Shown here: one piece after another, positions 1 to 64,000 of the stretch | Position numbering within the stretch: position 1 is the stretch's first letter | How the letters are laid out: each line of letters opens with the position of its first letter | Origin: Gemella sp. | GTDB lineage: Bacteria > Bacillota > Bacilli > Staphylococcales > Gemellaceae | Length of the DNA stretch: 64,000 bases | Reading direction: 5' to 3' | Assembly (NCBI GenBank): GCA_030529855.1 | Contig: JAUMWC010000001.1 | Location: 94,823 to 158,822 of the forward strand | Notes under the pieces: generated by a model | What the model was told of the DNA's origin: nothing | Database searches by the model: none | The model's input: only the letters and a program-made list of their open reading frames with translations | Position numbers and translations under genes: made by a program

Positions 1-323
1 CTGCTGGTGTTAATGCTGTATCTTCTAACACTTCAACTGGCGTTGGTTTTGGATCAAACTTAGTTGTATCTTTTGGTATTACCCTTACTGGTACTTCTAC
101 TTCATCAGTTGTTCCGTCTGGGTATGTTACTACTACTGTTACTGTTCCTTTGTCAGTTGTTTCTTGCGTTCCATCTGGTAAGTCTGTTCCTGGGATTGTT
201 GATGGATCTTTTACTGTTACTTTAGTTCCTTCTGGTAATCCTGTTGTTGGTACTGCTTTTTCGATGTCTGCTGGTGTTAATGCTGTATCTTCTAACACTT
301 CAACTGGCGTTGGTTTTGGATCA
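1..323 (-). repeat. Tandem Rib/alpha-like repeat with identical DNA
   Basis: Positions 1-56 are identical, base for base, to 268-323, and the match may continue past the window edge. The offset of 267 bases is exactly 89 codons, so the reading frame is kept. The repeated segment encodes DPKPTPVEVLEDTALTP, the junction between successive Rib-like domains. More copies are likely to the left. Confidence 0.85.
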
Positions 324-3300
324 TTTACAGTTGCATCAGTTGGCGCATACTTGATTGGTGTATCTGGTGTTCCATTCACTGGTGCATCTGGAGCAATATA
401 TCCTTTTGTTGGATCGTTTGGATCTACTTGTGGTAAAGTTTTTCCATTTTCATCTTTTGGTACATATCCTTCTACGTATGGTAGTGTAGGCTTGTCAGTT
501 GGAATTACTTTTGTTGGATCTGTTGGATCGTTTTTGTATTGTGTTTCTGTTACTGAACCATCTGGGTTTGTCACAACGAACTTACCGATTGGTGAGTACT
601 TAATCACTTGTGTATTGTCTGTGCTTGTTTCTGTTACTCCAGTTACTTCATCAGATGTAGCTTTCTCAGCTAAGAATCCTGTAACAACTGGTGTTGGTTT
701 TGCTTCAAATGTTGTTGAATCTGTAGTAGCCCAATCAGTGTAAGTAACTGCACCCGTTACTAAGTTGATAGTCGCTTTTCTAGTAAATGTTGCAGAATCC
801 GTTTTATCTGGAGCTACTGCTACATCTACTGGAGTAGTTCCATCTGCTAATGTGTACTTGATTGTTTGATTTACAGTTTTGCTTAAGGCATCAACAGTTA
901 CACCTGCTGGTGCTTGAGTTGGATCTGTAATTTCTACAGTTTTTTCTCTTAATTTAACTACAAATTCTTGAGTTACTGCTGGAGTATCTACTTTGTTGTC
1001 AAAGTTTTTGTCAGTTGCTGCTGTAAATCCATCTTCTACTAATTCGTAGTTTTGAGCTTCGTATTCAGCAATCTTAGTTGCTGTATCATGAGCAATTACA
1101 GTTCCCGGTAATCCTGTTACAGCTGGTGAAGTTTCTTTTACTTCAATTTCTTTACCATCTTTGTCTACAACTACATATTTAACTGTAGATTTTTGTTCTG
1201 CTTGGTAAACATATGTTACTGTTTGTGCTTGATCAGTTACTGTTCCGTTTTCTTCAGCTGATCCATCTTTAAGTGGTTTAGCTTCTACTAGGACATACTT
1301 AACTCCATCTTGTTCGATTACTGGTAATTTTACATCTGCTGATACATTATACTTTGTCCCAACTTGAGTTCCATCTGCTTGTACTTCTTTTGGAGTTCCA
1401 ATAGATGTTCCATCTACAGTTTCGTAGTTAACTGTTACTGGCTTACCTGGTTTCGGTACGTAAGTGTAAGCAACTATAGTTTCCTCGTTTGTTAATGTAC
1501 CTGTAGTGTTTGTTGGTTTTGTTGCCGATAACACATAAGTTAATCCTGTTGTTTTATCAGTTAATTCAGCTGGTGCTACAACATCACTTACATCATACGT
1601 TTTACCTGCAAGACTTGTAAATTCGTCATTATGTTGACCATCGTATTTAGTTGGTGTTGGTGATTGTAATTCAGTATCAGTTCCTTCAATTTGATAAATT
1701 ACATTTACAGAACCAAATTCAGCTTTCTTGTAGTTAGCTACTAAGTTAGCTTGGTTAAGGAATACTGTACCTGCTGTTTGTGAGTTTGGATAGTACTTGT
1801 TGTCAGTTGTGTACTTAGTGAATAAGTAGTAGTTTCCAGCCTCTGTTTTGATTACATATGGTACTGTTGTTGTATATGTTTTTACATTATCCGGTGTTGT
1901 AATATCTACTGGTGTGTTTGGATCAGTTGATGTTCCTACTTTAGTGAAATCTTCTGTTGGCGTAACAGAAGTGTACTTAGATTTACTAATTTCTGCTGGG
2001 TCTTTCGTATCAATTACCGCTATAGATGGACGTAATATTGCTCCATTCGCCTCATTGATATAACGAACAACAAGGTTACCGTTAATTGCTGGTTCTCCAG
2101 TTACCGTTGCACCACTAGATGGTTTTCTAACTTGCCATGTAACAGGCGCTTGATTAACAGTTGTAATTGTTTGACCATCTGGACCAACTGCCGTCAGTGT
2201 TGCTCCTTTTGGCGAAGCTATATTATATCTTAAAGCCGGTGTTGGAAAACCTTCATCGATAAAGGCTTGTGTTTTAGTTGATATTACACGGTCAAATCCA
2301 TAAACTCCTGCTCGTGGTCCTTGCTCTAATGTTTTTGAAATATTATATCCAGGAGTCAAGTCTCCTCTTACTACTTCTAATACTAATGTATTATCAGTTA
2401 CTGATACTGGTTTTAATACTACTTCTGTAGAACCTAGTGAATCTCGTAAAATAACGTTATTCGTATTTTCTTGTCTTACTGCTAGATCACCTGCCCAAAC
2501 AGAAAACTCTTTAAATTCTCCTGTCTGTACAAACTTAGAAAATTCAGTTTCTTTTAATGTATAAGTTATTCTACTTCCTTGAGGTATAGTAAGATTCCCT
2601 GTGTTAAATTGAATATTAGAAGTTCTTGCAAGAATATTTTTTCCTGTTTCATCTACAGAAATAATCCCACTTGATGCTGCAGATGTTCTTCCTCCAGTTG
2701 CTGGTGGTTTAATCTCTTGTCCTTTAGCTACATAAGGTGCTACTGCAACATCAACACCATTTACTATTAATTTACCATTAACATTTTTATCAACTGTAAC
2801 ACCAGGAAATCCAGTATTTCCATTAAAGGTATAAGTTAATTTTGTATCCTTTAATCCTACAATATTCTCATTGAATGTATAAATATACTCTGTTTTAGGT
2901 GCTTCTGCTGGAATATTTAGAGCATGTTTTTCTTCTAGAGTAGTTGTTCCAGAACCAGCAGCTCCACTTGGTGATGTCCCGTCACTTGTTGCTGTTACAC
3001 CAACATTGTTTAGTGCACGCGTTGTTAACGTAGCATATACAATACCGTCATTTGATTCTAATTGTTTTGGCATTGTTGGGAATACCCCTATTTGATCAGA
3101 AACAATAGTAAGCGTTTCTCCAGCTTGGTAAGCTCCTTGTGGAATGTTAATAGTGAAGTTTACTGTAGTTGCAGGTTGAGTACCATCAACAGTATTTACA
3201 CTAGCATCTACTATTACTTTCCCTGCTTGAACACCTTGAACTTCGGCTAGTGACGCTGCTTCTGGTGCTTTCTCCACTACTGGAGGGTTAGTCACTGTAT

Positions 3301-3643
3301 CTTCAACAGATTTATCTGTAACTACCGGTGATGATTTTGGAGTAGTCCCTTCTGTTGTTGCCTCTCTTACTAAAGCCCCAACTTCTTTTGCTTCCTTAGA
3401 TACTGGAGTTGGTGATTCAACAGCAGTGTTTTGTGTATTTGTAAATTCTGGTTTCAGCTCTGAGTTTTGTGCTGTGTTTTGATTTTCAACACTTGATGTT
3501 GGTGCAGGTATTTCTGCCGGTGTTGGTTCTGCAGCTTGTGCATTTGCCCCAGCAAAGAATACTCCCACTAAAGCTGAAGCGACACCAAATGAATATTTCT
3601 TAATTGAGAAACGTTGTTTGGTTTCATTATGCTTATTAAACAT
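1..3643 (-). CDS. YSIRK-signal, repeat-rich cell-wall surface protein (C-terminus beyond window)
   Basis: Large surface adhesin, 1214 codons visible, open at the left edge so no anchor motif is seen. The start ATG at 3643 follows an AGGAGG ribosome site at 3655-3650. Residues 11-35 form a YSIRK-type signal (RFSIKKYSFGVASALVGV), known to direct secretion at the septum in Gram-positive cocci. A Pro/Thr/Glu/Val-rich linker follows, then an adhesive region to about residue 640. Residues about 640-820 are tandem MucBP-like modules (VNYETVDGT, VTYVYQ), about 900-1010 resemble a Mub B2-like domain (FTRKATINLVTGAVTYTDW), and from about 1107 Rib/alpha-like repeats (YPDGTTDEVEVPV) begin. The family is normally sortase-anchored; that is inferred here. 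Its ligand cannot be told from sequence. Confidence 0.9.
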   Translation of the reverse strand, partial: MFNKHNETKQRFSIKKYSFGVASALVGVFFAGANAQAAEPTPAEIPAPTSSVENQNTAQNSELKPEFTNTQNTAVESPTPVSKEAKEVGALVREATTEGTTPKSSPVVTDKSVEDTVTNPPVVEKAPEAASLAEVQGVQAGKVIVDASVNTVDGTQPATTVNFTINIPQGAYQAGETLTIVSDQIGVFPTMPKQLESNDGIVYATLTTRALNNVGVTATSDGTSPSGAAGSGTTTLEEKHALNIPAEAPKTEYIYTFNENIVGLKDTKLTYTFNGNTGFPGVTVDKNVNGKLIVNGVDVAVAPYVAKGQEIKPPATGGRTSAASSGIISVDETGKNILARTSNIQFNTGNLTIPQGSRITYTLKETEFSKFVQTGEFKEFSVWAGDLAVRQENTNNVILRDSLGSTEVVLKPVSVTDNTLVLEVVRGDLTPGYNISKTLEQGPRAGVYGFDRVISTKTQAFIDEGFPTPALRYNIASPKGATLTAVGPDGQTITTVNQAPVTWQVRKPSSGATVTGEPAINGNLVVRYINEANGAILRPSIAVIDTKDPAEISKSKYTSVTPTEDFTKVGTSTDPNTPVDITTPDNVKTYTTTVPYVIKTEAGNYYLFTKYTTDNKYYPNSQTAGTVFLNQANLVANYKKAEFGSVNVIYQIEGTDTELQSPTPTKYDGQHNDEFTSLAGKTYDVSDVVAPAELTDKTTGLTYVLSATKPTNTTGTLTNEETIVAYTYVPKPGKPVTVNYETVDGTSIGTPKEVQADGTQVGTKYNVSADVKLPVIEQDGVKYVLVEAKPLKDGSAEENGTVTDQAQTVTYVYQAEQKSTVKYVVVDKDGKEIEVKETSPAVTGLPGTVIAHDTATKIAEYEAQNYELVEDGFTAATDKNFDNKVDTPAVTQEFVVKLREKTVEITDPTQAPAGVTVDALSKTVNQTIKYTLADGTTPVDVAVAPDKTDSATFTRKATINLVTGAVTYTDWATTDSTTFEAKPTPVVTGFLAEKATSDEVTGVTETSTDNTQVIKYSPIGKFVVTNPDGSVTETQYKNDPTDPTKVIPTDKPTLPYVEGYVPKDENGKTLPQVDPNDPTKGYIAPDAPVNGTPDTPIKYAPTDATVNDPKPTPVEVLEDTALTPADIEKAVPTTGLPEGTKVTVKDPSTIPGTDLPDGTQETTDKGTVTVVVTYPDGTTDEVEVPVRVIPKDTTKFDPKPTPVEVLEDTALTPA

Positions 3644-3702
3644 ATTTTTCCTCCTAAAATTCTAGTTTATATTATTATGAATATATTATACCCATTATCC
3701 AT

Positions 3703-3731
3703 ATTTTACCCCCCCCCTTAGTTTTTGTCAA
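3703..3731 (-). promoter_or_regulatory. Surface-protein promoter with G9 tract in the spacer
   Basis: On the minus strand TTGACA (3731-3726) and TAAAAT (3708-3703) are separated by exactly 17 bases. The last nine of those spacer bases are an uninterrupted G run (plus-strand C at 3709-3717). The arrangement places transcription start near 3697, about 54 bases before the surface-protein ATG. Slippage in the run would change the spacing away from the optimum. Confidence 0.8.
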
Positions 3732-3826
3732 GCATATTATAAATACTTATTTAAGTAGTTTTCAGTTAATTTTATATCGGATATTTTATAACCCCGTTAT
3801 AATCACGTTTTATTAAAATCCGCATA

Positions 3827-3875
3827 TAAAAAAAACACTTCACATGTTGGTTCAAACAGTGAAATGTTTTTTTTT
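3827..3875 (-). terminator. Terminator of the PhnD-like gene
   Basis: Arms 3831-3843 and 3859-3871 pair with one mismatch, and the minus-strand copy ends in a long U tract at 3835-3827. It separates the lipoprotein gene from the surface-protein promoter. Confidence 0.75.
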
Positions 3876-3879
3876 ATTT

Positions 3880-4770
3880 TTATTTAACTTTTGCTAAATC
3901 AACATTCATAGATTTTGCAGTTTCTTCAACTTTTTTGTAGGCGTCTTGGTCGATTTCTTCAAATCCTGTAATTGAGAATAATTCTCCAAATAACTTCATT
4001 GTTTCTTCATCTTTTTGAATTTCTAATAAAGCAGCTTTAAGTTTAGCTTGTGTATCTTTATCTAAGTGTTTTGAAGCTGTTACTGTTATTGCTGGGATAA
4101 GATCACTTGTAGTAATAACTTTTACTTTATCTTGAGCATCTGGGAAATCTTTTTTGTATCTTGTTAGAGACGTTTCAAAAGTTCCAATTGCATCTACTTC
4201 ACCGTTTAATAATAATGAAATAGATTTATCATGCCCACCAGAGAATTGACTAGTGATATCTTTCTCTAAAGATAATCCTTCTTTAACTAAAGATGCCCCT
4301 GGGTAGATGTATCCAGAAGTTGATGTTGGATCAACAAATGCTACCTTCTTACCTTTTAAATCAGCTACTGAGTTTATACCAGAATCTTTTTTAGCAAGAA
4401 TTACTGATTTATATCCTGTAACTCTATCTTTATTTCTAGTAACTAAGATTGGCTCCGCTCCTGATTGTTGTTTCGCTAAGATTGTCGCAAACGGTGGAAT
4501 TATACCAAAATCAACAGATCCACTGTTAATTCCTTCTACTACACCAACATAGTTTGATGCTACAAAAGCCTCAACTTTAATTCCTAGCTTCTCACTTAAC
4601 TTATCTGCTAATGGCTTAATTTCCTCAACTAGTTTTTCACTATTTTTTGTAGGAACGAATCCCATTTTCAGAACTTTTTCTTCTTTCTTTTCTGCTGCTG
4701 TTGGAGTTTGATTCGAACATCCAACTAGTACCAGTAGAAATGAAGTTAATAAAATTAGTAATTTCTTCAT
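3880..4770 (-). CDS. phnD: PhnD-family phosphate/phosphite/phosphonate-binding lipoprotein
   Basis: 296-residue extracellular substrate-binding lipoprotein of an ABC importer. The N-terminus is a lipoprotein signal with lipobox LVGC at about residues 15-18, so the mature protein would be tethered by Cys18. The body reads as a PhnD-type periplasmic-binding fold (GFVPTKNSEKLVEEIKPLADKL near the start, then GSVDFGIIPPFATILA and KKVAFVDPTSTSGYIYP). Known relatives bind phosphonates, phosphite or other oxyanions; the substrate is not fixed by sequence. No permease or ATPase gene is adjacent, so this is an orphan component here. It has its own promoter, an AGGAGG ribosome site and its own terminator. 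Confidence 0.85.
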   Translation of the reverse strand: MKKLLILLTSFLLVLVGCSNQTPTAAEKKEEKVLKMGFVPTKNSEKLVEEIKPLADKLSEKLGIKVEAFVASNYVGVVEGINSGSVDFGIIPPFATILAKQQSGAEPILVTRNKDRVTGYKSVILAKKDSGINSVADLKGKKVAFVDPTSTSGYIYPGASLVKEGLSLEKDITSQFSGGHDKSISLLLNGEVDAIGTFETSLTRYKKDFPDAQDKVKVITTSDLIPAITVTASKHLDKDTQAKLKAALLEIQKDEETMKLFGELFSITGFEEIDQDAYKKVEETAKSMNVDLAKVK

Positions 4771-4810
4771 TACACTAATTCCTCCTTGTAAACGGTATAT
4801 TTATAACTTT

Positions 4811-4839
4811 ACTATATCACACATACTTATTATTTACAA
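4811..4839 (-). promoter_or_regulatory. Promoter of the PhnD-like gene
   Basis: TTGTAA (4839-4834) and TATAGT (4816-4811) with a 17-base spacer, plus an extended TGA just before the -10. It lies about 40 bases upstream of the start codon. Confidence 0.65.
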
Positions 4840-4840
4840 T

Positions 4841-4869
4841 AAAAAAAGACTGTAACTTTCGTTACAGTC
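4841..4869 (-). terminator. Terminator after the tRNA pair
   Basis: A perfect 9-bp stem, 4848-4856 with 4861-4869, with loop TTTC (GAAA on the minus strand). Seven U follow on the minus strand. It ends the tRNA-His/tRNA-Cys transcript. Confidence 0.85.
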
Positions 4870-4876
4870 AAACTTA

Positions 4877-4947
4877 AGGCGAATACCGGATTTGAACCGG
4901 TGATCAAGGTTTTGCAGACCCGTGCCTTACCACTTGGCTAATCCGCC
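4877..4947 (-). tRNA. tRNA-Cys (GCA)
   Basis: 71-nt cloverleaf. The acceptor stem GGCGGAT pairs with ATTCGCC with one G-U. The anticodon loop CTGCAAA gives anticodon GCA, and the T loop is TTCAAAT. CCA is not encoded (the gene is followed by TAA), so it must be added after transcription. It is cotranscribed downstream of tRNA-His. Confidence 0.95.
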
Positions 4948-4959
4948 ATTATAAAAAAA

Positions 4960-5036
4960 TGGGGCGACCGAGGGGAATCGAACCCCCGAATGTCGGAACC
5001 ACAATCCGATGCGTTAACCACTTCGCCACGATCGCC
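4960..5036 (-). tRNA. tRNA-His (GTG)
   Basis: 77 nt including an encoded 3' CCA. The acceptor has eight pairs, including the G(-1):C73 pair that marks bacterial histidine tRNAs. The anticodon loop is TTGTGGT and the anticodon is GTG. The T loop is TTCGATT. Confidence 0.95.
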
Positions 5037-5088
5037 ATAGCAATAATACTCTTAATATTATAATAGCATTTTATTAAATTGTCAATAG

Positions 5089-5120
5089 TAAAATAAAAAG
5101 GAGATAAAAATTTATCTCCT
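5089..5120 (-). terminator. Terminator of the DedA-hydrolase fusion gene
   Basis: Inverted repeat AGGAGATAAA (5099-5108) and its complement (5111-5120), with a U-rich minus-strand tail at 5098-5089. The upstream arm reaches the stop codon. Confidence 0.7.
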
Positions 5121-6423
5121 ATTTTACATTAACACCTAGTGCTTTTAAATAATCTTCAAAACTATCATTTATCTTTTCATTGTTACTCATTGTTGCTGAT
5201 AAATCAACTGTTATCTTAACATCTTTATTTAAAGTCTGAGTTAAAACAATATTACTTAACACACAGATATTTGATACCAAACCACAAAACTCAACTTCTT
5301 TATAATCACTCTTCTCAATAAATTGAGCTAATTGCATTGATCCAAAGACATCTTTTTCAAATACTCTCTTAGCATCTTTAAAATCTTCTTCTAAAATCGC
5401 AACAACTTTGTGTCCATCTGTACCTTTTATACAATGTTCTATTGGTAAAAATTTACCTTCTCTTGTTTCAAGATAATCTTCTTCGTGTGTATCTAATGTA
5501 TAAATAACATCTTGTCCTTGTTCTCTATACTCATCTACTTTTCTTTTTATAATTGGAGCTAAAGTTTCTGCCTTTTCAAATCCTAATGCACCATCAACAA
5601 AATCTTTTTGAAAATCTACAACCACAAGTAATTTTTCAGTAGTTTTATTTTTGTTTGTGTATTTTAAGAATAAGATTACTGCTATAACTAAAATAAATAT
5701 TGCAAGTCCCATAAAGATATCATCACGCATCTTTGGTCCTTTAGCATCAGCTGCTAAATAAGCAGTTATTCCAAATGCAACTAGAAGTAATGGACCTACG
5801 AATTTTGATGTTAATTTCGCTTCTGCTTTAAATTCTTTTTCCCCTAATTTTTTGTAAATTTGGAAAATTAAGAATCCTGCAATACCTAATAAAACAAGCA
5901 TTATTCCGTACTTATGCATTAAGTGAAAAATATACTTCCAAGATGGCCCTACTATATATCCAAGAGTTATAAATGTAATTACCCATAATATACCACCAAA
6001 GATTGAGTAAGTTCTAAATCTCTTAGGATCCATTTGTGTAATACCTGCAAAGTAACCCATTATATGCCTTACTCCAGGTAAATAATAAGCAATGATTATT
6101 ACAATACTTCCATATTTATTAAAATACTTACTAGCATTCTTCATCCTTGGCTTAGTTAATCCCATGTAAACACCATATTTATCTATGGCTTTAGTTCCTA
6201 GTCTTCTTCCCACTTCGAATGAAAGCTGCATACCTAAAATTGTACCTAGTGATGTGGCTATAATCATTAGCCAATAATTAGCATGACCACTATACCCCAT
6301 AACTCCAGCTAAAACCATCATTGTTTCTCCTGGTATCGGCATACCTAGAAACTCAAATATCATGGTTACAAATAAGATGGTGTAAACGTGCTCTGAAAGT
6401 AATCTAAACAGAGTTTCTTCCAT
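5119..6423 (-). CDS. DedA membrane protein fused to a nicotinamidase/isochorismatase-like hydrolase
   Basis: 434-residue two-part protein. Residues 1-200 are a DedA/VTT membrane domain with the family motifs FEFLGMPIPGE and PGVRHIMGYFAG; DedA proteins are linked to lipid scrambling and undecaprenyl-phosphate recycling. Two more membrane spans follow (about 205-255). Residues about 265-434 are a cysteine hydrolase of the nicotinamidase/isochorismatase superfamily: catalytic Asp in VVDFQKDF, metal-ligand Asp/His in LDTHEEDY and EHC, Lys in FEKDVFGS and Cys in GLVSNICV. All catalytic positions look intact. The ATG at 6423 has AGGAG seven bases upstream and is preferred over the TTG at 6441. Membrane tethering of the hydrolase is inferred from the fusion. 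Confidence 0.88.
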   Translation of the reverse strand: MEETLFRLLSEHVYTILFVTMIFEFLGMPIPGETMMVLAGVMGYSGHANYWLMIIATSLGTILGMQLSFEVGRRLGTKAIDKYGVYMGLTKPRMKNASKYFNKYGSIVIIIAYYLPGVRHIMGYFAGITQMDPKRFRTYSIFGGILWVITFITLGYIVGPSWKYIFHLMHKYGIMLVLLGIAGFLIFQIYKKLGEKEFKAEAKLTSKFVGPLLLVAFGITAYLAADAKGPKMRDDIFMGLAIFILVIAVILFLKYTNKNKTTEKLLVVVDFQKDFVDGALGFEKAETLAPIIKRKVDEYREQGQDVIYTLDTHEEDYLETREGKFLPIEHCIKGTDGHKVVAILEEDFKDAKRVFEKDVFGSMQLAQFIEKSDYKEVEFCGLVSNICVLSNIVLTQTLNKDVKITVDLSATMSNNEKINDSFEDYLKALGVNVK

Positions 6424-6478
6424 TAAATTTCTCCTTCCCAAATCACATCATTAATATAATGAAAAGTTTCATATGTTT

Positions 6479-6507
6479 ATTATAGTATAAATACCTTAAA
6501 ATAACAA
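6479..6507 (-). promoter_or_regulatory. Promoter of the DedA fusion gene
   Basis: TTGTTA (6507-6502), a 17-base spacer and TATAAT (6484-6479), about 50 bases before the start codon. It lies just after the secDF terminator, so the fusion gene is probably transcribed separately. Confidence 0.65.
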
Positions 6508-6524
6508 TTATTAGTTTTATTCAT

Positions 6525-6554
6525 CAACAAAAAGAGATGCATTTCTGCATCTCT
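6525..6554 (-). terminator. Terminator of the murE-secDF operon
   Basis: A perfect 9-bp stem (6533-6541 with 6546-6554) around a 4-base loop, with U-rich sequence on the minus strand. It starts six bases after the secDF stop codon. Confidence 0.85.
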
Positions 6555-6559
6555 TTTTT

Positions 6560-8857
6560 CTATACTAATACCTTGTCGTTTTCATCACGTTCTGACTTAG
6601 GTAGTACTACTTCTATTTTTCCTTTTTTCTTAAGTTCTCTTGCTTTTAAGACAGCCCATAATTGCGCTGCGATAAATAATGAAGAGTATAACCCGAATAC
6701 TAAACCAATTAATAACGAAATATTGAATACATATATTGCTTTAGATCCAATAACTAACATTATTACTACAGTAATAATTACCGTTATTACTGTATTGAAT
6801 GAACGAGCTAATGTTTGTCTTAATGAAACATCGACTATTTCATCAATCTCTTCTTTAGTTCTAATAACTTTCTTATAGCGCATATGTTCACGAATTCTAT
6901 CGAATGTAACGATTGTATCATTGATTGAGTACCCAACGATTGTTAAAATAGCTGCGATAAATGTAAGGTCTAATTCTAATTTTAGAACCGATGCCATAAA
7001 TACCACTACAGCTACGTCGTGAAGTAAGGCAATAATACTTGTTAATCCCATTTTCCACTCAAAACGGAAGGCAACATAAATAATAATACCTATCGATGCA
7101 TATAGTAAAGCTAACATTGCATTTTTAGCAAGTTCTTTTCCAATAACTGGAGAAACCACACTTAAATTAGCATCTTTTTCATATTTCTTTAAGAAGTACT
7201 CTTTAATTTCTACCGACTTATCTTGTTCAAATGATTCTTTAGAATGAACTGTTGCCTGTTTTTTATCTGGTGCAACAACAATTTTTTCGTCAGCAACTTT
7301 TAACTGCGCCATATCTGCTTTAATCTCTTCAGCTGATAATTCTTTACTTGCAGAAACTACATCAATACGTGTACCACTTGTAAAGTCAATTCCTAAGTTT
7401 AATTTATTAACATACATTGAAGCTGAACCAGCTAACATTATGATAATACTTAAAGCGAAGAATACACCTTTGAATTTAGAAAACTTGATAAAGTCGTATC
7501 TAGTTGGTAAATCTAAAGAGTTCATTGGATAATCTTTAGAAACCACGGCCTTCTTAGAAACACCAAACCACCAAGTTGCTTTGTTAAACATATTTGATGA
7601 TACTAATAAATTAAGTAATAAACGAGTTAAGAAAACTGCAGTTATAAAGCTGACAAAAATTGTAAGTAATAACATTGTCGCAAATCCTTTTACAGAACTT
7701 GTACCAAAAATGAATAATACTATAGCTGCTATTACTGTTGTAATTTGAGCATCAAAGATTGTCCACATAGATTGCTTAGCACCTAAGTCATAGGCTCTCT
7801 TTAATGTGTGTCCTGCTCTTATTTCTTCCTTAATACGTTCATACATAATGATGTTAGCATCTACTGCCATACCAACTCCAAGGATAATGGCTGCTATACC
7901 TGGTAATGTTAGAACCCCACCAATTTGGTTAAATCCTGCGATTACAATGTAAACATAAGCAATAAGCATAGCTGCTGCTACAAATCCTGGTAATCTATAG
8001 AATACTAACATAAATAAACAAATAGCTCCTAGTGCAATAATACCCGCAATAACTGTTTGTTTTAAGGCGTCAACCCCGAACTGAGCACCAACAGAGTTTG
8101 AGTAAATCTCTGTTAACTTAACTGGTAATGATCCTGAATTAAGTAAAGCTGCCATTTCTTTAGCTTCTTCTAAAGTAAAATCTCCTGTAATTTGAACATC
8201 ACTTGAGTTAATCGTTTGTGTTACTTGTGGTGATGAAATATACTTAGGATTTTCGTTATTAGACTCTAAAGCGAATGAATCACCATCTTCGTAATCCATC
8301 CAGATAACCATAAGGTTTGTACCTTTTTCTTTTTTACTAATTTCTGATGTTATATTAGCAAACTTCTCTGCCGATTTAAGTTTTAAGGAAACATTAGGTT
8401 TATTTGATTCATCAAATGATTGTGTTGCACCATTCTCCTGAAGATCAGAACCATCTAATAATACATTATCATCAACGTCACGAATAGTTAAATTCGCCTG
8501 TGTTGATAATACTTTACGAGCAGTCGCTTGGTCTTTAACCCCAGCTAACTCAACCCTAATTCTATTACCAGATTCAACTGTAATTACAGGTTCACTTACC
8601 CCTAATATGTTAATACGTCTACTGATTGTATCAGATGTTGCTTTTACAGCATTTTCATCTATTACGTCACCTTCTTTAAGTGGTTCTACTTGGTAAAGAA
8701 CCTCAAAACCACCTTGTAAGTCTAGACCTAGATTAGTTTTTGCTAAACTTGGCTTATATGTTAAAAATATACTTGTAAAAATAACTACAAGTAAGCTCAA
8801 GAAAGCAAAAATTCTACTAAACTTAAGTCTATTTTTTCTATTTCTTTTTCTTCCCAT
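6560..8857 (-). CDS. secDF: SecDF protein-export membrane subunit (fused)
   Basis: 765 residues: SecD and SecF fused as in Bacillus. It assists SecYEG export using the proton-motive force. SecD half: first membrane span about 13-35, GLDLQGGFEVLY, a P1-type extracellular domain, then DANIIMYERIKEE near residue 335. SecF half: NLGIDFTSGTRIDV near residue 490 and SINDTIVTFDRIRE near 645. The pattern of twelve membrane spans is as expected. AGGAGA precedes the ATG. It is the last gene of an apparent operon, 14 bases after the HAD gene, with the terminator directly downstream. Confidence 0.96.
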   Translation of the reverse strand: MGRKRNRKNRLKFSRIFAFLSLLVVIFTSIFLTYKPSLAKTNLGLDLQGGFEVLYQVEPLKEGDVIDENAVKATSDTISRRINILGVSEPVITVESGNRIRVELAGVKDQATARKVLSTQANLTIRDVDDNVLLDGSDLQENGATQSFDESNKPNVSLKLKSAEKFANITSEISKKEKGTNLMVIWMDYEDGDSFALESNNENPKYISSPQVTQTINSSDVQITGDFTLEEAKEMAALLNSGSLPVKLTEIYSNSVGAQFGVDALKQTVIAGIIALGAICLFMLVFYRLPGFVAAAMLIAYVYIVIAGFNQIGGVLTLPGIAAIILGVGMAVDANIIMYERIKEEIRAGHTLKRAYDLGAKQSMWTIFDAQITTVIAAIVLFIFGTSSVKGFATMLLLTIFVSFITAVFLTRLLLNLLVSSNMFNKATWWFGVSKKAVVSKDYPMNSLDLPTRYDFIKFSKFKGVFFALSIIIMLAGSASMYVNKLNLGIDFTSGTRIDVVSASKELSAEEIKADMAQLKVADEKIVVAPDKKQATVHSKESFEQDKSVEIKEYFLKKYEKDANLSVVSPVIGKELAKNAMLALLYASIGIIIYVAFRFEWKMGLTSIIALLHDVAVVVFMASVLKLELDLTFIAAILTIVGYSINDTIVTFDRIREHMRYKKVIRTKEEIDEIVDVSLRQTLARSFNTVITVIITVVIMLVIGSKAIYVFNISLLIGLVFGLYSSLFIAAQLWAVLKARELKKKGKIEVVLPKSERDENDKVLV

Positions 8858-8871
8858 TATTTTCTCCTATA

Positions 8872-9705
8872 TTAGTTATGACTTTTCAAATATTCTTCTA
8901 AATATTTGACTACAGAAAAATCATCATGATGTCCAATAATTTCATGACAAATTTCTTTAACTTCATCTTTGGCATTTGATGGACACACTGCTTTTCCTGC
9001 GATTTTCAGCATATCTAAATCATTATAATTATCTCCAAAGACTACAGTATCTTTGATATCAAGACCATAATATTCTGCTACTTTTTTGATTCCATTGGCT
9101 TTACTTGTACCAGCAGGCATAATATCAAAATAATCAGTTGCAGAGAATAGTCCTTCAACAGAGAATTTTTTGTTAATCTCTCTATGAATTTCCCACACTA
9201 AATCATGATTTTGTGAAGTCAACAATACTTTACAACACTTCTCGCCACGCTCTTTTATAGCCCCTATTATATCATCTTGTATCGAAAATGGAGTTTTCCA
9301 TTCTTCTTTAGTATTCTCTTCTGCTTTCTGTATTCTTTGTAAACTAAAAGAAATTTTATCAGCATATATATAGTTAGACGTGTAAGCTAAAAACTCTACA
9401 CTTCCATCATTCATTTCAACAAACTTATCATAAACATATTCTAATTCTTCGTATGTAAAAGAATTTTCATATATTACTTCACCTGTTGTTTGATTTCTAA
9501 TAAAACCACCATTACATGATATAGTTACACCATTAAGTCCCATTTTATGATAGTAATGTTTAACAGCTAAATCAATTCTTCCCGTTGCTATTATAAACTT
9601 ACTTCCCATCTCTTGTAATTTTCCAATTACTTCTTTAGAGTTAGGAGCAATTTGCCTATTAGAATCAAGGAATGTTCCATCCATATCAGTTATAAACCAC
9701 TTCAT
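8872..9705 (-). CDS. Cof-type HAD-superfamily hydrolase
   Basis: 277-residue cytoplasmic phosphatase of the Cof/YwpJ branch of the HAD superfamily. Motif I is DMDGTFLDS at residues 7-15, with the nucleophile Asp7 and acid Asp9. Motif II is IIATGR, and motif III/IV is VVFGDNYNDLDML near the C-terminus. A C2-type cap lies between. Relatives dephosphorylate sugar phosphates or flavin/pyridoxal phosphates, and the substrate cannot be read from sequence. It sits between gtrA and secDF with short spacers of 13 and 14 bases, so it is probably cotranscribed. Confidence 0.9.
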   Translation of the reverse strand: MKWFITDMDGTFLDSNRQIAPNSKEVIGKLQEMGSKFIIATGRIDLAVKHYYHKMGLNGVTISCNGGFIRNQTTGEVIYENSFTYEELEYVYDKFVEMNDGSVEFLAYTSNYIYADKISFSLQRIQKAEENTKEEWKTPFSIQDDIIGAIKERGEKCCKVLLTSQNHDLVWEIHREINKKFSVEGLFSATDYFDIMPAGTSKANGIKKVAEYYGLDIKDTVVFGDNYNDLDMLKIAGKAVCPSNAKDEVKEICHEIIGHHDDFSVVKYLEEYLKSHN

Positions 9706-9718
9706 ATTTCTTTTCTCC

Positions 9719-10144
9719 CTACTTTTTATTGAATACTAAAAACTTACTAATTAAATAATTAGCTACAATTACTATAAATTGAGTTATCAACTTACTTGTA
9801 AAGTCAGCCATACCTAGCCAAACTAGTGCTTCAACTCCAAGTATCTCTATCGCCATTGTTAATAATCTAGATGTAAAGAATTTTGATAATTCCCTAAAAA
9901 CTTTTCCAAATCCTTGGGCTTTAGAATCAAATACATATCTAGCATTAACAAAATATGCAAATAAAATAGATAAAGTTATCGATATAAAGTTAGCCGGTAA
10001 TCTATCTACACCTACTTGACTCAGCAGATAGTAAGCTACTAAATTTACAAGAGTAGTACATACCCCAAAGAATAAATAATTAATTATCGACTTATACTTT
10101 GGATTATTATAGTACTCTAAAATTTTAGAAATTAAATTTTTCAT
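9719..10144 (-). CDS. GtrA-family membrane protein
   Basis: 141 residues with four predicted membrane helices (about 20-40, 48-68, 88-110, 115-135). The family signature NYLFFGVCTTLVNLVAYYLL begins the first helix. GtrA proteins are proposed to flip polyprenyl-linked sugars for wall or teichoic acid glycosylation; no glycosyltransferase partner is encoded nearby. It begins 7 bases after the prfC stop, consistent with cotranscription. Confidence 0.85.
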   Translation of the reverse strand: MKNLISKILEYYNNPKYKSIINYLFFGVCTTLVNLVAYYLLSQVGVDRLPANFISITLSILFAYFVNARYVFDSKAQGFGKVFRELSKFFTSRLLTMAIEILGVEALVWLGMADFTSKLITQFIVIVANYLISKFLVFNKK

Positions 10145-10151
10145 AGTTCAC

Positions 10152-11711
10152 CTACAGCAAGCTATATAGTTTTATTTCTGGGTACTTATCATTGAACCAA
10201 GTCATAGCGAAGTCATTCTCAAATAAGAATACATATTTATCATATAAGTCTTTTACAAGAATACTTCTTGATGATGACATTGATTCTTTAATCATCTCTT
10301 CATTCTCAATCCAACGAGTTGTCTTTTGACCAATACGTTCCATAATAACTTCTGTATTGTACTCGTTATTCATACGGTGTTCGAAAACTTCAAACTGAAG
10401 TTGTCCAACAGCACCAAGAATAATTTGGTTAGTATGTAAAGTTTTGTAGTATTGGATAGCTCCCTCTTGTACTAATTGCTCAACTCCTTTGTGGAAGTGT
10501 TTTTGCTTAAGTACGTTCTTAGGAGAAACCTTAACGAAAATTTCAGGCGTGAATGAAGGTAATTTTTCAAATTCGATTTTCTTATTTTGGTAAAGTGTAT
10601 CACCTATTTGATAGTTACCCGAGTCATAAAGACCAATAATATCTCCTGGATAAGCCACATCGATAGTTGCCTTATCATCAGCCATAAAGTTGGTCGAACG
10701 AGATATTTTCATTTTCTTACCAGTTCTAGATAAGTTTACGTCCATTCCCCTATTGAAAACTCCTGAACACACACGTAAAAAGGCAATTCTATCACGGTGT
10801 TTCGGATCCATATTAGCTTGGATTTTAAAGATAAATCCAGAGAAATCTTGATCTAAAGGATCTACTTTTTCCCCGTCTACAGTATTTCTATCTTTTGGTG
10901 TTGGTGCTGTGTCCACATAGTAGTTAAGGAATGACTCAACTCCAAATGAAGAAAGAGCTGACCCGAAGAATACTGGTGTTTGATCTCCACGAATTTGTTT
11001 TTCATAATCATAGTCAACACCTGCTTCTGTAATCAGAATCATATCTTCAACACACTTAGCATACATAGAGTCATTTGCTAGTGGATTGTCTCCTATGATA
11101 TTGTACTCTTCATCAAGCTCTACAAAATCTTCTCCTTCTTTGAAAGGTTCGATATAGTGATTTTTTCTATCCATAATACCAAAGAAGTTTTGTCCCATAC
11201 CTACTGGTAGGTTCATTGGGTAAGTCTCAATATCTAATTTTTCTTCGATTTCTTCTAATAATTCTAATGGATCTTTGATTTCCCTATCTAGCTTATTAAT
11301 AAATGTAAAAATAGGAATACCACGCATTTTACAAACTTTGAATAGTTTCAGAGTCTGTGCCTCAATCCCCTTAGCACCATCAATAACCATGACCGCAGAG
11401 TCTACCGCCATAAGTGTACGATATGTATCTTCTGAGAAATCCTCGTGTCCAGGTGTATCTAAGATATTGATAATTTTATTATCATAATCAAATTGCATAA
11501 CCGAAGATGTTACCGAGATACCACGTTGTTTCTCAATATCCATCCAGTCAGATTTGGCAAATTTACCAGTTTTCTTACCTTTTACTGTTCCAGCTTCACG
11601 AATAGCTCCCCCGAATAACAGAAGTTTCTCTGTTAAAGTTGTTTTCCCTGCATCAGGGTGAGAGATAATCGCAAAGGTTCTTCTTTTTTCTACTTGTTCT
11701 TTTATAGTCAT
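10152..11711 (-). CDS. prfC: Peptide chain release factor 3
   Basis: 519-residue translational GTPase that recycles RF1/RF2 from the ribosome. The N-terminal G domain has P-loop HPDAGKTT (about 18-25), switch [10 protein letters not shown] and the G4 motif [16 protein letters not shown] is the typical switch I region, and domains II and III follow. The length and motifs are normal for RF3 and distinguish it from EF-G. It lies 14 bases downstream of murE on the same strand. Confidence 0.95.
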
Positions 11712-11725
11712 AATTAACCTTTCTA

Positions 11726-13222
11726 TTATTTCTTAAATTTTTTAGATAATTCTTCTAATGCAATTTCTGGATCAGAGTGCCATACTTTCTTACCACCGGC
11801 AAGAATTTCATAATCTTCACGACCTTTTGAAGCAAGGATAATTACATCTCCTTCTTCGGCCAATTCACAGATTCTTCTCACTGCATCTCCTCTAAACCAT
11901 ACTTTCTCATAATTTTTATGAGTCATACCCTCTTCAATAGCACCCATAAGAACTTCTACATCCTCGTCTCTTGGACTATCAGTAGTTATAATTACATAAT
12001 CTGCTTGAGAAATTATTTCACCAATATGTGGACCTTTAGATATATCACGTCCTCCACCCATACCAGTTAGTAATAGGGTTCTACGCCCTTCTCTCATATC
12101 CTTAGTCGCTTCTAGTAATTTCTCATAACCATCAGGCGTATGAGCAAAATCAGAAACTATATCCACTGGTAAATCTTTACCAAGAATCTCCATACGACCA
12201 AATAATGGAGAAAGTTTTCCAAAGATAGCTACTATATCGTCTAATTCTTCACCTTTTAGCCATACCGATATCATAGCAGCCATAACATTAGATACCATGA
12301 ACTCTCCAATAAATGGAATCTCAGTTGAGTATTTTTTAAAAGGTGTCTGTAAATCAAATGACGTATGTAAGACACCATCTCTATCTACTGTCTTGATGTT
12401 AGACGCATAGAAGTCTGCCGTCTCGTCTTTAGTAGAGAATGTAATTTCTTCATGATATAAGTTTTTAGAAATTAATGGGTAATACTCATCATCCTTATTA
12501 ATTACACCATATTTAGACTCTAGTAAATTGTTACCTAAAGTTGCGAATAACAGAGATTTATCAAATGCATAAGTTTGCATATCTCCATGGAAGTCTAAAT
12601 GCTCGTGAGTTAAGTTAGAAAATACTGCGACATCAATATTTACATTATAAATACGTCCTAACACCATAGCGTGAGAAGATGCCTCAAACGCAAGGTTGTC
12701 AATCTCTTCATTCTTAACTTGACCTATCATATTATGTAGAGTTACTACATCTGGAGTAGTATTACCGAAATATACAGGTGCTTCATCATTCTTACAGAAA
12801 CCATTAGTTCCTAAATATGAAGAAGTCTTACCTAAAAGTCTTAACATATCATGCAGTAAACTAGTTATACTCGTCTTACCATTAGTTCCTGTGACAGCAA
12901 CCGTATGTAGTGGCCTTCCATTATCATTAATAACAGAAGCTAGTCTAGACGCTAATTTGTTAACATCTTTTTCTCTTACTACAACAACACAAGTGTTCTC
13001 ATAAGAATACTCTTTATCTTTACTTGCAATAACAAGATTAGCACCTTGTTCTACTACCTTATCAATAAAGTCATGTCCATCTACCGTATACCCTACATTA
13101 GCAACAAAACAAGAATTTTCTGTAATTTTTCTCGAATCCCCACTAATAGAAGTAACAGCATTTGGAATTTTACCATAAACTTTCTTAATTTTTACTTTAT
13201 CTATAATATTTTTTATGTCCAT
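11726..13222 (-). CDS. murE: UDP-MurNAc-tripeptide synthetase (MurE ligase)
   Basis: 498-residue cytoplasmic Mur ligase that adds the third stem-peptide amino acid. The ATP-binding loop is VTGTNGKTS, the central domain contains [13 protein letters not shown], and a C-terminal ligase domain follows. The substrate motif is TDSPRDED rather than the DNPR motif of meso-diaminopimelate enzymes, so a lysine-type activity is inferred. The ATG at 13222 is chosen: an in-frame GTG at 13252 lies at the predicted transcription start and would have no ribosome site. It is the first gene of an apparent five-gene operon through secDF. Confidence 0.93.
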
Positions 13223-13257
13223 AAAATAATCAACCTTTATAAAATTTACCACCCTAT

Positions 13258-13286
13258 ATTATACCACGATATAGGCTTATTAACAA
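13258..13286 (-). promoter_or_regulatory. Promoter of the murE operon
   Basis: TTGTTA (13286-13281), 17-base spacer and TATAAT (13263-13258), with an extended TGG before the -10. The predicted transcription start near 13251 rules out the upstream GTG as the murE start. Confidence 0.75.
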
Positions 13287-13299
13287 TAATTGTAGGTCA

Positions 13300-13330
13300 A
13301 ATTAAAAAGCCTCAAAAAATATTTTGAGAC
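13300..13330 (-). terminator. Terminator of the P-type ATPase gene
   Basis: Stem CTCAAAA (13311-13317) with 13322-13328 around a 4-base loop, followed on the minus strand by GGC and a U-rich run. It lies between the ATPase stop and the murE promoter. Confidence 0.7.
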
Positions 13331-13366
13331 TTTTCTTTGATACTATTCAAAATTTTAAATGGCTTT

Positions 13367-16042
13367 TTATTTCTTTCCTACTACTCTCTGAATAAATTTT
13401 ACAATTTCAACAATTACAAAAGCAAGTCCACTTCCTACAATAACAACTGTCCATTGACTTATATCAAGAGCACTTACATGGAAAATATCTCTTAACACTG
13501 GTACTGTCAACGTTGCTATTAATAAAACTAGTGATACTAGTATTGACCAGTTGAACATTTTGTTTCTAAATCCACCAACTTTAAATACTGATTGATGAAT
13601 AGACTTAACATTAAAGGCATGTACTAATTGAATAAATCCTAGAGTTGCATAAGCCATTGTTAATGCATCAGCATGAATAGCTGCATCATCTCCTATGTGT
13701 ACAGGATTATATATAGCATAGGCATAAACACCTAGCACAAGTGCACTTTGCATAATACCTTGATATACAATTGATCCAAGTACTCCACCAGAGAAGAAAC
13801 TTGAATTTCTTCCACGAGGTTTACGCTTCATTACGTCTTTTTCCGCTGGTTCCATACCTAAAGCAATAGCTGGTAATGTATCTGTCACAAGGTTTATCCA
13901 TAATAAGTGAACAGGTTGCAAGACAGCCCAACCAAATATCGTTGCTAAGAAAATTGTAATTACTTCGGCAATATTTGCTGATAGTAAATATTGTACCGTT
14001 TTTTGAATATTCGAGAATACTTTACGGCCTTCTTCAACTGCGATAATAATTGTAGCGAAATTATCATCAGCAAGAACCATATCAGACGCTCCTTTAGAGA
14101 CTTCTGTTCCAGTAATTCCCATTCCAATTCCTATGTCTGCTGTTTTCAATGAAGGTGCATCATTTACACCATCTCCAGTCATAGCTACCACTTTCCCTGC
14201 ATTTTGCCATGCTTTTACAATTCTTACCTTATGTTCTGGAGATACACGAGCATATACAGAATATTGTTTAAATACTTTTTGGAACTCTTCATCACTCAAT
14301 TCGTTAAGCTCCGCCCCTGTAAATACTCTATCTACTGTATCATTAGGATCAATTATTCCTAACCTTTTTGCAATAGCTTCTGCTGTATCTTGGTGATCAC
14401 CAGTAATCATTATAGGTCTAATTCCTGCTTCTTTAGCTGTTGTTACAGCTGCAGCTGCCTCAGGTCTTTCTGGGTCTATCATTCCTACCATACCAGCAAA
14501 AACTAAATTAGTTTCTAAAATTTCTGTTTCTAAAACAGGAATTTCTTTTTCATATTTATAAGCCATCATCAAGACACGAAGTGCTTCTTTAGCTAATGAT
14601 TTATTAGTTGCTAGAATATTCGCTTTATCCACTTCAGTTATCGGGCGAATTTCTCCCTTATCTTCAATCATTGTTATTCGTTTTAATAATTGATCTGGAG
14701 CTCCTTTTACAGCTACTAAATATTTGTCATCATCAATTTTATGAACTGTCGACATCAGTTTCCTATCAGAATCAAACGGCAATTCTGCAACACGTGGTTC
14801 ATTTTCTAAGACTTCACGCACATCAAAATTATGGTTCAATCCAAATTGGATTAGTGCTGTTTCTGTCGGATCACCAATTAATTTCCCACTAGGATCAACT
14901 TTTGTATCATTAGCAAAGTTCATAATTCTAAGAGTCATATTTTCTTGATCAATCTCATTTGCAGCTTCAAAAATTTGTCCATCATAGTAAACTTTCTCAA
15001 CTGTCATCTGATTCATTGTTAGTGTTCCTGTTTTATCAGATGCAATTATTTCTGTTGAACCCAGAGTTTCTACAGCTGGTAGCTGACGGATAATTGAATT
15101 ACGTTTTGCTAAAACCTTCGTTCCCATCGAAAGTACAACTGTTACTACTGCTGGTAATCCTTCAGGAATTGCTGCCACTGCTAGAGCAACGGCTACCATA
15201 AGAGCACTTAAAGGAGCTTCTCCGCGTAGAAATACAGAAATAATAAATGTTACTGCAGCTATAGCAAGAACTGCATACGTTAAAACTTTAGATAAGTGAT
15301 GTAAGTTTTGTTTTAAAGGCGTATCTGTTTCATCAGCTTTTGCTAACATATTAGCAATGTGACCTACCTCTGTATACATCCCCGTATTAGTAACAATTCC
15401 TACTCCACGACCATAGGTTACATTGGCATTTTGATAAGCCATATTTACCCTATCTCCAATACCAGCATCATCATTTAATACTTTATCAAGACTCTTCTCA
15501 ACAGGAACTGACTCCCCAGTCAAAGCAGCTTCTTCAATTTTTAGTGACGCAACTTCCAGAAGGCGCATATCAGCAGGTACAACATCTCCAGCTTCAAGCA
15601 TTACAATATCCCCTGGCACTAATTCTTTAGAATCAAGTTCAATAATATTTCCATCACGTTTTACCCTAGCTATTGGACTAGACATCGACTTTAGGGCTTC
15701 AATCGCAGCCTCTGCTTGTCCCTCTTGATAAACACCAAATGCAGAATTCAAAATAACCACTATTAAAATAATAATAGCGTCTGTTAAACCATGCATCCCC
15801 TCTGTAATAACAGAAAGTATAGCCGCACAAAGCAGTATAATAATCATTAAATCCTTAAATTGATCTAAAAATTTCTGCAAAATAGTACGTTTTTTTCCTT
15901 CATCTAACTCATTACGACCATACTCGGCTAATCGTTGTCCTGCTTCTTCAGAAGTCAAACCACCTTTAGATGATTTTAAATTATCTATAGCATAGTCTTC
16001 TGACTTTGTATAATAAGCAGAGCGTACTTGTTCTTTAGACAT
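13367..16042 (-). CDS. Calcium-type cation-transporting P-type ATPase
   Basis: 891-residue P2A ATPase resembling bacterial LMCA1/PacL calcium pumps. It has an N-terminal cation-ATPase domain, actuator TGES (LTGESVPV), M4 motif IPEGLP, phosphorylation site DKTGTLT near residue 337, nucleotide-binding KGAPD, hinge TGDGVNDAPSLK, M5 NIAE and M6 INLVTDTLP. Ion-site residues Glu (M4) and Asn, Thr and Asp (M6) match calcium pumps, so Ca2+ export is the best call; other divalent cations are possible. It has its own promoter and terminator, so it is probably a single-gene transcript. Confidence 0.93.
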   Translation of the reverse strand: MSKEQVRSAYYTKSEDYAIDNLKSSKGGLTSEEAGQRLAEYGRNELDEGKKRTILQKFLDQFKDLMIIILLCAAILSVITEGMHGLTDAIIILIVVILNSAFGVYQEGQAEAAIEALKSMSSPIARVKRDGNIIELDSKELVPGDIVMLEAGDVVPADMRLLEVASLKIEEAALTGESVPVEKSLDKVLNDDAGIGDRVNMAYQNANVTYGRGVGIVTNTGMYTEVGHIANMLAKADETDTPLKQNLHHLSKVLTYAVLAIAAVTFIISVFLRGEAPLSALMVAVALAVAAIPEGLPAVVTVVLSMGTKVLAKRNSIIRQLPAVETLGSTEIIASDKTGTLTMNQMTVEKVYYDGQIFEAANEIDQENMTLRIMNFANDTKVDPSGKLIGDPTETALIQFGLNHNFDVREVLENEPRVAELPFDSDRKLMSTVHKIDDDKYLVAVKGAPDQLLKRITMIEDKGEIRPITEVDKANILATNKSLAKEALRVLMMAYKYEKEIPVLETEILETNLVFAGMVGMIDPERPEAAAAVTTAKEAGIRPIMITGDHQDTAEAIAKRLGIIDPNDTVDRVFTGAELNELSDEEFQKVFKQYSVYARVSPEHKVRIVKAWQNAGKVVAMTGDGVNDAPSLKTADIGIGMGITGTEVSKGASDMVLADDNFATIIIAVEEGRKVFSNIQKTVQYLLSANIAEVITIFLATIFGWAVLQPVHLLWINLVTDTLPAIALGMEPAEKDVMKRKPRGRNSSFFSGGVLGSIVYQGIMQSALVLGVYAYAIYNPVHIGDDAAIHADALTMAYATLGFIQLVHAFNVKSIHQSVFKVGGFRNKMFNWSILVSLVLLIATLTVPVLRDIFHVSALDISQWTVVIVGSGLAFVIVEIVKFIQRVVGKK

Positions 16043-16077
16043 TCTTGTAACCCCCTTATAATTATTCTATTTACATT

Positions 16078-16106
16078 ATTATATTATAAACCTCCTATTT
16101 TAACAA
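16078..16106 (-). promoter_or_regulatory. Promoter of the P-type ATPase gene
   Basis: TTGTTA (16106-16101), a 17-base spacer and TATAAT (16083-16078). A second TATAAT overlaps at 16088-16083. An AAGGGGG ribosome site follows before the ATG at 16042. Confidence 0.65.
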
Positions 16107-16140
16107 AATTTTAACTATCCCTAGACTTGTATTATTAAAA

Positions 16141-16168
16141 ATAAAAAAGTTATGATAAAAATCATAAC
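16141..16168 (-). terminator. Terminator of the DsbA-family gene
   Basis: Stem GTTATGAT (16149-16156) with ATCATAAC (16161-16168) and an AAAA loop; the minus strand ends in a six-U tail. It begins a few bases after the stop codon. Confidence 0.8.
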
Positions 16169-16176
16169 TCAATAAT

Positions 16177-16797
16177 TTATAAATTTAAAATTTTTGAAAA
16201 GTTTTCTTCTAATTGCTCTACTGTGCTAGCTCCTTGGCGAAGATCGTATAATTTACCATCTTTTTCTAATATTAAAGTTGGGTATCCTGGTACTCTTAGT
16301 TTATTAACTTTTAAGAAATCAACGAAAGCTATTTTCTTATTATCCCAGTTTACTCTTAGTTTTTCTTCTACCTGAGCAGGAATATTATATTTTTCGAATA
16401 GTTCTACATAAGTAGCAACATCTCCTAGACTCTTCCCACCAAGGTAAAATTGTTTTTGCATATCATAGGCAAACTCAAATATTCTTGCTGGTTCAATAAA
16501 TTCTTTTAATAAACTTAATGCAATTGCTGGATTTTCAGAATCCATAATTACATCATGTCTATCGAATAAGGAATTATACTCTTCCGAAAACTCAGCGCCA
16601 TATATATCCGTAATTTGCTGATTTGCTCCCTTAATGTGTGGATAACTCGATATGGGTAAGGCTCTCTCCCCTAAGAATAGTCCACCAGATAAGATTTCTT
16701 TTTCCATCTCTGGGTGTTTTTCTACGAATTCATTTAAAACCTTATCGAATCCATAACACCATCCACAATATGCATCCCAAATATAAATTAGTTTCAT
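16177..16797 (-). CDS. DsbA-family thioredoxin-fold protein
   Basis: 206 residues with no signal peptide, so probably cytoplasmic. The thioredoxin-like redox motif CGWC sits at residues 11-14 right after the first strand (LIYIWDAYCGWC). A helical insertion follows, and the conserved Pro-Thr loop is GYPTLIL near residue 175. This resembles the FrnE/DsbA-like cytosolic oxidoreductases, whose partners are usually unknown. It has its own terminator and an AGGAG ribosome site. Confidence 0.85.
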   Translation of the reverse strand: MKLIYIWDAYCGWCYGFDKVLNEFVEKHPEMEKEILSGGLFLGERALPISSYPHIKGANQQITDIYGAEFSEEYNSLFDRHDVIMDSENPAIALSLLKEFIEPARIFEFAYDMQKQFYLGGKSLGDVATYVELFEKYNIPAQVEEKLRVNWDNKKIAFVDFLKVNKLRVPGYPTLILEKDGKLYDLRQGASTVEQLEENFSKILNL

Positions 16798-16920
16798 TAA
16801 TTTTCTCCTTAATTTAATCTTTTAAAATTGTAACATATATTACTACATTATATACTAGATTTAATCTTATATATATTTATATTTAACCACTACGGCAAGA
16901 ATTAGGTTCCCAATATTTTT

Positions 16921-16950
16921 AAGAAAACACTTAACAAAAATGTTAAGTGT
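16921..16950 (-). terminator. Terminator of small hypothetical gene
   Basis: Arms ACACTTAAC (16927-16935) and GTTAAGTGT (16942-16950), 6-base loop, with a U-rich minus-strand tail. The upstream arm overlaps the stop codon of the 16950-17201 gene. Confidence 0.75.
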
Positions 16951-17201
16951 TATACAAATAATTTTTCTTCTTTATAAGTTTTAAATAAATTCATAAAGTA
17001 CTCTACATCATCGTCCGATGGCTCATCTTTTAAACCAAATAATACCAAAACTGCTTCGGCTGATTTTTTAATTAATAAATTAGTTACAGGCATTCTTTCT
17101 TCACTATTTAAAAATGATTTTATTTTAGATATACTCTCTGGACTTCTATCATTTTTCAGATATACATTTCTTATAAAAACTGCATTCTCCATTACTGTCA
17201 T
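16950..17201 (-). CDS. Small hypothetical protein (83 aa)
   Basis: About 83 residues with no recognised domain. The ATG at 17201 has AGGTG at suitable distance; an upstream in-frame GTG at 17210 is less likely. The sequence is mixed helical (MENAVFIRNVYLKND, SFLNSEERMPVTNLLIKKSAEAVLVLFGL) with an acidic patch SDDDVEY. It has a ribosome site and a stop codon inside a clear terminator, which argues it is a real gene. No function can be assigned. Confidence 0.6.
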   Translation of the reverse strand: MTVMENAVFIRNVYLKNDRSPESISKIKSFLNSEERMPVTNLLIKKSAEAVLVLFGLKDEPSDDDVEYFMNLFKTYKEEKLFV

Positions 17202-17299
17202 AGGTATCACCTACTTTTCATTATACTACTTTACTACTAACTTCTCTACGTAAATTTATTTATTTCCTTACTACATTATAAAACAAAAAATTATATAAT

Positions 17300-17551
17300 T
17301 TAAGATACTAGTTTATATTCTGTTAAAAATCCATCTTGTAATGTTATTTCTTTAGCACCTTCCGGTATTTCAATCCTATCAAAAAAACCTTTTTTCTTAA
17401 CAGTCTTGTCCCAAATAAAAAGTACCCCTATGTTTTCTTTTACTCTCATAAAAGCATAGTCCAATTCATTATCTACACCAAATGGACTTTGACCTGGTGT
17501 TTTAAAATCTAAAATACTTATTAAGTTCTCTTTCCATACGGTATTTAACAT
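17300..17551 (-). CDS. Small hypothetical protein (83 aa)
   Basis: 83 residues, no signal peptide or membrane span and no family recognised. AAGGAG lies eight bases before the ATG, supporting translation. Features include the loop KTPGQSPFGVDNELDYAF and a predicted beta region (NIGVLFIWDK, IEIPEGAKEITLQDGF). It may share a transcript with the small gene downstream at 16950-17201, 98 bases away. Function unknown. Confidence 0.6.
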   Translation of the reverse strand: MLNTVWKENLISILDFKTPGQSPFGVDNELDYAFMRVKENIGVLFIWDKTVKKKGFFDRIEIPEGAKEITLQDGFLTEYKLVS

Positions 17552-17592
17552 AATATGAACTCCTTTACTTCTTGCTTATATTATACATCTAA

Positions 17593-17694
17593 TCTTATAC
17601 TCTAGCAATAGAACAAGTTTTAAAAGAACATACAGCATATGAATTAGCAAATGGGCTGTATGAAATTTATTTAAAAGTCGAGAATAACTATTGA
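17593..17694 (+). pseudogene. Possible 3' remnant of an unknown gene
   Basis: An open frame without a start codon encodes 33 residues ending EQVLKEHTAYELANGLYEIY and LKVENNY before a TGA at 17692-17694. The composition looks coding rather than intergenic. No ribosome site, start or upstream continuation is visible (a stop lies at 17590). It could be a degraded C-terminus or chance. Confidence 0.25.
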
Positions 17695-17719
17695 CTTTAT
17701 GTAACATATGTTATAAATA
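17691..17719 (+). promoter_or_regulatory. Methyltransferase promoter with palindrome in the spacer
   Basis: TTGACT (17691-17696) and TAAATA (17714-17719) are 17 bases apart. A perfect 12-base palindrome, TAACATATGTTA, fills 17702-17713 in the spacer and could be an operator. The gene starts at 17750 after AAGGAG. Confidence 0.5.
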
Positions 17720-17749
17720 TAAGATAGGAATACTTATTAAGGAGTAACT

Positions 17750-18910
17750 ATGACTATCCAAGAATTTATTAAAGAACTAATAGAATATATAAAAAAATCT
17801 GAACTTGTAAAAATCACTTTCTCTAACATCAGAGATAAGGAACTAGAATTAGACAAGGCTCTTGCTGAATTAATCCTAGTAAAAAACACGACTAATCTTC
17901 AAATAGAATATCGTTACAAGAGAATTATCAAACACACCAACATCGAAATTTCTAATACAAAAGAATTAGAAGAAAATCTAGAATATTTATTCAACCTTGC
18001 TAAAGATATAAATGTGCGTACTAGATCTTCTAATATCAATATTAAGATTTCGAAAAAATTCAAACTATCTGTTAATAGAAAAAAAGAATCTAATCAAGTT
18101 AAGGTTTCTAGTCAAAATAAAAAGAAATCTTATCTACTAGACCAAGATACATCTTACCCCTTCTTAATTGAATTAGGTATCCAAACTAAAGAAGGAAAAA
18201 TTAAAAAAGAAAGATTTTCTAAATTTAGACAGATTAATAAATATCTAGAATTTATCCAAGATGCAGTAAAAAAACTAAACACATCAAAAGAAATAAAAAT
18301 TTTAGACTTCGGTTCAGGTAAATCTTACCTTACATTTGCAGCCTACCACTATCTAACATATCAAGAAAATCTTGATGTTAAGATTATTGGCATTGACCTA
18401 AAAAAAGAAGTTATCGATAACTGTAACCAAATCGCTAAGAAGTTAGATTATAAAAAATTAGAATTTGTTTACGGAGATGTTGCTGACTACACATCTGAAG
18501 ATGAGATTGATATGGTAATTAGTCTTCACGCTTGTGATACAGCTACAGATATAGCAATACTAAAATCACTAAACTGGGAAGCAAAAGTTATACTGGCTGT
18601 ACCTTGTTGTCAAAAAGAAATCAATAGCCAGTTAAAAATCGACCACATTCCATTTATGTTAAGACACGGGATTGTAAAAGATAAATATGCTACCCTACTT
18701 ACAGACTCTATCAGAGCAGATGTATTAACTCATCACGGTTATAAGACTGATATTATTGAATTCATTTCTGAAGATAACACACCAAAAAATATGCTGATAA
18801 GAGCCTATAAAGAAAAATCTTCTATCGATAAAGAAAAATTACTAGATAGAAAACAATATTTAGCCGATATGAATATAAAAATGATGTTACTAGAAGAAGT
18901 GACTAGATAG
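17750..18910 (+). CDS. Class I SAM-dependent methyltransferase
   Basis: 386 residues, one of the few plus-strand genes here. An N-terminal region of about 130 residues is Lys-rich and has no recognised domain. From about 165 the methyltransferase core begins: motif I LDFGSGKSYLTFAAY at about 185, motif II IIGIDLKKEV, an acidic VYGDVADYTS, and a post-I motif VISLHACDTATD near 255, then VPCCQKE. This fits the Methyltransf_32-like group, which includes predicted RNA or protein methylases; the substrate is unknown. It has its own promoter and terminator. Confidence 0.8.
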   Translation: MTIQEFIKELIEYIKKSELVKITFSNIRDKELELDKALAELILVKNTTNLQIEYRYKRIIKHTNIEISNTKELEENLEYLFNLAKDINVRTRSSNINIKISKKFKLSVNRKKESNQVKVSSQNKKKSYLLDQDTSYPFLIELGIQTKEGKIKKERFSKFRQINKYLEFIQDAVKKLNTSKEIKILDFGSGKSYLTFAAYHYLTYQENLDVKIIGIDLKKEVIDNCNQIAKKLDYKKLEFVYGDVADYTSEDEIDMVISLHACDTATDIAILKSLNWEAKVILAVPCCQKEINSQLKIDHIPFMLRHGIVKDKYATLLTDSIRADVLTHHGYKTDIIEFISEDNTPKNMLIRAYKEKSSIDKEKLLDRKQYLADMNIKMMLLEEVTR

Positions 18911-18920
18911 AAATTAAAAA

Positions 18921-18950
18921 TTCTACCAAAATTATTGGTAGAATTTTTTA
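18921..18950 (+). terminator. Terminator of the methyltransferase gene
   Basis: Stem TTCTACCAA (18921-18929) with TTGGTAGAA (18935-18943), 5-base loop, then a T run. Confidence 0.85.
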
Positions 18951-18956
18951 TTAAAA

Positions 18957-18986
18957 TTGGATTGTAAAGGTTTTATTTGTTATAAT
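18957..18986 (+). promoter_or_regulatory. Promoter of the small membrane-protein cluster
   Basis: TTGGAT (18957-18962), an 18-base spacer and TATAAT (18981-18986). The first small gene starts at 19022 after AAAGGAG. Confidence 0.6.
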
Positions 18987-19021
18987 AAAAGTGAAAATAT
19001 TAAAAAGGAGCGACTTATATT

Positions 19022-19219
19022 ATGCAAAAAAGAGATAAAAAATTATTAGAACTAGTACTATACGCTGTAATATTACTTTTACTACAACTAATTATTTTCT
19101 TACTACTCAACAACTTCACTTCTTACAAGGTACTCGAAGCTCCTTACAGTTTACCACTTCTTGGTGCTGTTAATGGTCTTCTTATTGGACTTAAAGCTGT
19201 TAATTTAAGAAGAAAATAA
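19022..19219 (+). CDS. Small two-helix membrane protein (paralogue A1)
   Basis: 65 residues with two predicted membrane spans (about 11-30 and 42-58), a basic N-terminus (MQKRDKK) and a basic C-terminal tail (NLRRK). AAAGGAG precedes the ATG. The next gene encodes a paralogue: the two share DKKL, LLQ and IF, FTS and K, then NG, KA and L at matching positions. First of four small membrane genes on one strand. No family recognised. Confidence 0.7.
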   Translation: MQKRDKKLLELVLYAVILLLLQLIIFLLLNNFTSYKVLEAPYSLPLLGAVNGLLIGLKAVNLRRK

Positions 19220-19253
19220 TAACTATCCCAAACTAGAAAGGAATAATCTTATT

Positions 19254-19451
19254 ATGAAGAATGATAAAAAACTTAAACAATACATTACATACGTTCTCCT
19301 AGCAACATTACTACAAGGAGTTATATTTACTTTAATTCATTATTTCACTTCTTTTAAAATTTTTGATAATAACTACTTCATTGTAATAATATCTATTATT
19401 AATGGTTTCCTGTTTACTCGTAAAGCAGCATCTTTAGAAAAAAATAATTAA
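19254..19451 (+). CDS. Small two-helix membrane protein (paralogue A2)
   Basis: 65 residues with two predicted spans and the same layout as the preceding gene, including matching NDKKL, LLQGVIF, YFTSFK and INGFL positions. It looks like a tandem duplicate that has diverged. AAAGG precedes the ATG. The gene lies 34 bases after its paralogue. Function unknown. Confidence 0.7.
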   Translation: MKNDKKLKQYITYVLLATLLQGVIFTLIHYFTSFKIFDNNYFIVIISIINGFLFTRKAASLEKNN

Positions 19452-19473
19452 CTAACTTTAAAAGGAGAATTTT

Positions 19474-19668
19474 ATGAAACTAAATAAAAAAGAACTTGTA
19501 CAACTATGTCTAACACCTGTAATAATTTACTTTATTACTCACATTATTTTAAAAATAAATAGCGATATTGTATTCGGGGGAATACTTATATATGTAACCA
19601 ACTTTCTATCATTTGCATTTGGTAGGGAGAACGGTAGAAAAGAAGAAAGAGAACACAATAAAAAGTAA
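19474..19668 (+). CDS. Small membrane protein (pair B, first)
   Basis: 64 residues with two hydrophobic segments (about 10-27 and 32-50) and a strongly charged C-terminus (GRENGRKEEREHNKK). AAAGGAG lies upstream and the gene starts 22 bases after the previous stop. Its beginning (MKLNKKELVQL, then PV and Y) resembles the start of the next protein. No known domain. Confidence 0.65.
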   Translation: MKLNKKELVQLCLTPVIIYFITHIILKINSDIVFGGILIYVTNFLSFAFGRENGRKEEREHNKK

Positions 19669-19694
19669 ATTGTAAAATTAAAAGGAAAAAGTCT

Positions 19695-20030
19695 ATGAAG
19701 ATTAGCAAAACACTTTTACTAAACCTATTTTTAGTACCTGTAACATTTTATTTACTTGCATTTTATATCTTTGAATTAGATATAAAATTTGCCCATATAA
19801 CTACTATTTTCTATCTAATCATATTTTTTACATTTTTAAATAATAAAAAGCCCTTTACTAAATTTGCATTCATACTAATTTGGGGATTTGCTATTTTTCT
19901 AATCCTACTACATCTCTTCTTTAGCAGCACCTATGTATATTATTTGATTACTTGCTTTAGTATGTATTTAACAATAAATAAATGGCTTGCAATTTTTCAA
20001 GCTATTAAAGAAAATAAAAAAGATTTGTGA
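19695..20030 (+). CDS. Membrane protein of unknown function (pair B, second)
   Basis: 111 residues with about four predicted membrane spans and few charged residues until the Lys-rich tail. The N-terminus (MKISKTLLLNLFLVPVTFY) resembles that of the preceding gene. AAAGGA precedes the ATG. The stop codon lies inside the bidirectional terminator. No domain recognised. Confidence 0.65.
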   Translation: MKISKTLLLNLFLVPVTFYLLAFYIFELDIKFAHITTIFYLIIFFTFLNNKKPFTKFAFILIWGFAIFLILLHLFFSSTYVYYLITCFSMYLTINKWLAIFQAIKENKKDL

Positions 20031-20055
20031 TTTTTACATCACAAATCTTTTTTTG
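20021..20055. terminator. Bidirectional terminator between converging genes
   Basis: Stem AGATTTGTGAT (20021-20031) with 20038-20048, flanked by A-rich sequence on the left and T-rich sequence on the right. It serves the small membrane cluster and the FMN reductase gene. Confidence 0.85.
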
Positions 20056-20059
20056 TTTC

Positions 20060-20608
20060 TTATTTAATTGCTGCTAATAATTGCTCAGCTTGTTTAGCGA
20101 ATGAAGCTTTAGCTTCTTCGTCTAATACTAACTCTCCAGTTGCCCAAGCTTCTGGGTTAACTTTAGTTCCTGTGAAGTCTCCAACTACTTGTGTTCTTAC
20201 GAATGGTAATAAAGCATTGTAAGCTGCGAATAATGGCTCGTGACCGCCGTTAGCTACTGCTGATACAGTTACTAATTTATCTTGCAGAGCTGATGCTCCA
20301 GTTGTATCTGATAAATCTAAAGCACGTGAAGCCCAATCTAATAAGTTTTTAACTGGTCCTGGAATTGAGAAGTTGTAGATTGGTGAGAATATCCAGATTG
20401 CATCTGCTTTTTGAATTTCTTCTCTTACTTTAGCTACTGCTGGTAATACTGGTGTTTCTAAATCTTGGTTAAATACTGGTACTTCTTTGTAATCTAAGTA
20501 AGTAACATTAGCTTTTCCTGCTAATAGTGCTTCTACTTCTTTAGCTGCTTGGTGGTTAAATGATCCTTCTCTTAAAGATCCTACTACGAATAAAACATTT
20601 TTTGACAT
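20060..20608 (-). CDS. NADPH-dependent FMN reductase family protein
   Basis: 182-residue flavodoxin-fold oxidoreductase. FMN phosphate loop [11 protein letters not shown] (residues 11-21), flavin-ring loop [18 protein letters not shown] (about 78-95) and [10 protein letters not shown] near 115 are characteristic of the family, which reduces FMN, quinones or chromate. AAGGAG precedes the ATG. It is transcribed alone; the roughly 240 bases upstream contain no further gene, and I see no convincing operator there. Confidence 0.88.
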
Positions 20609-20825
20609 AATTTAGTCTCCTTTTAATTTGTTTATTTAGTAAGCTGATAATTTAAGGTTATCACTAACTAGTAATATTATTTTAACATCATCTATTTATT
20701 TTGTAAATAGTTTTGCTCAAATTTTACGAATAATATATTTGTAGTAACTTTTATATTTACAACTACTAACTAATAGAATATTACCACTGTTTTTTATCCT
20801 TGTAAATTTCTTTGCTCATCTCTAC

Positions 20826-20860
20826 ATAAAAAATAAGGAGATGTTCTACATCTCCTTATT
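20826..20860 (-). terminator. Terminator of the pst-pho operon
   Basis: Arms AAGGAGATGT (20835-20844) and 20848-20857 around a 3-base loop. The minus-strand tail is six U. The arm overlaps the last codons and stop of the sensor kinase. Confidence 0.8.
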
Positions 20861-22507
20861 TTTAGGGAATTTTATTATCACCTTAGTTCCCACTCCTAAT
20901 TCACTTTCAATTTCAAGTTTCCCTTTATGGTGTTTAATAACATTCTTAACTATAGCAAGTCCCAGACCAGTTCCACCAGACTGCTTAGAGTGACTCTTGT
21001 CTACCCTATAAAATCTTTCAAAAATTCTCTCTTTGTCAGTCTCGGCAATTCCTAAACCAGTATCTTCTATATAAAACACCGCTTCATCATTTATTTCAGA
21101 TACAGTCACAGATACCTTACCATTTTCTTTATTATACTTTATAGCATTATCACACAGGTTATATATCATAGTATAGACTAAAGTTCTCACAGCTTCTAAC
21201 TTCGCTCTTCCACTTACTTCTAAAATAATATTCTTATCCTTGGCTACAAGTGTTAATGCACTATAGACTTCATCTACTATCGATCTCAAGTCAACATTTT
21301 CTTTAGCAAAACTAGTCCCTTCATCCAACTGTGCTAAACTAATAACATCATTTACTAAGGCTACCAGTCTATTAGCTTCCGATTTTATATGATTAGTAAA
21401 TCTAGGCATATCTTCTGTCTTTACAATACCATTTTCTATGAGTTCTACACTTCCTAATATTGATTGCAAAGGAGTCTTAAATTCGTGAGATACATTAGCT
21501 GTAAATTCTCTACGTAATTTTTCATTTTGAAATCTATCTGTTACATCTACTATCAGTATAACCAAACCTAAGATTTTATTATTATACTCAATACGATTCA
21601 TATCATATTGGAAGTTTTTATCATCTACACTCAAGATGACATTACTTCTACTATTTTCAAAGGCTTTATTTATTTCATTTTGTAAGTTAATATTCCTTTC
21701 TAATCTTAGAATATTATCTCCAATTTTTATTTGTTCATTCCCAAATATATCAATAGCTGCCCTATTAATACTCAAGATATTTTTATTTTCATCAAGTAAA
21801 ACTAAACCTTCTTTCATATGGTTCACTACTTTATCAAATTCTTCTTTTCTCCTATTCAAAGAAGAAATTTGTCTCTCTATTTTTTTATTTTGATCATCTA
21901 TTCTTCTTAATAAAGGTAGTAATTCTTCATACGTATAAGCTGGTAGGGGATTATCTAAATCTACTTCGTTTAATGGTGCAACCATTTTTCTTGATATAGA
22001 CTTAGAAACAAAAATTGTTACTAAAATAATAAAAATATAAATTATCAAAAGTGGACTAATCAACTTAAGTAGTAAGGATTTAACTGTTGCTGTTTTTATA
22101 GAAACTCTCAGTATACTATTGTCTTCAAGTCTTTGAGACTCGTATAGAGTTCTCTCAGTAAGAGTTTCCGATTCCCTAATACTAGAACCACGTCCATAGT
22201 TCCTAGCTTCGATAACTTCTTCTCTATCTGAGTGATTTTCCATATATTCAGCATTAGCTCTTGAATCAAACAAGACCCTACCCTCACTATTAATCCAACT
22301 TATTCTATATTCACTATTATGTGCACCTTCTAAATAAGTTATACCTTCTTTTTCTACAACACTAGAAATTAAGGATAAATTCTCTTTTAGCTTTTTTTGT
22401 TGGTCTTCTTCAAAATAGTCATAAAGAAACATCGTAATGAAAGAAAAACTTACTACTAAGACTAGAGTTACAACACCTAATAGTGCCTTGAATATTTTTC
22501 TAGTCAC
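20846..22507 (-). CDS. phoR: PhoR-like (PnpS) phosphate sensor histidine kinase
   Basis: 553-residue membrane sensor kinase, GTG start at 22507 overlapping the regulator's TAG stop by one base, with GGAGG just upstream. Two membrane spans (about 10-30 and 148-168) bracket an extracytoplasmic sensor region. A HAMP-like linker and PAS-like domain (EGLVLLDENKNILSINRAA) lie at about 230-325. The kinase core has the H-box NVSHEFKTPLQSI (phospho-His), N-box YNLCDNAIKYN and G-boxes IEDTGLGI and GGTGLGLAIV. Its position beside pst-phoU implies phosphate signalling. Confidence 0.93.
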   Translation of the reverse strand: MTRKIFKALLGVVTLVLVVSFSFITMFLYDYFEEDQQKKLKENLSLISSVVEKEGITYLEGAHNSEYRISWINSEGRVLFDSRANAEYMENHSDREEVIEARNYGRGSSIRESETLTERTLYESQRLEDNSILRVSIKTATVKSLLLKLISPLLIIYIFIILVTIFVSKSISRKMVAPLNEVDLDNPLPAYTYEELLPLLRRIDDQNKKIERQISSLNRRKEEFDKVVNHMKEGLVLLDENKNILSINRAAIDIFGNEQIKIGDNILRLERNINLQNEINKAFENSRSNVILSVDDKNFQYDMNRIEYNNKILGLVILIVDVTDRFQNEKLRREFTANVSHEFKTPLQSILGSVELIENGIVKTEDMPRFTNHIKSEANRLVALVNDVISLAQLDEGTSFAKENVDLRSIVDEVYSALTLVAKDKNIILEVSGRAKLEAVRTLVYTMIYNLCDNAIKYNKENGKVSVTVSEINDEAVFYIEDTGLGIAETDKERIFERFYRVDKSHSKQSGGTGLGLAIVKNVIKHHKGKLEIESELGVGTKVIIKFPKNKEM

Positions 22508-23181
22508 TAGCTTTCCTCCATTCTATAACCAACATTTCTTACAGTTACTATCAGATCCCCGTAAGTTCCTAACTTATGCCTTAGTGTTCTAATATGCATA
22601 TCGACAGTCCTACTTTCACCAATATAATCACTACCCCAAATATCGTTATAAAGTTGTTCTCTAGTAAATACCATTCCAATATTTCCTAAGAATAAACTTA
22701 ATAATTCAAATTCTTTATAGGTAAGTTCTACACTCTCACCTTCAATTTTTACTCTTCTCTTTTTCAAGTCTAGAACTATCCTATCATTCATATTTAAAAT
22801 AGTTTTTTCTTCCGTAGGATTTGTTCTTCTTAATACAGCCTTAACCCTAGATACCATTTCCATCATACCGAATGGCTTTACTAGATAATCATCAGCCCCT
22901 AAATCCAATAACTTAACCTTATCGTATTCACTACCCTTGGCTGTTGCGACGATTACAGCAATATCTTGATATTGACTATTAGAACGTAGTTTTTCTAATA
23001 TTTCTGTTCCACTCATCTGTGGCAACATCAAATCTAGGATTATTAATCTTGGTTTTTCCTTCTTTAAAGCTTCAAAAAAACTTGCACCATCTTCAAATCC
23101 CCTAGTTTCAAAACCAACAGACTTTAATACATATAGTTCTATATCTCTAATGCTCTCATCGTCTTCAACACACCAAATCAT
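22507..23181 (-). CDS. phoP: PhoB/PhoP-type response regulator
   Basis: 224-residue OmpR/PhoB-family regulator. The receiver domain has phospho-acceptor Asp in LIILDLMLPQMSG (about residue 52), acidic pocket VEDDES and the switch residues ATAKGSE and KPFG. The C-terminal winged helix has LTYKEFELLSLF and RTVDMHIRTLRHKL. It sits between phoU and the kinase on one strand. The TTTACA direct repeats upstream of pstS are its likely target. Confidence 0.94.
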   Translation of the reverse strand: MIWCVEDDESIRDIELYVLKSVGFETRGFEDGASFFEALKKEKPRLIILDLMLPQMSGTEILEKLRSNSQYQDIAVIVATAKGSEYDKVKLLDLGADDYLVKPFGMMEMVSRVKAVLRRTNPTEEKTILNMNDRIVLDLKKRRVKIEGESVELTYKEFELLSLFLGNIGMVFTREQLYNDIWGSDYIGESRTVDMHIRTLRHKLGTYGDLIVTVRNVGYRMEES

Positions 23182-23197
23182 AAGTTTTCTCCTAATA

Positions 23198-23842
23198 TTA
23201 AATAGTATTATGTTTCCCTGTAACCGAGAAAATTACCCACTCTGCAATATTGGCAGCGTGATCTCCTATTTTTTCATAATATTTGGTAATCATCAATAAG
23301 TCAAGTATTTCTTCTCCTTCTAGTTCATTTTCGGATAAAATTCTTATCAATTCCTTACGAACTTTTCTAAAATACTTATCTACTTTGTCATCATCTTCTA
23401 TTACTTTATTTGCTAGATCTACATCTTGCTTAACATATGATTCAACACTATTTCTTACCATTTCTATAGTAGCTTTAGATAATTCTGATATATTTTCTAC
23501 TTCCCTAACTTCTACTATATTTGATTTTCTGAAAATTGATAAAATATCTTCTGCTTGATCCCCAATTCGTTCCATATCAGTAATCATCTTTAATGCAGAT
23601 GAAACCTTTCTTAAATCACTTGCTACTGGTTGCTGTCTAAGTAGTAATTTCAAGCAAGAAGATTCAATATTTCTTTCCTTTTTATCGATTTTAGCAGCAA
23701 TATTTTGAATATCTTCCAGCTTACTTAAATCTCCACTTATAATAACCTTAGTAACTTCATCTATTATGGTTTCACATAAAGAACCCATCTCTATCATTTC
23801 ATTATTTAATTGTACTAACTGCTCATCAAAATTTATACGCAT
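23198..23842 (-). CDS. phoU: Phosphate-uptake regulator PhoU
   Basis: 214-residue cytoplasmic helical protein with two PhoU repeats (three-helix bundles), [20 protein letters not shown] at the start and DMERIGDQAEDI and YEKIGDHAANIAEW as the metal-binding E/DxxxD motifs. PhoU couples Pst flux to the two-component kinase. It overlaps pstB by one base and precedes the regulator gene by 16 bases. Confidence 0.95.
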   Translation of the reverse strand: MRINFDEQLVQLNNEMIEMGSLCETIIDEVTKVIISGDLSKLEDIQNIAAKIDKKERNIESSCLKLLLRQQPVASDLRKVSSALKMITDMERIGDQAEDILSIFRKSNIVEVREVENISELSKATIEMVRNSVESYVKQDVDLANKVIEDDDKVDKYFRKVRKELIRILSENELEGEEILDLLMITKYYEKIGDHAANIAEWVIFSVTGKHNTI

Positions 23843-24597
23843 TATCCAAATCTCCCCGTAATGTAATCTTCTGTTCTCTTATCTTTTGGTAATGAGAATA
23901 ATGTTGACGTCTTATCCATCTCTACCAATTCTCCTAGTAAAAAGAAGGCTGTTCTATCAGAAATACGCGCCGCTTGTTGCATATTGTGCGTTACAATAAC
24001 TATCGTATACTTTTCTTTTAGTTGGAAAATTAAATCTTCTATTTTTGAAGTAGATATTGGGTCTAATGCACTTGTAGGCTCATCCATTAATAAAATCTCT
24101 GGTTCAACAGCTATTGCTCTAGCAATACATAATCTTTGTTGTTGCCCACCAGATAAACCTAGGGCATTTTTGTTTAATCTATCCTTTACTTCGTCCCAAA
24201 TAGCTGCATCTTTCAAAGCGCGCTCCACAATTACATCTAACTCTGCTTTACTTGTGATACCGTGAGTTCTTGGTCCGTAAGCTACATTGTCATAGATAGA
24301 CATCGGGAATGGATTTGGTTTTTGGAATACCATACCAATTTCTTTTCTAAGATTGTTTACATCTACAGTCTTATCAAAAATATTTTTACTATTGTACAGT
24401 ATTTCTCCATCAATCTTTACATTAGGAACAAAATCATTCATTCTGTTTAAGGTTTTTAAAAATGTAGATTTACCACATCCTGATGGCCCAATAAGAGCTG
24501 TAACCTTATTTTTCTCAATATCAATATTTATAGATTTTAATGCCTTACTCTCTCCATACCATAAAGATAAGTTCTTTGCTTCTATTACATTAGTCAT
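23842..24597 (-). CDS. pstB: Phosphate ABC transporter ATPase PstB
   Basis: 251-residue ATP-binding subunit. Walker [11 protein letters not shown]-loop VFQKPNPFP, signature LSGGQQQR and Walker [14 protein letters not shown] are intact, and [17 protein letters not shown] is characteristic of PstB. I chose the ATG at 24597 (MTNVIEAKN) over the upstream in-frame position because it lies within the normal length. It overlaps the pstA end by 8 bases, implying translational coupling. Confidence 0.96.
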
Positions 24598-25453
24598 ATT
24601 TTCTCTTCCTCTCAAAATACTTACCAACTAAACTTGCTGACAAGTTAATAATCATAGTTAATACCATTAATATAGCCGCTATCGCAAAGGCAACTTCAAA
24701 TTCACCTTGCTCTTTTGCATAAACATATAGCGCAACCGTAAGTGTAGCACCCGGATTCATCATCCCATCAATAATTCCATTTAGAGCGTGGGCAAAACCA
24801 GCTGTGAATAATAAGGCTGCTGATTCTCCAAGAATTCTACCAACCGATAGAATACATCCTGTAATCACACCATCTACACAACCAGGTAATACTACCGTTC
24901 TAATAACTCTCCACTTTCTAGCTCCAAGTCCGAAAGCTCCATCTCTATAACTTTGCGGAACAGTTTTCAAACTCTCTTGAGTAGTTCTCATTATTGTAGG
25001 AATATTCATTACTACTAGAGTTAGCGCCCCTGCCAAAATAGATGTTCTCAGTCCTACAAACTGAACGAAGAATAACATACCTACTAAACCATAGATAATA
25101 GACGGAATTCCCGCTAGAATCTCAGTAGTATATTCAATAATCGCTACTAGTTTTTTGTTCTTAGCGTATTCAGTTAAATATATAGCTGCACCTACTCCTA
25201 ACGGTAATACAAATACTAATGAAGCAAGTACTATATAAAGTGTATTTAAAATATCAGGTAATATACCTATTCTTCCTGTTAAATAGCTTGGTTTCGTTGT
25301 AAGTAAATTCCAACTAATATTTGGAATACCCTTAATAAAAACATAAGCTATTAAAAATATTACTAACAAGGCTGTCAAAGATACAGAAACATACATTAAT
25401 GCGCTCATTAACCATACATATCTTTGTCTCCTTTTATTTACTTGAGTGCTCAA
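24590..25453 (-). CDS. pstA: Phosphate ABC transporter permease PstA
   Basis: 287-residue inner subunit with about six membrane spans and the permease EAA loop ([17 protein letters not shown] near residue 165). It pairs with PstC to form the channel. It lies 13 bases downstream of pstC and overlaps pstB by 8 bases. Confidence 0.95.
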
Positions 25454-25466
25454 TATTCTTTACCCC

Positions 25467-26330
25467 TTATTTTGTATTATCTTTCTTTAAAAAGAAATTA
25501 AGTGTTGCATTTATCATCATAATGAATAAAAACAGAACTAAGGCTATTGAAAATAATGCCTGTTGTTGCAATCCGCTAGAATAAGACATCTCACTAGCTA
25601 CTGCAGTAGTTAAAAACCTTACACTTTGGAATAATTCTGGCATATTAGGAACATTTCCTGAAACCATCATTACAGCCATTGCTTCTCCTATAGCTCTACC
25701 TACTCCTAATACCGTAGCTGCTGCAATACCACTTCTCGCTGCTGGAACTGAAACCTTGAAATATGTTTCAAGTTTAGTAGCCCCTAAAGCAAGAGAAGCA
25801 TCTTCATATTCCTTTGGAACAGAATCTAAAGCTGTCATAGAAACCTTGATAATCGAAGGTAAAATCATTACAGCTAAAACAATTATGGCTGCCAATAAAC
25901 TTGCCCCATCAGGAACATTAAATAAAACCCTGATATTTGGTACTAAAACAAGCATACCTACAAGTCCATATACAACAGACGGTATTCCTGCTAATAAACT
26001 CACTGCAGCTTCCATCCAAGCCTTTACTTTAGGTTTAGCAAATTTTGATAAATATACTGCTGTGAAAAATCCAACAGGTACTCCTAAAACAATAGCTCCT
26101 GCAGTTCCATAGATACTAGTCAAAATAAAAGCTAAGATACCATATGATGGATGCTCCGCTGTTGATTCCCACTTAGAATTAAATAAAAACTCTACTAAAC
26201 CTATCTTTTGAATAGCAGGAATTCCAGAAATAACTAGATATACTGTTATCAAGAGAACAGATGCTACGGTAATTAAACCTAAAATCAGGAAAATACCGTG
26301 TATTAAATTTTCTATATACTTTCTATTCAT
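25467..26330 (-). CDS. pstC: Phosphate ABC transporter permease PstC
   Basis: 287 residues, about six membrane spans, with the EAA loop KEYEDASLALGATKLETYFKV near residue 175 and a PstC-type start (GIFLILGLITVASVLLITVYL). It is separated from pstS by 58 bases that contain a stem-loop. Confidence 0.95.
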   Translation of the reverse strand: MNRKYIENLIHGIFLILGLITVASVLLITVYLVISGIPAIQKIGLVEFLFNSKWESTAEHPSYGILAFILTSIYGTAGAIVLGVPVGFFTAVYLSKFAKPKVKAWMEAAVSLLAGIPSVVYGLVGMLVLVPNIRVLFNVPDGASLLAAIIVLAVMILPSIIKVSMTALDSVPKEYEDASLALGATKLETYFKVSVPAARSGIAAATVLGVGRAIGEAMAVMMVSGNVPNMPELFQSVRFLTTAVASEMSYSSGLQQQALFSIALVLFLFIMMINATLNFFLKKDNTK

Positions 26331-26349
26331 AATTACCTCTTTTATATCT

Positions 26350-26380
26350 AAACCTGCGATAAAAATTTTACCGCAGGTTT
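26350..26380 (-). other. Stem-loop between pstS and pstC
   Basis: A 9-bp stem, AAACCTGCG with CGCAGGTTT (26350-26358 and 26372-26380), not followed by a strong U run. It may be a partial terminator or an RNA-stabilising end that raises pstS mRNA above the rest of the operon, a common arrangement for binding-protein genes. Confidence 0.7.
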
Positions 26381-26388
26381 AATTTTAA

Positions 26389-27195
26389 TTAGTGTGGTGA
26401 TACTACTCCAGCTGATTTTACAACTTCAGCAGCTTCTTTCGATACTGCATAGTCAAAGAATTTCTTAGCACTTGCTCCTAATTCTTTATCTTTCTTAGTA
26501 ACTAGTAAGAATGGTCTTTGAACTACATATTTACCAGACTTAATATTTTCTTCAGTTGGTTCTACATTGTTTACAGTTAAAGTTTTGATAGAATCTTTTA
26601 ATGAAGCAATAGATGCATATCCGATAGCTCCTGGCGTACTTGATACCGTTGTAATAACATCTCCTGTTGATGTTAATTCTTGTCTGTACTTAGCTTGGTC
26701 TTCTACTTTTAAGATAGACTCAAATCCATCTCTAGTTCCACTTCCTGCTTCTCTTCCGATTAGTACAATCTCAGCATCCTTTCCACCAACTTCTTTCCAG
26801 TTCTTGATTTCACCTTTGTAAATTTTTGCGATTTGTTCTTCACTTAGGTTAGAAACTGTATTTTCTTTGTTTACTACTAAAGCAATTCCGTCATACGCTA
26901 AAATTGTTCCTTCAAGACCAGATCCTTTTTCAGAATCTTTTAAGTTTCTACTTGATAGTCCGATGTCACTACGTCCTTCTTGAACTGCCTTGATTCCAGA
27001 ACCAGAACCTGTAGGGTTATACGCAACCGTTACTCCTTCTTTTTCTGCAAAGTGCTCCCCTAATCCACCAATAACTTTTTCCATAGATGTTGATCCATCT
27101 GTCGTTACTGTTTCCTTGCTTTGACTTGGAGAACATCCTACTAATAACGTTGCTAACGCTGCAAATCCTAATACTTTTGTAATTGACTTTTTCAT
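26389..27195 (-). CDS. pstS: Phosphate-binding lipoprotein PstS
   Basis: 268-residue extracellular binding protein. The lipobox LLVGC ends near residue 21. Mature motifs TTDGSTSMEKVI, NPTGSGSGIKAVQEGRSDIG and GREAGSGTRDGFE are the phosphate-binding loops. First gene of the operon, preceded by direct TTTACA repeats. Phosphate starvation control through PhoP is inferred from those repeats and the linked two-component genes. Confidence 0.95.
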   Translation of the reverse strand: MKKSITKVLGFAALATLLVGCSPSQSKETVTTDGSTSMEKVIGGLGEHFAEKEGVTVAYNPTGSGSGIKAVQEGRSDIGLSSRNLKDSEKGSGLEGTILAYDGIALVVNKENTVSNLSEEQIAKIYKGEIKNWKEVGGKDAEIVLIGREAGSGTRDGFESILKVEDQAKYRQELTSTGDVITTVSSTPGAIGYASIASLKDSIKTLTVNNVEPTEENIKSGKYVVQRPFLLVTKKDKELGASAKKFFDYAVSKEAAEVVKSAGVVSPH

Positions 27196-27249
27196 TTTTT
27201 AAATCCTCTTTTTTTATAAAATTATTTTCGTCTATCGACTACACTTGTA

Positions 27250-27304
27250 AGTATAAAGAAGTAATGTAAAGTTCCAAAGATAGTTTTTGTAAAATTTATG
27301 TAAA
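27250..27304 (-). promoter_or_regulatory. pst promoter with Pho-box-like repeats
   Basis: The minus strand has TTTACA at 27304-27299, 27293-27288 and 27270-27265, spaced 11 and 23 bases. This fits the 11-base period of Firmicute PhoP boxes. The likely promoter is TTGGAA (27277-27272) and TATACT (27255-27250), spacer 16, so the first two repeats lie just upstream of the -35. Confidence 0.6.
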
Positions 27305-27346
27305 ATATTAATTTTATACTTTCCCTTGCTTTTATAAGGTTATAAT

Positions 27347-27375
27347 TTGCTAATGACGTACGATTTAGATATAAT
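27347..27375 (+). promoter_or_regulatory. Promoter of the PepSY gene
   Basis: TTGCTA (27347-27352), 17-base spacer, TATAAT (27370-27375). The gene starts at 27408 after GGAGGT. It is divergent from pst. Confidence 0.6.
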
Positions 27376-27407
27376 CTAGATATAATATTTTATTGGAGGT
27401 TTCCACT

Positions 27408-27881
27408 ATGGGTAAATTCGCAAAAGTTATTTTAGCTATATGTGTTTCTTTAATCGTTTTACTAGGGGTTGCAGTGTTCTTCTTATTTAACGCAGTTAAA
27501 AGCGTAACAAACAACCCTAACTTAATTCAAAATCCAGCTACAACAGTAGTAACTCAATCTCAACAAGCATCTACAAGCCAAAATGCTTCACAAGATTCTA
27601 CTACAACTGGAATGGATACTGCTACAACTACAGTTTCTCAAACTCAAGCACCAACTACACCATCTCTAAGCCAAGAACAAGCTATTAATGCAGCTCTTGC
27701 TCACGCTGGACTTACTGCTGGTAACGGAGTATTTAGTCACGCTCAACTTGACCAATTTGACGATAACATTCCACAATTACACTATGATGTTGAAATCATC
27801 AGTAATGGATACGAATATGATTACAAGATTGATGCAGTAACAGGAAATGTTCTTTCTAGTGTAAGAGAAATTCATGACTAA
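27408..27881 (+). CDS. Membrane-anchored PepSY-domain protein
   Basis: 157 residues. The N-terminal span (about 7-27) probably acts as a signal anchor, and a Ser/Thr/Gln-rich linker (about 35-85) follows. Residues about 90-157 form a PepSY domain (SQEQAINAALAHAGL and YDYKIDAVTGNVLSS). PepSY domains are found in protease propeptides and secreted inhibitors. The ATG at 27408 is chosen because GGAGGT lies just upstream; an in-frame TTG at 27393 has no ribosome site. Single-gene transcript. Confidence 0.82.
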   Translation: MGKFAKVILAICVSLIVLLGVAVFFLFNAVKSVTNNPNLIQNPATTVVTQSQQASTSQNASQDSTTTGMDTATTTVSQTQAPTTPSLSQEQAINAALAHAGLTAGNGVFSHAQLDQFDDNIPQLHYDVEIISNGYEYDYKIDAVTGNVLSSVREIHD

Positions 27882-27884
27882 TTT

Positions 27885-27920
27885 AAAAAAAGGAAGTTAG
27901 ATATATCTAACTTCCTTTTT
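27885..27920. terminator. Terminator of the PepSY gene
   Basis: Inverted repeat 27891-27902 / 27905-27916 (AGGAAGTTAGAT and complement) with A-rich left and T-rich right flanks, so it can work in either direction. Confidence 0.8.
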
Positions 27921-27936
27921 TTTATGTTCATATAAA

Positions 27937-27976
27937 CAAAAAAAGTATAGAATTTTTTAACTCTATACTTTTTTAA
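27937..27976 (-). terminator. Terminator of the first purine permease
   Basis: Stem AAGTATAGA with TCTATACTT, about 10-base loop, with a minus-strand U run. It sits directly after the permease stop codon. Confidence 0.75.
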
Positions 27977-27978
27977 TC

Positions 27979-29280
27979 TTATTTATGTAAGTAAATTAAT
28001 TGCAGTAAGAATAAGAATGCAAAGATGTACATTAATGGATGAATGTTCTTTGTTTGTTTCTTAGCAATTTTTAGAATAACATATGAAATAAATCCAAATG
28101 CAATACCATCGTTAATGGCTCCAGTTAATGGAATACCGATGATAGTAATGAAAGCTGGGAATGATTCAGTAATGTCTTCCCACTCCATCTTAGATACGTT
28201 TTCCATCATGAATGAACCAATAATAATTAGGGCTGGTGATGTAATAGCTGGTACTGAAGATAAAGCTGATACTAACGGGAATAAGAATATTGATAATAAA
28301 ATTAATCCTGCAGTTGTTAATGCTGTTAGACCAGTACGTCCACCATTAGCAACCCCTGATGATGATTCAATGTAGGCAGTTGTTGGAGATGTTCCAAATA
28401 AAGCTCCTACTGAAGTACCAATTGAGTCAGCTAAAAATACATACTTAGCACGTGGAATTTCTCCATCTTTAATTAATCCTGCTTGGTTGGCTACTGCCAT
28501 CATTGTACCAGTTGTATCGAATAAAGTTACCATTAGGAATGCAAAAATTATTCCGTATAATCCTGCTTCAAATACATTAGAAATTTCTGTTACAGGGTTA
28601 TATAGTAACGAAAAGTCCATTTTTGGAGTTCCAAAAACTCCATCAATCTTTAAGATTCCCATAAAGTAAGAAATTACTGCGATAATTAACATACCGATAA
28701 AAATCGCCCCTTTTACATTAAGAACTAATAATACAAGAATTAAAAGAACACCTGCAATCGTTAAATAAACAGATGGGTCACTTAATTTACCTAACCCAAG
28801 AATTGTTGCTGAATTAGCAACTATTACACCTGAATTTTTTAACCCAATTAAGGTAATAAATAATCCAATAGCAACTGAAATTCCATATTTTAAATTAGTA
28901 GGAATAGCTTTGATTAGTTCTTCCCTAAACTTAGTGAATGATAATACAGTAAATACAAGACCTGCAATTAAACATGTTGCTAAAATAATTTTGTAATCAG
29001 CTCCTGTAACTGCAACTGTACTAGCAAAGTAAGCATTAAGCCCCATACCTGGTGCTATTGCAATTGGATAATTTGCTCCAAAGGCCATAATTACTGTTGC
29101 TACAAGAATAGCAATAATTGTTGCTGTGAAAACACGTTCTAAAGGTACCCCTACTCCTGATAGAATAGCAGGGTTTACTACTAAAATATAAGACATTGCA
29201 AAGAAAGTAATCGCACCAGACGATAATTCTGTTTTTACGTTAGTTTTATTTTCATCTAACTTAAAAATTCGATTTAACAT
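27979..29280 (-). CDS. NCS2-family purine (adenine/guanine/hypoxanthine) permease, copy 1
   Basis: 433-residue membrane transporter of the AzgA/PbuG branch of NCS2, with about 12-14 membrane spans. Family motifs ITFFAMSYILVVNPAILS near the start, APGMGLNAYFA near 95, TLFDTTGTM near 260 and TSPTTAYIESSSGVANGGRTG near 300 are intact. It probably imports hypoxanthine or guanine; the exact base is not readable. AGGAGG precedes the ATG. A closely similar second copy lies upstream on the same strand, with a terminator and a separate promoter between. Confidence 0.9.
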   Translation of the reverse strand: MLNRIFKLDENKTNVKTELSSGAITFFAMSYILVVNPAILSGVGVPLERVFTATIIAILVATVIMAFGANYPIAIAPGMGLNAYFASTVAVTGADYKIILATCLIAGLVFTVLSFTKFREELIKAIPTNLKYGISVAIGLFITLIGLKNSGVIVANSATILGLGKLSDPSVYLTIAGVLLILVLLVLNVKGAIFIGMLIIAVISYFMGILKIDGVFGTPKMDFSLLYNPVTEISNVFEAGLYGIIFAFLMVTLFDTTGTMMAVANQAGLIKDGEIPRAKYVFLADSIGTSVGALFGTSPTTAYIESSSGVANGGRTGLTALTTAGLILLSIFLFPLVSALSSVPAITSPALIIIGSFMMENVSKMEWEDITESFPAFITIIGIPLTGAINDGIAFGFISYVILKIAKKQTKNIHPLMYIFAFLFLLQLIYLHK

Positions 29281-29313
29281 TAAATTCTTCCTCCTATTTT
29301 TCTAAAATATATC

Positions 29314-29360
29314 TAAAAATCGAATGTTAATAGTATAATATATTTTGAAAATAAAATCAA
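29314..29360 (-). promoter_or_regulatory. Promoter of purine permease copy 1 with shared TTCG motif
   Basis: TTGATT (29360-29355), 17-base spacer and TATACT (29337-29332). Starting eight bases past the -10, at 29324-29314, lies TTCGATTTTTA. The same promoter layout and motif occur ahead of the second copy. Confidence 0.6.
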
Positions 29361-29379
29361 TAGCGAAAATACGAATTTT

Positions 29380-29420
29380 ACATAAAAAATAAGTGTATAG
29401 CTATAAAACTATACACTTAT
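29380..29420 (-). terminator. Terminator of purine permease copy 2
   Basis: Inverted repeat at 29389-29400 and 29409-29420 (ATAAGTGTATAG on the minus strand), followed by a U run. Confidence 0.8.
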
Positions 29421-29427
29421 TTTTAAA

Positions 29428-30729
29428 TTATTTATACATTATTATTAATTGAATTAAGAAAAGTAGCGAAAATACATACATTAATGGGTGTATTTCTTTA
29501 GCTTTTCCTTTAATAACTTTTAGTACTACGTAGAAAATAAATCCAAATGCAATACCATCGTTAATTGATCCTGTTAATGGAATTCCTAAAATTGTAATAA
29601 AGGCTGGGAAGGATTCAGTAATATCATCCCACTCAATCTTAGAAACATTTTCCATCATAAATGAACCAATAATTATTAATGCTGGCGATGTAATTGCTGG
29701 TACTGATGATAAAGCAGCAGCTAATGGAGCAGCAAATAATGATAAGAATACAAGTACTGCTGTTGTTAAAGCAGTAAGACCTGTACGCCCTCCATTAGCA
29801 ACTCCTGATGATGATTCGATATATGGACTTGTTGGCGATGTTCCAAATAAAGCTCCTACTGTTGTTCCGATCGAATCGGCTAAAAATACAGATTTTGCTT
29901 TTGGAATCTTGTTGTCTTTTACAAGACCTGCTTGGCTTGTTACTGCCATCATAGTTCCAGTAGTATCAAATAATGTTACCATTAAGAAAGCAAATACTAC
30001 CCCATATAATCCTATTTCAAAAATATTCGATACTTCTGTTATTGGATTATATAGTAATGAGAAATCTAATTCAGGTTTCTTGAATACTGCGTCAATTTTT
30101 AAAATCCCCATAAAGTATGCAATTACTGCTGTAATGAACATTCCAATGAAAATCGCTCCTCTTACATTAAGAACTAATAAAGCAAGAATTAATAATACAC
30201 CTAATACTGTTAAGTAAACAGAAGGACTACTTAATTTTCCTAATGAAAGAATTGTAGCAGGATTAGCAACAATAATTCCTGAGTTTTTAAATCCTATAAA
30301 AGTAATAAATAAACCAATAGCAACTGAAATTCCGTGTCTTAAGTTGTTAGGAATAGCATTGATTAAGTCCTCTCTTAAACTTGTTAATGAAAGACCTATG
30401 AAGATAATCCCTGCAACTAAACACGTTGCTAAAATGGTTTTGTAGTCAACACCCCACAATCCTACCATACTAGCAAAGTAAGAGTTAATACCCATAGCTG
30501 GTGCTACTACTATTGGATAGTTTGCTCCAAAAGCTACAATTAGTGTCGCTAAAACAATTGAGATTACAGTAGCTGTGAAGACCCTATCAAAAGGAATACC
30601 TGCACTAGATAAAATTGCAGGGTTAACAACAAGGATGTACGCCATAGCGAAAAAAGTAATCGCTCCAGATGACAACTCTGTTCTTACATCAGTGTTGTTT
30701 TCTTGTAATTTAAAAAGACGATTTAACAT
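29428..30729 (-). CDS. NCS2-family purine permease, copy 2
   Basis: 433 residues and strongly similar over the whole length to the downstream permease, with the same motifs (ITFFAMAYILVVNPAIL, VAPAMGINSYFA, TSPTSPYIESSSGVANGGRTG). A tandem duplication is likely. The ATG at 30729 is preferred over 30735 because AGGAG lies at a better distance from it. The substitution of Pro for Thr/Ala residues in the TSPT loop may change base preference; that is speculation. Confidence 0.9.
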   Translation of the reverse strand: MLNRLFKLQENNTDVRTELSSGAITFFAMAYILVVNPAILSSAGIPFDRVFTATVISIVLATLIVAFGANYPIVVAPAMGINSYFASMVGLWGVDYKTILATCLVAGIIFIGLSLTSLREDLINAIPNNLRHGISVAIGLFITFIGFKNSGIIVANPATILSLGKLSSPSVYLTVLGVLLILALLVLNVRGAIFIGMFITAVIAYFMGILKIDAVFKKPELDFSLLYNPITEVSNIFEIGLYGVVFAFLMVTLFDTTGTMMAVTSQAGLVKDNKIPKAKSVFLADSIGTTVGALFGTSPTSPYIESSSGVANGGRTGLTALTTAVLVFLSLFAAPLAAALSSVPAITSPALIIIGSFMMENVSKIEWDDITESFPAFITILGIPLTGSINDGIAFGFIFYVVLKVIKGKAKEIHPLMYVFSLLFLIQLIIMYK

Positions 30730-30762
30730 GTACATTTCTCCTATACATTTTTATTATTCAAT

Positions 30763-30809
30763 TAAAAATCGAACTATATTAGTTTACTCCTTTTTCAAAA
30801 TAAAATCAA
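30763..30809 (-). promoter_or_regulatory. Promoter of purine permease copy 2 with shared TTCG motif
   Basis: TTGATT (30809-30804), 17-base spacer and TAAACT (30786-30781). TTCGATTTTTA at 30773-30763 lies at the same distance after the -10 as in copy 1. Confidence 0.6.
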
Positions 30810-30849
30810 CCCCCTTTTTTAACAAACTTTTAAAAATTACACTTAATTT

Positions 30850-30885
30850 ATAAATAAAAGAACTTAATCAAAAGACTAAGTTCTT
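30850..30885 (-). terminator. Terminator of the sucrose operon
   Basis: Stem AAGAACTTA (30858-30866) with TAAGTTCTT (30877-30885), with a U/A-rich minus-strand tail. Modest as an intrinsic terminator. Confidence 0.55.
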
Positions 30886-30893
30886 AAAAATAA

Positions 30894-31829
30894 TTATTTC
30901 ATATAGTGTGCTAATTCTTCTCTTGTTACGTAAGATGAAATAGCACCTGTTCTTGTTGTTGTGAATGTTGCATAATTTGTAGAGAATTCTGCAAGTTTTT
31001 CTAACTCTTCTTTAGAAATATTGTTGATATCAGCAACTTCTAATAATTGAGATAAGAATGATCCTGCAAATGCATCCCCTGCTCCAGTAGTGTCGATAAC
31101 ATCTACCTTAGGTACTTCTTTTACTACAACATTACCATTGTTGTAAACTTCTGCTCCGTCTCCACCTTTAGTGTATAGAACGAATTTGATGTGAGATAAA
31201 TCTTTAGCTAAGGCTTCTTTAATATCAATAGTTCCAGTTAAAAATTCTAGCTCATTATCAGCAACCTTTATAACATCTACATACGGTAAAAATTCTTTAA
31301 TAGTTTTTAAGTATTCTTCCTTAGAATCCCATAAGTTAAAACGTAAGTTTACATCAAATGAAACTAAGATTCCTTGTTCTTTAGCTTTTTTAATTAAAAG
31401 CATATGACTGTCTTTAGACTCTTCTTGAATTGCAATAGATGCAAAGTGAATAGCCTTGATTTCTGATAAATCTACATTTTCTACATCTTCTTTAGAAATA
31501 GATAGTGCAGAAGATCCTTTAAAGTAGAAAGAAAATGTTCTATCTCCAGTTTCATCTAAAGCTACAAAAGCTAAAGGTGTGAATGATCTTCTTGAAATAT
31601 ATTTTGTATCAACATTTTCTTTTTCTAATACATTTTCTAAGAAATCACCAAAACCATCTTGTCCTAGTGATGTTAATAAATAAGATTTGTGTCCCAACTT
31701 AGATGCCACACAAGCAACGTTAGCTACACATCCTCCAGCTTCCTTTTTAAAAGCAGATACTTTATCGATAGAACCTTTATCAGTTCCAATAAAGTCTATA
31801 AGCATTTCTCCAATTGATAAAATCGCCAT
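30894..31829 (-). CDS. scrK: Fructokinase (PfkB family)
   Basis: 311-residue cytoplasmic sugar kinase. N-terminal GEMLIDFIG, the sugar-binding glycines AGGCVANVACVA (about 32-43) and the C-terminal ATP/anion-hole motif DTTGAGDAFAGSF (about 243-255) with catalytic Asp are present. It phosphorylates the fructose released by the neighbouring sucrose-6-phosphate hydrolase. Two bases separate it from scrB. Third gene of an scrA-scrB-scrK operon. Confidence 0.92.
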   Translation of the reverse strand: MAILSIGEMLIDFIGTDKGSIDKVSAFKKEAGGCVANVACVASKLGHKSYLLTSLGQDGFGDFLENVLEKENVDTKYISRRSFTPLAFVALDETGDRTFSFYFKGSSALSISKEDVENVDLSEIKAIHFASIAIQEESKDSHMLLIKKAKEQGILVSFDVNLRFNLWDSKEEYLKTIKEFLPYVDVIKVADNELEFLTGTIDIKEALAKDLSHIKFVLYTKGGDGAEVYNNGNVVVKEVPKVDVIDTTGAGDAFAGSFLSQLLEVADINNISKEELEKLAEFSTNYATFTTTRTGAISSYVTREELAHYMK

Positions 31830-31831
31830 TG

Positions 31832-33136
31832 TTATTCTCCTTGAACATTAATTGAATTAATTTTTCTAGCAAGGTGCGAATCCGAAACAACTGTATAGTT
31901 ATGATTTTCTGGATAGAATCTTGTAGTAAATGTCCAAGAACCACCATTAGCAAAAATTTCCATAGATGATGCATCAAAAATAATCTCTACATCTTTAACA
32001 TCTAAATCAAATTTTCTATTATCACGACCATAACCATTTTCATTTACTTCTATAGAAAGTTTTCCTTCTTTATAAGAAATACTAGTTGTATCTACAGAAA
32101 TTGAAAAGTCTTTTCCGTCTTCTTTTTTGAAGTACCAAGCTTTTTCTTCAAAATTATTTTCCTTAATTTCTTCAGCATATAATTTTTCTACCGAAGAGTG
32201 TATTCTTTGTAATAACTTTCCATCTTTAAAGTTCAGTACTCTTGGTACTGTTAGACAGTTTTGATATCCAAACTTAGTTGTTGGATTTGTGTAAGCTGAG
32301 TCTGGAACATATGCCCAAGCATACATTACTCTATCTCCATGTTCATCAATGAAAGTTTGAGAAGCATAGAAGTCATGACCAAAATCTAAAATTTTGAAAT
32401 CTTTAATCTTCTCAGCATTTTCAATACCTTCACTTACAACCGAGTATCCAATCTGATAAACATTTTTATTATCAGAATACATATGCGCTATTCCTTGCGG
32501 TGAAAATAAAAATAACTCCTCACCATTCAATTCGAAATAGTCAGGACACTCCCACATATAACCTAAATTTTTATCAGAATATATCGTTTTGAAATACTCC
32601 ATGTTTTTATAAACAAGTAGACAACCATAATCTTTAGAATCTCTAGCTCCTAAAACTAAATAGCTATCTCCATTTTTTTCAAATATTTTTGGATCCCTTA
32701 CGTGATTTGACATATTAGGATATTCTTCTGTTCTTAAAAGTACTTTTTTCTCAGAAAAATTAACCCCATCTTCAGTTGTAAATAAAACAGTATTATGACC
32801 ACGTCCCTCATGGACGTAGTCATAATTACCTTTATATTTAACATTTCCAGTGTAATAGAATGCTAATTTGTTACCTTCAATATTAGCACTTCCTGAGTAA
32901 GCCCCGTGAGAATCAAATTCTGTATCAGGCTTTAGGAATACACCTTTATCTGTATAGTTAATCAAATCCTTACTTGTTAGGTAGTACCAATATTTTAAAC
33001 CACCTTCAACTTCGTATGAGTATTGGTAGAAAATGTGGTACTCACCTTTAAAGTAAGCTAAACCATTGGGATCATTAAGCCAACCTTTTGTTGGCTCCAA
33101 GTGTAAACTTTGTTTCCAGTGGTTATTATTTTGCAT
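31832..33136 (-). CDS. scrB: Sucrose-6-phosphate hydrolase (GH32)
   Basis: 434 residues. GH32 signatures WLNDPNGLAYFKGEYHIFYQ (about 19-38, nucleophile Asp), RDPKIF (about 150-155) and WECPDYF (acid/base Glu, about 210) are intact. It cleaves sucrose-6-phosphate to glucose-6-phosphate and fructose. The ATG at 33136 has AGGAG seven bases upstream and is preferred over the TTG at 33139. It overlaps the end of scrA by 11 bases. Confidence 0.94.
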   Translation of the reverse strand: MQNNNHWKQSLHLEPTKGWLNDPNGLAYFKGEYHIFYQYSYEVEGGLKYWYYLTSKDLINYTDKGVFLKPDTEFDSHGAYSGSANIEGNKLAFYYTGNVKYKGNYDYVHEGRGHNTVLFTTEDGVNFSEKKVLLRTEEYPNMSNHVRDPKIFEKNGDSYLVLGARDSKDYGCLLVYKNMEYFKTIYSDKNLGYMWECPDYFELNGEELFLFSPQGIAHMYSDNKNVYQIGYSVVSEGIENAEKIKDFKILDFGHDFYASQTFIDEHGDRVMYAWAYVPDSAYTNPTTKFGYQNCLTVPRVLNFKDGKLLQRIHSSVEKLYAEEIKENNFEEKAWYFKKEDGKDFSISVDTTSISYKEGKLSIEVNENGYGRDNRKFDLDVKDVEIIFDASSMEIFANGGSWTFTTRFYPENHNYTVVSDSHLARKINSINVQGE

Positions 33137-34547
33137 CAACTAACTCCTTTTTCGTTTTGAAGAAGTAAGCAGTTACTGCGAATGCTGTACCGAATGATAA
33201 TAATAATCCGATAGCGAATACTCCCCAGTGGTGAGGTGGGATTGATAAGAATCCTGGGATACCAGCAGCTCCTAATGCAGCAGCTAATACTTTGTTAAAT
33301 CCTAGCCAAGCTGATCCAACTGCAGATCCTGCGATAGCTCCGTAGAATGGGAATCTTAATCTTAAGTTAACCCCGAACATAGCTGGTTCTGTAATACCTA
33401 AAGCTGCAGAAATACCAGAAGCTGAAGCTAATGATTTAATTTTTGCATCTTTGATGAAGAACATAACAGCGAATACTGCTCCTGCTTGAGCGATGTTGTT
33501 CATAGAAGCGATTGGGAAGATGAATGTTCCTCCAGTTTCAGCCATTTGAGATAATAATGTAGTCTCGATAGCTGAGAATGAGTGGTGCATCCCTGTAATA
33601 ACGATTGGTGCGTAGAATAATCCGAAGATACCAGCTCCAAATGCTCCTAGAGTGAAGTATAACCATGATAATCCATCTGCTAATAAGTTACCAGCTTCAC
33701 GTAAGATTGGACCAGTAACAGCGAATGTTAAGAATCCTGTAGTTAATAGAGAAATAAGTGGTGTTGTTAAGTTATCTAAGTAGATAGGTGTAACACGACG
33801 TAAGAATTTCTCAATTGTAGCTAATACAAAACTCATTACGATAATTGGTAATACTGTACCTTGGTAACCAATTTGCTCAATTGATAAACCTAATACATTC
33901 CAAGAAACAATCTCACCAGCTGCACGAGCTTTAACTTCTGCATAAGCATTAGTTAACTCTGGGTGAACAAGAATCATACCAAGAGCTGCCCCTAGGTAAG
34001 GATTTCCACCGAAACGCTTAGTAGCTGAGAATCCGATTAATACTGGTAAGAATACAAACGGTGCGTTAGCAAGTAAGTTAATCATTCCTGCTAAGTCTGC
34101 GAAGTTAGGGTATAACTCGACTAATGATTTTTCAGCATCGAAAATTCCTGCTGCAGTTAATACGTTGTTAATCCCCATTAAAAGACCACCAGCAACGATC
34201 GCTGGGATAATTGGAACGAAAATGTCACTTAACATTTTAACAAAACGTTGAGCTGCATTTCCTTGTGATTTTCTTTCTTTTGGTTCAGATGAAGTTCCAC
34301 CACCAAACTCTTCAGTGTAAGCTCCGTAAACTTGGTTTACTAAACCAGATCCGAAAATAATTTGAAGTTGTCCATTAGTGAAGAATACACCTTTAGCTCC
34401 TTCAACATTCTCTAATGCTGATTGGTTGTATTTTGTCTCATCGTTTAATTCAATTCTTAAACGAGTAGCACAGTGAGTTACGCTGTGGATGTTCTCTTTA
34501 CCACCAACGTGCTCAACGACGTCTTTTACTACTTTCTTTAAGTCCAT
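33126..34547 (-). CDS. scrA: Sucrose-specific PTS transporter EIIBC
   Basis: 473 residues. The EIIB domain (1-90) carries the phosphorylated Cys in SVTHCATRLRI at about residue 26. The EIIC domain (about 105-465) has ten or so membrane spans and the signature ALGITEPAMFGVNLR. No EIIA domain is present, so it must borrow one. It takes in sucrose as sucrose-6-phosphate. GGAGA precedes the ATG. Sucrose specificity is inferred from the linked ScrB and ScrK; trehalose or beta-glucoside systems look similar. Confidence 0.9.
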   Translation of the reverse strand: MDLKKVVKDVVEHVGGKENIHSVTHCATRLRIELNDETKYNQSALENVEGAKGVFFTNGQLQIIFGSGLVNQVYGAYTEEFGGGTSSEPKERKSQGNAAQRFVKMLSDIFVPIIPAIVAGGLLMGINNVLTAAGIFDAEKSLVELYPNFADLAGMINLLANAPFVFLPVLIGFSATKRFGGNPYLGAALGMILVHPELTNAYAEVKARAAGEIVSWNVLGLSIEQIGYQGTVLPIIVMSFVLATIEKFLRRVTPIYLDNLTTPLISLLTTGFLTFAVTGPILREAGNLLADGLSWLYFTLGAFGAGIFGLFYAPIVITGMHHSFSAIETTLLSQMAETGGTFIFPIASMNNIAQAGAVFAVMFFIKDAKIKSLASASGISAALGITEPAMFGVNLRLRFPFYGAIAGSAVGSAWLGFNKVLAAALGAAGIPGFLSIPPHHWGVFAIGLLLSFGTAFAVTAYFFKTKKELVDAK

Positions 34548-34608
34548 CGTAAATCTCCTTTATATAAAAATTAAAATAAATACTGTAACCCAAACTTTTT
34601 TCAGTTTT

Positions 34609-34674
34609 GGTAACGTTACTTTTTTAGTATATACTTTTTATCTAACTTTGTCAATAGGAAATGGTAACGTTTTT
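34609..34674 (-). promoter_or_regulatory. scr promoter flanked by two LacI-type operators
   Basis: Promoter TTGACA (34654-34649), 17-base spacer and TATACT (34631-34626). Palindromic GGTAACGTTACT at 34609-34620 lies just past the -10, and GGTAACGTTTTT at 34663-34674 lies upstream of the -35. Operator centres are 54 bases apart. The motif resembles ScrR sites, but no LacI-family gene is in this window. Confidence 0.7.
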
Positions 34675-34699
34675 CATTTTATTTTTTAATAAATTATTC

Positions 34700-34728
34700 T
34701 TGCTTGTTTTCCACTTTTATTATATAAT
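34700..34728 (+). promoter_or_regulatory. Promoter of the acidic-protein gene
   Basis: TTGCTT (34700-34705), 17-base spacer, TATAAT (34723-34728). The ATG at 34765 has AAAGGAG eight bases upstream. Confidence 0.65.
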
Positions 34729-34764
34729 TTTCTCAAATATTATTTTATTAAAGGAGATTATTTT

Positions 34765-35079
34765 ATGTACTCTAATAACTTATCTAATTTGGAGTCCCCT
34801 CACCTCATCTATACAGATGATGATGAATATTCCCAGGACTTCGATACAGAAATAGATTACGAATCTGAAATTTTATCAGACTATGCTGATGAATCATACA
34901 ATAGTAACGAACTAATCAACGATAGATACGATGATGATTTTAGCGATTATTCTGACAGCATGAGTCTTACCTTGGATTATTCATACGATGAAGAAGACTT
35001 TGAATACGATGAAGTTGGTATATCTAATGATCAGATTATGTTAGAAGATGCTTCTGACGATGATATAAAAGAAAACTAG
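34765..35079 (+). CDS. Extremely acidic 104-residue protein, unknown function
   Basis: 104 residues containing about 23 Asp and 13 Glu but only one Lys and one Arg, giving a net charge near -34, and about 11 Tyr. The sequence is built from acidic/Tyr/Ser segments such as DYADESYNS and DYSYDEEDFEYDE and is predicted to be disordered. There is no signal peptide, membrane span or known domain. A clear promoter, ribosome site and terminator make it a real single-gene unit. It may bind cations or basic proteins; this is speculation. Confidence 0.75.
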   Translation: MYSNNLSNLESPHLIYTDDDEYSQDFDTEIDYESEILSDYADESYNSNELINDRYDDDFSDYSDSMSLTLDYSYDEEDFEYDEVGISNDQIMLEDASDDDIKEN

Positions 35080-35106
35080 AATTCTAAATTAGAATTCTAG
35101 TTTTTT
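35072..35106. terminator. Bidirectional terminator after the acidic gene
   Basis: Inverted repeat 35072-35085 / 35091-35104 (AAAACTAGAATTCT and complement) with flanking A and T runs. It lies between converging genes. Confidence 0.8.
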
Positions 35107-35111
35107 ATTTG

Positions 35112-35690
35112 CTAATTAATCTCTATATGTTTTTCTGTAATAAATAACCCTAAAAACATTCCAGCTATAAAACCACCCAGATGTCCCATGATACTTATTC
35201 CTGGTACCATAAAAGTATATATTATATTAAATGCAATAATCCCCAAATATGCTTTTCCTAGGAAATAAATATAATTACTATGCCTAAATAATGCGTGAAT
35301 AGCCAAAAATCCTAAAATACCATACAGAGCTGACGACGCTCCTGCTGTTACAGATGTAGGATCGAAAAAAACAACGGCTAAATTCCCTGCGATTCCTGAC
35401 AGTAAATATAATATAGTAAATTTAAAAGTTCCAATTATCCCTTCTAAAACACGCCCTACTGTAAGTAATAGAAACATATTAGAAAGTAAGTGGTCAAAAC
35501 CAATATGAGCAAATAGCGGTGTAATTAGTCTCCACCACTCATCAGTGGTAAACTCAGCACCATAAAGAGCACCATTTTCATATAACAACATAGAATTTGT
35601 TGTTGTACCGTAGACTAGTGTCATATATATATACCATAAAACAGGCAAAGCTGTAAATACTGTTGTTCCTAATGGAAATCCCCTATTCAT
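35112..35690 (-). CDS. Rhomboid-family intramembrane serine protease
   Basis: 192 residues with about six membrane helices. The catalytic Ser lies in GASSALYGILGF (about residue 120) and the catalytic His in GHLGGFIAGMFLG (near 170). An N-terminal EFTTDEWWRLITPLFAHIGFDHLLSNM segment is the conserved L1/TM2 region. Cleaves membrane-anchored substrates; none is obvious. GGAGA precedes the ATG. It is downstream of comGG but beyond its terminator. Confidence 0.9.
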   Translation of the reverse strand: MNRGFPLGTTVFTALPVLWYIYMTLVYGTTTNSMLLYENGALYGAEFTTDEWWRLITPLFAHIGFDHLLSNMFLLLTVGRVLEGIIGTFKFTILYLLSGIAGNLAVVFFDPTSVTAGASSALYGILGFLAIHALFRHSNYIYFLGKAYLGIIAFNIIYTFMVPGISIMGHLGGFIAGMFLGLFITEKHIEIN

Positions 35691-35754
35691 AATATCTCCT
35701 TAATAAATTTTAATTAAATATAAGTATAGCACCTAAAAATATGATAGTAAATTA

Positions 35755-35800
35755 TTTACAACAAAAACGAGCCAGCACCTAATTGGAACTAGCTCGTTTT
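35755..35800 (-). terminator. Terminator of the comG operon
   Basis: Arms AAAACGAGC (35764-35772) and GCTCGTTTT (35792-35800); the U-rich minus-strand tail follows. The upstream arm encodes the last residues of ComGG. Confidence 0.75.
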
Positions 35801-36189
35801 AGTGATTCTTCTAGATTTTTTTCTACTTCTTTATCAAAAGTAAGCCTATCTGAATTTATTTTTTCTATCAATTCAGCTTTTTCTTTTTCTAACTCTTCTT
35901 TTTTCTTACGACTTTCTTCAATTTGTATTTTTTTATTATTTTCCTTCTCCGCTTCCCTTATCTCATTCTGCTGTTTTTGATCAACTTCTTTTATCCTAAG
36001 CTCCAAAGCTTCATTTATTTTTCTATCATAAAAAGTATTAATATTCTTAATAGACTGAACCTTATTCATATAAATATTAGAAATCGAAAAGACTACCGTA
36101 ACCACTAGTAATAACATACTAAGAGAAATAAGAATAGCACTTCCTTGATTATCTTTAAGCCTACTAACTACTTTGTATATCTTTTTCAT
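35779..36189 (-). CDS. comGG: ComGG-like minor pseudopilin with coiled-coil tail
   Basis: 136 residues. It begins with a prepilin-like leader and hydrophobic helix (DNQGSAILISLSMLLLVVTVV, residues about 13-35); the usual Gly-Phe junction is replaced by Gly-Ser. From about residue 55 it is almost entirely charged and helical (EKENNKKIQIEES, KKKEELEKEKAELIEK), a predicted coiled coil. Last gene of the comG operon and overlapping the comGF end. Assignment is by position and leader, since minor pseudopilins are divergent. Confidence 0.7.
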   Translation of the reverse strand: MKKIYKVVSRLKDNQGSAILISLSMLLLVVTVVFSISNIYMNKVQSIKNINTFYDRKINEALELRIKEVDQKQQNEIREAEKENNKKIQIEESRKKKEELEKEKAELIEKINSDRLTFDKEVEKNLEESLKRASSN

Positions 36190-36844
36190 TAGTAAGTCCC
36201 CTTTCTTTTTCTAATAATACTTCTAATTCCTTACGTTTAGTCTCCTTATACTTTTCATAATCTTCTAATAATTTTTTCATTTCTTCATCGTGAGCAGTTT
36301 GCAGCTGTTCTTCTGCTAATCTAACTTTATCAGCTTCTTCTTGTTCTTTCTTAAGTTTAGCATCTTTTTCCTTATCTTCTTTTATTTGGTCTTTCAAAAA
36401 TAATTTTATAGTCCTAGTTTTCCCCGCTCTGTCCACGACTCTTATTATCAAACTATCTTCTTTCTTATCTAGTTGATATGACTTAATATTATCTAATAAT
36501 AAAGAATAACCTGATGCAAAACTTTCTCCTGGATTCTTTGTCTGCTTATATATCTTTTGCGAAGTAAAAACAAGTTTATGTTCCCTATTCTCTTTATCAT
36601 TCTCAAATATAATATTAGACTTAGTACTAGTAACCTTTCTAGAATCTTCATATAATTGAAAAATTTTCTTATGCATCATAGCATACTCATAATCAGTATA
36701 ATCCAAAAATTTTTGAGATGTTAAGGTTGTCATACTAACTATAGAAGAAAGTAATAATATAAATATTGATAAAAGTGACAAAGAAACAAGCATCTCTATT
36801 AGAGTAAAACCCCTATTATTTTGAATAACTGATTTCTTTTCCAC
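36164..36844 (-). CDS. comGF: ComGF-like minor pseudopilin with charged C-terminal extension
   Basis: 226 residues, longer than a typical ComGF of about 150. A type IV prepilin signal is present at residues 10-33 (NNRGFTLIEMLVSLSLLSIF), with the Gly-Phe cleavage junction and Glu5. The pilin-like body ends near residue 150. From about 150 to the end the protein is a Lys/Glu-rich predicted coiled coil (KEKDAKLKKEQEEADKVR, YEKYKETKRKELEVLLEKE). It overlaps comGE by 29 bases. Confidence 0.75.
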   Translation of the reverse strand: MEKKSVIQNNRGFTLIEMLVSLSLLSIFILLLSSIVSMTTLTSQKFLDYTDYEYAMMHKKIFQLYEDSRKVTSTKSNIIFENDKENREHKLVFTSQKIYKQTKNPGESFASGYSLLLDNIKSYQLDKKEDSLIIRVVDRAGKTRTIKLFLKDQIKEDKEKDAKLKKEQEEADKVRLAEEQLQTAHDEEMKKLLEDYEKYKETKRKELEVLLEKERGLTNEKDIQSS

Positions 36845-37112
36845 TATTAATATCCCTTATCCTAGCTGAGTTTTTACTGATACTTATATCATAACCATCC
36901 CTTACCATAGTCACATCTTCCTTATTAGCAAGTATTTCTTCATAAAGAATGGTTCTCATCTTAATTTCATCTTCAGCTTTTTTCATATATTTATATTCAT
37001 TCACAAGATTAGGTAGTAATAAGGCTACTATCAATGACGCTATAAAAATCGCAACTAATAATTCTACTAAAGCAAAACCATCATTACTTTTAAATTTCTT
37101 CAAGTCTAACAT
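36816..37112 (-). CDS. comGE: ComGE-like minor pseudopilin
   Basis: 98 residues with a prepilin leader and helix SNDGFALVELLVAIFIASLI, so the Gly-Phe junction and Glu5 are present. The short soluble domain is typical of ComGE. It overlaps its neighbours, and position between comGD and comGF supports the call. Confidence 0.75.
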   Translation of the reverse strand: MLDLKKFKSNDGFALVELLVAIFIASLIVALLLPNLVNEYKYMKKAEDEIKMRTILYEEILANKEDVTMVRDGYDISISKNSARIRDINSGKEISYSK

Positions 37113-37530
37113 AACCAGTCTCCAAATTTATTACAATTTTATAGCTAGAATTTTTGAATTTTACCAAAACAGTATTAGCTATATTAACATTTCCATTTTT
37201 ATACCTAAACTGCAGAGCTCTAGATCCAACACCAGACCTTCCGTCTTGACCTATCTTCTTAATCTTCTGACTAGAATCATAATAGACTCTATACTCATTA
37301 GAATTCTCAAAAAAATAGATATAATTAGTATCACTAGATGCTAGGCTCTTTGTCTGCACCAAATAAATATCAGATATTATTTCATTAACTGCTATTCTCT
37401 CTTTATATCGTTCATAAGATCGAACAGGATTAAATGAAACAACCACTAATATAAAAGAAATAATAAATAAAACAGCAATTGTCTCTATTAGAGTAAATCC
37501 TTTATTATCCTTGAAGTTGTGCTCTTCCAC
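37090..37530 (-). CDS. comGD: ComGD-like minor pseudopilin
   Basis: 146 residues. The leader DNKGFTLIETIAVLFIISFI carries the prepilin peptidase site. The soluble domain contains a beta-rich stretch (YRVYYDSSQKIKKIGQDGR). It starts inside the end of comGC and overlaps comGE by 23 bases. Confidence 0.8.
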   Translation of the reverse strand: MEEHNFKDNKGFTLIETIAVLFIISFILVVVSFNPVRSYERYKERIAVNEIISDIYLVQTKSLASSDTNYIYFFENSNEYRVYYDSSQKIKKIGQDGRSGVGSRALQFRYKNGNVNIANTVLVKFKNSSYKIVINLETGYVRLEEI

Positions 37531-37849
37531 CAGAAATCACAACCTTTTTCCCATTAGGTGCAGTAGATGCCTTCTCAACATCTCCTTCTAAGTATCCCTT
37601 AGCTACTAACTTGTCAAAAGTTACATTTGGATCCCCTTCATTCAGTTCATAAGCAGTTATTTGTGACTGAACAGTCTTAACATAAGCTTCAGAAGACTTA
37701 TCCTTAGCAGAGTCAAGGTTCTTACTTATGTTGGGAACTATAAGCACCAATAAAATAGCGATAATGAAAATCACTATTAACATTTCTATAAGGGTAAATC
37801 CCTTGTTATCGCGTAATTTTTTTCTTAATTTTAATAATTTATTTAACAT
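37505..37849 (-). CDS. comGC: Major competence pseudopilin ComGC
   Basis: 114 residues. The type IV prepilin leader and helix DNKGFTLIEMLIVIFIIAIL with Gly-Phe and Glu5, then a short soluble domain ending in a small Gly-rich tail (VVISGGRAQLQG). The family forms the main subunit of the transformation pseudopilus. It lies 10 bases after comGB. Confidence 0.92.
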   Translation of the reverse strand: MLNKLLKLRKKLRDNKGFTLIEMLIVIFIIAILLVLIVPNISKNLDSAKDKSSEAYVKTVQSQITAYELNEGDPNVTFDKLVAKGYLEGDVEKASTAPNGKKVVISGGRAQLQG

Positions 37850-37859
37850 AAAATTTCTC

Positions 37860-38924
37860 CTAACTTAAAGCCGTAGTCATATTAAAGACTGGTAATAAAA
37901 TTACCAAGTAAAGTGCTAAAATTATCAAAGCTAAAAGTAAAAATAAAATCGGCTGCAATCTCTTCAATCTAGAATCAATTAGTTTTAGAAAAGAATCTAA
38001 CATAATATCAGAAAAAAGTTTTAACTCCTTATCCAGCATAGAATTTTTTCTACCGTGAGCAATAAACTTAGGCATAGAGCTATCAAAGTAAGGTAATTTT
38101 TCTACTATAGTCTCAAAAGGCTGTCCCTTAATAAGACCTGCTTCTATCTCCTTCGAATAAACTAGGAAAAAATAATTATAATTCTTGTTAATCATCTCAT
38201 CCAAACAGGTCTTTATAGAAAAACCACTACGTAAGAACAAACTCATTTCCAAAGAATACTGATAAGATGCAAAATACTTAAAATATCTATTAAGAAAAGG
38301 AGTTTTAACAATGTGCTTTAAAAACAAATCTTTCTTATATCTATAAGTATATGAAAAATAAAATCCAATCCCTGCCACAAGAATAATTATTCCTGCAAGT
38401 AAATATGGTAGATACTCTAATATTGCCATTAGTATTATTACTTCTGTATCCATCTGAATATTAGAAGATTCATAAATAGACTTAAACTGTGGGATAAGTA
38501 AAATATTAAATAACATAATCAAAGATATTAAACTTATAGTTAAAAATAAAGGATATCTTACCGTCTGAATAACTTTTTCTTTTTGTTCCTTTTGCAGCTT
38601 AAGATACTTCTCTATTTCCAGCAGCATAGACTCAATCTTTCCATAATACTCAGCAAACTCCATCTTACTCACTACAGATGCAGGATAACCCAACCTATCT
38701 AAGATATAAGATAATTTCTTCCCATTATATAAGTCTTCTTTTACAGATTTTATTAACTTCTTACTAGCATTATACTGAATAAATAAAAATTCTATAGAAT
38801 CTTCCAGCATATAACCGTGATTAATCAATTCATAAAGCCTACTAATAAACTGAATCTTATCATCTTTAGTAAGGAGTTTCTTAATATCCCCATTTCTCTT
38901 TTTCTTCTTTCGCAATTGTCCCAT
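37860..38924 (-). CDS. comGB: ComGB pseudopilus assembly platform protein
   Basis: 354-residue GspF/PilC-like membrane protein with two cytoplasmic domains and three predicted spans (about 125-145, 170-190 and 330-350). The motif GKKLSYILDRLG and later KGQPFETIVEKLP are the repeated GspF features. The ATG at 38924 overlaps the end of comGA by 44 bases; an upstream GTG at 38930 is possible. Confidence 0.9.
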   Translation of the reverse strand: MGQLRKKKKRNGDIKKLLTKDDKIQFISRLYELINHGYMLEDSIEFLFIQYNASKKLIKSVKEDLYNGKKLSYILDRLGYPASVVSKMEFAEYYGKIESMLLEIEKYLKLQKEQKEKVIQTVRYPLFLTISLISLIMLFNILLIPQFKSIYESSNIQMDTEVIILMAILEYLPYLLAGIIILVAGIGFYFSYTYRYKKDLFLKHIVKTPFLNRYFKYFASYQYSLEMSLFLRSGFSIKTCLDEMINKNYNYFFLVYSKEIEAGLIKGQPFETIVEKLPYFDSSMPKFIAHGRKNSMLDKELKLFSDIMLDSFLKLIDSRLKRLQPILFLLLALIILALYLVILLPVFNMTTALS

Positions 38925-39870
38925 TATCACACGCCCTTTGGAATTTTTCTCTTAGAGTTTCAAATTTTATCTCCTTATCATTAATATAAGTTTTTATATG
39001 ATCCTTGGTTAAAAATTCTGTAACTAGTTCTCGCCTATCCCCTACCTTAACCAAACGCTGAGAAATAACTGCAAGCAAAGTCTGCTTCAAATCTTCTTGA
39101 CCAACACCTAGGTCCTTAAGTCTATTAATCACACCAATACCATCTTCTGCATGCAAGGTGCTCAGGACTAGATGTCCAGAATATGAAGATGTGATGACAT
39201 ACTTTGCCGTAGACTTATCCCTGATCTCACCTACCATGATTGCGTCAGGATCACATCTTAATATAGACTTCAAGGCATTATCATAAGAAATCCCTGCCTT
39301 GTCATTTACCTGCATTTGTATAAAGTCATCAAAATTCTTCTCAACTGGGTCTTCTATAGAAATCAGCTGTTTATTAGCTCTAGCTATATCCAAAGCTAGC
39401 TTGTACATAGATGTAGACTTACCAGAACCTGTCGGCCCTGAGAAAATTATTAATCCATTGGTATACTTACTCAAATCAGCAATCTTGATTCTATCTTCTT
39501 CAAAAATACTATACTCTACTTCAGCAAGTTCATCAGTAAAAATTCTGATGACACAACCTTCATAAAGTTCATTAAGGGGCAGTGTCGAGATTCGTAGATA
39601 ATATTTCTTATCATTATATTCATACTCAAATCGTCCAGACTGGGGAGTCTTATTCATAGAAATATCGATATTAGCATTAAATTTCAAAAGAGAAATCAAA
39701 GACTCTATCTCATAATTCGACAAGGTCATATTATCCTGCAAATCACCCAAAATCCTAAATCTAATCCTTGAATCATTCTTAGAATTTGGATAAATATGAA
39801 TATCACTCGCTTCCAAGTTTATAGCATCATTCAAGAGATTCGTCATTAAAGTTTTAGTATCTATATCCAT
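38881..39870 (-). CDS. comGA: ComGA secretion ATPase
   Basis: About 329 residues, a GspE/PilB-type ATPase that drives pseudopilus assembly in transformation. ASDIHIYPNS near the start, Walker A FSGPTGSGKSTSMY (about 143-156), Asp box SIEDPVEKNFDDFIQMQV, Walker B DPDAIMVGEIRD and His box TLHAEDGIGVINRL. No zinc-binding CxxC pair is visible near the C-terminus. ATG at 39870 is only three bases after AGGAG, tight for initiation. A terminator-like hairpin directly precedes the ribosome site. Confidence 0.9.
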   Translation of the reverse strand: MDIDTKTLMTNLLNDAINLEASDIHIYPNSKNDSRIRFRILGDLQDNMTLSNYEIESLISLLKFNANIDISMNKTPQSGRFEYEYNDKKYYLRISTLPLNELYEGCVIRIFTDELAEVEYSIFEEDRIKIADLSKYTNGLIIFSGPTGSGKSTSMYKLALDIARANKQLISIEDPVEKNFDDFIQMQVNDKAGISYDNALKSILRCDPDAIMVGEIRDKSTAKYVITSSYSGHLVLSTLHAEDGIGVINRLKDLGVGQEDLKQTLLAVISQRLVKVGDRRELVTEFLTKDHIKTYINDKEIKFETLREKFQRACDNGTIAKEEKEKWGY

Positions 39871-39878
39871 CAACTCCT

Positions 39879-39910
39879 AAAAAAATAGAGCTGGTAAAGA
39901 CCAGCTCTAT
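39879..39910 (-). promoter_or_regulatory. Terminator-like hairpin directly before the comGA ribosome site
   Basis: On the minus strand the arms 39910-39900 and 39895-39885 (ATAGAGCTGGT with complement, 4-base loop) form a perfect 11-bp stem followed by seven U (39885-39879). The AGGAG of comGA starts at the very next base, 39878. It may be the upstream tcdA terminator or a comG attenuator. The remaining tcdA-comGA gap (39911-40096) holds a second stem-loop (TAGGCTAA/TTAGCCTA near 39990) and no gene. Confidence 0.7.
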
Positions 39911-40096
39911 AGAAAATTTTATTTTATTGAGTAGCCCTTAGTAAAATCCTATTTTTAAAATAATATTTTATAAAAATTACTCTAGGCTAACTTTTTTAGC
40001 CTACAAGTTATATAAGCGTAAAAAACTTTCAATACACCTATATTATAATGTAAGCTACTCAAAAAATAATTAAACTTTTTGGGGACGAATTAAAAA

Positions 40097-40864
40097 TTAA
40101 TTATTTTTTTCTATTGTTCTTAATTCAATTGATTTTAATAACTCTCTATATACATATCCAGCTGCGATTAGACCTGCAGTAGATGGTGCAAAAGCATTTG
40201 ATGATGGTGGTAATTGAGCCTTTCTAATGTCAGAATTTTGGTTACCGATTTTTTCAGTATATTCTGGTCTTGGCACTAATGGACTCTCCGTTGAGAAAAC
40301 AACAGGAATCTTACCTTTTGTTTTTAACTTCTTGAAGTGTAATCTGATTACCTTAGCTAAAGGACAGATTTGAGTTTTTGAAATATCTGCAATTTGGAAT
40401 TTAGTAGGATCAATCTTATTAGCTGCACCCATTACAGAAATAAATTTAATCTTGTTTCTTAGACAGTATTCAATCAGGTGAATTTTGTACTTAACAGTAT
40501 CACAAGCATCAATAACAAAATCTAATTTTTTCTCATAAAATTTTTCAAAAGTATCTTCTGTATAAAAATCGTGGAAAGCAATAACTTCTGCTTCAGGATT
40601 AATATCTAAGATTCTCTTTCTCATCTCATCTACTTTACTTAAACCTACAGTTTTAGTAGTAGCGTGGATTTGACGGTTAACATTTGTAATATCAATACTA
40701 TCCTTATCCATAATCACAAATGATCCCACTCCAGATCTAGCAAGAGCTTCCACTGCAAAAGTACCAACTCCACCCATACCCAGAACTCCTACTCTAGCAT
40801 TTTTTAATATCTCTAGTCCTTCTTGACCAATTACTAATTCGTTTCTTGAAAATTGATGTAACAT
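40097..40864 (-). CDS. tcdA: tRNA threonylcarbamoyladenosine dehydratase (ThiF family)
   Basis: 255-residue E1-like enzyme that cyclises t6A on tRNA. Nucleotide loop GVLGMGGVGTFAVEAL (about 30-45), DKDSIDITNVNRQIHA and catalytic-region VIDACDTVKYKIHL near 115 match YgdL/TcdA rather than ThiF or MoeB. No CxxC zinc pairs are evident. AAAGGAG-like region precedes the ATG. It lies downstream of the probable 6S RNA on the same strand, the same neighbourhood I recall for Bacillus 6S and tcdA. Confidence 0.88.
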   Translation of the reverse strand: MLHQFSRNELVIGQEGLEILKNARVGVLGMGGVGTFAVEALARSGVGSFVIMDKDSIDITNVNRQIHATTKTVGLSKVDEMRKRILDINPEAEVIAFHDFYTEDTFEKFYEKKLDFVIDACDTVKYKIHLIEYCLRNKIKFISVMGAANKIDPTKFQIADISKTQICPLAKVIRLHFKKLKTKGKIPVVFSTESPLVPRPEYTEKIGNQNSDIRKAQLPPSSNAFAPSTAGLIAAGYVYRELLKSIELRTIEKNN

Positions 40865-40923
40865 TTCTTTACTCCTATAATTTTTCGATAAGTAATATTA
40901 TACAATATATTTACCTAGATATC

Positions 40924-41133
40924 AAAAAAAGCCTAGCATAAAGCTAGGCAGACCGAAGTATCGTAGAATCTCACAAAAATTGGTCCTGATATGATCAGGT
41001 GGGTATGATAGTTCTGTCTTCTAAAATCCTAACAATAATGGTTAGGCACGCTATACTAGCAGATAATTCTCATTCCCTATTTAAAAGTGTTAGGCCCGAA
41101 TAAACATGAGCCATACAAATACTTAAGTTCTAT
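40924..41133 (-). ncRNA. ssrS: Probable 6S RNA
   Basis: A roughly 205-nt noncoding transcript fills this gap. It begins about seven bases after a clear promoter and ends at an intrinsic terminator (GCCTAGC/GCTAGGC, 40931-40937 and 40943-40949, with seven U). The 5' and 3' parts pair (AAGTAT with ATACTT; CTCAT with GTGAG), a small hairpin CCTGAT/ATCAGG lies in the 3' strand, and an apical hairpin CCTAAC/GTTAGG is present. Size, long-range pairing and location beside tcdA favour 6S RNA, which sequesters RNA polymerase. A covariance search would decide. Confidence 0.65.
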
Positions 41134-41139
41134 ACCTAT

Positions 41140-41168
41140 ATTCTAGCACACTTATTTTTAATAGACAA
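41140..41168 (-). promoter_or_regulatory. Promoter of the 6S-like RNA
   Basis: TTGTCT (41168-41163), 17-base spacer and TAGAAT (41145-41140), with an extended TGC before the -10. No ribosome site or open frame follows. Confidence 0.7.
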
Positions 41169-41247
41169 TAGTTTTTCACATTTTCAAAAATAAAATATTT
41201 TAGTATAATTAGTAGTAAGAAATAATAAAAAATTAAGGAGAAAATTT

Positions 41248-42498
41248 ATGAAAGTAGAACTGATTTCTGTAGGAACTGAAATACTACTTGGTGATATACT
41301 TAATACTAATGTACAATTTTTATCTAAAGAATTAGCATCATTAGGAATAAATGTCTACAAGCACACTAGCGTTGGTGATAATAAAGAAAGATTTCTAAAT
41401 GTTATAGATACAGCCTTTAAAGAAGCCGATACATTAATAATTACTGGTGGTCTAGGTCCTACTGATGATGATATAACTAAAGAAACAGTATCTGAATACT
41501 TTGGATTAGAAGAAGAAGTAAATGAATACTATTGGAAAAAAATCCAAGACTACCTACTAAATTATTCTTCAAATAAAACAGTTACGAAAAATGATCAAAA
41601 AACAGCCAGAGTCCCTATTGGTGCAAAAACTTTTGAAAACTTTTGGGGAACAGCACCTGGAATATTAGTTGAGCAAGATAACAAAAAAGTTATACTATTA
41701 CCAGGACCACCACGTGAAATGACTAATATGTTCAAAACTCACATCAAACCATACTTAGAGTCACTAAGTAGCCAAGTCTTCCTTTCTAAATACATCAGAT
41801 TCTTTGGAATCGGTGAATCACTATTAGAAGATAAAATCAAAAATCTAATGGACAGACAAACTAATCCTACCCTAGCCCTATACGCTAAATCTGGAGAAGT
41901 CTTGCTTAGAGTTACTGCATCTGCTTCTACTAAAGAAGAATGCCAAGAACTTCTTAATGCAAGCATTAAAGAAGTCAAAGCAATCGTAGGTGACTACATC
42001 TACCTAATTGGAGATGAATCAGTAGCAGAATCACAAAGTGAAATGAATAAGGTATTAGCCAATGTTCTAATAGATAATAATATATCTATATCCATCGCAG
42101 AATCAATAACTGGTGGATTAGTAGCTTCTTCACTTATAGAAAGTGATGGTATTTCAAAAGTCTTAAAAGAATCTTATGTCACTTATTCTGATGAAGCTAA
42201 ACACAAGTTATTGGACGTTCAAACTGAAACTTTAGAAAAACATACAGCTGTATCAAAACAAGTAGCTGAAGAAATGCTTAAGGGATTAGTAGAAAAAACT
42301 AATATCCAAGCAGCTATCATAACTACTGGCTACGCGAACCACGAAGAAAAAAACTTAGCAGGTCTAGTATATATTGGTGCTTACTATAAAGGAAAATCTG
42401 TAATAAAAGAAGTTAGATTCTCTGGTGATAGAAATAGAGTTCGTTTCAGAACAAGCCAAGAAGCTATGAATGAACTAAGGAAATTAATATTAGAATAA
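41248..42498 (+). CDS. cinA: CinA competence/damage-inducible protein
   Basis: 416 residues with a N-terminal MoCF-like domain (GDILNTNVQFLSKELAS, GGLGPTDDDIT) and a C-terminal CinA domain (SIAESITGGLVASSLI, AIITTGYA), a nicotinamide mononucleotide deamidase family. AAGGAG precedes the ATG. A TATAAT at about 41202 with TTTCAA upstream is the likely promoter. It is not preceded by an obvious competence-sigma box. recA, often linked in streptococci, is not next to it here. Confidence 0.93.
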   Translation: MKVELISVGTEILLGDILNTNVQFLSKELASLGINVYKHTSVGDNKERFLNVIDTAFKEADTLIITGGLGPTDDDITKETVSEYFGLEEEVNEYYWKKIQDYLLNYSSNKTVTKNDQKTARVPIGAKTFENFWGTAPGILVEQDNKKVILLPGPPREMTNMFKTHIKPYLESLSSQVFLSKYIRFFGIGESLLEDKIKNLMDRQTNPTLALYAKSGEVLLRVTASASTKEECQELLNASIKEVKAIVGDYIYLIGDESVAESQSEMNKVLANVLIDNNISISIAESITGGLVASSLIESDGISKVLKESYVTYSDEAKHKLLDVQTETLEKHTAVSKQVAEEMLKGLVEKTNIQAAIITTGYANHEEKNLAGLVYIGAYYKGKSVIKEVRFSGDRNRVRFRTSQEAMNELRKLILE

Positions 42499-42499
42499 A

Positions 42500-42535
42500 G
42501 AAAAAATCCAAGTAAAAATTACTTGGATTTTTTAT
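42500..42535. terminator. Bidirectional terminator between cinA and SDR gene
   Basis: Stem AATCCAAGTAA with TTACTTGGATT around a 3-base loop, flanked by A and T runs, between converging genes. Confidence 0.85.
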
Positions 42536-43238
42536 ATAACCAGCCATTATCATCGTGATATATCATTTGTTTACCCATACCACCATCAATCAAAAATTCT
42601 TGACCTGTGATAAAACTAGCCTTATCTGAACTTAAATATAAAACCATATTTGAAATATCAGAAGTTTTCCCTACTCGACCAGCTGGATGCTGACTAGCAT
42701 TTTCATCATCATAAATTACATCAGATGTTTCTATCCAACCTGGAGCAATAGCATTAACCCTAACCTTACCAGCAAAAGACATTGCCATAGCATGAGTTAA
42801 AGAAGCTATAGCTCCCTTAGCCGCAGAATATGTTTCAGTCTGAGCTTGACTCATCTGAGATCTAGAAGATGAAATATTTATTATAGCTGCCCCTTGATTA
42901 AAATATGGAGCAAATTTTTTAGCAAGATAAAAGGGTGCTGCTGCACCAACTTTCATAGCATAGATAAAATCATCATACGTAGCCTCTTCAATACCCTTCA
43001 TAATAGGTATAGCATTATTTACTAATACATCTACCTTCCCATGCTTATCTATAACCATCTGACAAAAGTCATCAAGAATCTCTTCTTTAGAAATATCTCC
43101 TACAAAATGATCACCATCTAAAATATCAATAATTTCTACAGTAGCACCCTGAGCAAGAAAATCGTTAGCTATCTGTCTACCTATACCTTTAGCACCACCA
43201 GTCACTACAACAATTTTATTTGAAAATTCTTTTTCCAT
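42519..43238 (-). CDS. Short-chain dehydrogenase/reductase
   Basis: 239-residue classical SDR. Cofactor motif TGGAKGIGRQIA (about 14-25), NNAIP, and active site Ser in INISSSR and Tyr-Lys in YSAAKG (about 135). LSSDKASFITGQEFLIDGG is the conserved C-terminus. The substrate is unknown. It resembles 3-oxoacyl-ACP reductases, but is distant from the FabG in this window. It has a terminator shared with cinA. Confidence 0.85.
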   Translation of the reverse strand: MEKEFSNKIVVVTGGAKGIGRQIANDFLAQGATVEIIDILDGDHFVGDISKEEILDDFCQMVIDKHGKVDVLVNNAIPIMKGIEEATYDDFIYAMKVGAAAPFYLAKKFAPYFNQGAAIINISSSRSQMSQAQTETYSAAKGAIASLTHAMAMSFAGKVRVNAIAPGWIETSDVIYDDENASQHPAGRVGKTSDISNMVLYLSSDKASFITGQEFLIDGGMGKQMIYHDDNGWLYKKSK

Positions 43239-43247
43239 AAAAATCTC

Positions 43248-43685
43248 CTATTTTAGATTTAATATCATATCTACATGAGGTATATTCACATCTAAGTATT
43301 CTTCTGATACTACTTCAAAACCAGCTTTTTCATATAAAGATATAACATAAGACTGAGCTGATAATTTTATATAATCTTTTTTTAGTTTAACTCTAATAAA
43401 TTCTTTTGCTTCTTGTAAAAGTTTCGATGCCAGTCCCTGTCTTTTCACTACACTAGCTACTCTGCCAATATAAGCATAATCTTCCTCTCTAGCAATAACT
43501 CTTAAATAAGACAATACCTTGCCATCTTCTTCAAACCAAATGTGATAGCAATCTTTATCATTATTATCCATATCTACTTCTTCAGTAATCTTTTGTTCAA
43601 CTACAAAAACTTCACTTCTAGCATAGAATATAGCAAATAATTCATCTGTACTTAATTCATTATAATGTTTTATTTTTAATTTCAC
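43248..43685 (-). CDS. GNAT-family N-acetyltransferase (ElaA-like)
   Basis: 145 residues. ElaA-like start (MKLKIKHYNELSTDELFAIFYARSEVFVVEQ), followed by acetyl-CoA-binding RVASVVKRQGLASKLLQEAKEF near residue 85. The acetyl acceptor is unknown. It lies 9 bases from the SDR gene and is probably cotranscribed with it. Confidence 0.85.
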   Translation of the reverse strand: MKLKIKHYNELSTDELFAIFYARSEVFVVEQKITEEVDMDNNDKDCYHIWFEEDGKVLSYLRVIAREEDYAYIGRVASVVKRQGLASKLLQEAKEFIRVKLKKDYIKLSAQSYVISLYEKAGFEVVSEEYLDVNIPHVDMILNLK

Positions 43686-43704
43686 TTACTTACCTCATAA
43701 TAAA

Positions 43705-43740
43705 ACTTAAGCACACCTCTTAATGTGGTGTGCTTGATTT
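43705..43740 (-). terminator. Terminator of trpS
   Basis: Stem AAGCACACC (43709-43717) with GGTGTGCTT (43727-43735), then AAGUUUUAUU on the minus strand. Confidence 0.7.
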
Positions 43741-43754
43741 AATTGATAATAATC

Positions 43755-44774
43755 TTATTTCTTAAAATAATTAATTCCCATAGCTTCTTTTACTTCAGCT
43801 AATGTTTGGGCTGCTCTTTGCTCTGCTTTTTTAGATCCTTCTTCTAACATCTTGTAGATAGCTTCCTTATCTTTAGCAAGTTCTTCACGACGTTCACGAA
43901 TTGGTCTTAAGAAGTCTTGCATTACATCGTTAAGCCTTCTCTTTAGTTTTACATCTCCTAGCCCACCACGACGGTAGTGTTCTTTAAGAGCTTCTACTTC
44001 TTCCTTATTTGGATCGAAGATATCTAGGTAAGTAAATACTACATTCCCTTCTACCTGACCTGGATCTTCCACTCTGATGTGGTTAGGGTCAGTGTACATC
44101 TTCATAATCTTAGCTTGGATATCTTCTGGTGAATCTGATAGGTAGATACCATTATTTAAAGATTTACTCATTTTCCCATTACCATCAATCCCTACAAGGC
44201 GACCTTGGTTCTTAGGTGGTAATACAATCTCTGGCTCTACTAATACTTCTTTATTATAGATTCTGTTAAAGTCTCTTACTATCTCACGAGTTTGCTCAAG
44301 CATTGGTTTTTGATCTTCTCCTACTGGTACGTGTGTCGCACCAAAGGCAGTTATATCTGCTGCTTGGCTTATTGGATAAGTAAAGAATCCAGTTGGAACT
44401 GATTCTCCAAAGTTTTTACTTTTTAGTTCTTGTTTTACTGTTGGGTTACGTTGCAATCTAGATACCGAAACTAAGTTCATATAGTACATCATCAGTTCTG
44501 GTAATTGTGGTATTTGTGATTGTAAGAAGATTGTAGTCTTCTCTGGATCAATACCAATCGCTAAATAATCTAGGGCAACTTCTGTTACTGACTCAATAAT
44601 TTTTTGTGGGTTATCGGCATTATCAGTTAGGGCTTGTTGGTCAGCTATCATAATGAACATTTCTGTATTATCTTCTGCTTGAAGTTTCAACCTATTTTCT
44701 AACGATCCTACATAATGTCCAAGATGTAATTTCCCCGTAGGTCTGTCCCCTGTTAAAATTACTTTTTTACTCAT
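43755..44774 (-). CDS. trpS: Tryptophanyl-tRNA synthetase
   Basis: 339-residue class I synthetase. HIGH-type motif PTGKLHLGHYVG (about 12-23) and KMSKS (GNGKMSKSLNN near residue 200) are intact, as is the conserved DQQALT loop. Length is normal. No T-box leader is visible upstream. Probably a single-gene transcript. Confidence 0.95.
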   Translation of the reverse strand: MSKKVILTGDRPTGKLHLGHYVGSLENRLKLQAEDNTEMFIMIADQQALTDNADNPQKIIESVTEVALDYLAIGIDPEKTTIFLQSQIPQLPELMMYYMNLVSVSRLQRNPTVKQELKSKNFGESVPTGFFTYPISQAADITAFGATHVPVGEDQKPMLEQTREIVRDFNRIYNKEVLVEPEIVLPPKNQGRLVGIDGNGKMSKSLNNGIYLSDSPEDIQAKIMKMYTDPNHIRVEDPGQVEGNVVFTYLDIFDPNKEEVEALKEHYRRGGLGDVKLKRRLNDVMQDFLRPIRERREELAKDKEAIYKMLEEGSKKAEQRAAQTLAEVKEAMGINYFKK

Positions 44775-44842
44775 TTTTATTTACTCCTAATATTCAATAT
44801 AAGAATTATTATAACACATTTCCTTCTATATATAAAAACAAA

Positions 44843-44870
44843 TAAAAAAGCCTAGCTTACGCTAGACTAA
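44843..44870 (-). terminator. Terminator of the rhodanese gene
   Basis: Stem CTAGC/GCTAG with flanking GC pairs (44850-44866) and a minus-strand UUUUUU tail. It overlaps the end of the gene. Confidence 0.65.
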
Positions 44871-45172
44871 TCTTCTATACTTTGACCTTGCCACATACAC
44901 ATACCTTCTGCTACATTTACAACTCTGTAACCTTGAGCAACTAGTAGTTCAGCAGCTTCTTTACTTTTAATTCCCTTCTGGCAAATAACATAATGAACTA
45001 TTTCTTTATCACCTTTGTAAGTATCTAGATCTTCAAAAGGAATATTTATTGCTTCCTCTATGTGACCTTTTTTATACATATCGTGTGATCTTACATCTAT
45101 TAATACAATATCTTCATTATCTAACAAGTCTTGGAATTCAAGATTTGTTATGTTTTCATAAGTAGCTTTCAC
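44867..45172 (-). CDS. Rhodanese-like domain protein
   Basis: 101 residues of a single rhodanese domain. Start VLIDVRSHDMYKKGHIEEAINIP, then the active-site loop ICQKGIKSKEAA with catalytic Cys at about residue 69. Single-domain rhodaneses carry sulfur as a Cys persulfide for sulfur transfer. It sits between trpS and the methionine importer; whether that context matters is unclear. Confidence 0.88.
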   Translation of the reverse strand: MKATYENITNLEFQDLLDNEDIVLIDVRSHDMYKKGHIEEAINIPFEDLDTYKGDKEIVHYVICQKGIKSKEAAELLVAQGYRVVNVAEGMCMWQGQSIED

Positions 45173-45289
45173 CAGCTATTCCTCCAAAAAATAATATTAC
45201 AAGATTATAACACATTTATATTTAAAATAAAAGTATACTTTAAATTTTTTTCAACATTTTTCATAAATATAGTGATAGAAACTGTATGT

Positions 45290-45325
45290 ATAGAAAAAGA
45301 CTGTTGAAAATCAACAGTCTTTTTT
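45290..45325 (-). terminator. Terminator of the metNP operon
   Basis: Stem AAGACTGTTGA (45297-45307) with 45311-45321 around a 3-base loop; both strands have flanking T-rich sequence. Confidence 0.75.
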
Positions 45326-45327
45326 TA

Positions 45328-45987
45328 TTATCTCTTGTCTACTCTCTTAACTACATAGTCACCTAAGTATTGAACAGCGAATACTATTATAAGAATTATT
45401 ACTGTCGCTACGAATGTAACTGCATTGTTAGATCTTTGGAATCCATCTAGGTAGGCTAAGTTTCCTAATCCACCAGCTCCGATTACCCCAGCCATTGCTG
45501 TAGATCCAACTAAAGCGATAGCTGTTACTGTTAATCCTGAAATTAAGGCTGGTAATGATTCTGGAATTAGTACCTTAGTGATAATTGTAATATTTTTAGC
45601 TCCCATTGCTTTAGCTGCTTCTATTACTCCCTTGTCTACTTCTCTAAGGGCAATTTCTACAAGTCTTGCGTAGAATGGTGCTGCTGATACAATAAGGGCT
45701 GGTATTGCTGCTTGTGCTCCTAACATCGTTCCTACTAATAATTTTGTAAATGGAATTAATAGTATGATTAAGATGATGAAAGGTATAGCTCTAAAGATAT
45801 TTACAAATGCTGTTACTACATTGTAGAATATTTTAGCTACTGGTTTTTGACTTGATGATGTCAAATATAATAATAGTCCTAAAATTAATCCTAGAATGAA
45901 TACTACTATTAATGACTGAATTGTCATTGATAGGGTTTCTAATGTATTAGTTGTTATTTTTTCCCATTTTACTCTTGAAAAATCCAT
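45328..45987 (-). CDS. metP: Methionine ABC transporter permease
   Basis: 219-residue permease with about five membrane spans and the MetI-type EAA loop (IEAAKAMGAKNITIITKVLIP near 120). It pairs with the adjacent MetN ATPase. No MetQ binding lipoprotein is encoded in this operon. Confidence 0.9.
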   Translation of the reverse strand: MDFSRVKWEKITTNTLETLSMTIQSLIVVFILGLILGLLLYLTSSSQKPVAKIFYNVVTAFVNIFRAIPFIILIILLIPFTKLLVGTMLGAQAAIPALIVSAAPFYARLVEIALREVDKGVIEAAKAMGAKNITIITKVLIPESLPALISGLTVTAIALVGSTAMAGVIGAGGLGNLAYLDGFQRSNNAVTFVATVIILIIVFAVQYLGDYVVKRVDKR

Positions 45988-45989
45988 TC

Positions 45990-47009
45990 TTATAGTACCT
46001 CCACAGAAACTTTTTCTTCATTTAACTTAACAATTGCTTTTTCTATATTAGCGTCTTCCCCTACTAATTGAACATAAAGCGTACCGATGTTTCCTGTTGC
46101 AGTCTTATCAATTTTACCTTGAATAATGTTTACAGTAACACCATAGTCTTTTGATAATTTAGACACTAGTGGTTCGTTGAAGTGTTTATCATCAAAGCTT
46201 AGTTTTACAATTTGTCCATTAACAAATGTTTCTTTCCAGTTAGCAATACTTTGAGCAGCTGATTTTTCTGAAGAGAATTCTGTTTGTTTTAAGAAACGTT
46301 TTGTGATTTCTTGTTTAGGGTTGTAGAATACGTCTGATACTAGCCCTTCTTCTGCAATCTTACCATCGTCGATAACAGCAACTTTTGTACAAATTGTTTT
46401 TACTACGTTCATTTCGTGAGTGATTAATACTACTGTGATGTTTGTCTTTTTGTGGATTTCACTAATAAGCTCTAAAACATCTGCTGTTGTTTCTGGGTCA
46501 AGGGCTGATGTAGCTTCATCACATAGTAAAATTTTTGGATTTCCTGCTAGGGCACGAGCAATACCAACACGTTGTTTTTGACCACCTGATAATTGTGATG
46601 GATAGTTATCTTTTCTATCTTCTAGTCCTACTAGTTTTACTAACTCATCAACACGTGCTTTTCTTTCTTCTTTAGGTACTCCTAAGATTTCTAGTGGAAA
46701 GGCAATGTTTTCTGCAACTGTTCTTGACCATAATAGGTTGAAGTGTTGGAAAATCATTCCTATATTTTGACGTTTGATACGTCTTTGCTCATTAGTGATT
46801 TTTCCGAAGTCATCTCCTAATACAAGAACTTCTCCCTCTGTTGCTGTCTCTAACCCATTTAATAATCTGATTAATGTAGATTTCCCAGCTCCAGAGTATC
46901 CAATAATTCCGAAGATATCTCCTTCTTCTACTTTTAAGTCTACACCCTTAAGTGCCTGAACTTTGTTATTATAAACTTTTGTTGCATTTTTTAATTCTAT
47001 AATTGACAT
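45990..47009 (-). CDS. metN: Methionine ABC transporter ATPase MetN
   Basis: 339 residues. Walker A GYSGAGKST (about 38-46), Q-loop FQHFNLL, signature LSGGQKQR and Walker B LLCDEATSALD, then a C-terminal NIL domain (about 265-339) that senses methionine. The ATG at 47009 (MSIIELKN) has AAAGGAGG upstream and is preferred over the upstream in-frame start. Preceded by a Met T-box, so methionine-responsive. Confidence 0.95.
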   Translation of the reverse strand: MSIIELKNATKVYNNKVQALKGVDLKVEEGDIFGIIGYSGAGKSTLIRLLNGLETATEGEVLVLGDDFGKITNEQRRIKRQNIGMIFQHFNLLWSRTVAENIAFPLEILGVPKEERKARVDELVKLVGLEDRKDNYPSQLSGGQKQRVGIARALAGNPKILLCDEATSALDPETTADVLELISEIHKKTNITVVLITHEMNVVKTICTKVAVIDDGKIAEEGLVSDVFYNPKQEITKRFLKQTEFSSEKSAAQSIANWKETFVNGQIVKLSFDDKHFNEPLVSKLSKDYGVTVNIIQGKIDKTATGNIGTLYVQLVGEDANIEKAIVKLNEEKVSVEVL

Positions 47010-47032
47010 TCTATTTCCTCCTTTAATTTTAA

Positions 47033-47285
47033 ACAAAAAACACCCCTACTAGTCAAAGACTAATAAGGGCGTTTATTATACGCGGTACCACCTTAATTTA
47101 TAACTTTGCTACTGACATAGCTTTGCCTATAACGTGGCACAACGAATAAAGTTCACTCTTGCTTACTCTATTGATATAAATTAGACCATCTTGGGCAAGT
47201 TATTATTATGTAGTCACAGCACCCTACACTCTCTGAAAATCTTCTCCTGCTTACTCATCTAACATCTGTATATATTTTAATCTAT
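47033..47285 (-). promoter_or_regulatory. T-box leader, methionine specifier (metNP)
   Basis: The minus-strand leader has the T-box sequence GGTGGTACCGCG near 47095, with the AG-bulge AGAGAG. A stem TTAGAT/GTCTAA closes a specifier loop reading AAGATGG, so the codon is ATG (Met). The intrinsic terminator is the inverted repeat at about 47041-47075 followed by a U run. Uncharged tRNA-Met would prevent termination. Confidence 0.9.
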
Positions 47286-47291
47286 AATAAG

Positions 47292-47346
47292 ATTATAACA
47301 TTTGATATTAAATTCGTCAACAATTGTTTCTTATTTTCAGATAATT
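47292..47346 (-). promoter_or_regulatory. metNP promoter with CodY-like box upstream
   Basis: TTGACG (47320-47315), 17-base spacer, TATAAT (47297-47292). A CodY-like motif, TATTTTCAGATAATT on the plus strand at 47332-47346, has two mismatches to AATTTTCWGAAAATT and begins 12 bases upstream of the -35. Confidence 0.55.
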
Positions 47347-47355
47347 TAAGCTCTT

Positions 47356-48519
47356 TTATTTCGCAAAAGCTTTAGCTAGTCTATCACAAGCTTCTTTTAC
47401 TACTTCTAGTGGTGTTGCTACATTTAATCTAGCATATTTCTTTCCATCTCTTCCAAAGAATAATCCATCATTAAGTACAAGCTTGGCTTCTTCTAAAATT
47501 TTCTTTTGAATTTCTGAGTGGCTTAAGTCATATTTCGAAAAGTCTAACCATAGTAAATATGTAGCTTCATTTCTATTCACTACAATATCTGTATTCTTTT
47601 CTAGATAGTCAATTACGTAGTTAGTATTTTCTTCTATTACTACTCTTAATTCATCTAGCCATTCTTTACCATGTTCTAAAGCTGCTTTAGTTGCTACTAG
47701 TCCAATTTGTGGTATTTCATGGTGGTTATTTGCTAATTGTACTTTTTTGAAAGCTTCTCTCAGTTCCTTGTTTTCTATTATTACAAATGAGTTTTTTGTT
47801 CCTGCAATATTGAATGTTTTTGTAGCTGATGCTAGGACAATAGTTCTATCATTAAAGCTTGGATCTACTAAATTAAAAGTTAGGTGTTTGTTACCAAAGA
47901 TTGTTAAATCTTGATGTATCTCATCTGATACTAATAGTACATTATATTTTTTACATAGGGCTACTATTTTTTCTAGTTCTTCCCTTGTCCACACTCTTCC
48001 TGTTGGATTATGTGGACTACATAAGATATAAAGTTTTACTTCATTATCTCTAATTTGTTCTTCTAATTTTTCAAAATCAATTTCAAACTTGTTTTCTTTT
48101 TTTACAAGTGAATTTTCAACTAGTTTTCTATTATTCAATTTGATAGTTCTAGCAAATGGTGGATATGCTGGAGTATTGATTATTACAGCATCATTTTCCT
48201 TAGTGTATGCTTGGATTGCGATTGAAATAGCTGGCACTACTCCCTCTATAAGAGTAATATGTTCTTTTTCAACTTCATAATCGTGTACTGATTTTTCCCA
48301 GTTAATAATTGATTGGAATAGGTCATCACTTGGATATGAGTATCCAAACACGTGACTATTGGCATATTCTACAATCGCATTTTTAATATCTGGTTGCGGA
48401 AGAAAATCCATATCCGCAATCCAAAGTTGTAATAAATCTGGATTTTCTCCGTTAGATTTCCATTTTACTGAATCTTGATTTAATCTATTTGGTAATGTTG
48501 TAAAATCGTACTTAGTCAT
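47356..48519 (-). CDS. patB: PatB/MalY-type PLP aminotransferase, probable cystathionine beta-lyase
   Basis: 387-residue fold-type I PLP enzyme. The LCSPHNPTGRVWTREEL segment and the Schiff-base Lys in SATKTFNIAGTKNSF (about 225-240) are intact; the phosphate-binding Arg region KYARLNVATPLE is near the C-terminus. Relatives cleave cystathionine to homocysteine. It lies two bases after the MetB-like gene under the Met T-box, supporting a methionine role. Confidence 0.85.
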   Translation of the reverse strand: MTKYDFTTLPNRLNQDSVKWKSNGENPDLLQLWIADMDFLPQPDIKNAIVEYANSHVFGYSYPSDDLFQSIINWEKSVHDYEVEKEHITLIEGVVPAISIAIQAYTKENDAVIINTPAYPPFARTIKLNNRKLVENSLVKKENKFEIDFEKLEEQIRDNEVKLYILCSPHNPTGRVWTREELEKIVALCKKYNVLLVSDEIHQDLTIFGNKHLTFNLVDPSFNDRTIVLASATKTFNIAGTKNSFVIIENKELREAFKKVQLANNHHEIPQIGLVATKAALEHGKEWLDELRVVIEENTNYVIDYLEKNTDIVVNRNEATYLLWLDFSKYDLSHSEIQKKILEEAKLVLNDGLFFGRDGKKYARLNVATPLEVVKEACDRLAKAFAK

Positions 48520-48521
48520 AA

Positions 48522-49613
48522 TTATCCCTCTAATACATTTCTTAAATCTTCAATTAAGTCCTCTACATCTTCGATACCGATTGATAATCTTAATAAGTCA
48601 TCTGTTAATCCGTATGAGTGTCTGATTTCTGCTGGTATATCAGCGTGAGTTTGAGTTGCTGGATATGTGATTAGTGATTCAACTCCTCCTAAACTTTCTG
48701 CAAAAGTAAATACTTTTAAGTTGTTGAAGATGTATGGAATTCTTGACTGGTCAGCAACCTTGATAGAAATCATTCCACCTTTTCCTGTGTATAATACTTC
48801 CTTTACTCCGCTAGATGTTTTTAAGTATTCTACTAATTTCCTAGCATTTTCTGTAGCTCTTTCCATACGGATAGCAAGTGTTTTTAAACCTCTCATAAAT
48901 AGGTATGTATCAAATGGAGAAAGTGTTGGACCACTTGTGTTTTGGTCGTAGAATAACTTGTCATAAACAGCTTGATCATTAGTTATAATTACACCAGCTA
49001 GTACATCATTATGACCTGATAAGTATTTAGTTGCAGAGTGCAGAACTATATCTGCCCCTAAATCTAAAGGTTTTTGGTAAATTGGAGAGTAGAATGTGTT
49101 ATCTACGATTACCTTAGCTCCTTTTTCGTGAGCAACTTTAGAAATTCTCTCAATATCAAATTCTATCATTAGTGGGTTTGTTGGTGTTTCAATAAATACA
49201 TAATCAGTTTCTTCTGTAATAGCTTCTACCATTTCATCTTCTGTATTTGCATAAGTAAAGTCTAGTAGACCTTTTTCTACTTGCTCATTAAACCAACGGA
49301 AAGATCCTCCGTAAAGGTCTCTTACTGCAACTACCTTAGAACCAACTTTGAATGAGTTGAATAATAGTACTATAGCTGCCATACCTGAACTTGTTACTAA
49401 GGCATATTTTCCATTTTCTATAGCTGCCAGTGTTTGTTCAAGATTTGTTCTTGTTGGGTTCTTAGTTCGTGTATAGTCAAATCCTGTTGATTGTCCAAAT
49501 TCTGGGTGTTGGTAAGTTGTAGATAAGTGGATTGGAGATACTAATGCTCCTGTCGCTTTATCTGCATTTATTCCTGCTTGTGCTAATAGTGTATTGATTT
49601 TTAATTTACTCAT
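48522..49613 (-). CDS. metB: Cystathionine gamma-synthase/lyase-like Cys/Met metabolism enzyme
   Basis: 363-residue PLP enzyme of the Cys/Met family. The Lys in HSATKYLSGHNDVLAG (about 190) binds PLP. AAIENGKYALVTSSGMAAI and YGGSFRWFNEQV are typical. The position behind a Met T-box and next to PatB suggests cystathionine gamma-synthase acting in methionine synthesis, but gamma-lyase or O-acetylhomoserine activity is possible. Confidence 0.85.
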   Translation of the reverse strand: MSKLKINTLLAQAGINADKATGALVSPIHLSTTYQHPEFGQSTGFDYTRTKNPTRTNLEQTLAAIENGKYALVTSSGMAAIVLLFNSFKVGSKVVAVRDLYGGSFRWFNEQVEKGLLDFTYANTEDEMVEAITEETDYVFIETPTNPLMIEFDIERISKVAHEKGAKVIVDNTFYSPIYQKPLDLGADIVLHSATKYLSGHNDVLAGVIITNDQAVYDKLFYDQNTSGPTLSPFDTYLFMRGLKTLAIRMERATENARKLVEYLKTSSGVKEVLYTGKGGMISIKVADQSRIPYIFNNLKVFTFAESLGGVESLITYPATQTHADIPAEIRHSYGLTDDLLRLSIGIEDVEDLIEDLRNVLEG

Positions 49614-49634
49614 AATTTTCTATCCTCTTTCTTA

Positions 49635-49925
49635 ATATATAAAAAAGCCCCTACTCTCCCGAGGAGAGTAAGGGCGAATTAAATTCACGGTACCACCTTA
49701 CTTTTTTCACAATGCGAAACTTAGTCATTACAGAGACTCCTTCGAGTATCGATAATGTGTGTTTATAACGTAACACAAAACGAAAAAAGTTTGTATAATT
49801 AACTCACTTTTTTATGCCATCTAAACCATTTTCCTTAGTTTTCCATTGTGTAATTCCAGCTACATACACTCTCTGTAAATGTTCTTAAAAAGTACTTATT
49901 TAGATATAGGCTTATATTAATTTAC
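49635..49925 (-). promoter_or_regulatory. T-box leader, methionine specifier (metB-patB)
   Basis: The T-box GGTGGTACCGTG lies near 49690, the AG-bulge AGAGAG near 49875. A stem ATCTAAA/TTTAGAT closes a specifier loop reading AAAATGG, so the codon is again ATG. The terminator is the inverted repeat at 49648-49675 with U tail. This also fills the gene-free stretch before 50065. Confidence 0.9.
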
Positions 49926-49931
49926 TCTTTT

Positions 49932-49986
49932 ATGATAACACTTTCTATTTTTTTTGTCAATAATTTACAAGAATTTTCAGATTTTT
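49932..49986 (-). promoter_or_regulatory. metB-patB promoter with CodY-like box upstream
   Basis: TTGACA (49960-49955), 17-base spacer, TATCAT (49937-49932). AATTTTCAGATTTTT at 49972-49986 (plus strand, three mismatches) begins 12 bases upstream of the -35, as at metNP. Confidence 0.5.
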
Positions 49987-50005
49987 CACATTTCTTTTCA
50001 ATTAA

Positions 50006-50034
50006 TTGACTTTAATAATTATTTTGTGTATAAT
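50006..50034 (+). promoter_or_regulatory. Promoter of the 50065 membrane-protein gene
   Basis: TTGACT (50006-50011), 17-base spacer, TATAAT (50029-50034). AGGAG precedes the ATG at 50065. Confidence 0.65.
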
Positions 50035-50064
50035 CCACTATATTTATTTTTTCAGGAGATAGTT

Positions 50065-50730
50065 ATGAATAATTTACTTGCTGTATTCGGTCTTAGTATT
50101 GCAGGAATAGACCCCTTAGGCATGATGTTTTTAGTTACAGCTCTAACTATTGGTATTTCTAAACGAAGTGCTTATATTTACGGATCTTCTGTATTTCTAG
50201 GAACTGCCGGATTAGCTACACTATTTTCTTTCGCACTGAGTCGATATTTGGAAGAATTAGCTAATTTTTTCAATAGTATCCCTAATACTATTTGGATTGC
50301 ATTAGATGTGACAATTATAGTTATTCTTAGTATTTGGGCATTAAAACGTATATTTAATAAAAATATTGACGATGAGAAAAAAAGCTCTAGTAAAGGGCTT
50401 CTTATAGCAGCCCTTCTTATGATTTTTACTGCTCCTACTGACCCTAGTTTACTTGCCGTTATTTCAATTGCAGGTCACACTAATAATCTAGCATTAGCTT
50501 TTATATATAATCTTCTATGGTCTGTTCTTAGTCAAATACCTCTAGCCCTTTTACTTCTAAGTTTAATACTTGGAAAAGAAAAACTTTTTGTAAATAAATT
50601 CAATGTATTTTATAAAAAACATAAATCAAAGATTTATACAACAGTTACTACAGCTATTATAATAATGGTTCTTGCATTTATTTTTGACTTATCATATTTT
50701 TTTATTACAAAAACTTGGTTATTTGAATAA
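50065..50730 (+). CDS. Integral membrane protein of unknown function (six spans)
   Basis: 221 residues with about six membrane helices. Two similar Asp-Pro elements, AGIDPLGMMF near the start and PTDPSLLAV near residue 135, suggest an inverted repeat of two three-helix halves, as in small exporter families of the LysE/CadD type. That is a weak structural inference, not a family match. The ATG at 50065 with AGGAG is preferred over the earlier in-frame start at 49954, which precedes the promoter. Confidence 0.7.
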   Translation: MNNLLAVFGLSIAGIDPLGMMFLVTALTIGISKRSAYIYGSSVFLGTAGLATLFSFALSRYLEELANFFNSIPNTIWIALDVTIIVILSIWALKRIFNKNIDDEKKSSSKGLLIAALLMIFTAPTDPSLLAVISIAGHTNNLALAFIYNLLWSVLSQIPLALLLLSLILGKEKLFVNKFNVFYKKHKSKIYTTVTTAIIIMVLAFIFDLSYFFITKTWLFE

Positions 50731-50765
50731 AAAGAGTTTGCTCAAAATAAGCAAACTCTTTTATT
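50730..50765. terminator. Bidirectional terminator
   Basis: Stem AAAGAGTTTGCT with AGCAAACTCTTT around a 7-base loop, with T/A-rich flanks between converging genes. Confidence 0.8.
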
Positions 50766-51617
50766 TTATAAATTATTTTGTTTTTTACACGCTACTATTG
50801 TATTATGCATTAATTCAGTAATAGTCATAGGTCCTACTCCTCCCGGTACCGGTGAGATGTATCCTACTTTTTCTTTAACTGCGTCAAAATCAACATCTCC
50901 TACTAACTTATCATCCTTGTAGTTATTTCCTACATCTATAACTAGGGCTGTTTCTTTGAAGTCATAAGTTTCATCCAATAGATGAGCTACTCCTGCACAA
51001 GATACAATTATATCAGCTTCTCTTACTTCTTTATGTAAGTCCGCTGTTCTTGAGTGGGCAATTGTTACTGTAGCATTTTCTGCTAGTAAAAGATTAGCTA
51101 CTGGTTTCCCTACTATGTTTGAACGTCCTATAACTAGAGCTTTTTTACCACTAATTTCTTGGCCAGTTGATTTAATTAGATCCATAACCCCTAGAGGTGT
51201 ACAAGGAATTAAATCAGCATTTCCTACAGACAACCTACCAACATTTACTGGGTGGAAGCCATCTACATCTTTTTCAACATTTATTTTTTCTAATATTCTA
51301 TCAGAATCTATATGTTTTGGCAGTGGTAGTTGAACTAAAATCCCATGAACGTTATTATCTTGGTTTAGTTCCTCTATGCTTTTTTCTAATTCTTCCTGAC
51401 TAATATCTTCAGCTAACTCTACCTTAATAGAGTTAATCTCATTCTCTAGACAAGCCTTGTGTTTAGAATTTACATAAGATAAAGATGCCTTATTATTTCC
51501 TACTATAACTACTGCTAATGTTGGAATAATTTTTTGGTCTCTTAATTCAAGAGCATCACTTTTTATTCTCTCTCTTACTTCCGCTGCTAGTTTTTTTCCA
51601 TCAATTATTGTTCCCAT
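50766..51617 (-). CDS. folD: Methylenetetrahydrofolate dehydrogenase/cyclohydrolase
   Basis: 283 residues. Folate-binding YVNSKHKAC (Lys near residue 54), VQLPLPKHID and NADP motif VIGRSNIVGKPVA (near 165) with PGGVGPMT near the end. Bifunctional one-carbon metabolism enzyme. The ATG at 51617 is nine bases after GGGG; the ORF's earlier ATG at 51623 is only three bases from it, so 51617 is preferred. Confidence 0.95.
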   Translation of the reverse strand: MGTIIDGKKLAAEVRERIKSDALELRDQKIIPTLAVVIVGNNKASLSYVNSKHKACLENEINSIKVELAEDISQEELEKSIEELNQDNNVHGILVQLPLPKHIDSDRILEKINVEKDVDGFHPVNVGRLSVGNADLIPCTPLGVMDLIKSTGQEISGKKALVIGRSNIVGKPVANLLLAENATVTIAHSRTADLHKEVREADIIVSCAGVAHLLDETYDFKETALVIDVGNNYKDDKLVGDVDFDAVKEKVGYISPVPGGVGPMTITELMHNTIVACKKQNNL

Positions 51618-51629
51618 TTTCATAAACCC

Positions 51630-52229
51630 CTATTTTTTAAAATTAATTTTTAACTTAGACCTGTTTTCTGTTCCGTTTTTCAGACGTACAATATTTGATT
51701 TGTGCATATAGATAACTAATAAACACATAATAATCATAATATATTTATCTATTCCTTGTCCAATGATACCTACTCCTATTGCTCCTATTGTAGCAATTAT
51801 GATTGAACCTAATGAAACATATCCTGTTAAGAATAAATTGATAAAGAAGATTATCATCAAGGCTACGGCCAGTCCTGGATATAAATACATAAATATTCCA
51901 GATGCTGTAGCTACTGCCTTACCACCTTTGAATCCTGCAAAAATAGGGAAAATATGCCCTATCATCGCCATAGCTCCAAATAATGAAAGATAATTTATAT
52001 CTCCAAGGTAGTGGTTTGCGATAAACATACTAATAATTGATTTTGAAATATCTAGGAAGAAAACAACGAAACCTGCTTTCTTTCCTAAATTTCTAATTGT
52101 ATTGGTTGTTCCTAAATTACCAGAACCCATTGTTCTGATATCTTTACCAAAAAACACCTTCCCTATTATTAAAGCCCAAGGTACTGAACCTATTAAATAA
52201 GATACTAAAGCAATTAATAAAATTTCCAT
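51630..52229 (-). CDS. plsY: Acyl-phosphate glycerol-3-phosphate acyltransferase
   Basis: 199-residue membrane enzyme with five spans. The three PlsY motifs GSGNLGTTNTIRNLG (about 35-49), FAGFKGGKAVATASG (near 95-109) and a later short motif are present. It starts phospholipid synthesis using acyl-phosphate, linking it to the fab genes in this window. Seven-base spacing from pheT and folD. Confidence 0.94.
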   Translation of the reverse strand: MEILLIALVSYLIGSVPWALIIGKVFFGKDIRTMGSGNLGTTNTIRNLGKKAGFVVFFLDISKSIISMFIANHYLGDINYLSLFGAMAMIGHIFPIFAGFKGGKAVATASGIFMYLYPGLAVALMIIFFINLFLTGYVSLGSIIIATIGAIGVGIIGQGIDKYIMIIMCLLVIYMHKSNIVRLKNGTENRSKLKINFKK

Positions 52230-52235
52230 ATTCTA

Positions 52236-54626
52236 TTACCTAATTGTTACTCCATAATTTTCTAAAGCTTTTACAACTTTACTATGCACTGCGTTAATTT
52301 CCTCTTCTGTTAGTGTTTTGTCTCTATCATTGTAGGCAACACTTATAGCCACTGATTTCTTACCTTCTGGAAGTCCAATTCCTTCGTAAACATCGAATAC
52401 TGATACTGATTTGATTAATCTATTATTTAATCCTAAGATTACAGCTTCAACATTAGTGTAAGCATCTTTCTTATCCATTAACATAGCGATATCTCTTGTT
52501 ACTGTTGGGTATTTAGAAATTTCTTCGTATTGTGGTTTAACTTTATCGTTTGTTAATACTTTGTCTAAGTTAATTTCGAATACATATACTTCTGCTAAGT
52601 CTAAGTTTCTTGCGTGTTCTGGGTGGATTTCTCCGATTAGTCCAATTACTTCACCTTTGTAAAGAACTTTTGCTGTTCTTCCAGGGTGCATTAAGTCTAG
52701 AGCAGCTTTTTCATAAGAAATTTCACTACTTAATCCTAGTTTTTCAAATACTAATTCTAAGTATGCTTTTGCTGTGAAGAAATCAAATTTAATTTCTTCT
52801 TTTTGCCACTTACTTAACACATCTTTACCTGATAAGACTCCTGTTAAGTATAACTCTTCTCTAGGTTGGATATTGTCATCTCCTGAACCGAAGAATACTT
52901 TTCCGATTTCTACTAATTTCAGGTTATCTTGACGTCTTGCCTTGTTATAAGCTAGAGCATTTAATAATCCTGGAATTTGTGATTGTCTTAGCGTTGAGTG
53001 AGTTTCAGTCATCGGCATTAGAAGTTTTACTTTTGGATTTTCTGCTAATACGAATTGTCCTGCTTCTTCTTCTGATACTAGTGAGTAGTTGATTGTATCG
53101 TTAAATCCTACTGATAAGTAAGTTCTTCTTAAGTCTCTTACTAATCTTTGTTTGTATGATAGACCACCTTTTACTGCTTTAGAGAATGATGGTAATGTAG
53201 CTTCAATATTATCATATCCGTATAGTCTAGCTACTTCTTCAGCTAGGTCTTGTTTGATTGTGATATCTGGACGACGGCTAGGTACTAGTACTTTTAGGTC
53301 ATCTCCATTTAATTCTACTTCAAATGATAATGATCTTAATAAATCAGCTACTTGTGTACTTGTTAGGTTAATTCCTATGTAGTTGTTTAAGTACGTTGCT
53401 GTTACTGAGATTTCTTTTTCAGGTGCTTCTTTTAAGACTGCAACTGGTGCTTCTACTTCAGCTTGTGGGCATAACTCTAAGATTAATTCTACTGCTCTTG
53501 CTAAAGCCGCTGTTTGCATATTAGCATCAATTCCTTTTTCGAAACGAGCTGATGAATCACTTCTTAATCCGTGGTAAGATGATGTTTTTCTTACTGATAC
53601 TGGTGCAAAGTAAGCTGATTCTAATACGATTGTCTTAGTAGAGTCTGATACTTCTGTATCTTTACCACCCATTACTCCTGCAAGGGCAACTGGTTTAGTT
53701 CCATCAGTAATAACTAGGTTATTTTCTGTTAATTCTCTTTCTGTGTCATCAAGAGTTGTGATTTTTTCTCCTGCTTTTGCTTGGCGTACTAAAATATCTG
53801 ATCCTAGTAAGTCCTTATCGAAAGCGTGCATTGGTTGACCGTACTCTAATAATACATAGTTTGTAACGTCAACTATGTTGCTGATTGGTCTAATTCCAGC
53901 CTTCATAAGTTTAGTTTGTAACCATAGTGGAGATTCTTTAACTTCTACATTTTTAACAACTTGTCCGATATAGTTTAGGCAGTTTTCACTTTCCACTTTT
54001 ACTGTTAAGTCAGTAGCTGGATATGCTTTATCTTCTGCTTTTTTATCAAAGTTTACTTCTTTGTTGTATAAAGCTGATGTTTCGTAAACTAATCCTCTCA
54101 TTGATAAGGCATCAGCTCTGTTTGGAGTGATAGCTATATCAATCACAGAATCGTTAAGTCCTAATAATTCTATAACATCTTGCCCTGGCTTAACTTCTTC
54201 TTCGAATACAAAGATTCCGTCTTGTGTTTTCTTAGGAACTACAGATGATTCGAAACCTAATTCTTTAAGAGAACAGATCATTCCGTTTGATTCTACTCCT
54301 CTTAGTTTAGCTTTCTTGATTTTAATTCCTGGTAATTTTGCTCCTGGTTTTGCAACAATTACGTGTTGTCCTGCATCTACATTAGCTGCACCACAAACGA
54401 TTTGTAGCGTTTCTTCTCCTACATTTACCTGGCATACATTTAATTTTTCTGCATCTGGGTGTTTTTCTTTTGATTCTACATAACCTACTACTAAACCAGA
54501 TAATTCTGAATCTAATTTGATTACTTCTTCTACTTCTAATCCACCACGCGTTATCTTATCAGCTAGTACTTCAGCTGAATCTTCAATATTTACTAATTCT
54601 TTTAACCAATTATAACTAAGTAACAT
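52236..54626 (-). CDS. pheT: Phenylalanyl-tRNA synthetase beta subunit
   Basis: 796 residues. An EMAP-II-like tRNA-binding domain (about 40-150), the B3/B4 editing domain, the B5 domain (about 400-475) and the C-terminal FDX-ACB anticodon-binding domain (about 705-796) are all present at normal lengths. It follows pheS by 13 bases and is under the same T-box. Confidence 0.96.
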   Translation of the reverse strand: MLLSYNWLKELVNIEDSAEVLADKITRGGLEVEEVIKLDSELSGLVVGYVESKEKHPDAEKLNVCQVNVGEETLQIVCGAANVDAGQHVIVAKPGAKLPGIKIKKAKLRGVESNGMICSLKELGFESSVVPKKTQDGIFVFEEEVKPGQDVIELLGLNDSVIDIAITPNRADALSMRGLVYETSALYNKEVNFDKKAEDKAYPATDLTVKVESENCLNYIGQVVKNVEVKESPLWLQTKLMKAGIRPISNIVDVTNYVLLEYGQPMHAFDKDLLGSDILVRQAKAGEKITTLDDTERELTENNLVITDGTKPVALAGVMGGKDTEVSDSTKTIVLESAYFAPVSVRKTSSYHGLRSDSSARFEKGIDANMQTAALARAVELILELCPQAEVEAPVAVLKEAPEKEISVTATYLNNYIGINLTSTQVADLLRSLSFEVELNGDDLKVLVPSRRPDITIKQDLAEEVARLYGYDNIEATLPSFSKAVKGGLSYKQRLVRDLRRTYLSVGFNDTINYSLVSEEEAGQFVLAENPKVKLLMPMTETHSTLRQSQIPGLLNALAYNKARRQDNLKLVEIGKVFFGSGDDNIQPREELYLTGVLSGKDVLSKWQKEEIKFDFFTAKAYLELVFEKLGLSSEISYEKAALDLMHPGRTAKVLYKGEVIGLIGEIHPEHARNLDLAEVYVFEINLDKVLTNDKVKPQYEEISKYPTVTRDIAMLMDKKDAYTNVEAVILGLNNRLIKSVSVFDVYEGIGLPEGKKSVAISVAYNDRDKTLTEEEINAVHSKVVKALENYGVTIR

Positions 54627-54639
54627 ATTCCCCTCCTAA

Positions 54640-55659
54640 TTACTCGTTTCTATCACTTGCAAATTGTTGTAAAAATCTTACATCATTTGTGTAGAATGAT
54701 CTAATATCACTTATTCCATATTTAAGCATAGCTATACGCTCAGGTCCCATACCAAAGGCAAATCCTGAGTATTCTTCTGGATCAAATCCTGCCATTTCTA
54801 ATACTCTAGGGTGTACCATACCAGCTCCTAAAATCTCTAGCCATTTTGTATTTCCTTCTGCATCTTGTCCCCAAGAGATATCTACCTCTACTGATGGTTC
54901 AGTGAACGGGAAGAATGATGGACGTAATCTTATTTGTCTATCTTCTCCAAATAATGATTTGATTAGGTACTCTAATGTTCCTTTTAAATCTGAGAACTTG
55001 ATATCTTTATCTACTACTAATCCTTCAATTTGAGTGAATTGGTGAGAGTGAGTTGCATCATCGTTATCACGTCTGAATACTTTACCTGGACAGATGATTT
55101 TTACTGGACCTTGACCATTTGCTTTTAACATTTCTCTAGCTTGTACTGGAGAAGTTTGTGTTCTCATTAATAATTCATTAGTAATGTAGAATGAGTCTTG
55201 CATATCTCTTGCTGGGTGATCTTTTGGTAAGTTTAACATTTCAAAGTTAAATTTATCAGTTTCAACTTCAGGACCTTCAGCCACTGAATATCCCATAGAT
55301 ATGAATAATTCTTCAATTTCTTCTACTACTTTGTTTAGTGGGTTCATTCCACCTAGTTTAATTTCTTTTGCTGGAAGTGTCACATCAATATCTTCACTTG
55401 CTAATTTTGCTTCTACTGCTTTTCTTACTAATTCTTCTTTAGCTGCTTCAATGTGATCATTAATAAATGTCTTAACTTCATTTACAGCTTTACCAAAAGC
55501 AGGTCTTTCTTCTGGAGAAAGGTCTTTCGCTCCTTTCATTACCTCTGTAAGACTTCCTTTTTTCCCTAAAAATTTAACTTTTAAATCATAAAGTGACTTT
55601 TCGTCAGTTACTGTTTCTACTAATTTTAGATATTCTTCTTTAATATGTTCTAAATTCAT
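54640..55659 (-). CDS. pheS: Phenylalanyl-tRNA synthetase alpha subunit
   Basis: 339-residue class II synthetase subunit. Motif 2 region [18 protein letters not shown] and motif 3 [14 protein letters not shown] are intact, with the phenylalanine pocket [12 protein letters not shown]. An N-terminal coiled coil binds tRNA. The ATG at 55659 has AAGGAG and is used; the longer reading frame upstream runs through the T-box leader. Confidence 0.96.
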
Positions 55660-55676
55660 TGTTATCTCCTTAATAT

Positions 55677-55880
55677 AAATAAAAAAGTCCCTGGAATAAA
55701 TCCAGGGACGAATTATCGTGGTACCACCCATTTTTAAGAGTATCTTACTACCCTCCTCAAACGGTCTTTAACGTAACCACACGATCCTACTCACTCTTAG
55801 CTTATAGGACTACTCATAAGCTGAAAATATATAATCTCTTCTTCAATTCTCTCAGTCTAGGAATTGTTTCCTGTAAGATT
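55677..55880 (-). promoter_or_regulatory. T-box leader, phenylalanine specifier (pheST)
   Basis: The T-box GGTGGTACCACG lies at about 55728-55717. The specifier loop reads TTTTCAG, giving codon TTC (Phe), with GAGAGAA as AG-bulge equivalent. The terminator is the inverted repeat at about 55685-55710 with U6. The -10 is probably TATAAT upstream near 55887 with a poor -35. Confidence 0.88.
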
Positions 55881-55908
55881 TAATTATATACCGTCTTAAT
55901 CATCGTTT

Positions 55909-56694
55909 TTATAATTCTTCTTTTGAAAATATGTATTCTAGGAAGTATTCTTTTAATACTTTAATATAAGTACCTTTCATTCCTAGAGATTTTGATTCTA
56001 TAATACCTGCTGACTCAAGTTTTCTAAGGGCATTTACAATTACAGATCTTGTAATACCTACTCTATCAGCTATCTTAGATGCAATAAGTAAACCTTCTGT
56101 TCCATCTAATTCTTTAAAGATGTGGTCTACTGCTTCTTTTTCTGATGTAGATAAAGAATTCATTGACATTACAACTAAGTCTTTATCTCTCGCCACATTC
56201 TTCTCTTTGTCTTGTTTTTCGTGAAGTATTTCTATACCTACTACTGTAGAAGAGTACTCTGCTAATACTAGGTCTTCTTCTTCAAAGTTTTTGTTTAATT
56301 TACCTATTACTAGTGTTCCAAGACGTTCCCCAGCACCTCTAATAGGTAATACTACAGTGAATGTTTTTCCATCAAATCTTTCTTCTTCTTCAATTGGGAA
56401 GATAGAAAGCTCGTGTCTAAAGGGAATATCTGTTTTTGTTGAATATACTTTTAAAGCTGCTTGTAAATAATCCTTAGTTACATATCCTGTTTTTATCATA
56501 TCATCTAAACGTTGGTTTGAATAATCTATACTTGAATCGTAACCTAAAATTCTTCCATCATTATCAATAATATACACAACAGAGTCTAGTATTGGACTTA
56601 ATCTCATAGCCATTGCTTCGAAATCAACTTTATCGTGACGTCCTTCTTGCAATATGGCGCTTATTTTTCTTGTTCTTTGTAATAAACTTGCCAT
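55909..56694 (-). CDS. codY: Global transcriptional regulator CodY
   Basis: 261-residue nutritional repressor. The N-terminal GAF domain (about 1-150) binds branched-chain amino acids and GTP in most Firmicutes (streptococcal forms ignore GTP). The C-terminal winged helix is ASKIADRVGITRSVIVNALRKLESAGIIES (about 205-235). The ATG at 56694 (MASLLQRTRKIS) has GGAGG upstream and fits CodY's normal length; the ORF extends 12 bases further. A CodY-like box in its promoter suggests autoregulation. Confidence 0.95.
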   Translation of the reverse strand: MASLLQRTRKISAILQEGRHDKVDFEAMAMRLSPILDSVVYIIDNDGRILGYDSSIDYSNQRLDDMIKTGYVTKDYLQAALKVYSTKTDIPFRHELSIFPIEEEERFDGKTFTVVLPIRGAGERLGTLVIGKLNKNFEEEDLVLAEYSSTVVGIEILHEKQDKEKNVARDKDLVVMSMNSLSTSEKEAVDHIFKELDGTEGLLIASKIADRVGITRSVIVNALRKLESAGIIESKSLGMKGTYIKVLKEYFLEYIFSKEEL

Positions 56695-56724
56695 AAATTC
56701 CTCCATAATGTTTTAATCATAATT

Positions 56725-56753
56725 ATTATACAATTTTTCAGATAAATTGTAAA
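56725..56753 (-). promoter_or_regulatory. codY promoter with CodY-like box in the spacer
   Basis: TTTACA (56753-56748), 17-base spacer, TATAAT (56730-56725). The spacer contains ATTTATCTGAAAAAT (minus strand, 56747-56733), three mismatches from AATTTTCWGAAAATT. Confidence 0.55.
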
Positions 56754-56768
56754 TAATTTTATATAACA

Positions 56769-58076
56769 TTATAGAGAATTTTTAGAAAATTCTGCTAAAA
56801 CTTCTAAAGAACGTTCTGCATATTTAGTATATTTCTCTTTTTTATCCTTGATTCTTACATCAAGAGGCTTGATAATACCAAAGTTCGCGTTGATTGGTTG
56901 GAAGTTTTTGCTTGTTGAATCTACGATATAATTAGCCATAGCTCCTATCATAGTTTCTGTTGGGAATACAATCTCTTTTCCTGATTGGTTGTTGATTGCG
57001 TTTAATGCTGCAACAATTCCTGAGGCAGCAGATTCTACATATCCTTCTACCCCTGTCATTTGCCCAGCAAAGTAGATGTTATCTTCTTCTATTAATTGGT
57101 AAGTTCTTCTTAATAGTGTTGGTGAGTTTAGGTATGTATTTCTGTGCATTACTCCATATCTTACGATATTAGCATTTTCAAGACCTGGAATCATAGAGAT
57201 AATTCTCTTTTGCTCTCCCCATTTAAGATGTGTTTGGAATCCTACTATATTGTATAGAGTTCCTTCTGCATTATCTTGACGTAATTGAACTACTGCATAA
57301 GGACGTTTCCCTGTTTTTGGATCTTCTAACCCTACAGGCTTCATAGGTCCGAATAGCAGAGTTTTTTCTCCACGTCTAGCCATTTCTTCAAAAGGCATAC
57401 ATCCTTCGAAATAAATTTCTTTTTCAAATTCTTTAAGTGGTGCAACTTCTGCATTGATTAATTCGTTGTAGAATGCTTCGAATTCTTCTTTTGTCATTGG
57501 ACAGTTCAGGTAAGCTGCTTCACCTTTATCGTAACGTGATTTTAGATATACTTTATCCATATTTAATGAATCTTTTTCTAAAATTGGAGCTGCTGCATCG
57601 TAGAAGTATAGACCTGTTTGCTTAGTATATTTCTTAATATCTTCTGATAATGAATCAGATGTTAATGGTCCTGTCGCTACGATTACTGGGTTATCTCCTT
57701 TAGGAATTTCTTTTAATTCTTCTTCGATAACTGTAATGTTAGGGTGATTCTTAATTTTTTCTGTTATTAAAGCTGAGAAAGACTCTCTATCTACTGCTAG
57801 TGCTCCACCAGCTGGTACTTGAGTAGCATCTGCACAAGAAATAATTAAAGAGTTTAATCTTCTCATTTCTTCTTTTAATAATCCTACACCATTAGTAACA
57901 TCGTTTCCTCTTAATGAGTTTGAACATACTAACTCTGCAAATTTTTCTGTTTTGTGAGCTGGTGTCATTTTCTTAGGACGCATTTCATATAATTCTACTT
58001 TTACTCCGCGCTCTGCGATTTGCCAAGCCGCTTCAGAACCAGCTAATCCAGCACCTATTACGATAATTTTTTCCAT
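56769..58076 (-). CDS. trmFO: Methylenetetrahydrofolate-tRNA-(uracil-5-)-methyltransferase
   Basis: 435-residue flavoenzyme that makes m5U54 in tRNA with methylene-THF as carbon source. FAD loop [16 protein letters not shown] (about 5-20), [11 protein letters not shown] with catalytic Cys about 51, and the second Cys in [15 protein letters not shown] near 220. AGGAG precedes the ATG. Its promoter overlaps a palindrome just downstream of the MarR gene. Confidence 0.95.
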
Positions 58077-58113
58077 TTGTATCTCCTAAATTTATAATAT
58101 AATTATGTATTTA

Positions 58114-58153
58114 ACTTGTAAAATTATAATGTATATACTTGTAATTTACAAGT
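58114..58153 (-). promoter_or_regulatory. trmFO promoter covered by a palindromic operator
   Basis: Minus-strand TTGTAA (58151-58146), 17-base spacer, TATAAT (58128-58123). ACTTGTAATTTACAAGT at 58137-58153 has perfect 8-base arms around one central base and covers the -35. A half-site ACTTGTAA recurs at 58114-58121 past the -10. MarR-family operators have TTG..CAA palindromes of this kind. Confidence 0.6.
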
Positions 58154-58154
58154 T

Positions 58155-58637
58155 TTATATATTATCTCTTTCTAGAATTTTTTTATACTCTTCTTTTAGA
58201 TGTTCTAAAACATTCCCTAAACTTTTATTAAGAACTATACTTTCTTCTTCTGTTATTTTTTCAAGAAGTTTATCACCTAAAATATTGTGATATTTATCAT
58301 GTAAAGCTAATGTCTCTTTTGCTTTTTCTGTAATCTCTACTCTTACGATTCTTCCATCTTGTTCATCTCTAGATTTTGTTAAATATCCTTTTTTGATTAA
58401 CTTACTTGCATTGATAGAGAAGGTAGATTTAGTTATTAACATTGTTTTAGCAATATTAGTTACTGTGTTGTTTTCTCCAGAATTTACTACAGCTTCTAAT
58501 AAGTGTACCTCTGTAACACTCAAGGTTGATCCCCCGTGTTGCAATTGTTTTTCTTGTATATATAAAATATATTTAAATAAATCTCTTACTAATTCATTAG
58601 CAATTTCTGCTGTTCTTTCCTTACTGATAATACTCAC
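58155..58637 (-). CDS. fabT: FabT-like MarR-family regulator
   Basis: About 160 residues. MarR winged helix TVTNIAKTMLITKSTFSINASKLIKKGYLTKSRDEQDGRIV (about 60-100) is similar in sequence and layout to streptococcal FabT, the acyl-ACP-dependent fab repressor. The GTG at 58637 overlaps its own GGAG; an ATT at 58631 sits five bases from it. It directly follows birA near the fab cluster, not first as in streptococci. A palindrome lies just after its stop. FabT identity is a moderate inference. Confidence 0.75.
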   Translation of the reverse strand: MSIISKERTAEIANELVRDLFKYILYIQEKQLQHGGSTLSVTEVHLLEAVVNSGENNTVTNIAKTMLITKSTFSINASKLIKKGYLTKSRDEQDGRIVRVEITEKAKETLALHDKYHNILGDKLLEKITEEESIVLNKSLGNVLEHLKEEYKKILERDNI

Positions 58638-58641
58638 TCCT

Positions 58642-59400
58642 CTACTTTTTTCTTATACTTACTTCCCCACTTGTTAGTGGAATCATTTCTCCAGACTTAT
58701 CTACTAATAAATGTCCATATTTATTTATTAGTATTGCTACTGCTGAAAAACTTTCGTTATTGATATGTACATCTATTTCTTTACCTATTATATTAGATAC
58801 TTTTTTGTATAATTCTAGATACTTCGAATCATCTTCTAAGTACTTATCTAAATAATCAATAATTTTTGCCGCTAATAGACCTTCTTCTATCTCTACATCT
58901 CTTAAGTTTTCAATTGATGATGCTATATCAACTAAATCTGGTGTGAATTCTTGTTTCTTGGTATTTAGTCCTAGACCTATGATCACATACTCTAATTCAT
59001 TATTAGTTGTTATTGAGCTTTCACACAGGATTCCACCAACTTTTTTATCACCCAGAATTAAATCATTCACCCATTTTAATTCTAAATCAATACCATATAG
59101 TTCTTTTACTGCTGAATAAACTGCTGTTGATGTTAGTATACTAACCTTCAGTAATTCTTCATAAGAAAAATTAGGTTTGATTAGTACTGACATATACAGA
59201 CCTGTATCTTTTTGAGAAAGGAATTCTTTTCCGTTTCTTCCACGACCTGCAACTTGTTCTCTTGAAATTACAATATGATTGTATTTCTTCTCATCGGCAT
59301 ATTTCTTTATATAGTCCATAGTAGAGTCTAAACTTTCTACTAATTCAAATGTATATTTTGCATTAAGATTATTTTGTAATTGTTCCTTAGATATGACCAT
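58642..59400 (-). CDS. birA: Biotin-[acetyl-CoA-carboxylase] ligase (no DNA-binding domain)
   Basis: 252 residues, a class I biotin-protein ligase lacking the N-terminal helix-turn-helix of BirA repressors. Biotin/ATP loop GRGRNGKEF (about 57-65), substrate segment KWVNDLILGDKKVGGIL and a C-terminal SH3-like domain. It biotinylates acetyl-CoA carboxylase. Own promoter (TTGGAA 59459-59454, 17-base spacer, TATAAT 59436-59431). Confidence 0.92.
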   Translation of the reverse strand: MVISKEQLQNNLNAKYTFELVESLDSTMDYIKKYADEKKYNHIVISREQVAGRGRNGKEFLSQKDTGLYMSVLIKPNFSYEELLKVSILTSTAVYSAVKELYGIDLELKWVNDLILGDKKVGGILCESSITTNNELEYVIIGLGLNTKKQEFTPDLVDIASSIENLRDVEIEEGLLAAKIIDYLDKYLEDDSKYLELYKKVSNIIGKEIDVHINNESFSAVAILINKYGHLLVDKSGEMIPLTSGEVSIRKK

Positions 59401-59463
59401 CGTTTACTCTCCTAAATAAATACTTATATAATTATATTATAATTTATTCGACTTTCCAAATCT

Positions 59464-59504
59464 TAGAAAAAAAGTGGGTAAATTTTTTTAAAAATTTGCC
59501 CACT
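59464..59504 (-). terminator. Terminator of the fab cluster
   Basis: Stem GTGGGTAAATTTTT with AAAAATTTGCCCAC (59474-59503, one G-U), with U run on the minus strand. Ends transcription right after fabZ, separating fab from birA. Confidence 0.8.
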
Positions 59505-59510
59505 CTCGTC

Positions 59511-59939
59511 TTATCCTATTGCACACATTATTTCTCCAGAACAAGCTACTTGTCCATCAACTGTAGCTTTTACTTCTGCGATAAATATGTTTCTCTTAGA
59601 TGAAGTAAATGTTACTTCTAATTTCATTACATCTCCTGGTATTACCTGACGTCTGAATCTCATCTTGTTTATACCAGCAAAATAAGCAATTTTATTTTTA
59701 TATTCTTCTTTTGATAATAGTAAGACACACCCTGTTTGAGCTAATGCTTCTACGATTAGAACTCCTGGAAAAACGTGTTTTTCCGGAAAGTGTCCTAAAA
59801 ATTGCATTTCGTTTGCTGTAACAGCTTTTGTTCCTATTATGTTTGTTCCCTCTTCATTTATATAATCAATTCTATCTACTAATAGAAATGGATATCTGTG
59901 TGGAATAATTTCTTGTATCTGATTAGAGTTATAAATCAT
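59511..59939 (-). CDS. fabZ: 3-hydroxyacyl-ACP dehydratase FabZ
   Basis: 142-residue hotdog-fold dehydratase. Catalytic His in HRYPFLLVDRI (about 14) and Glu in PGVLIVEALAQTG (about 62). It lies three bases after fabF. Confidence 0.95.
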   Translation of the reverse strand: MIYNSNQIQEIIPHRYPFLLVDRIDYINEEGTNIIGTKAVTANEMQFLGHFPEKHVFPGVLIVEALAQTGCVLLLSKEEYKNKIAYFAGINKMRFRRQVIPGDVMKLEVTFTSSKRNIFIAEVKATVDGQVACSGEIMCAIG

Positions 59940-59942
59940 TTT

Positions 59943-61175
59943 TTATTCCTCCCACTTTTTAAATATTAAACTTGTATTGTGACCACCAAATCCTAGTGAA
60001 TTACTCATTGCATATTTAATATCTTTTTCTACTGGTGTATTTTTGATTACATTTAAATCACACTCTTCATCATCAACCATATGGTTAATGGTAGCTGGTA
60101 AGAATGATTCTTTTAAAGCTAGAGACGTAATGATTGCTTCAATAGCTCCAGATGCCCCTAGTAAGTGCCCAGTATTTGATTTTGTAGATGAAATGTGTAA
60201 GTTTGGTGCGTGATCTTTAAATGCATATTTTAATGCTAATGTTTCTGATTTATCATTTAATGGAGTAGATGTTCCGTGAGCATTGATATATTCTATATCT
60301 TCTGCATTAATTCCAGCATCTTTAATAGCTTTTAGCATAGCTCCACCTGCTCCTGACCCGTCTGATGATGGTGACGTAATGTGGTTTGCATCACAAGTAG
60401 CTCCGTATCCAACTATCTCTGCATAGATTTTTGCCCCACGTTTTTTAGCGTGTTCTAATTCTTCTAATACTAAAACAGCTGCTCCTTCTCCCATAACAAA
60501 TCCTGCTCTTTCTTTATCAAAAGGAATTGATGCACGGTTTTTGTCAGTTGTTTCGTTAAGAGCACGCATATTAGCAAATCCTGCGATTGCTAGTGGCACT
60601 ATTGATGCTTCTGCTCCACCTGCGAAAGCTGCATCTAGTTGACCGTAGCGAATTTTCCAAAAAGCTTCTCCAATAGCATCAGCTGATGCTGCACAAGCTG
60701 TTACAACACTTGAACATTGGCCCTTAGCTCCAGTATCAATAGCTACTGTTCCTGCAGCTAAATTGATAAGAGTCATTGGGATAAAGTATGGCGATACTCT
60801 TGATGGTCCTCTTTCTTTTAGAGTATCTTGCATAGTAGTCGTTGTTTCAAATCCACCAATACCACTTGATAAGATTACTCCTGTGTTTTCTTTATCTAAT
60901 TCATCGGCATTTGCATCATTGTATGCTTGCTTAGCAGCAATTCTAGCAAATTGTGTAAATCTATCGTTGAATTTTAATTCTCTCTTTGTGAAGTATTCTT
61001 CCATATTTAGGTCTTTTACTTCAGCTGCTAGTTTTACCTTGTGGTCTGTTGTATCAAATAATGTTATCTCATCGATACCACATTTTCCTGCTTTGATTCC
61101 TGACCAAAATTCTTCTAGATTGTTTCCTACTGGTGATACTACACCCATTCCACTTATAACTACTCTTCTTGTCAT
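59943..61175 (-). CDS. fabF: 3-oxoacyl-ACP synthase II FabF
   Basis: 410-residue condensing enzyme. Cys-His-His triad: Cys in VTACAASAD (about 163), His in NAHGTSTPLNDKSE (about 300) and His in SNTGHLLGASG (about 337). Elongates acyl chains by adding malonyl-ACP. Eight bases after fabG. Confidence 0.96.
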   Translation of the reverse strand: MTRRVVISGMGVVSPVGNNLEEFWSGIKAGKCGIDEITLFDTTDHKVKLAAEVKDLNMEEYFTKRELKFNDRFTQFARIAAKQAYNDANADELDKENTGVILSSGIGGFETTTTMQDTLKERGPSRVSPYFIPMTLINLAAGTVAIDTGAKGQCSSVVTACAASADAIGEAFWKIRYGQLDAAFAGGAEASIVPLAIAGFANMRALNETTDKNRASIPFDKERAGFVMGEGAAVLVLEELEHAKKRGAKIYAEIVGYGATCDANHITSPSSDGSGAGGAMLKAIKDAGINAEDIEYINAHGTSTPLNDKSETLALKYAFKDHAPNLHISSTKSNTGHLLGASGAIEAIITSLALKESFLPATINHMVDDEECDLNVIKNTPVEKDIKYAMSNSLGFGGHNTSLIFKKWEE

Positions 61176-61183
61176 AATTTCTC

Positions 61184-61918
61184 CTATATTAGCATTCCGC
61201 CATCTACGTTTATTACTTGTCCTGTGATGTAACTTGAAGCATCACTTGCTAAAAATGATACAAGATTGGCTACATCTTCTACGCTTCCTAATTTTCTCAT
61301 TGGGATTTGTGAGTAGACTGCTTCTTTAGCCTTGTCTGTCATTTGCTCTGTCATTTCTGTTTCTATAAATCCAGGTGCTACTGCATTACATCTGATGTTT
61401 CTTGTTACTAATTCTTTGGCCACTGATTTTGTCATACCAATCATACCAGCTTTAGATGCTGAATAATTTACCTGTCCAGCATTTCCAGATACACCAACAA
61501 CTGACGTCATATTGATAATGTTTCCTGATTTTTGTTTAAGCATAATTTTTGACACGTGCTTAACACAGTTAAAGGCACCTTTTAGGTTTATATCAATTAC
61601 ATCATCAAAGTCTTCTTCTTTCATTCTAAGTAGTAGACCATCTCTTGTTATTCCAGAGTTGTTTACTAATACATCGATTCTTCCAAAGTCTTCTACAATT
61701 TTGTTAAAGGCTTCTTCTGTTTCTTTATAGTCTGCTACGTTGAACTTATAGACATCAGCTTTAACACCAAATTCTTCACACTCTTCTTTTGTTGCTAATG
61801 CTCTTTCGTAAGAACCATTGTAGTTCAAAACTAAGTCAAATCCATCTTTAGCAAGTTTGATAGCTACTGCTCTTCCTATTCCACCACTTGCTCCTGTTAC
61901 TACTGCTACCTTAGACAT
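61184..61918 (-). CDS. fabG: 3-oxoacyl-ACP reductase FabG
   Basis: 244-residue SDR reducing 3-oxoacyl-ACP. TGASGGIGRAVA (about 8-19), NNSGITRDGLLLRM and YSASKAGM (Tyr-Lys) are typical. It overlaps the fabD end by 8 bases, suggesting translational coupling. Confidence 0.95.
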   Translation of the reverse strand: MSKVAVVTGASGGIGRAVAIKLAKDGFDLVLNYNGSYERALATKEECEEFGVKADVYKFNVADYKETEEAFNKIVEDFGRIDVLVNNSGITRDGLLLRMKEEDFDDVIDINLKGAFNCVKHVSKIMLKQKSGNIINMTSVVGVSGNAGQVNYSASKAGMIGMTKSVAKELVTRNIRCNAVAPGFIETEMTEQMTDKAKEAVYSQIPMRKLGSVEDVANLVSFLASDASSYITGQVINVDGGMLI

Positions 61919-62810
61919 TTAATTCCTCCACTAAATCATCTATTGATTTTTCACTTTCAATATTATAAATTTTCACATTAGAATTTATTTGTTTAATAAG
62001 TCCACTTAATACCTTACCTGGTCCTATTTCTACAAAAGTATCTACTCCATTTTCAATCATATATTCTACTGATTGCATAAATCTTACACTAGATTTGATT
62101 TGATTTTTTAGTAGACTGGCTACTTCTTCATCAGATTCAGTCCCCAGAGTATTGTAGACAACTTTTTTGTTAGTCTCATTAAAGTTATAATTCTTTAACA
62201 CAGAATATAATTCTTCACTTGCTCCTACTAGATAGTCAGAGTGAAAAGCACCAGAAACATTTAGTTTTATTGCTCTGATTTTTTGTTCTTTAAAGAGTTC
62301 TACTGCTCTATCAATAGATTCTAAAGATCCTGTAAGAACAATTTGTTTTGGTGAGTTGTAGTTAGCAATTTGTAAATTATCTAGACTAGCTACAACTTCA
62401 TTAATTTTTTCTAAGTCTGCATTCATTACAGCTAACATTCCAGTTGTTCCTTGCGGAAGTGCATCTGCCATAATTTGCCCACGTTTCTTAACAATTTCTA
62501 GCGTGTCCTCTAAAGATAATACTCCTGAATATGCTAGGGCTGAGTACTCTCCAAGACTTAACCCTGCTACATAGTCTGCTTCTATTCCTTTTGATTTCAA
62601 AATATTAGCAATTCCTAATGAAGTCGCAACTATTGCTGGTTGAGCGTTCAAGGTATTGTCCAAGTCTTCCTTAGGCCCTTCTATAATAATATTTTGTAAA
62701 TTGTCATCTAATTTAGAAAAAATTTCTTTGTAAGGAGCTTGTGGTAATAAGTCCGTTCCCATTCCTACCTTTTGAACTCCTTGTCCTGCAAATACAAATG
62801 CAATAGTCAT
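61911..62810 (-). CDS. fabD: Malonyl-CoA:ACP transacylase FabD
   Basis: 299 residues. Active-site Ser in GLSLGEYSALAYSG (about 85) and His in SGAFHSDYL (about 185), with N-terminal FAGQGVQKVGMG. It transfers malonyl groups to ACP. 12 bases after fabK. Confidence 0.95.
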   Translation of the reverse strand: MTIAFVFAGQGVQKVGMGTDLLPQAPYKEIFSKLDDNLQNIIIEGPKEDLDNTLNAQPAIVATSLGIANILKSKGIEADYVAGLSLGEYSALAYSGVLSLEDTLEIVKKRGQIMADALPQGTTGMLAVMNADLEKINEVVASLDNLQIANYNSPKQIVLTGSLESIDRAVELFKEQKIRAIKLNVSGAFHSDYLVGASEELYSVLKNYNFNETNKKVVYNTLGTESDEEVASLLKNQIKSSVRFMQSVEYMIENGVDTFVEIGPGKVLSGLIKQINSNVKIYNIESEKSIDDLVEELNV

Positions 62811-62822
62811 ATCTTACCTCTT

Positions 62823-63758
62823 TTAGTATCCTAATTTCTCATTTAATTTAGCAAATTCTTCTTTTGAGTGCGTCATTATTTCTTCAAAAATCTCTGCTAA
62901 TGTTTTTTCTTCTTTTACAAGTCCTGCAATTTGTCCAAGCATTACTGAACCAGTCTTAACATCCCCATCTAATACTGCTCTTCTTAGTGAACCTAGTGTT
63001 AAGTGCTCTAACTCATCACGACTAGATACTGTTTTTTCTAATTCTAAGTACTCTTTTGTCATCTTGTTTCTTAAAGCACGTACTGGAGCGTTAAATTTAC
63101 GCCCTGTTACAACTGTATCAATGTCTTTAGCCTTGATTACAGCATTTTTGTATTCTTGATGAACGATACATTCTTTAGATGCTAGTAATCTTGTTCCGAT
63201 TTGAACACCCACTGCACCTAGAGCGATTGCTGCGTTAAATCCACGCCCATCTGCAATACCACCAGCAGCCACTACTGGAATAGAAACTGCATCTACAATT
63301 TGGGGGATTAAGGCCATTGTTGTGATTTCTCCAACATGACCACCTGCTTCTGTCCCTTCAGCGATTAAGGCATCTACTCCTAGTCTCTCCATTCTTTTTG
63401 CTAGAGCTACTGATGGAACAACTGGGATAATCTTGATTCCTTTTTCTTGAAGTCTTGGGACATAAGGTCCTGGGTTACCAGCTCCTGTAGTTACTACTGG
63501 TGCACCTTCTTCAATAATTACATCCACAATTGCATCACAGTGTGGGTTCATTAACATAACATTTACAGCAAATGGCTTGTCAGTTAATTCTTTACATTTT
63601 CTGATTGATTCTCTAACTTGATCTGCATTCATAGCACCTGTCGCAATCGTTCCAAGTCCACCTACGTTTGATACAGCAGCTGCAAATTCTGCTGTTGCAA
63701 TATTAGCCATCGCTCCTTGAAAAATTGGATATTTAATATTTAATAATTTGTTAATCAT
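62823..63758 (-). CDS. fabK: FMN-dependent enoyl-ACP reductase FabK
   Basis: 311-residue TIM-barrel flavoenzyme with QGAMANIATAEFAAAVSN near the N-terminus and FMN/phosphate loops EGTEAGGHVG and AGGIADGRGFNAAIALGA. It is related to nitronate monooxygenases, but the fab context supports FabK, which replaces FabI in streptococci. It starts 10 bases after the fabH stop, so acpP is not between them. Confidence 0.93.
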   Translation of the reverse strand: MINKLLNIKYPIFQGAMANIATAEFAAAVSNVGGLGTIATGAMNADQVRESIRKCKELTDKPFAVNVMLMNPHCDAIVDVIIEEGAPVVTTGAGNPGPYVPRLQEKGIKIIPVVPSVALAKRMERLGVDALIAEGTEAGGHVGEITTMALIPQIVDAVSIPVVAAGGIADGRGFNAAIALGAVGVQIGTRLLASKECIVHQEYKNAVIKAKDIDTVVTGRKFNAPVRALRNKMTKEYLELEKTVSSRDELEHLTLGSLRRAVLDGDVKTGSVMLGQIAGLVKEEKTLAEIFEEIMTHSKEEFAKLNEKLGY

Positions 63759-63768
63759 TTCTTACTCC

Positions 63769-64000
63769 TAAATTTCTAAAATTGTCGCACCCCAAGTTAG
63801 TCCAGCTCCGAACCCAACTAGTAGCACCTTATCTCCACTTACTAATTTTTTCTCTTCTAGTGCTTCATCTAAAGCAATTGCTATACTAGCAGCACTTGTG
63901 TTCCCATATTTATTTAAGTTAATATAGAATTTTTCCTTGTCTTGTTTTAATTTTTTAGCAACAAAATCAATAATTCTCTTATTAGCTTGATGCGGGATAA
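63769..64000 (-). CDS. fabH: 3-oxoacyl-ACP synthase III FabH (3' end, 5' part beyond window)
   Basis: About 76 C-terminal residues are in the window, open at the right edge. The catalytic His-region IPHQANKRI and Asn in [15 protein letters not shown] are characteristic of FabH, and [14 protein letters not shown] is its usual end. Initiates fatty-acid synthesis by condensing acetyl-CoA with malonyl-ACP. Directly upstream of fabK. Confidence 0.93.

Follow-up and report, generated by a model that had tools for sequence, protein, structure and literature searches.

A poly-G promoter spacer upstream of a YSIRK surface adhesin gene in Gemella: a candidate phase-variable promoter with counterparts in Streptococcus

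The Neisseria genes porA, opc and fetA carry a poly-G/C tract between the -35 and -10 promoter elements, and changes in its length shift the ~17 spacing of these elements and thereby transcription. The nearest described Gram-positive case is the T tract of the Streptococcus pyogenes Spy1336/R28-Spy1337 region, which ranges from 8 to 13 T in about 2,000 isolates; transcript and protein rise from 9 through 10 to 11 T, and one-base indels alter their levels (PMC7098570). The same report cites a T tract 99 nt upstream of the GBS bca gene. Promoter-region repeats are reported to tune adhesin or surface-protein expression at Neisseria nadA and nspA (PMC2791445, PMC6389960) and Helicobacter sabA (PMC2715451), and the sortase-dependent pilus of Bifidobacterium breve, a Gram-positive surface structure, has an ON/OFF replication-slippage switch (PMC9187656). 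The words "spacer" and "spacing" are absent from a 2025 phase-variation review (PMC11868660), and a genomic account of Gemella surface proteins describes YSIRK, MucBP and Rib proteins and contains neither "phase" nor "homopolymer" (PMC7136413). A literature search, subscription papers aside, found no report of a poly-G spacer device in Gemella or its family or in Streptococcus, in agreement with the initial annotation, which knew of no description in this group.

The locus considered here lies in a 64,000-nt stretch of Gemella DNA (the window; its genome is G000 below), and its features, all on the minus strand, are as follows.

3880..4770, minus strand: phosphonate-binding (PhnD-like) lipoprotein gene, the adhesin's neighbour (domain and synteny comparison)
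3825..3875, minus strand: A/U hairpin carrying a U-run; likely terminator that sets the adhesin promoter apart from the phnD-like gene upstream
3731-3726, minus strand: -35 element TTGACA (direct sequence reading and promoter scan)
3725-3709, minus strand: 17-nt spacer AAAACTAAGGGGGGGGG (direct sequence reading and promoter scan)
3717-3709, minus strand: nine-G tract in the -10-proximal half of the spacer, abutting the -10 element (sequence reading)
3708-3703, minus strand: -10 element TAAAAT (direct sequence reading and promoter scan)
3644..3660, minus strand: ribosome-binding site AGGAGGA and start context (sequence reading)
1..3643, minus strand: surface adhesin gene with YSIRK signal, MucBP, MucBP_2, Muc_B2 and Rib matches (domain matches and extended-sequence reading)

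A promoter with consensus-like elements, a 17-base spacing and nine G residues had been proposed from the sequence, and this description is exact at 3731-3703; the promoter, TTGACA-AAAACTAA-G9-TAAAAT, matches the consensus at 11 of 12 positions in a promoter scan. Both the scan and direct reading place the homopolymeric tract between the -35 and -10 elements; the window adhesin promoter has no T tract of the R28/bca type, its tract being G and lying within the core promoter.

The gene downstream, which starts with the ATG at 3643 preceded by AGGAGGA, has the features of a surface adhesin, as had been supposed: its YSIRK signal scores 35.4 bits against PF04650 (cut-off 20), and a domain search finds adhesin-type MucBP, MucBP_2, Muc_B2 and Rib repeats. 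It extends ~760 bases past the window start to a total of 1468 codons in the assembly, a length that includes a run of N in the assembled repeat region. The C-terminus resembles a cell-wall sorting signal and consists of LPKTS, a hydrophobic stretch and RRRKED (AAAGLLVSRRRKED), with S in place of the G of LPXTG, and a paralogue on contig C28 with the same type of ending exceeds the Gram_pos_anchor cut-off. Sorting signals in the genus Gemella are LPKTS or LPKTQ rather than LPXTG (window adhesin L240:860-1000; L243:1613-4027; L244:1435-2550).

The phnD-like gene is probably closed by the hairpin at 3825..3875, which a simple terminator scan missed and which was found by its folding z-score of -4.4. 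With this strong hairpin and its U-run as the likely end of the upstream gene, the adhesin probably relies on its own promoter. At the syntenic locus of the nearest relative (G001), a PhnD 88% identical to that of the window lies beside the same dehydrogenase and there is no adhesin, so that adhesin and promoter were gained or lost as one unit. Other promoter-like matches occur nearby (a TATAAT at 3690-3685 and CTGAAA-18-TATAAT at 3765-3736), and it might be argued from them that the tract is hypermutable while the gene is governed mainly by a second promoter or a regulator, slippage then having little phenotypic effect. However, these matches score lower (no more than 10 of 12), their number is within chance (4 vs 2.7 +/- 1.6), the TATAAT at 3690 has no -35 element, and none fits the consensus as well as the tract-bearing promoter does; control from elsewhere is thus very unlikely.

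The nine-G run, unusual in an AT-rich genome according to the initial annotation, is the only G/C run of at least 8 in the window; in the whole 1.61-Mb genome a single G9 is unremarkable, since a first-order Markov model trained on the window and applied to both strands puts the expected number of runs at ~0.5 for length 9 or more, 0.1 for 10 or more and 0.004 for 12 or more. What is surprising is the position of the long G runs. Only four G/C runs in the genome reach a length of 8 (they measure 9, 9, 10 and 12), and all four sit in TTGACA-Gn-TANAAT spacers before YSIRK or YSIRK-like genes. They are listed here with the three other promoters of this kind found in the genus.

G000, window adhesin: G9, spacer 17, -10 element TAAAAT
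G000, C19 gene: G9, spacer 17, -10 element TATAAT
G000, C28:29.9k: G10, spacer 19
G000, C28:48.1k: G12, spacer 21, -10 element TATAAT
G001, congener: G11, spacer 20, anchored YSIRK protein
G002, congener: G10, serine-rich repeat-type protein with a KxYKxGKxW signal
G003, congener: G11, 2214-aa YSIRK protein, single-contig genome

PF04650 has 16 matches in G000, four of them behind a G-tract promoter; hence a quarter of the YSIRK genes carry the device. Downstream of the G10 promoter, the YSIRK-like gene (C28:29787-29900, L242:1177-1395) is open for 72 codons only and is followed by a short ORF in another frame; it may be frameshifted or small. Other YSIRK-like surface genes have A or T runs of 14-17 some 65-200 nt upstream, at C21:589, C17:12775, C23:560, C5:6020 and C34:24109 of G000 (L200, L204, L208, L356, L360) and at C23:85146 of G001 (L216). 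A/T runs of at least 14 number 10 in the genome against ~1 expected, half of them preceding surface genes, and could possibly form a second class of phase-variable promoters with the tract upstream of the -35 element. These A/T tracts resemble the nadA/nspA/sabA type more than the window G tract does.

The seven promoters come from a search of 157 genomes of the order with the pattern TTGACA-N4-10-G8-N0-6-TANAAT. All seven matches are in Gemella (four in G000, three in as many congeners), none is in the sister genus or the other families of the order, and the reversed pattern, used as a control over the same 157 genomes, gave none. Their tracts span 9-12 G and their spacers 16-21. With the threshold lowered to six G, no spacer of this kind in the family proved to hold a tract of 6-8 G, and tracts here are therefore either long or absent. 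One spacer in G002 (GGGGTAGGGG, L224) is interrupted and may be a locked relic. That an ordinary constitutive promoter should have acquired its G run by chance, or through a sequencing or assembly artefact, would be no surprise for a lone G9 in 1.6 Mb (about 0.5 expected), but the four long runs share position and gene class, congeners repeat the arrangement (a single-contig genome among them) and the controls are zero. Chance and artefact were rejected on the position of the runs and the zero controls, and seem the most improbable of the explanations considered.

One pair of homologous promoters within the genus differs in tract length: G12 (spacer 21) at C28:48.1k of G000 and G11 (spacer 20) on C26 of G001. 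The two have in common the core TTGACA-AnAATGTTC-Gn-TATAAT, and the surrounding intergenic DNA has diverged. This comparison covers one genome per species, and its tract lengths, read from assemblies, may be off by one. No strain variant of the exact window promoter was found among viral contigs.

Among 399 sampled genomes of the class Bacilli, matches occur only in Gemella and Streptococcus. In the latter there are 65 such promoters in 39 of 284 genomes (control 0), and 39 of the 58 genes downstream have signal-like N-termini, several with YSIRK motifs; exceptions include galE-like and cytoplasmic-looking genes. Near-identical promoters, counted only where each of the two 110-nt flanks reaches 94% identity (range 94-100%; a cut of 0.75 yields many unrelated AT-rich pairs), form 14 pairs in seven groups, and tract length differs in 10 pairs and five of the seven groups: 10 vs 8 with identical flanks, 12 vs 10, 10/11/8, 11 vs 10, and 10 vs 8. 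This comparison is direct evidence that the tract changes faster than the DNA on either side of it. The galE-like gene of L348, L349 and L354 also lies downstream of a promoter with a poly-G spacer of variable length (8 vs 10 G), which suggests that surface sugars may be phase variable as well. One Streptococcus promoter (G756:C274) carries the 33-mer TTGACAAAAATGTTC-G12-TATAAT, identical to that on C28 of G000. Horizontal transfer was considered for it and rejected, since the gene downstream is unrelated to the adhesin, and the identity is taken as convergence of a constrained sequence.

Taken together, these observations argue that the adhesin is probably expressed under slipped-strand, promoter-spacer phase variation, on the principle of Neisseria porA. 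The candidate phase-variable promoter of the initial annotation is in this sense well supported: the other three long G runs of the genome are placed just as this one is before YSIRK-type genes, family tracts of 9-12 G without any of 6-8 include a homologous promoter with 12 vs 11, and the tract changes by 1-3 G between near-identical promoters of Streptococcus. The tract is judged to be non-random and of hypermutable length, with 9-12 G in four runs where about 0.5 were expected, all of them in such spacers. We infer from these patterns the switch itself, a length change that alters transcription, together with slippage, an effect on expression, reversibility and a benefit. In the mechanism proposed, a poly-G/poly-C run would gain or lose single bases by slipped-strand mispairing during replication, and each one-base change would shift the -35/-10 distance by one and rotate the two elements by ~35 degrees relative to one another. 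The housekeeping sigma factor should engage them better at 16-18 nt and less well otherwise, and each cell lineage would make more or less of the mucin-binding/Rib-type adhesin, the change being random, heritable and reversible. With independent tracts at four or more surface-protein genes, a population would be a mixture of adhesin combinations. In the sequenced clone the window gene and the C19 gene (TATAAT, 17) are predicted to be ON and the genes with spacers of 19 and 21 to be low.

A scan of 84,980 species extends the pattern, the matches listed including Clostridia, Saccharibacteria, Ancillula, Treponema, Streptobacillus and others. Of the 61 genes downstream of these listed matches, 43 encode a signal-like N-terminus, as judged by a simple hydrophobicity rule of our own, compared with 84 of 325 other ORFs of the same DNA (p = 5e-11). 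The run is G on the sense strand in all 65 Streptococcus promoters and all four of the window genome, C in none; in 40 genomes from the wide-scan matches listed the summed counts are 223 G and 1 C, and as these genomes were picked for having a G match the G:C ratio is biased, while the absence of C is not. Were spacing alone relevant, sense-strand poly-C should work equally well, and it is almost absent. This near-total polarity is not foreseen by spacing alone and speaks against the phase-variation reading, as does one genome (G803, that of L093, Clostridiales SIG415) with 32 near-identical promoters of the form TTGACAA-nnGGCT-G9-TAGAAT before secreted proteins. Almost all of these, many of them near contig ends, have exactly G9, so a tract spacer need not always vary, and in some organisms the tract may be a constant part of the promoter.

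Both observations would suit a sequence-specific promoter class in which the G tract, read by a sigma factor, by a regulator or through the shape of the DNA, marks out the members of a regulon of secreted proteins, its length variation being incidental. A fixed site would keep its length, whereas spacers in the genus run from 16 to 21 with tracts of 9-12 and Streptococcus near-twins differ by 1-3 G; moreover, only four of the 16 YSIRK genes have the tract. A fixed class is accordingly an unlikely explanation for the window adhesin, and phase variation through the spacer remains the preferred one. As to its breadth, it is about as likely as not that sense-strand poly-G spacers are a widespread phase-variation device that has evolved repeatedly in host-associated bacteria, Gram-positive and other, and is present as genome-wide sets (four promoters here; in Ancillula, Streptobacillus and some Clostridia about 22-32) before genes for secreted or anchored proteins, with a near-absolute polarity implying that the G tract does more than set spacing.

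If phase variation is correct, adhesin display in commensal Gemellaceae would be a stochastic mixture set by single-base slippage, and the same would hold for ~1/7 of Streptococcus species, including S. suis-type genomes; vaccine-antigen and adhesion studies on one clone would be confounded. The tract is readable from sequence, and ON/OFF states could therefore be scored in existing reads. The strand polarity in turn raises a testable question, namely how sigma factors read spacer sequence.

The arrangement is like that of Neisseria porA, opc and fetA in that a homopolymer occupies the -35/-10 spacer of a surface-protein gene. It differs in its low-GC Gram-positive hosts, in the consensus TTGACA, in the set of cell-wall-anchored YSIRK adhesins that it precedes and in having G always on the sense strand, whereas Neisseria also uses poly-C. 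At nadA the tract reportedly sets the spacing of repressor operators around the promoter rather than lying in the -35/-10 spacer. The B. breve pilus switch is similar in that replication slippage governs a Gram-positive surface structure, but it reportedly lies in coding sequence and is translational. R28 and bca share with the window locus a homopolymer upstream of a YSIRK/Rib-Alp surface-protein gene; the R28 tract, however, is of T in a divergent regulatory region with an AraC-type regulator, and is neither a poly-G spacer nor part of a multi-locus set. Promoter-spacer phase variation is thus known in principle, and what is new here is its apparent occurrence in this family, marked by the strand polarity of the tracts and their multi-promoter organisation.
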